Shown here: positions 1-21,662 of the stretch, one piece after another
How positions within the stretch are numbered: the stretch's first letter is position 1
Layout: every line of letters starts with the position of its first letter
Source: Actinidia chinensis
Lineage: Eukaryota; Streptophyta; Magnoliopsida; Ericales; Actinidiaceae
NCBI GenBank assembly: GCA_009663005.1
Contig: CM018907.1
Span: forward strand, 16,000,322 to 16,021,983
Length of the DNA stretch: 21,662 nt
Direction: 5' to 3'
The notes under the pieces: model-generated
What the model was told of the DNA's origin: nothing
Database searches by the model: none
What the model saw: only the letters and a program-made list of their open reading frames with translations
Program-made: the position numbers and the translations under genes

Positions 1-66
1 CTGTAAATTAAAACTACAGGAATAAAAAGTAATTAACCAATTACTCCTACACCCCCATCGCACCCA

Positions 67-98
67 AGTTCAAGTGCCAAGTGCCAAGTGCCAAGTGC
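67..98. repeat. Short tandem repeat, 7-bp unit
   Basis: About four copies of the unit aagtgcc lie in a row, with a slightly changed first copy. It is a simple tandem repeat next to a short GC-rich stretch (about 98-165). No coding meaning is claimed. Confidence 0.75.
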
Positions 99-199
99 GC
101 CCTATAGCGCCCATTGCCCCACGCGGACCGCGACTACCGCGGCTTGCGGCGCAGCGCGCGTGCACATGAAAGGTAAGGTACAATGTGACTCACTTTGTC

Positions 200-780
200 C
201 ATACTCTCTGGTGCTCCAAGTAACTTATTTTTGGCTAATATTAGCTTGGAGTATATTAACCCTTTTAACATATTCCTATTTATATCCGATGTGGGACTTC
301 CACAATTTTTTCATATCATGGTAACATTTTGGTGGAACATTTTCTCATTACCTTTTATATATATCCGTTTGAGCAAATACATGACTACCTACGGTTATCT
401 ACTCGCAAAGGAGAATTCATTCTACCACATGGTTCAATACTTTTCAATAGACCGGAAAACCGGACCCACCCCTAAATTAGGTCAAACTCAGCTCAAACTT
501 AACTTTTTTCCAACGCAAGTGCGGTCCGGCATCTTAACGATAACGTATACAATAAATTCTTTTTGCTATCCACACGCTTGGGCTCAAGTATCGATTATGT
601 GATGGGCTAGTTACCAATCACGTCCTATGGCCAGTGATTGGGTTAGCCCGCCTACTCACTGACATGCTCTATAAATAAAAAGTGAACATACTCATTCTCA
701 CGAGTAAGTCATTTTCACTATAGTTCGTTCAATTTCTTTTCACTCTCACAACCCATGATAGTAATATTTTTGTAGATTTT
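200..780 (+). promoter_or_regulatory. LTR-like or promoter-like stretch with TATA box
   Basis: A classic TATA box, ctctataaataaaaag, lies at about 667-682 and is followed within 30-50 bp by a pyrimidine-rich CTCATTCTCAC leader. Upstream, near 286, is the phrase ccgatgtgggact, which is common in plant LTR sequences. A 135-codon open frame spans 195-602 but has no domain I recognise and overlaps this LTR-like sequence, so I do not call it a gene. No matching second LTR, primer-binding site or polyprotein is seen in the window. It could be an old solo LTR or simply AT-rich intergenic DNA. Confidence 0.3.
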
Positions 781-943
781 AAATTTCAAAATAATTTTTT
801 TTTGGTAATTCTAAACCTAAGGAGTTTTAGAAATGGTCCTTTTACTAGAAATTTATGATTTTTTATTTGAATTATCTTAAACTTGTAATGTGTAATTAAA
901 TATCAACTCACTACCATGAAGCGAGGATGCTTTGACCCATTGA

Positions 944-984
944 ATTTTACACCTAAACAAGCACATTTTACACCTAAACAAGCA
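944..984. repeat. Perfect 20-bp direct repeat, period 21
   Basis: The 20-mer attttacacctaaacaagca occurs at 944-963 and again, without mismatch, at 965-984. Only one base separates the copies. It lies in otherwise unremarkable AT-rich intergenic DNA (780-1,200). Confidence 0.9.
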
Positions 985-1341
985 AACTTCTGGCCCAAAA
1001 TTTCACAGATCACAGCATAGAAAAGCCACGATCGATGGTTTCGTTTTGTTTTTTCTCTCCTTCAATGATTTGGAGAGAGAGAGATGAGAGGAGCTTGTTA
1101 TATTGATTTGTGGGAGAGCAAATAGAGAGGTGGTTGTAATTTTGAGAAAGTGAGGGGTGAAATTGGTATTAAAGCCAACATTAAGAAAGGTCTTGGAACC
1201 TGCCCTGTACTTAAAACTTAATTAGCAAAATAATTTAAAACCCAAAATTAAACCCTCTCCGGCTCCGCCGCCCAACAGCCACCCGCCCCCGATCACCCCA
1301 GCCTCCCCCCTCCCTCCCCACGCTCCCCCCGTCGCCGACTA

Positions 1342-1444
1342 CATACAATTCTGAGGCTTTGTTCATCGCGAGGAGCCTGATCTCCTTCGCAGCAGCTTGC
1401 TTCTGCTGGTCGAGGGAGCACGATGCGAGGTCGGAGACGAGCAT
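1342..1444 (-). pseudogene. Fragment of a PUB4-like U-box/ARM E3 ligase gene
   Basis: On the minus strand, reading down from 1,444, the frame gives LVSDLASCSLDQQKQAA followed by a near match to EIRLLAKNK, read here as KEIRLLAMNK. This is the start of the armadillo-repeat region of plant U-box ubiquitin ligases of the PUB4 group, just after the linker from the U-box. The intact family is several hundred residues or longer, and only about 34 codons are readable here. Just upstream an in-frame stop precedes the ATG; sequence up to about 1,545 is GC-rich in another frame and may be decayed linker. Downstream (about 1,260-1,340) the match ends in a C-rich low-complexity tract. The local GC content is far above its surroundings, which fits a captured or relic exon piece. 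The family assignment is from memory of the motif. Confidence 0.65.
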
Positions 1445-1559
1445 TGGATCCTACGTCGGAGATTTCTGAAGCACCTCCGAGGACAAGACGGCGGCGCGCG
1501 ACGACGCCTTCTAAAAACCCGCCGGATCGGTCGCTCAAAGACACGAGGAATTTTTTTTT

Positions 1560-2740
1560 GATGCGTACATCATCGGGCGAAGCTCCGCGGATGTAGGTGT
1601 AAGTTGCATGAACTTACCGATTCTTATATTCAGCATTATTAGATTTAAAGGCCTCTCAACGTTTGATAAATTGCTCACGGAATTAAATTATTCCACACCA
1701 CGTACTGGTGTTCACCAACTCGGTGTAGAATAAAATACATTATTTTTTAATTTTTTCCTTTCTTTAATTTTTTTTATGCAATGATTTTAGTTTGGTGACA
1801 ACTGTTTTACAGGTGTAAATGATGTTGAGACAACAATGTGGACAATAATCATGCGAGTCATGCGACATTACATGGACGCAAAGTGATAGTGGTTTTCGTG
1901 GCGGCGGTGGTGTAGAATGGGGTGGAGATAGAGAGTAGTAGTGGGTTGGCAGGCAGACGGAGTCAAATAAGCATTAGTTTAGTGGGCCAAAAATCATAAA
2001 ATTATGGAATTATAATATAATTTTTTTAGTAGATCAAAGTAGTGAATATTTTTTAAAATGGGTGAAGTATAATTTTTTAGTGGATAAAAGCATTTTTTTT
2101 TTAGTAGGGTCCATTTGACCCACTTACCCTTTGTAGATCCCGCCCTGATGGCGGTATGGAGGGATGGTGGTGGTGATTGTGGCATTCGGAGAGGTAGACA
2201 TGTGGTGAAATATACAATGGAACCATTTCCACCATTATCCATTACTTGATGGCAACAACGGTAGTGTATTTATAATAGAATGACGATGGTTATAATATAT
2301 GGGTGTTGATGGTGATAAAATATACATAATAACGGCTATCCGACTCTAAAAGCTCCCTTGGTGAGTGAGACTTTTTGAGAACTTGGGAGGAAATCATTGG
2401 AAGGAAAACCACATTAGTCCATCCATTGCTTTTGCTGTAGTTACTTGAGTGCCAGTAGTTGCATTGATGGATCCATGAAATTTAAAATTTACATTCTCAA
2501 TTGGCTTTGTTTTAACGTTTTATCCCGTGGTTTCTAGACTTATTATCGAGCTACTTATTTACTTCATGTCATTTTATCATTGAGACCGGGGGGAAGAGTG
2601 ATGCAAGTGTTATCCGCTCCCTATTTGTTGTGTGACGATCTCACTTCAAAAGCCTATGTTGATGTATCTTGGTATATAGATCATGGAGCTAATGGACCCA
2701 ATTGTCAACTCGGCTAAGTCCTTTTTAATATGATCCCCAT
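1560..2740. other. Intergenic stretch, no gene seen
   Basis: AT-rich sequence with no recognisable protein. One short hairpin-like inverted repeat is visible around 1,690-1,738: attattccacacc is matched by ggtgtagaataaaat about 22 bases later. A GGT/GTG-rich patch lies at about 1,893-1,950, and a weak hairpin (agggtc...gaccca) lies near 2,105-2,125. The open frame on the minus strand at 1,994-2,242 is composition-driven and not called. Confidence 0.5.
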
Positions 2741-2748
2741 GGTGGGAC

Positions 2749-3495
2749 TGTTGGAAAATTCGAGTTTTTGAAACTAGTTTTTGACAATTTTTGAGTCTGA
2801 ATAATGAGCGCTCGTTCATTTTTTAGATGAAACAGTAGACATGTCCTTCTCTCCACCAGAGCATTCCATGATATAAAGAGATTCCGACGGACAAGAGATG
2901 AACGATATAAATTGTCTCTCAAGTGAAGAACTAATTAACTACCACATGTGGTGACAAAAATATTCAACCCCACATTGATTTTGGGGAGATGATTGAAGGC
3001 CATATAAAGCTAGAGTTGCCCTCTTGGAGGATCCCCAAGGGTTACCCAAGTTTTTAGAGGGAGGAGGTCCTAGATGGGCTGGGTTTCTCTCTATGCCACC
3101 ATAGTGACAGTCGTCGCTTCGCCGTCCAATTCCGTTGACACACAAAACCGAGAGCACACACACATTTCCCGAGTGCAGATAGTCCGTTTCCAATTTTAGC
3201 TTCTCTGTTCTCGGCAAAGAGAAATACAAACACTGTCCAATTCATATTCTGATCAGTGCGGGTGTCACCATTTATCAAAGTTCTTTTTTATATTCCTGGC
3301 GGCGAGTCGGCACATGCAGACTCCTCATCGGTGGGGAGACGAATCAGATTTAAGGAGATCGTTTTTCCCCCTGCTCCTAGTTTGTTTTTGGTTTGCTGAT
3401 TCCTGTTCTTTTTTTGCTGTTTTTGTAGATTAGATTTCTATTTTTGGTATCTGTATTTCAATATTCTGTAATATGTTTTTATTCATAATAAAATT
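2749..3495 (+). mobile_element. Probable Copia-type LTR, solo or remnant
   Basis: The stretch opens with TGTTGGAAAA, a common plant Copia LTR terminus. It continues with a 'ccccacattgattttgggg' phrase and a TATA-like catataaag (about 3,001), then a GC-richer transcribed-like part with 'ggcggcgagtcgg' and 'ggtggggagacgaatcag'. It ends in T-rich sequence with an aataaa signal near 3,488. The order of promoter, TATA, leader and polyadenylation signal is what an LTR has. The 3' border is uncertain, and I find no 5-bp target duplication, primer-binding site or second LTR. Minus-strand open frames inside it (2,725-3,278) look spurious. Family placement is by recall of motif style, not by alignment. 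Confidence 0.4.
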
Positions 3496-3940
3496 CTGAA
3501 TGCATCATGCTTACTTGTAGATAAAAGATTTTCTCTGATAGTTACAAGTCATACAATCATCTTACGTTTACCCTGAACGCTTCTTTAGGTTTCAAAATTT
3601 TTGCTCCCTTGATGATGGCTTTATTTAATTGAAGTGTCCTAAGATATTCTCATCTCTTGTCTTGGACCATAAAGCCTGGTTGTCCTTGTGATCCCTAATG
3701 TTGTTGACAATTGATTGCAGAACTGGGCGCATGTTCTCAATTCCCTCTACGTGATTATCGAATCTAAGACCATGTTTGGATCAAAAATTTAATAAAAAAA
3801 TGTAAAAAGAATAAAAAGTTGATAGGTTGAACGTATCAGTGTAATCTGTTCCCTTCTTTTCTTTTTTTGTTCTTCCCGCCTATCATCCCTTCTTAAATAC
3901 TTGATCAAATACACCTAAAGTTGTTCATCTTACTTACTAA
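3496..3940. other. Intergenic stretch, no gene seen
   Basis: AT-rich sequence with no coding signal. A phrase 'accatgtttggatcaaaaa' near 3,769 resembles a MITE terminus, but no inverted partner was found. Confidence 0.45.
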
Positions 3941-4041
3941 GTCTAGTTTGATAACATATCAATCCCATAGGATTATTATTTCAAGGGGATTGAGATTTAA
4001 TTGCAATCTCATTAAACTAAAATTTGTTATCAAACTGTCTC
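3941..4041. mobile_element. Tourist-like MITE (101 bp) with TAA target duplication
   Basis: The left terminus gtctagtttgataaca is matched by the right terminus tgttatcaaactgtctc as an inverted repeat. The inner 11 bases, gtttgataaca at 3,946-3,956 and tgttatcaaac at 4,025-4,035, pair perfectly. The trinucleotide TAA lies on both sides (3,938-3,940 and 4,042-4,044), the target-site pattern of PIF/Harbinger-derived Tourist elements. Size, lack of coding capacity and AT-rich interior fit a MITE. The superfamily call rests on the TAA duplication and is an inference. Confidence 0.65.
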
Positions 4042-4329
4042 TAACGTTGTTGATAGTCCCGTAGTGATGGCTAATTTCTATTAGACCCCTATATTTACCA
4101 ATATCTTCTATCAAATTCTGATCTAATTAACGTCTCTCTATCCTATTCTGGGTTTGCAGTTTAATGGTGGGGTGGTTAGGTCCTCTGAATCATGCAATTT
4201 TGTTTAGGGTAGAAATCATAGGCGGTTTAGATTAATCACTGTATCCATTGAACTTAGGTCATGATTAGTCATTAATCACTAAAACCATCTGTCAACCTCT
4301 TTTCATGATATTAAGACGTAGCAGAATTC

Positions 4330-4530
4330 AAAATAATTTTTACTTTTACTAAAATTTTTAGAATTTGCGTTGTTTAATTGGTTATCACATTTCATCGATG
4401 CAATTAAGTTCATTTTTAAGCACAAGTTAAAAAACCGCTTGAACTTTTAACTTTAAAAATGAAATCCATTTGCATCGATTAAGACTTTTTAAAAATTGAT
4501 ACTTTGAAAATTTTTTGGTTTTCCAACTTT
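4330..4530. repeat. Fold-back (long hairpin) element
   Basis: The left arm from about 4,394 (atcgatgcaattaag, then ttcatttttaa, then aagttaaaa) is mirrored by the right arm ending at about 4,479 (ttttaactt, ttaaaaatgaaa, then ttgcatcgat). The paired core spans roughly 85 bp with a loop of about 12 bases. AT-rich flanks on both sides may extend the pairing, so the outer limits are approximate. This is either a fold-back MITE or a hairpin capable of giving a double-stranded transcript. No protein is encoded. Confidence 0.55.
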
Positions 4531-4699
4531 TTAAATAATTACTTGATTCCTGTCAATCCTAATGACACATAGACTTCGAAGGATTTTAATTGTGACAAGA
4601 TCAAAACTTTAGGATTTAATTTGTTCCAATTAAAATAAAATTCTTTTTTATAATTTGTTATAATTTCTTCTTTTAACAGAGAGACTTTGAGGTTTTTTT

Positions 4700-5690
4700 G
4701 ATAAATACATCACTCCTCCCTCCTGTTAAGTTTTTAAAATAACCCCGCTCCCTAACTTTTGAAAGACTATTATAAAAATTTCTCAAGAGGTTTAATGTCT
4801 TATAAAAACGACAAGATCCCTTATTTTTAAGGATTTCATGTTTTTTTTTTTTCTTAATAGACGCAATTAAAATTGATAATATTATCTTTTTTTTAAAAAA
4901 ATACTATTATTTTCACTATATTATAAAATAATTAATTTTTTAATTTATTATTGATAAAAAATAAAAAATGGGTGTTTTACAAATAAATGGGTATTTGATT
5001 AAAAAAGATAATCTTTTATTTATTGATATAGAGAGAAACAAATTGAAAGCCCTACATTTTAAAAGGCAATTTTATTATTTTTGTTAAAAAATTAGTCCAT
5101 GAGAGAATCCTGATAATAGTTTAAAATGGAAGTTGATGGTGTTTCAATCAGAATTATAGAGGGAATATGTAATTATTACAAATCTCAAGGAGTGAGGGAA
5201 ATTTACCGAAATTACCACTGGGTCTTGAGAGATTTGTTGGGTCCCAATAATTCACCCTCTAAACTGGGTGTTACTAGTGTTTTAGTGCCCACACGTGTGC
5301 ATAATTAATTCTTGAAATGAATTATTTTTTTTTGTTTTTTTCTTAAAAATTGCAAGAACAATATGGTTCGGTTCGATCCTTGGTTTTATAATTCAAAATC
5401 GAAACTATCCAATCTGTGTACACCCCTAACTACCCTACTGCTGCACTTCCTTAATGGATTGAAAATTAATCCCTAGTTTGGTTAATTGAGGATATAATGG
5501 GTCTTATTAAAAATTACACTAAGACATATCATATCTATATCAACCTCATGGTTTACTATAGAGGGGGAAAATGGTTATCCGATATAAAATGTAAGGAGCG
5601 GGATGTAATTTTTTAAAATTACAAGGGTGAAACTGTATTTGACCCAAATCTCGGAGTGCTTATTTTTGGTAATTTACCCTAATATTATAG
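4700..5690. mobile_element. Degenerate TIR element of about 1 kb
   Basis: The left end (about 4,700-4,770) carries 'aaatacatcactcctccct' and then 'ccccgctccctaact'. The right end (about 5,585-5,690) read in reverse complement carries 'aaatacagtttcaccctt' and then 'tcccgctccttacat', and it finishes at 'ggtaatttaccc'. The arms align over about 55-60 bp with mismatches, as expected of an old non-autonomous DNA element. The interior has an open frame of 60 codons at 5,126-5,308, starting MEVDGVSIRIIEGI, that I do not recognise and would not call a gene. Arms were compared by eye. Confidence 0.35.
5065..5128. repeat. Dispersed repeat, copy 1
   Basis: This segment (ggcaattttattatt, then gttaaaaaattagtc, then gataatagtttaaaa) closely matches 6,268-6,335 in the same orientation, about 1.2 kb away. 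Weaker similarity may extend some 40 bases upstream. It lies inside the degenerate TIR element. Confidence 0.5.
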
Positions 5691-6267
5691 TTACCATTGT
5701 CACAACTACCTCGGTCCGGTTGATCTTTATTGTTGATGATTTTTTTTCTTTTAGTAAATTTGCTCCAGTAGCGTAGTGATTAGGAAAATTTTATTCAACA
5801 CTCCATTTGTTGATTCCTACACTCCTATGTTGAGTGTTAAAGAAATGATTTTTTTGTTGGAGTGTAGATCATTTCCCATGATTTAAATGGGTCAAACTTG
5901 AATATTTGAAGTCTATGGAATGTTATTGGCTTCCTACATATGGTTTTTTTTTTTGCATAAATTTAGATGGTAGAATTTCACTATTCTCCAGCTTGAGGTT
6001 TTTGACAAATGAAATTATCTCCTTGTAATTTTTTAAATATCACTTGGCATTCCATTACTTTGAACTATTATTATATTTCCTCGTCATAGATAATTTTTTG
6101 AAAGAAAATATCAATTTCTCTTGATTAGATTAGGTTTTTATATATTTTTTTTATACAACAATATGTGGGGTTGTCTGATAAAAAACAAAATACCTTTTTA
6201 TTTTTATTGGGGTGTAATGGATGAAAGAATATGAAAACATGGAGAGGAAATACAACTTTAATTTACG

Positions 6268-6335
6268 GGCAATCTTGTTATTTAATGTTAAAAAATTAAT
6301 CTTTATGAGAAAATTTTGATAATAATTTAAAAGTA
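6268..6335. repeat. Dispersed repeat, copy 2
   Basis: Partner of 5,065-5,128: ggcaatcttgttattt, then gttaaaaaattaatc, then gataataatttaaaa. It ends just before the long poly-A run, so this copy may be the tail of an inserted element. Confidence 0.5.
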
Positions 6336-6345
6336 AATAATTAAG

Positions 6346-6370
6346 AAAAAAAAAAAAAAAAAAAAAAAAA
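6346..6370. repeat. Poly-A run of 25 bases
   Basis: An uninterrupted run of A follows the dispersed repeat. It could be the tail of a retroposed copy or a simple homopolymer. Its length in the assembly is unlikely to be exact. Confidence 0.9.
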
Positions 6371-7579
6371 TGTATATTTTAAAATTAAATAGAACACTTC
6401 CTATTTACCCAATACTTACAACCATTCTCAATAGCTAAGACTAGAGAATTCTTTTTATTACCGTCCTAAGTGTACGATCAATTATATTTTTTTCTTAATG
6501 TCCATAGATATAGTCCTATCGATAAGACTTAATATCAATCTTATTGTTGAAAATGGGCTAATTGGCGGCTCGTGGCCTCAACTTTGTATATCTCTATGAT
6601 TTAAATCTTTATATAACGTGCTACAAAAATTATTCTTCAAAAACGTAAATTAATCGAACTCGGTAACAGGGCCGACTGGGCATCAGCTCATAGACCACTT
6701 TCGGCCCCGAATTTTTTTCATTATATTTTGAACCCAACCCCCAATTCACATATCCTTTTGTTATTATATACAAAAATAAAAATTATTAAAATCCCAATCT
6801 AAGTTCGCATCCAAACTCTAAGTACAATTGAAATGTTCTATTATTTAAAAGCAACTGACGGGTGCATTCCTAATACTTGGAATTATTATAGAATTTTATT
6901 ATCCAGGTTTTTAGTTTAAAAAAAAATATTTAACATTGAAGCGGATCAAATTTTATACTGCGGTGGACCCATTTCATAAGAAAATTTAATGGGTTAATTA
7001 TTTGATTTTATTGAAAGGTTATGCTAAATAAGCTTAATTATGTAGCCTAGTTAGTATTTTTGGCAACCAAATTTGTGAGAAGGATAATTTATTTTTTAAA
7101 ACATTATTTGTATTAAAATATAAGGACCCCATCCGAAAATTCAATTTAGTCGGTGACACCATAATCGAAGTATTCATCCTAAAAAACATTGACACCATTT
7201 TTCAAATAATTATTACTTAGAAATTTGATTGATGATGTAATTTGGTCATATTAATTATTTATTTTGTTTTAAAAAAAAACGTGATAGATCATGTGAGTTT
7301 TAAACTCATTTTTGAGTTTTTTTTTTTAATGAACTTTTTTTCCACCGTTTGATAATAAATTTACAGTTTTTTATTTTTTTCCTGGACGAGAAAAACTGAA
7401 ATTGCTGAAGTTTGATCAAAAAATGGGAAAAACTAATAAAATATATCTAAGACAAAAAAATTGATCATTTTTTTTATCTATTGAAATGATAGATTTTTTG
7501 TTTTAATTAATTAATTTTAAATTAAATTAAAATCTCTACACTTACTCCTCAATGGTTTAAGTCAACTGGACTATAGTTT

Positions 7580-7920
7580 TTCATTTTCTCTCTCTCCCTC
7601 TCTTCCCGTGTGTGTATTTGTGGTGTATGTGGTCACTGTGTGTGTAAATGGGTGGGTAAATGAGGAACATGGTGGTGATTGGTTCTCTCTCTCTCTCTCG
7701 TCTGAGCTGTCAGTGTATGTGGTCACTTTATGTGGTTTGTGTGTATAAATTGATGGGTGGTGAGATGGTGGATGGTGGTGGTGATTGGTCTGGGTGTGGG
7801 GATGGAGGAGGTGGGGGGTTGTTGGGCTGTTGAGGTTTGGGTCTCTCACTCTGGGGGTTTGGGTGGAGGGGGAGGGGAGAAGTGGGTTTTGATGGGTCAT
7901 GGGTTCGGGTGGGAGGAGGT
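7580..7920. repeat. Low-complexity CT / GT / GGTGG tract
   Basis: It begins with CT repeats (about 7,585-7,605), passes through TGTG-rich sequence and a (CT)n run near 7,685-7,700, and ends in purine-rich GGTGG/GGAGG sequence. This explains the long overlapping open frames here, whose translations are H/P/T-rich on one strand and G/V/W-rich on the other. Confidence 0.7.
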
Positions 7921-8205
7921 TAAAGAAATAGTTTTGGTTGTAAATTACATCAAATGCCCCTGCTGAATGTGGCCTGTTTACATTAAACGATGGATGAAGT
8001 TTAGTGATTGATTTAATTGTAATGCATTCAATAAGATTAAGGGATCAAAGTAAGAAAAAATCACTTGTCTGAGGAGTCAAAGTGATCTCAATCAATGCTT
8101 TAAGGGGCAAAGTGTATTTAAAACTATTTACAACTGTCCTAAGCTTAAAAAATTATTAAGTTGTATTTTTTCATGATTTAGCTCAGAAGATCCTGCCTAG
8201 TTGTG

Positions 8206-8630
8206 CTTGAAGATCACGCAATTCTAACGGTTAGAAGACTAGTAGGAATCCAAAGATTCTTGAAACTGGAGACAGTTGGAGGCCCACGGATGAACGGGTA
8301 ATTGCTTGAAGATCAAGCAAATTCTAACGGTTACAAAAATAAAATCCAAAAGATTTCTGGACAACTGGAGCCCAGTTGGCAGGCCAAGGAAGAACGGGTG
8401 GGTTCCATGGGCGGTACACCCATGGGTCTCTTGATTTTGTATAAAAAAAACAATTTCCATCAGAAAGGAAAATCGTCGAAAGCTCCAAATGAAGTTGTAT
8501 GTCTCCTGACCCAGCCAATATCCCCAACGGTAAGAAAAACAAAATCCAAAAGATTTTATATACTGATTTTGTATAAAGAATTCTTGATGATCAAGCCAAG
8601 ATCCATAACGGTAAGAAAAACAAAATCCGA
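8206..8630 (+). promoter_or_regulatory. Array of four degenerate direct repeats with MSA-type AACGG sites
   Basis: Four related units follow the pattern ctTGAaGATCAaGCaa, then AACGGT, then an A-rich stretch with aaaATCCaaAaGATT. The AACGG cores start at 8,226, 8,326, 8,526 and 8,607. The first two units are about 99-100 bp long and align end to end, including a shared 'gaacggg' tail. The first two cores lie in tctaacggtta (8,223-8,233 and 8,323-8,333), which fits the plant mitosis-specific activator consensus YCYAACGGYYA bound by MYB3R factors. The last two differ at one or more positions. The array sits directly upstream of a TATA box. The sites are seen; activity in G2/M is inference. The block could also be the U3 part of an LTR. 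Confidence 0.5.
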
Positions 8631-8650
8631 TTTTATAGCCCATCTCTCAC

Positions 8651-8660
8651 TATATATATA
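8651..8660 (+). promoter_or_regulatory. TATA box
   Basis: The sequence tatatatata is followed about 25-45 bp downstream by a purine-rich leader and GA repeats, a usual arrangement for a plant RNA polymerase II start. With the AACGG repeat array just upstream it looks like a core promoter that could drive transcription into the TRRAP-like region. Confidence 0.45.
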
Positions 8661-8699
8661 CAACTAACAAGGATATAGAGAGGGATTTTCAGGGCTCTG

Positions 8700-8740
8700 C
8701 ATTAACACAGAGAGAAAGAGGGAGAGAGAGAAAGAGAGCA
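8700..8740. repeat. GA-rich microsatellite in putative leader
   Basis: A run of GAGA/GAAA units lies 50-90 bp after the TATA box. A second GA tract is at about 9,176-9,200. GA tracts are common in plant 5' untranslated regions. Confidence 0.7.
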
Positions 8741-8768
8741 TTTAAAGAGTTATAATGTGGGCCTTCAA

Positions 8769-8852
8769 ATGTCAAATGTGATGGTGGTTGTTCAATTCAT
8801 TGCACAACCGATTAGGGGAATAGTCTTTCTTCTTTTTGCTCCCTTTGTTTAA
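8769..8852 (+). other. Short upstream-type ORF, 27 codons
   Basis: An ATG at 8,769 opens a 27-codon frame starting MSNVMVVVQFIAQ and ending in hydrophobic residues before TAA. It lies about 110 bp after the TATA box, where an upstream ORF would be. I recognise no conserved-peptide family. It may be chance, since many short frames exist here. Confidence 0.15.
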
Positions 8853-8859
8853 TTGACTT

Positions 8860-9656
8860 TTGTTATTTTCTTTTATCTTGAGATGTTCTTGGCATTCATA
8901 TTTCTGGGTTTTATCTTTGTGTTTTGTTGTAATTGTTGGGGTGGATTAGCAGAGATTTGCACGAAGATGCTCAGGTTTCGTTGCAAACATTGTCCTACTA
9001 TGAGTTTTATATGATACCTTCTAAATCTCTGTTTACTCTTGAATTTTGAACCCTAATTGGTAAAATCTCATTGCATATAGAGTTTTTTTAATTGTGGGTT
9101 TTTTCATTTTTTTTGGGATTTATGGACGTAAGCGATATACATATATCGGGGTTACATTTTGCCTTCTAACAAGGTAAGAGAGAGGAGAGAGAGAGAAGAC
9201 GATACTGAGAAGGGGTTTTTGCAGGGCTTATCCGAGTTGTAATTCAAAAGATCCCTAAGTTTAAGCAAATGCAATGTTCTGCTTCTGACCTAGATTCATC
9301 TCCAGCATGACAATTTGACTGTGAAGTGCCTGGATACGGGGGGTTTTTAGTTTTTTTTTACCTTTCCCACTTAATTGTTGTAAGTCATAAAGTTTGTGTG
9401 TTCAGTCTATTGTATTTCTAATATTCTCCAAACTTTGCTTTTCTTTTCCTCTATCTGTTTGGAGAAGAAGTTTTTTCTTTGCCTGTAAATATTTCGGGAC
9501 TATGGGAATTAGCTTTTAGTTTAATACCCTTAATATGTTACGGTCATGTTATGTATCTTTGGTCTTAATTGTATTTTGATCGTTGGTCTTGATTGGTGTA
9601 CCTACGCTTCTGTGTTGTTTTTTTCGGACATATATCTCTGTTTCTTCTGTCTGCCA
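8860..9656 (+). other. Leader or intron-like stretch before TRRAP-like unit 1
   Basis: T-rich sequence with splice-like borders, for example 'gattagcag' before a 22-base candidate exon at about 8,951-8,972 and 'tttttgcag' near 9,225. A segment at about 9,226-9,345 reads like an exon or untranslated leader but matches nothing I know. The last intron-like border, 'tctgtctgccag', ends at 9,657. No protein is recognised. Confidence 0.35.
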
Positions 9657-10253
9657 GGTTCAGAGAACAGATCCTGATTTCTGCCTACTTCTTCCGTCAA
9701 GGTGGCGACGTTGGAGCGTCATTCCTAATCTTAAATTGTGTCCTGAAACTTGTCACGGGAATGCTCATTCCTGGTATTTTTGACGAACAAACGTTGGAAT
9801 GAGAATTCCTGCAGAAGTAGCATTCTATTGCCAACAACCAAACGCAACCCTAGTCTTTCTTACTCGAAGGAAGTCTCAGTTTTTCTTCAGAAGCTTTCTC
9901 AAGTTGAAGGCAAACTTCTCTCCAGTGCCTCTAGAACAGTGGGACAGGGAAAATCTCATCAACTTCTTTATGGAACTTGTGCTGAGTCAACATAAGAACT
10001 AGTCATACGTCAAGTTTATTGTCCGTTGTTATTTCCTGATATCCAGGAACATTGAATAATGACCTCAACTGAGTACAATTTTGCGTGGTTTTTTAAGGGC
10101 AAAAAGGGATCCCAGAAATGAGATGAAGATTTTTCTCTTCTCCTTTATCATGAATCTCTTAAGAAAACATTGTTTCACAGGACTGGGAAGCTTTGAGTGA
10201 TGTATTCCGGCATCACACACAGGACTGGATCCTTTGTCTTGCCATCTAGTAGA
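9657..10253 (+). pseudogene. TRRAP/Tra1-like unit 1, block a
   Basis: TRRAP (Tra1) is the very large PIKK-related scaffold that recruits SAGA and NuA4 acetyltransferases to activators in the nucleus. Here the frame is broken, but successive pieces read IPAEV, CQQPNATLVFLTRRKSQFF, LEQWDREN, LLYGTCAEST (next frame), LYHESLKKTLF (from about 10,145) and DWEALSDV (from 10,181). The last two agree with the plant TRRAP stretch before the FAT core. The block ends in 'gccatctagtagaggata', where the partner in unit 2 continues with clean coding sequence, so unit 1 breaks off here. About 9,690-10,250 aligns by eye with 12,845-13,430. Assignment of the first 100 bases is less certain than the rest. Confidence 0.7.
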
Positions 10254-11150
10254 GGATAGTAAGGAGTAGGAGAGGCTGAAAACATTTGGGAAAAGGTGTT
10301 GATCTTGCTTTGGAGCAGGGTGGCAATCTTGAGATGTTGTATGCACGAATTCCTCTTCTACAGCAATTCCAACAACTAGTTGAAGTTAGGAAATTAGAAA
10401 GGATTTTATAGTGACATGGCCAATGGACGCAAACTTTCAGGAAGTTCTGTTGTTGGTGTGCATGGTACCTCATATGCGGTCTCAAAGGACATCCTTGAGC
10501 CTGGAGACTTCAAACTCCTAATGATTTCAATTTGTTGTTGGTCTGATTTGCTGCCCAGGGAGAAATGAGATGTTACAAGCAGTCATTGATCATTTAGGAT
10601 ATTGGTACCACAAATCCACAACTGCACCACCTTCTTGGCTACAATGACTAGGCATGGAATGTCAATAACCTGGCCCCACATTTCTCGGTTAAACAGGGTC
10701 TAAGTGATGTTTGCAGGAGGGCTTCACAAAATAGGAGAAAAAGCAAGGCTTTTCTTGAAATGAAGGAGAGAGCTCACCGGCGGCTTTGATCAACAGTTTC
10801 AATTGGAATATGTTCCTGTGAAGCACAAGCAGAAAATTTCGTCTTAAAGTTGATTCTTATTGAAGATGAAGCGGCCTTGATTCAACCGTACTAATCTGGA
10901 ATATTTCCTGTGAAGCACAAAGCAGAAATTTTTCGTCTAAAGGTGATTCTTATTGAAGATGAAGGCGGACTGTGATCAACCGTACTAATCGGAACTTTTC
11001 CTGTGAAGCACAAGAAGAAAATTTTCGTCTTAAAGGTGTTCTTATTGAGATGAATGACGTGAGGATGCTAACCTTGCATACTCTAATTCCATCAGCCTTT
11101 TAAAAACTTGCTAAGGATGGATTAGATGGGGAATTATTGCGACATGGTAT
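10254..11150 (+). pseudogene. TRRAP/Tra1-like unit 1, block b (FAT-region repeats)
   Basis: An uninterrupted piece at 10,301-10,390 reads DLALEQGG, then ARIPLLQQFQQLVEV. Next come RKLSGSSVVGVHGTSYA (about 10,428-10,480), GTTNPQLHH and AWNVNNLA. These follow the order of the FAT domain of plant TRRAP. Compared with that order, about 18 codons after 'LSDVC' are missing, and the same gap is in unit 2. The stretch holding NLEYFPVKHKAEIFRLKG is present three times (10,779-11,054; listed separately). The block ends with NLAYSNSIS, then a broken match to GWIRWGNYCDM before an intron. Frameshifts occur every 30-100 bases. Confidence 0.85.
10779..11054 (+). repeat. Tandem triplication of a 96-bp coding segment, unit 1
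   Basis: Three copies start at about 10,779, 10,871 and 10,964, each running from (g)cggcctttgatcaac to gaagatgaa. Each copy encodes the TRRAP segment NSTNLEYFPVKHKAEIF plus RLKGDFLLK, with scattered indels. TRRAP as I know it has this segment once. The apparent parent unit is 96 bp, 32 codons, so the array would keep the frame. The same triplication is found in unit 2. Confidence 0.85.
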
Positions 11151-11222
11151 CATTCATACTGCCGGTCATACCATTGGTTTTTTCTGATAACATGAAAATC
11201 TAATGGTAATTTTGATTTGTTA
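11151..11222 (+). other. Intron retained in unit 1
   Basis: Between the GNYCDM-like and AYKQ-like coding pieces lies a T-rich stretch ending ttgttaag. Its counterpart in unit 2 (about 15,928-16,008, ending tttgtttcag) aligns along its length. A shared intron shows that duplication was of genomic DNA and not of a spliced transcript. In unit 1 the acceptor has AAG in place of CAG. Confidence 0.6.
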
Positions 11223-11512
11223 AGGCTTATAAACAGAACCCTATGAGGAGATTAGATTTGTTAAGATTTGGTTAGGAGGCGCTGTGCGTTGCTCGTAAAG
11301 GGTATAAAATAGGCATTCCTAATACAGAAGTCATTTAGTCGTGTTGTATATCTCCTCCAGTTTTGATATCCCATTAAAACTGTGGGAGAGCGGTTGGTTA
11401 GATCTGGACCAAAATACCGTGTGGGTTGGATCTTTGGACTCCACAGCTATACTTTCCTTGCTGAGGACAGAAGCTCCACAGGAAAAGCCACTGTATATCC
11501 CCAGGTAAATAG
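11223..11512 (+). pseudogene. TRRAP/Tra1-like unit 1, block c
   Basis: Broken coding pieces: AYKQNPMRRLDLLRF (cf. TRRAP AYKETHDEIWLEY), GIPNTE, SPPVLIS in place of LYLLSFD, TVGER (cf. EPVGRA), then a match to the WVWLSWIPQL and LLSLQRTEA segment spread over two frames. The latter shows as CGLDLWTPQLYFPC in one frame and TFLAEDRSSTGKATVYPQ in another. The exon probably ends at 'tatccccag' near 11,503, before gtaaat. Confidence 0.75.
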
Positions 11513-11606
11513 TTATTTGCTTCTGTGGGACTTATATGCATTATTCATTCACTATGATGTATGTTGTAGTGTCTTGAATCCTGCTCAACAGTTAGGCACT
11601 CTATAA
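11513..11606 (+). other. Intron-like stretch in unit 1
   Basis: It begins with gtaaatag directly after a coding-like tatccccag. The counterpart in unit 2 (about 16,282-16,390) is similar. It contains the end of an open frame (11,382-11,606) that reads through the exon end and is not a real stop-defined gene. Confidence 0.45.
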
Positions 11607-12235
11607 TGGATGCGCACATATTGCTTGGAACGCCGTGATTTGTAACAATAAATCTGAATTTTGTCGTTAGATTAGCATGGCACAACAAAATGTCTTGGGT
11701 GGTGCGCTCTATTAGCTGGGCTGATGGGAAACGAGGGTGCGATCTGAGTCATAGGTGGGGCTCTTCAGCAACAGGCAATCAGGTTCATCAAGGAAATTCA
11801 AGCTGGGGTGTTGGATCACATGATGGAGGGAATTCGTCGATTTAGCATTGGCACAACAAAATGTCTCTGTGCTGGTGGCTCATTAGCTTGGCTGATGGGA
11901 ACACGAGAGGTGGCGCGAGTATAGGGGGGGCTCTTCAGCAACAGGCAATCAGGTTCTCAGGAAATTCAAGCGGTGGTGTGGATCACATGATGGAGGGAAT
12001 CTCAGTGTGCAAAGAATCTGAAAGATCACACAGCTGGTGATGCAATGTGCAGGTGTGAGTGACCAGCCGCTACAACAGAGTTCTTACGCTATAAATGACA
12101 GTCAGAATGCATTAAGGCGTATGGTGCCCTGGGTTTGGTTGCTTCTGCAGCCAGTGCATTTGGATCCGCAAAAGATATAATGGAGGCTCTTAGAAGGCAA
12201 CAAATAATTTGCAGTGAACTGGAGGTGACCTGAAT
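11607..12235 (+). pseudogene. TRRAP/Tra1-like unit 1, block d (Q/G/S-rich linker)
   Basis: After ERRD and NKSE-like pieces comes MAQQNV, then a low-complexity G/S/Q/H linker (SLADGN, then a piece like NQVHQGN, then GSHDGGN), then SYAINDSQNALRR and AASAFGSAKDIMEALRRQQ, then SELEV. This is the linker plus the following helix of plant TRRAP, ahead of the part leading to the PIKK domain. The linker is present twice here (see the 172-bp duplication) but once in unit 2. A likely donor follows SELE at about 12,224. Confidence 0.8.
11663..12005 (+). repeat. Tandem duplication of about 172 bp, only in unit 1
   Basis: The stretch tcgttagattagcatggcac...gatggagggaattc (11,663-11,834) is repeated as tcgatttagcattggcac...gatggagggaatctc (11,835-12,005). 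Both copies keep gggctcttcagcaacaggca. Unit 2 has a single copy at about 16,443-16,605. The copies differ by many small indels. Confidence 0.85.
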
Positions 12236-12460
12236 TTATGTCGTTCTTTTTCATTTTCGTTCGCCTTATTAGGTCTTAATAGCTAATCCGGAAACTGATG
12301 ATACATTTTATAGGGAAATGCCCTAACAACACAGGGCTTTGAGATACAAATTATTGTGTGTTCTTCCTAACTGCTTTTCTATCACCACTTGTTTGCTGGC
12401 TGTCAACATATCAATTGATAAGAGGAAATTTGCTTGAGAAGAAAGCTGTTTATCTGCCAA
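12236..12460 (+). other. Intron-like stretch in unit 1
   Basis: T-rich sequence between SELE and the next coding piece. It aligns with about 16,842-17,090 in unit 2, both containing 'cattttcgttcgccttatta'. Confidence 0.6.
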
Positions 12461-12825
12461 GTATGTTGTGACACATGAATATAATCAACTTAATGGCTTC
12501 TACGAACACCACATTTTGCGAGTTCTGGCTCAAGGAAATTGGGGTATGGTTGTTTACCCCTTGCGAAGACTAAGACTATTGGCAGTTGTAATGCTCTGCT
12601 GCACCGCTGTTAGAAGTACCCAGAAGGAGATCTCCGGTGTGATGAGGGCAGGCTTTTCAGCAAGATGTTGCTTGAACAAGCATGTTGGAATTTGTGATGG
12701 AGGACAAGCAGGACTTGACGTGACTTGATCCTGAAAGCAAAGCTACATACCAGCCCACCAATTTCTGAACTGACGGGCAACTGAAGCATTGGAAAATGTC
12801 TCCAGAGAATGTTGACGACAGATTT
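12461..12825 (+). pseudogene. TRRAP/Tra1-like unit 1, block e (3' end of unit)
   Basis: Pieces read LLAVV and NALLHRC-KYP over two frames, KEISGVMRAGFSA, NKHVG, LDPESK, then LKHWK and VDDRFPA. These follow plant TRRAP (ELSGVCRACFSA; LTERLKHWKNV; EDRFPAV). At the point where TRRAP should go on to LKLEEES, the sequence switches to the start of unit 2. Unit 2 lacks the ELT..LKHWK..DRFP piece, so the two units complement each other at this border. Confidence 0.8.
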
Positions 12826-13345
12826 CCTGCTGATTCTGCAGTGATTCTTCTCGTCAAGGTGTAGACGTTGGCCGGTAATTTACTAATTCTAATGTGCAAC
12901 TGAACCATGTCTGGAAAGCTCATTGTATTTTTGACGAACTAAACGTTGGAATGGAGTATTCCTACAGAATTAGCATTCCATTGCAAACAACCAACGCAAA
13001 CCCTAGTTCTTTTCTACTCCGAAGGAAGTAGTTTTTCTTCAGGAAGGCTTTCTCAAGTTGATACGGCAAAACTTCACCCAAGTGATCTAGAACAGGGGAC
13101 GGGAATAGCATCACTTCTTTAGGAACCGTTGTGCTGATTCAAATAAGTAAGGTTATAGTTCCAAGTTTATTCGTGTTAATTCTGTTGATCAGGACATTAG
13201 CATAATGATTCAACTGAGTACCAGATACCCCCATTTCTACGGCACGAAGTAGAAAGGCAATTTTTGCTGTTTAAGGACAAAAGACCCAGAAATGAGGACG
13301 AGGATTTTCTCTCTTCTCTTTATATGAATTCTACGAAACATTGTT
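12826..13345 (+). pseudogene. TRRAP/Tra1-like unit 2, block a
   Basis: Aligns with unit 1 from about 9,675. Pieces read DSAVILLVKV, FDELNVGM, a broken match to IPAEVSFHCQQ, a match to LSQVE, then LRTKDPEMRT (about 13,276-13,305) and a broken match to the LYHES piece. LRAKDPE followed by R is a well-kept stretch of plant TRRAP. Many single-base indels break it. Confidence 0.7.
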
Positions 13346-13616
13346 CACAGGACTGGGAATCTTTGAGTGATGTCGTCTGGACTCAAACAAGGACTGGATC
13401 TTCGTCTTGCCATCCTAGTTGAGGATAAAAACGTTTTCACGCTACCAAACTATGGCCTAGGCCTGACAGTTGGGTTTCAGGATCTCTCAGATTCATCTGG
13501 GATGCTGCCATGGTTACTGGACATTCCAGAAAAGTCGGGGGAAGCTCCTCTGACATTTGATAGCCTTCTATCAAAGCATGCACAATTTCTGAATGAGATG
13601 AGCTGCCTTCAATGAT
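13346..13616 (+). pseudogene. TRRAP/Tra1-like unit 2, block b: longest clean exon
   Basis: From 13,345 the sequence gives DWESLSDVVW, and then, one frame over, an 82-codon open stretch (13,367-13,615): LKQGLDLRLAILVEDK, LSDSSGMLPWLLDIPEKSGE, APLTFDSLLSKHAQFLNEM and LQ. It matches plant TRRAP (LKQGLDLLLAILVEDK; EEAPLTFDSLVLKHAQFLNEM). This is the best kept exon of the locus, without an indel over 250 bases. At the exon end the expected GT donor reads cttcaatgatt, so the splice site looks lost. This exon is missing from unit 1. Confidence 0.9.
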
Positions 13617-14027
13617 TCATTCACTTGTAAACAGTTTCAAGAATTAGCTGGCATACTTTTGTTGCTTTAGTTCTGTTTTTTTTTTCTGTGCGATTCAAAT
13701 ATACAGTAGTCAGGCTTACATAAATTCTGGCTGTTAAGTCAGGAAGCGAGTCGCCCGCTCTCGTTCCCTGGCCTAGAAAAACACACTCATATTGGGTGGG
13801 AGGTACGTAGCCTAAAATGTACCAGTTATATGTTTGTTCTGTGTCTGCATGTTGTGTGTTGAGCATTCTCTGTCAGCAGCAAGTTGATTGAATTAAACTA
13901 AATGTCATGCAGCAAGCTAAACGCTATAACTGATTTCTTGCAAATGATTATATGAATAAATTTATTTTTGCTACCCATTGGATTCTCTTTTGATGGAATC
14001 TTTATGATGACTCTCTTTACAGACTGT
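13617..14027 (+). other. Intron in unit 2
   Basis: T-rich, no coding signal. It lies between the LNEM..LQ exon and the VADL exon, where plant TRRAP would be joined as LQVADL. The minus-strand open frame at 13,621-13,866 is a shadow in this intron. Confidence 0.55.
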
Positions 14028-14412
14028 CATTTAGGATCAGTGCTGCAGTATATGATAATAAAATTATTTTTTTGTTCTCTGGTAGGTGGCTGATCTGTTA
14101 TTCCATTGAGGGAGTTAGCACATACCTATGCAAATGTCGCATATCATCTGTGGGTATTGGCGTTTCGCATGTTTGGGTGACCTTAGACAAGGAAGAGCAG
14201 GTGACCTTGACATCTGTACGGGTACCTGTAATTTAGGATCAGTGCTGAAGTATATGATAAATAAATTATTTTTGTTTTTTCTCTGGTTAGGGGCTGATCC
14301 TCATTATTCCATTAAGGGTATTGGCACATACATTGCAAAATGTCAATATCATCTGTGGGTTTGGCGTTTCGCATTGTTTGGGGCCTTGGACAAGGAAAGA
14401 GCAGGAGCACTT
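14028..14412 (+). repeat. Tandem duplication of about 202 bp: intron end plus exon
   Basis: Copy 1 is about 14,028-14,212 and copy 2 about 14,230-14,412. Each starts in the intron (atttaggatcagtgctg), passes a branch/acceptor region ending tctggtag or tctggttag, and enters the exon VADL, then a match to LRELAHTYANVAYHLWVL, then DKEEQ. Both copies of the acceptor are usable in principle (tag|gtggctg and tag|gggctg). TRRAP normally has this exon once. Confidence 0.85.
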
Positions 14413-15000
14413 GCTAAACTACTGAGAACTCTTTTACGAAAGATTATCACAAGCAGCAGCAGGCAAGAAGACCAAATATGTGCAGGCTCTTCTGGAAGGC
14501 TAAGTTGAGTCATAATCAGCCTCACATGCTAGGCAAGCTTGTCAAATATATGGGAAAGACTTGGCTTTGACTCAAAAAAGCCATGTCATGTTGTTCTTGA
14601 ATGACATGAAACTGAATGATCTGGAGTTTCTGGCTGAGCTTTATTGATTTCGAAATGACGGGAAGATATGAGTGGTTCAGAATCCACTGCAGAAGAACTT
14701 TTAGGGGACCGGGCTCTTCTCTTGTCAGAATGGTTACGACAGCGTGTCAAAGCCTTCTTTTACCAAGACATGTTAAGGCAAATCAAGGCACTTAACAACA
14801 ACACAGTACAAAGGGCAAGCTGGTCTTTGGTAAGAGTGGGCTTTATTGTGCTAGTCAACTCAGCATCGGGAGGTGTTTGAGAATTGGGAAAATTGTGAGA
14901 ATATGAAATCTATGGACAGTCTTTGAAAACAGGCATTTGGGCATATTTGAAAGATATGTAATTCAACAAAGGCTCAAGGTAGAAGAAACTCCAGCCTTTG
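14413..15000 (+). pseudogene. TRRAP/Tra1-like unit 2, block c
   Basis: Pieces in TRRAP order: DYHKQQQARRPN, LVKYMGKTW, SHVMLFLNDMK, LAELY, RAGLSLV, QGTYNNTVQRA, WLYCASQLS, ENWENCE, VIQQRLKVEETP. They fit the FAT-domain run of plant TRRAP (MPSELIKYIGKTYN; TYNNTVPKAEM; LYCASQLSQW; KAQVEETPKL) with repeated frame breaks. Unit 1 has nothing equivalent because of its internal deletion. Confidence 0.85.
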
Positions 15001-15927
15001 TCTATTTCACGCCTATTTTTTCCTTCATGAAAGAATAGTAATGGCGTAGGAGAGGCTGAAACCATGGGGGAAGGTGTGATCTTGCTTTGGAGCAGTGGTG
15101 GCATGCCCTGAGAGTCTGTTCATGCAGGAATTCCTCTCTCCAGCATTCCAACAACTAGTTGAAGTCAGGAATTAGCAAGGATTATAGCTGACCTTGCCAA
15201 GACACAAACTTTCAGGAAGTTCTGTTGGTGGTGTAAATGGTAGATCTCAGGACAACCTTGGACATGGAGACCTTCAAACTCTAATGAAATGGAACAATTG
15301 ACGTTTGTTGTGATTGCTGCGAGTGGAGGAATGAAATGTACACTGGGTGGCAGTCATTGATGCCTTAGGATTGGGTACCACAAATTCACAACTTCCACAC
15401 ATTGGCTACCATTGACGAGGAATGGAATGTAATAAACTGGCCCACAGTTCTGTTAAAGCAGGGTGCTGAGTGATGTTTGCAGGAGGGCTTCCATCAAAAT
15501 AGGAGAACAAGCAAAGGCTTTTCTTGAAAGAAGGGAGAGCTCACTGGCGCCTTTGATTCAACAGTACTAATCTGGAAAGTTTCTGTGAAGCACAAGCATA
15601 AAATTTTCGTCTTCTTCTTAAAGTTGATTTCTATTGAAGATGAAGCGGCCTTGATCAACAGTACTAATCTGGAATATTTTCCTGTGAAGCAAAAGCAGAT
15701 TTTTTGTCTTAAAGTGATTTCTTATGAGATGAAGCGGCCTTTGATCAACAGTACTATCTAGAATATTTTCTGTGTGAAGCACAAAGCAGAAATTTTTGTC
15801 TTAAAGGTGATTTCTTATTGAGATGAATGACTGTGATGATGCGAACCTTGCATACCTAATTCCATCACCCTTTTAAAACAACTTGCTAAAGTATGGATTA
15901 GATGAGGGAATTATTTATTGCGGACAT
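15001..15927 (+). pseudogene. TRRAP/Tra1-like unit 2, block d
   Basis: Pieces read DLALEQWWHAL, then a match to IPLLQQFQQLVEV broken by indels, SSVGGVNG-like, GTTNSQL-like, AWNV-like, QEGF..KIGEQAKAF and GELTG. The 96-bp triplication follows (15,547-15,827), then DDANLAYL. It is collinear with unit 1 at 10,254-11,150. The gap of about 18 codons after 'LSDVC' is shared with unit 1. Confidence 0.85.
15547..15827 (+). repeat. Tandem triplication of a 96-bp coding segment, unit 2
   Basis: Copies start at about 15,547, 15,645 and 15,734, each with gtactaatctggaa-like sequence and gtgaagcacaaagcag-like sequence. Copy 1 has a small extra cttctt. The structure and junction (gatgaagcggcctttgatcaac) are the same as in unit 1 at 10,779-11,054. 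Confidence 0.85.
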
Positions 15928-16007
15928 GGTATTCATTCTCTACTGCCGGTCATACTTTGGTTTTTTTTTATAACATGAATATCTAATAGTAATTTGATTT
16001 GTTTCAG

Positions 16008-16281
16008 GCTTAAAACAGACCCAAAAGGAGATTTGTTAGAGGACGTGTTGAGCTGCGTCTCAAGGTATCAAATTCGGCATTCCTAATTCTAGAAGTCATT
16101 AGCTCGTGGTTTTTTATATCTCCTCCGTTTTTGATACTCCCCAAATGAAACTGTGGGAGAGCGTTTGGTTAGTATCTGACCAAAATACCGGCTGGGTTGG
16201 CTCTCTTGGATTCCACAGCTATTCCTTTCCTTGCTGCGGAAAGAAGCTTCAACAGGTAAAATGCCCCTGATATCCCCAGGT
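16008..16281 (+). pseudogene. TRRAP/Tra1-like unit 2, block e
   Basis: Follows an intron ending tttgtttcag. Pieces are a match to AYK, IRHS-like, then TVGERLV and PKYRLGWLSWIPQLFLSL, where WLSWIPQL is an exact TRRAP stretch. The exon ends at 'tatccccag' before gtaaatag. Collinear with 11,223-11,512. Confidence 0.8.
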
Positions 16282-16390
16282 AAATAGTATATTGCTTCTC
16301 GCTGGAACATTATATGATTATTCATTCCACTATGATGTCTTATAGTGTTTGAATCCTGCTCAAAATGGTTAGGCACTCTAACTGGCTCGC

Positions 16391-16841
16391 GCAAATATTT
16401 GCTTTTGAACGCCGTTGATGTAGCAAAATAAATCTGAAATTTTCTCGATTAGCATGGAACCACAAAAAGTCTCTGGTGGCTGGGCGCTCTATAGCTTTGG
16501 CTGATGGGAACCCGAGGGGCGAGTCATAGGGGGGCTCTAGCAAACAGGCATCTGCGTTCATCAAGGAAATCAAGCGGGTGGTGGTGGATCACATGATGGT
16601 AGGAATTTTCAGGTGCAAGAATCTGAAAGATCCACAGCTGGTGATGGCAATGTGCATGCTGGGAGCGACAGCCATAAAACAGAGTTCTTCAGCTATCAAT
16701 GATGGTCAGGATGCATTAAGGCGTAATGGTTGCCCATGGGTTTGGTTGCTTCTGCAGCCAGTGCATTTGATTCCGCAAAGATATAATGAGGCTGTTACAA
16801 GCAGACACACTAATTTGCCAGTGAACTGGAGGGTGATGAAT
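16391..16841 (+). pseudogene. TRRAP/Tra1-like unit 2, block f
   Basis: Pieces: ERR.DVAK, MEPQKV-like, then the G/S/H-rich linker in single copy, SAINDGQDALRRNG (about 16,696-16,740), matches to ASAASAFDSAKI and RSRHTNLPVNW/ASELE in other frames. An open frame at 16,578-16,889 runs through part of this but mixes frames, so its translation is not the TRRAP protein. Confidence 0.8.
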
Positions 16842-17094
16842 TTGAATTTATTTAGTTCTTTCATTTTCGTTCGCCTTATTAGGTCGTAAATCTAAGTCAG
16901 ACACTGCGATACATTTTTATATGTACCATTGCCTACACATTAAACAGGCTTGAGATTAAATTATTGTCGTGTTGCTCCTAACTGCTCTTTCTATCACCAC
17001 CTGTTTGGCTTGCTTTTCCAACAATCAATTAGATAAAGATGGATAATTTGGCTTGGAAGAAGCTTTTTATCTGCAAGTCTTGGTGTGACAACAT

Positions 17095-17465
17095 GAATTA
17101 TATCAACCTTAATGGCTTCTAAAGAAAGAAAAACCACATTTTGCAGATTCGCTCACAGAATTGGGTCATGGTTGTACCCTCCTGAGGAAAGATATTGGCC
17201 AGTTGTTAATGCTCTGCTGACACAGATGTTAGAAGTACCCAGAGGGGCTCCGGTGAGTGTGAAGGGCCTGCTTTTCAGCAGATGTTTCTGAACAAGATGT
17301 TGACTTTGCTGCGAGAGTACAACAGGTCTTTGAAAGTGACCTTGATCCTGAAAGCACTACATTCCAGCCAATCTTCTGTATTGAAGCTTGCAGAGGAAAA
17401 GGTAGGGTGGGCGTGACTTCCATTGTTGTGAGTGGAGGGTTCCCGGGACAGTGTTTTTCGGATCG
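17095..17465 (+). pseudogene. TRRAP/Tra1-like unit 2, block g
   Basis: Pieces: VVNALLTQMLEVPRG, VQQVFESDLDPESTTFQP, then directly SSVLKLAEEKVG, RDFH and PGQ(Y/C)FSD. TRRAP has DLDPEST, then about 25 residues (SELTERLKHWKN..EDRFP), then AVLKLEEESRVLRDFH. That middle part is missing here but present at the end of unit 1. Downstream of here the locus is single copy. Confidence 0.8.
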
Positions 17466-17824
17466 GTCGCTGAATCAGTTTGAGTTATGGTGATCATAGT
17501 CCAACTGATCTTATTGCCGTGTTTCATAATATGAACCGAGTTGCAAAAAAACTTGTACTATCTGTATTGTATGATAACAAGCTCATTGTCTCAGCTCGTA
17601 AATGAATATCAAATTTAACTTTAGGTAAACACAAACAAACCTGCTCTTGCAAAGTATTAGATGAAGTTGGATGTTAACCTTTACACATTTATTCTTGATT
17701 ATATTGGCTCATGATTTTCTGTACTCCCTTTTTTTTTGTCTGTTTTTTTTCCCCTCTACCGCTTCGGGGGCCCCCTGTTTGAGTTGAGAATGCTCCTATG
17801 CTGTTATATTGTTTAACTATCCAT
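17466..17824 (+). other. Intron-like stretch
   Basis: No coding signal. It contains a T-rich tract with a short GC palindrome (gggggccccc, 17,766-17,775) and ends in tatccatcttacag, a good acceptor, just before the next TRRAP-like exon. Confidence 0.5.
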
Positions 17825-17830
17825 CTTACA

Positions 17831-18115
17831 GAAAGTGCACCTAATCATACGGTAAAGTTAGACAGGGTTGGAGCTGATTATAGCACTTGTGCGAAGTATG
17901 GAAAAGAGTGTTTGACGCTGACTCATATAGGCTCAAATGGTCCCAGCGTCATTTTTTTGTTCAGGACATCTTTGACCCAATGATAGAATGATGACGTCAT
18001 AATGCAGCTTTTCTGATGATAACCGAAAGGTTTGAACAAGCACAAGGAATTGAGACGACGCCACATCTGCATTCCTACCCAATTTTATTCCCGTCTGGTC
18101 CCCGGTGATAAGTTT
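17831..18115 (+). pseudogene. TRRAP/Tra1-like exon leading to the PIKK domain
   Basis: An open stretch to 17,983 reads SAPNHTVKLDRVGADYSTC, then LTHIGSNGPSVIF and QTSL-like residues (TRRAP: DHTVKLDRVGAD; LTLIGSDGSQRHF; TSLTP). It continues in other frames as LNKHKELRRRHICIPT (TRRAP: FDKHKESRRRHICIHT) and ILFPSGP. This is the segment just before and into the kinase-like domain, which lacks catalytic activity in TRRAP. It is single copy in this window, so it lies 3' of the duplication. Confidence 0.85.
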
Positions 18116-18329
18116 GGCCATTAATAACTTTTATGTGTGTTCTTTTTTTTTTTTTGTTTACTATGGGAACAAATTTTTATAGATGCATGAGAATTGTCCA
18201 ACAGTGAATCTAACACCTAGAACGACCAATGTATGTAGATATTTAGGGTGGGGATCAATACGTGGTAGTTACTAGGTAGTATATGGATTGATCTATATTC
18301 TAAGATACGATGCTCCGGTATGTTTGTAA

Positions 18330-18655
18330 TAGGTGATGTGATGGATAGTAACTTCATTAAGGGTGGTATGAGAACCCCTGCTTCAGGAATAATTGAAGAC
18401 ACCCTACCAATTAATAAATTAAAAGAGCAACTGCAACAAGAGGATTATGGCCAGATCTCTCCAGACGCTGTTGGTAGATCTCTCTTGCCTCCAATCTTAC
18501 AACGACATGACGAAAATTTGTGACTGACAGCATGGGTGTCATAGTACATGTTACAAGACTGCTAGTGGAAAACCCGTGTGGGGGCTTTTTCAAGAAGCAA
18601 TTTATCAATTAGATAAGATTCCTCACTACCTTATTTCTCTCATTTCTATACCTGC
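18330..18655 (+). pseudogene. TRRAP/Tra1-like last recognisable exon
   Basis: Pieces: LPINKLKEQLQQ, GQISPDAV, VDLSCLQSYNDMTK (TRRAP: VDLRLQAYNDITK), then a match to YKTLPSGNH and WAFKKQFAIQL over frames near 18,560-18,605. After about 18,655 nothing fits, although intact TRRAP should continue through the kinase-like core to a C-terminal FATC motif. The gene relic is therefore truncated or its remaining exons are outside or unrecognisable. Confidence 0.75.
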
Positions 18656-20900
18656 GTCAACATCTCATATTCTAGATGCACAGCTATTCTCATAGATCCG
18701 TGTGCCTGTAAAAGTAGCTACAAGAAAGTTTACGTATACTGATAATTATGTTATTGTGTGTAAAGTTTTAAAACTTGTACATGTCATTGTTGGTTCCCTG
18801 TTCAAATAGGAAAGGATGGGATATATTCTGATTGTCATATGTGCAAAATGTAGCGATGTCTCCTTTTGTCGGGACATCTCTTGAAAGAAAGATACAAGTG
18901 AGATTTGAAAGATTTTTAGTTACATTAATATGTATATGCAGATTTTAGCTGCGTATACCATTGCCTCCTGACATAAGAAACCCTTTTGTTTTTTTATCCC
19001 TCACACGTGTGTATTTGACCATTTTCATTGATGTTCCATAGTTGTCTGGCAGACTTTAACGGCGGATGTAGGTGCACTTATGTTGTTCTGATTCTTGTTC
19101 ACGTCTTTGTTGGCCTCGATCATAAACTAAAATATGAAAAAGGACCAAGCAAGTGGTTATAAGATGATTATATTTCTTGTTATATGTGCGAGAAGAAAGT
19201 GTTGTTACATCCTCTTCCTCTTGCAGGTTGCGTCATAAAAAGAAGGACCAGTGAAAGAACACAAGTTCTCCCCATGATTGTTTTCCAACACGTTAGCACA
19301 GGTCGGGAACTGTTTTACCGTTTTACTGTATGCCCTCACCTGACTACTTGGGTTTTTTGGTTTTCACTTTTGGAAAACTTTTGGTTGTATTTCTCTTTTA
19401 ATTCATTTAAGAAAATCATTGGGTTATTTTGTGTGGCATATCTAATTTTAAGTTTAAACAGTTATGTACGGTCTGTTTAGTTGTACCTTGCAGTCATTGA
19501 CCTTTCAAGCTAGTGTCAGGTCGCCTTATGGAATGGAACTGATTCTTTACAAAATCCATGAAGGCAAGGTCTTGATGAGAATGACTTTGTAAGACAGGAG
19601 TCGTATCTAACTTTCTTCTTCTGTGTATGGTTATGATTTGAGGCAGTGAAATTGTGTTGCCACGGTGAATCGGTTTCGGAGTTTGCAATTAAGGTAGCCA
19701 AAAGAGAGAGAATAGTGACATCCATGTGCAAGAAGAGGCATCAGGATTCGTTGCCCAACGGTAAGAAGAGCAATGAATAATTCCTTGCCCAATTCTTGCA
19801 GTTATTAAACTTTGAGTCACTCTTACACTGCTAGCATCAACCTTTATAGATAATACAGCAGTTAGGTTTAATAAATGAATATTATAGTATCTTCATGCAG
19901 GTTGGGCACTGCCCAAGTCAAATTGCACAGTGCTACTGACTACTACGGAATGCTTGGTAGACGCGGAAAAGGTTAGTTTTGAAGATGGGATTGGTAGGGT
20001 ACTGCATTCAACTTTAGCTTCTTCGTTTTGGAAAATTATGGTTTGTCTTAATGGAAAATCTGTTCTTTCTTGACAGTGGGTTCGATGAACTTGATGGTGA
20101 CACCAATTGTCATGACGTAATCGATTGCTGATATTCTTCAATCGTTAGGATGTGGGAGTGTTATTTACTGATCTAAATGGGTTAACAATAGGAGGTCGTC
20201 TTCCCCATTAAAAAAAAAAGTCAATATACATATGATGGTGGCTTTCAGTAGGGGTGCTGAAATGTTATTTTTTCGTGCTATGGCAAGCGTTCAAAATTGA
20301 ATACAATAGCATAATAGATCGTAAAATTGTTAACTTCATTTTGTTCAATTGTTTGTTGCAATCAATGGGAGTGATTTTTTTTATATAATTAGATATTTAT
20401 GAGATGCTAAATTTGATTCCTTTCCCCCCTTATTTTTCTCGGGGCCATAGACATATTGGTTTGACTCGGGATGATTCTTTTGGTTTGGCCGGAAATGAAA
20501 TAAGCTAGGTGCTGAGTGTAAAGACTACTCATATTTTCTATGCAGGGCAGGTGCTCAGGGAGGTTTCTCTATTGAAGTAGGACTGTGTTGGTGGTTGCAC
20601 AAGCAATGAAGTATAAGCATTTTGTAACACGCAAATGTGCATTAGTTATTCAATGACGATTCTAAATTTGTTTTGTTAGCTATGGCAGACCTGTGGTTGA
20701 AAGTTGTAGCGAGAAGAACCTCAAGGGAAAACACCCTTCAATCGCCAACAAAACAAAGGTGTGCGTTTAGTCAAATCATTTTTGCTTGGAGTTATGCTCT
20801 TTCTTAAGGTGGCATTTATTGGCGGATGCATAATTGTTAATGGTCATTATATTTACTAATCACTGGGGATATGCATATGCTACACATTTCTGATTATGTA
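18656..20900 (+). other. Unrecognised stretch with splice-bounded open segments
   Basis: No known protein is recognised. Several open segments have splice-like borders. At 19,208-19,306, ttgcag precedes an open frame with VIKRRTSERTQVLPMIVFQ. At 19,902-20,075, catgcag precedes AGWALPKSNCTVLLTTTECL, with a possible donor gttagt after GEK-like 'gaaaag'. Another is at 20,546-20,638, and one at about 20,682-20,757 holds YGRPVVESCSEKNLKGKHPS before ggtgtg. They may be exons of a neighbouring gene, untranslated exons, or chance. Minus-strand open frames here (19,494-19,731; 19,893-20,141) look like shadows. Confidence 0.25.
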
Positions 20901-21662
20901 GTAAGTAGTACAAAATATATAAAGATGTCATGATACCAATATCAACCTATTATTATTTCAAAACATAAGCAGTTAGCTTTAAAGAAAAAACTTTCGAATC
21001 CAAAGTTCGAATCATCAAAATTGTTATACAATGAAAAAAGAATAGACACGAGCCAAGTACGTTTGCAAATATAAAAAAATAAGAATTATGCATTCCAATA
21101 GAAATAACAAAAATACTAATTTGAATATGTAAACAACAATGAGAAAAATACGCATTGAATCCACAAAACAAGTAAAGTAATGCAAGGGAAAAAATCAGAA
21201 TATTTTAATAACTACCACGTCTGTACCCAAGCTTAAACAGTTTCTCGAATAACAAAGTCCTTGAACTAACTTGTTATTCAATCCTACTCTGAACCTACTC
21301 GCCATAGATCATTAGATCTCATGATCTTAATTTTTGCTCCATTAATTGGTTCTTCTCATAACCATAAACTGGCTCTCGCATTTAGTGTTCCCCATAACCT
21401 TTCATCTTCCCCTTCTTCCTCTAGGAACATAGACTACGTTTCACCAGACATTTCATCATTACCTAGAAATTCTTTGTTCCTCGTTTGATACGCTTGATGA
21501 CCCTAAGAGGGCTTTACTCATTTGAACTTTCTCATGCTCTTTCACTTGGGTGTTCTGATTGGTCACCTTATGAAGTAAGTCTTTCATCGTTAAGTGCTCT
21601 AGACCTTAAAGAAATCCCTTAAGTGATTTTTCATGTTATTTAAAACAACCTAGGTGTAGAGA
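20901..21662. other. Right-end stretch, no recognised gene
   Basis: AT-rich sequence up to about 21,190, then more balanced composition to the window edge. Apart from one short minus-strand frame at 21,459-21,587 nothing stands out. The 72-codon minus frame at 20,953-21,171 is F/I/C-rich, lacks any motif and is not called. Confidence 0.4.
21459..21587 (-). CDS. Possible short ORF or gene fragment, 42 codons
   Basis: On the minus strand an ATG at 21,587 opens MKDLLHKVTNQNTQVKEHEK, then a serine-rich part (SSSVSNEEQRISR) before TAA. The charged, heptad-like composition looks more protein-like than its surroundings, and an E/D-rich segment follows in another frame (MFLEEEGEDERLWG). It may be a broken coiled-coil or transposon protein that continues past the window. 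No family is recognised. Confidence 0.2.
   Translation of the reverse strand: MKDLLHKVTNQNTQVKEHEKVQMSKALLGSSSVSNEEQRISR

Follow-up and report, generated by a model that had tools for sequence, protein, structure and literature searches.

Arabidopsis carries two TRA1 genes, TRA1A (At2g17930) and TRA1B (At4g36080), and rice one, according to the passages of PMC4532415 that deal with them, and TRA1A/B appear among the Arabidopsis duplicates in the relevant part of PMC8194025. A first-pass annotation of the DNA described here had taken TRRAP to be normally a single gene in plants, which is too strong a statement in view of the Arabidopsis pair. A second kind of system to be considered is the false (homotype or heterotype) duplication found in long-read assemblies. 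Such duplications consist of direct copies lying side by side that differ by errors or by haplotype, and they may be mistaken for duplications of exons, genes or segments, as set out in parts of PMC8081667. We have analyzed a window (the whole stretch of DNA under study) of 21,662 nucleotides from Actinidia chinensis (assembly GCA_009663005.1, contig CM018907.1, positions 16,000,322 to 16,021,983 of the forward strand). Two copies and a single-copy tail in this window encode, in order, pieces of the plant TRRAP/TRA1 represented by TRA1A/TRA1B. The Arabidopsis duplicates are two separate genes rather than an internal tandem repeat, whereas the window holds only a middle-to-late part of TRRAP, twice and frameshifted. 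A literature search on TRRAP duplication or pseudogenes in plant genomes found no internal tandem duplication of TRRAP.

The first-pass annotation had described two collinear copies, at 9,670-12,825 and 12,826-17,465, and had proposed a comparison of the window with itself as a check. Self-blastn gave three collinear direct matches, far beyond chance, with 76-81% identity and running through the introns: 9667-10258 with 12818-13427 (76.0% identity, E 3e-105), 10253-11834 with 15032-16607 (80.9%, E 0.0) and 11833-12773 with 16442-17384 (80.1%, E 0.0). The repeat is thus present in the sequence as assembled and its collinear order holds, but the blocks are unequal and their limits had to be moved to 9667-12830 and 12818-17384. 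The features of the region, all on the forward strand, are the following:

9667 to 12830, forward strand: copy 1, a frameshifted part of TRRAP/TRA1 with about 1.6 kb missing at about 10253-10262 (self-blastn; plant TRRAP proteins; frameshift-tolerant alignment of 10263-12831).
10779 to 11054, forward strand: a unit of about 93 bp present three times in tandem in copy 1.
11672 to 12000, forward strand: a unit of about 170 bp present twice in tandem in copy 1 and once in copy 2, there at about 16448-16607.
12818 to 12831, forward strand: junction of the copies, located at a short stretch where, as judged by eye, the letters with which copy 1 ends resemble those with which the unit begins.
12818 to 17384, forward strand: copy 2, the matching part, frameshifted, holding about 13428-15031, which is absent from copy 1 (self-blastn; protein alignments).
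14008 to 14413, forward strand: a unit of about 204 bp present twice in tandem, within the segment that is missing from copy 1.
15546 to 15827, forward strand: the unit of about 93 bp, again three times in tandem, at the corresponding place in copy 2; Tandem Repeats Finder listed two of the three.
17381 to 18515, forward strand: single-copy 3' TRRAP tail, equally frameshifted (protein alignments).

The two blocks are not full copies of each other, since about 1.6 kb of copy 2 (about 13428-15031) has no counterpart in copy 1. Conversely, about 28 codons that copy 1 keeps before 12831 are absent from copy 2 in the protein probe alignment, because copy 2 breaks off at probe residue 1193 and the tail begins only at 1222. 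The copies are not separated by any visible run of N. The introns are common to both, as the annotation had said: intron columns were 80.6% identical between copy 1 and copy 2 and exon or unassigned columns 79.4%, with approximate intron limits. A retrocopy was rejected on the ground that the introns are kept.

In order to establish the identity of the gene we used a hand-written probe, a stretch of plant TRRAP not covering the N-terminal part of the protein, together with database proteins. By tblastn the hand-written probe matched significantly from 9834 to 18472. A 380-residue piece of it matched 10 solved Tra1/TRRAP chain sequences (best E 2e-74) and 83 database proteins, the best being a TRRAP-like protein of Trifolium medium with 90% identity. 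Eight of these 83 were compared with the window by tblastn. P0001 matched 10286-10942 at 1e-23 and 14361-15914 at 8e-15, P0003 matched 10280-10942 at 4e-24, and P0034 matched 12685-12831 and also 17831-18013 at 4e-10. Both copies and the tail are matched by named plant TRRAP proteins of the database, so that the identification, made at the level of sequence similarity, does not rely on the hand-written probe. The homology takes in the FAT region of the TRRAP/Tra1 family (FAT-domain PIKK pseudokinases), as the first-pass annotation had proposed for the two copies, and the single-copy 3' sequence that it placed after them was recovered as well. The end of this tail was at 18515 with P0034 and at 18648 with the hand-written probe, and over all probes and methods the significant protein matches ended between 18472 and 18648.

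No complete TRRAP gene with open reading frames was found in the window. The probes, which lack the N-terminal part of TRRAP, matched no 5' part upstream and nothing beyond about 18648, and the best local scores in the flanks (24-38) were similar to those of two reverse-complement controls (34 and 32, run with the hand-written probe only). The window therefore seems to carry only a middle-to-late part of TRRAP, within a surrounding gene that is probably incomplete here. Pfam gave no FAT or kinase-like hit in three read-through frames of 9601-18602 (only MatE, E 0.47) and no FAT hit in seven short frames (only SIP1, 0.21), of which six belong to the TRRAP part, as expected with about 8 frameshifts per 100 codons. 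On both strands of the right flank and on the left flank it gave only matches below the curated cut-offs, which we judged to be chance. A protein search with read-through frames of the window scored none of 177 candidates, a second one had one candidate, which did not score at E up to 10, and a PDB search with one frame fragment found no match. The Rfam and tRNA scans found nothing.

A frameshift-aware protein alignment, also proposed by the first-pass annotation, assigned both copies and the tail to TRRAP, but with about 8 frameshifts per 100 codons throughout. Specifically, the events per 100 codons numbered 7.7 over 601 codons of copy 1, 7.8 over 986 of copy 2 and 8.5 over 224 of the single-copy tail. 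The alignment, run with strict scores, is limited to 10263-12831 in copy 1 and to 12984-17370 in copy 2. In eight TRRAP alignments to three database proteins the values were between 5.4 and 9.3, the alignment with P0001 stopping short of the tail. Besides the many frameshifts, some stops were found in all three parts. Where both copies were covered (534 codons), copy 1 had 40 frameshifts, 5 of which coincided with one of the 43 of copy 2, a comparison of low power, and shifted comparisons gave 4.3 coincidences on average (SD 1.7, maximum 9). This weak test suggests no detectable ancestral lesions common to both copies. Windows of 17 identical columns took in 1.9% of the columns and 1 of 44 frameshifts, and the comparison in protein coordinates was used instead.

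The differences between the copies were examined over the three matched segments with a permissive and an indel-averse aligner. The former gave 305 gap events and 221 mismatches, the latter 198 and 391; single-base gaps made up 225 of the 305 events (44 of 67, 103 of 141 and 78 of 97 by segment). Because the ratio of gaps to mismatches depends on the aligner, we concentrated on isolated differences, with four matching columns on each side. There were 102 isolated indels and 42 isolated substitutions (86 and 41 with the indel-averse aligner), a ratio of 2.1-2.4, and the transitions to transversions ratio was 0.45-0.46. As a reference, mutation simulated with rates that we assumed (0.12 indels per substitution, two-thirds transitions; 10 runs per setting) gave 0.15-0.22 indels per substitution and 1.8-2.1 transitions per transversion. 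Simulated read noise (10 runs per setting) gave 1.9-3.8 and 0.47-0.54, respectively. The make-up of the differences is therefore that of sequencing errors, and the excess of substitutions and of transitions expected from mutation was not found. Noise of 10-11% per copy produced an identity of 80-84%, slightly above the observed 76-81%, so that two versions of one locus with somewhat more than 10% error each would look much like what we see. Very probably the small differences between the copies are sequencing errors.

The sections of PMC7671305 on error profiles place the error of raw long reads near 13%. They describe raised A-C and G-T substitutions and dominant insertions for PacBio reads, and transitions as the most prominent change for Nanopore reads. 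Among our 42 isolated mismatches there were 11 G-T, 8 A-C, 7 A-T, 7 C-T, 6 A-G and 3 C-G, the A-C and G-T types together being 19. Deletions outnumbered insertions over both copies in the probe alignments (78 versus 45; 7 versus 12 in the tail), unlike the insertion excess reported for raw PacBio reads, and the transition excess reported for Nanopore is absent. For these two reasons we do not name a sequencing platform.

The short tandem repeats nested in the copies provide a further view. The edit distances among the six 93-bp units fit a star roughly (R2 0.83, largest residual 3.8). The mean numbers of edits (15 values) were 16.0 for pairs at the same place in the two copies, 17.2 for the other pairs between copies and 16.0 within copies. 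A triplication followed by duplication with real divergence predicts that same-place pairs differ clearly from the other between-copy pairs. The repeats do not all behave alike, however. Against a simple star, the two 170-bp units are 20 edits from each other and 34 each from copy 2, and the 204-bp units are less rich in indels, differing by 13 gap events and 16 mismatches (7 and 25 with the indel-averse aligner). It is conceivable, but rather doubtful, that the coding stretch of about 93 bp around TNLEYFPVKHKAEIFRLKGDF is truly triplicated in the TRRAP of this plant. The argument for it is that two independently noisy readings, if that is what the copies are, both show three units. The motif was present once in each of 7 of the 83 database proteins and was not seen in the other 76, many of which do not extend over this place.

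Outside the TRRAP part the picture is mixed. A repeat at 8204-8399 is also rich in indels (9 gap events versus 8 mismatches; 6 versus 12 with the indel-averse aligner). In the left flank, the pair 5065-5126 and 6268-6332, with 2 gap events and 9 mismatches, has a mutation-like make-up, and the short repeats found at 71-98 and at 944-984 are perfect. Given this pair and these perfect repeats, the noise may be confined to a part of the stretch, as would happen if raw reads had been used to fill a gap. A search of the gap-filling literature found no match.

We consider it probable, although far from certain, that the large repeat is a false duplication of one locus. The region would be uncorrected or barely corrected long-read sequence of a plant TRRAP/TRA1 gene, with one locus represented by two versions (two reads, contig ends or haplotypes), both laden with errors, that would have been placed end to end. 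Independent errors would have left the versions only about 80% alike, so that the assembler or gap-filler would not have merged them, and pieces (about 1.6 kb of copy 1 and about 28 codons of copy 2) would have been dropped, or others repeated, along the way. The tandem arrangement and the noise-like differences are features of the sequence itself; the origin of both versions in one locus and the manner of their joining are what we infer from them. The segmental duplication at the DNA level inferred by the first-pass annotation stands as a tandem repeat in the sequence, and becomes doubtful as an event in the plant given that the differences are noise-like. The case also departs from the false duplications described in the part of PMC8081667 considered here, in that there is no visible run of N and each copy has its own losses and short repeats.

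A clearly less likely explanation, although one to be kept in mind, is a true tandem partial duplication of TRRAP, recent and near-identical in the plant, with error-rich sequence as the source of almost all the differences seen. The second unit, at least, would then be a non-functional fragment. The repeat is continuous in the contig and the introns are kept, as such a duplication would have it. Three further observations point in its direction and also count against a false duplication. The copies differ by large pieces, beyond plain read noise. The triplication of 93 bp is common to both, so that it was already in whatever was read twice. The junction lies, by eye, at a short stretch of similar letters, and real rearrangements and amplification chimeras often join at such places. 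A very recent true duplication would show few mutation-like differences. However, none of the differences between the copies rises above the noise, the sequence does not require two loci, and the lack of matches to a TRRAP 5' part upstream or to anything past about 18648 leaves the surrounding gene incomplete in the window.

Two more explanations have very little probability in our opinion. In a laboratory chimera, whole-genome amplification or template switching in the library would have joined pieces of one locus, with repeats, losses and read noise on top. The several direct repeats and losses of varied size within 8 kb would agree with this, as would the similar letters seen by eye at the junction, but the repeat search found no inverted joins (its six inverted pairs are A/T-rich runs) and both copies hold the 93-bp triplication. 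As slight is the chance of an old, truly duplicated and decayed TRRAP pseudogene, accurately sequenced, which would account for the many frameshifts and some stops in all three parts and for a gene truncated at both ends inside the window, but which we rejected against the simulations for its ratio of indels to substitutions, about ten times that of simulated mutation under our assumed rates, and for the absent transition excess, the star-like nested units being a further difficulty.

Taken literally, the window points to a large co-activator gene present as a broken copy with an internal duplication. Three measures help to separate noise from divergence when only the assembly is at hand: the ratio of indels to substitutions and the transition bias, both taken at isolated differences, and the degree to which nested repeats fit a star. 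They could serve as a screen for further apparent duplications of genes in noisy assemblies. As for the protein, the majority consensus of the six 93-bp units has 92 letters, so that an in-frame length can only be presumed; a true unit of 93 or 96 bp would preserve the reading frame, and the FAT domain would then gain additional helical repeats. Such a gain would be possible whether or not the larger segment is truly duplicated in tandem.

Within a FAT-domain exon we found a unit of ~93 bp that is present three times, at equivalent positions, in both of the collinear TRRAP/TRA1 parts, namely at 10779-11054 in copy 1 (9667-12830, + strand) and at 15546-15827 in copy 2 (12818-17384, + strand). 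Among the 83 database proteins matched by a piece of plant TRRAP, its motif appeared in seven, always as a single occurrence per protein; many of the other 76 are too short to reach this position.

Copy 2 lacks ~28 codons at 17370-17381, compared with both copy 1 and plant TRRAP proteins. Copy 1 skips ~1.6 kb at 10253-10262, where, judged by eye, the two sides resemble each other over a short stretch of letters.

Upstream of the TRRAP part there is a tandem repeat of ~100 bp (8204-8399), with indel-rich differences (nine gap events and eight mismatches). Related units are located at 8507-8547 and 8588-8628, and this pair of 41 bases aligns without gaps.

Downstream of the single-copy 3' TRRAP sequence, stretches resembling exons were seen by eye at 19163-20760 (+ strand), possibly another frameshifted gene. 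The longest open frame there is of 105 aa (19163-19480), and a Pfam search of the + strand of these stretches gave no match at E values up to 0.5.

Two short tandem repeats are found at the left end of the window:

71-98, perfect short tandem repeat, 7 bp x 4
944-984, perfect short tandem repeat, 21 bp x 2

Since both are perfect, they suggest that the sequence at this end may hold fewer errors than that of the TRRAP part.
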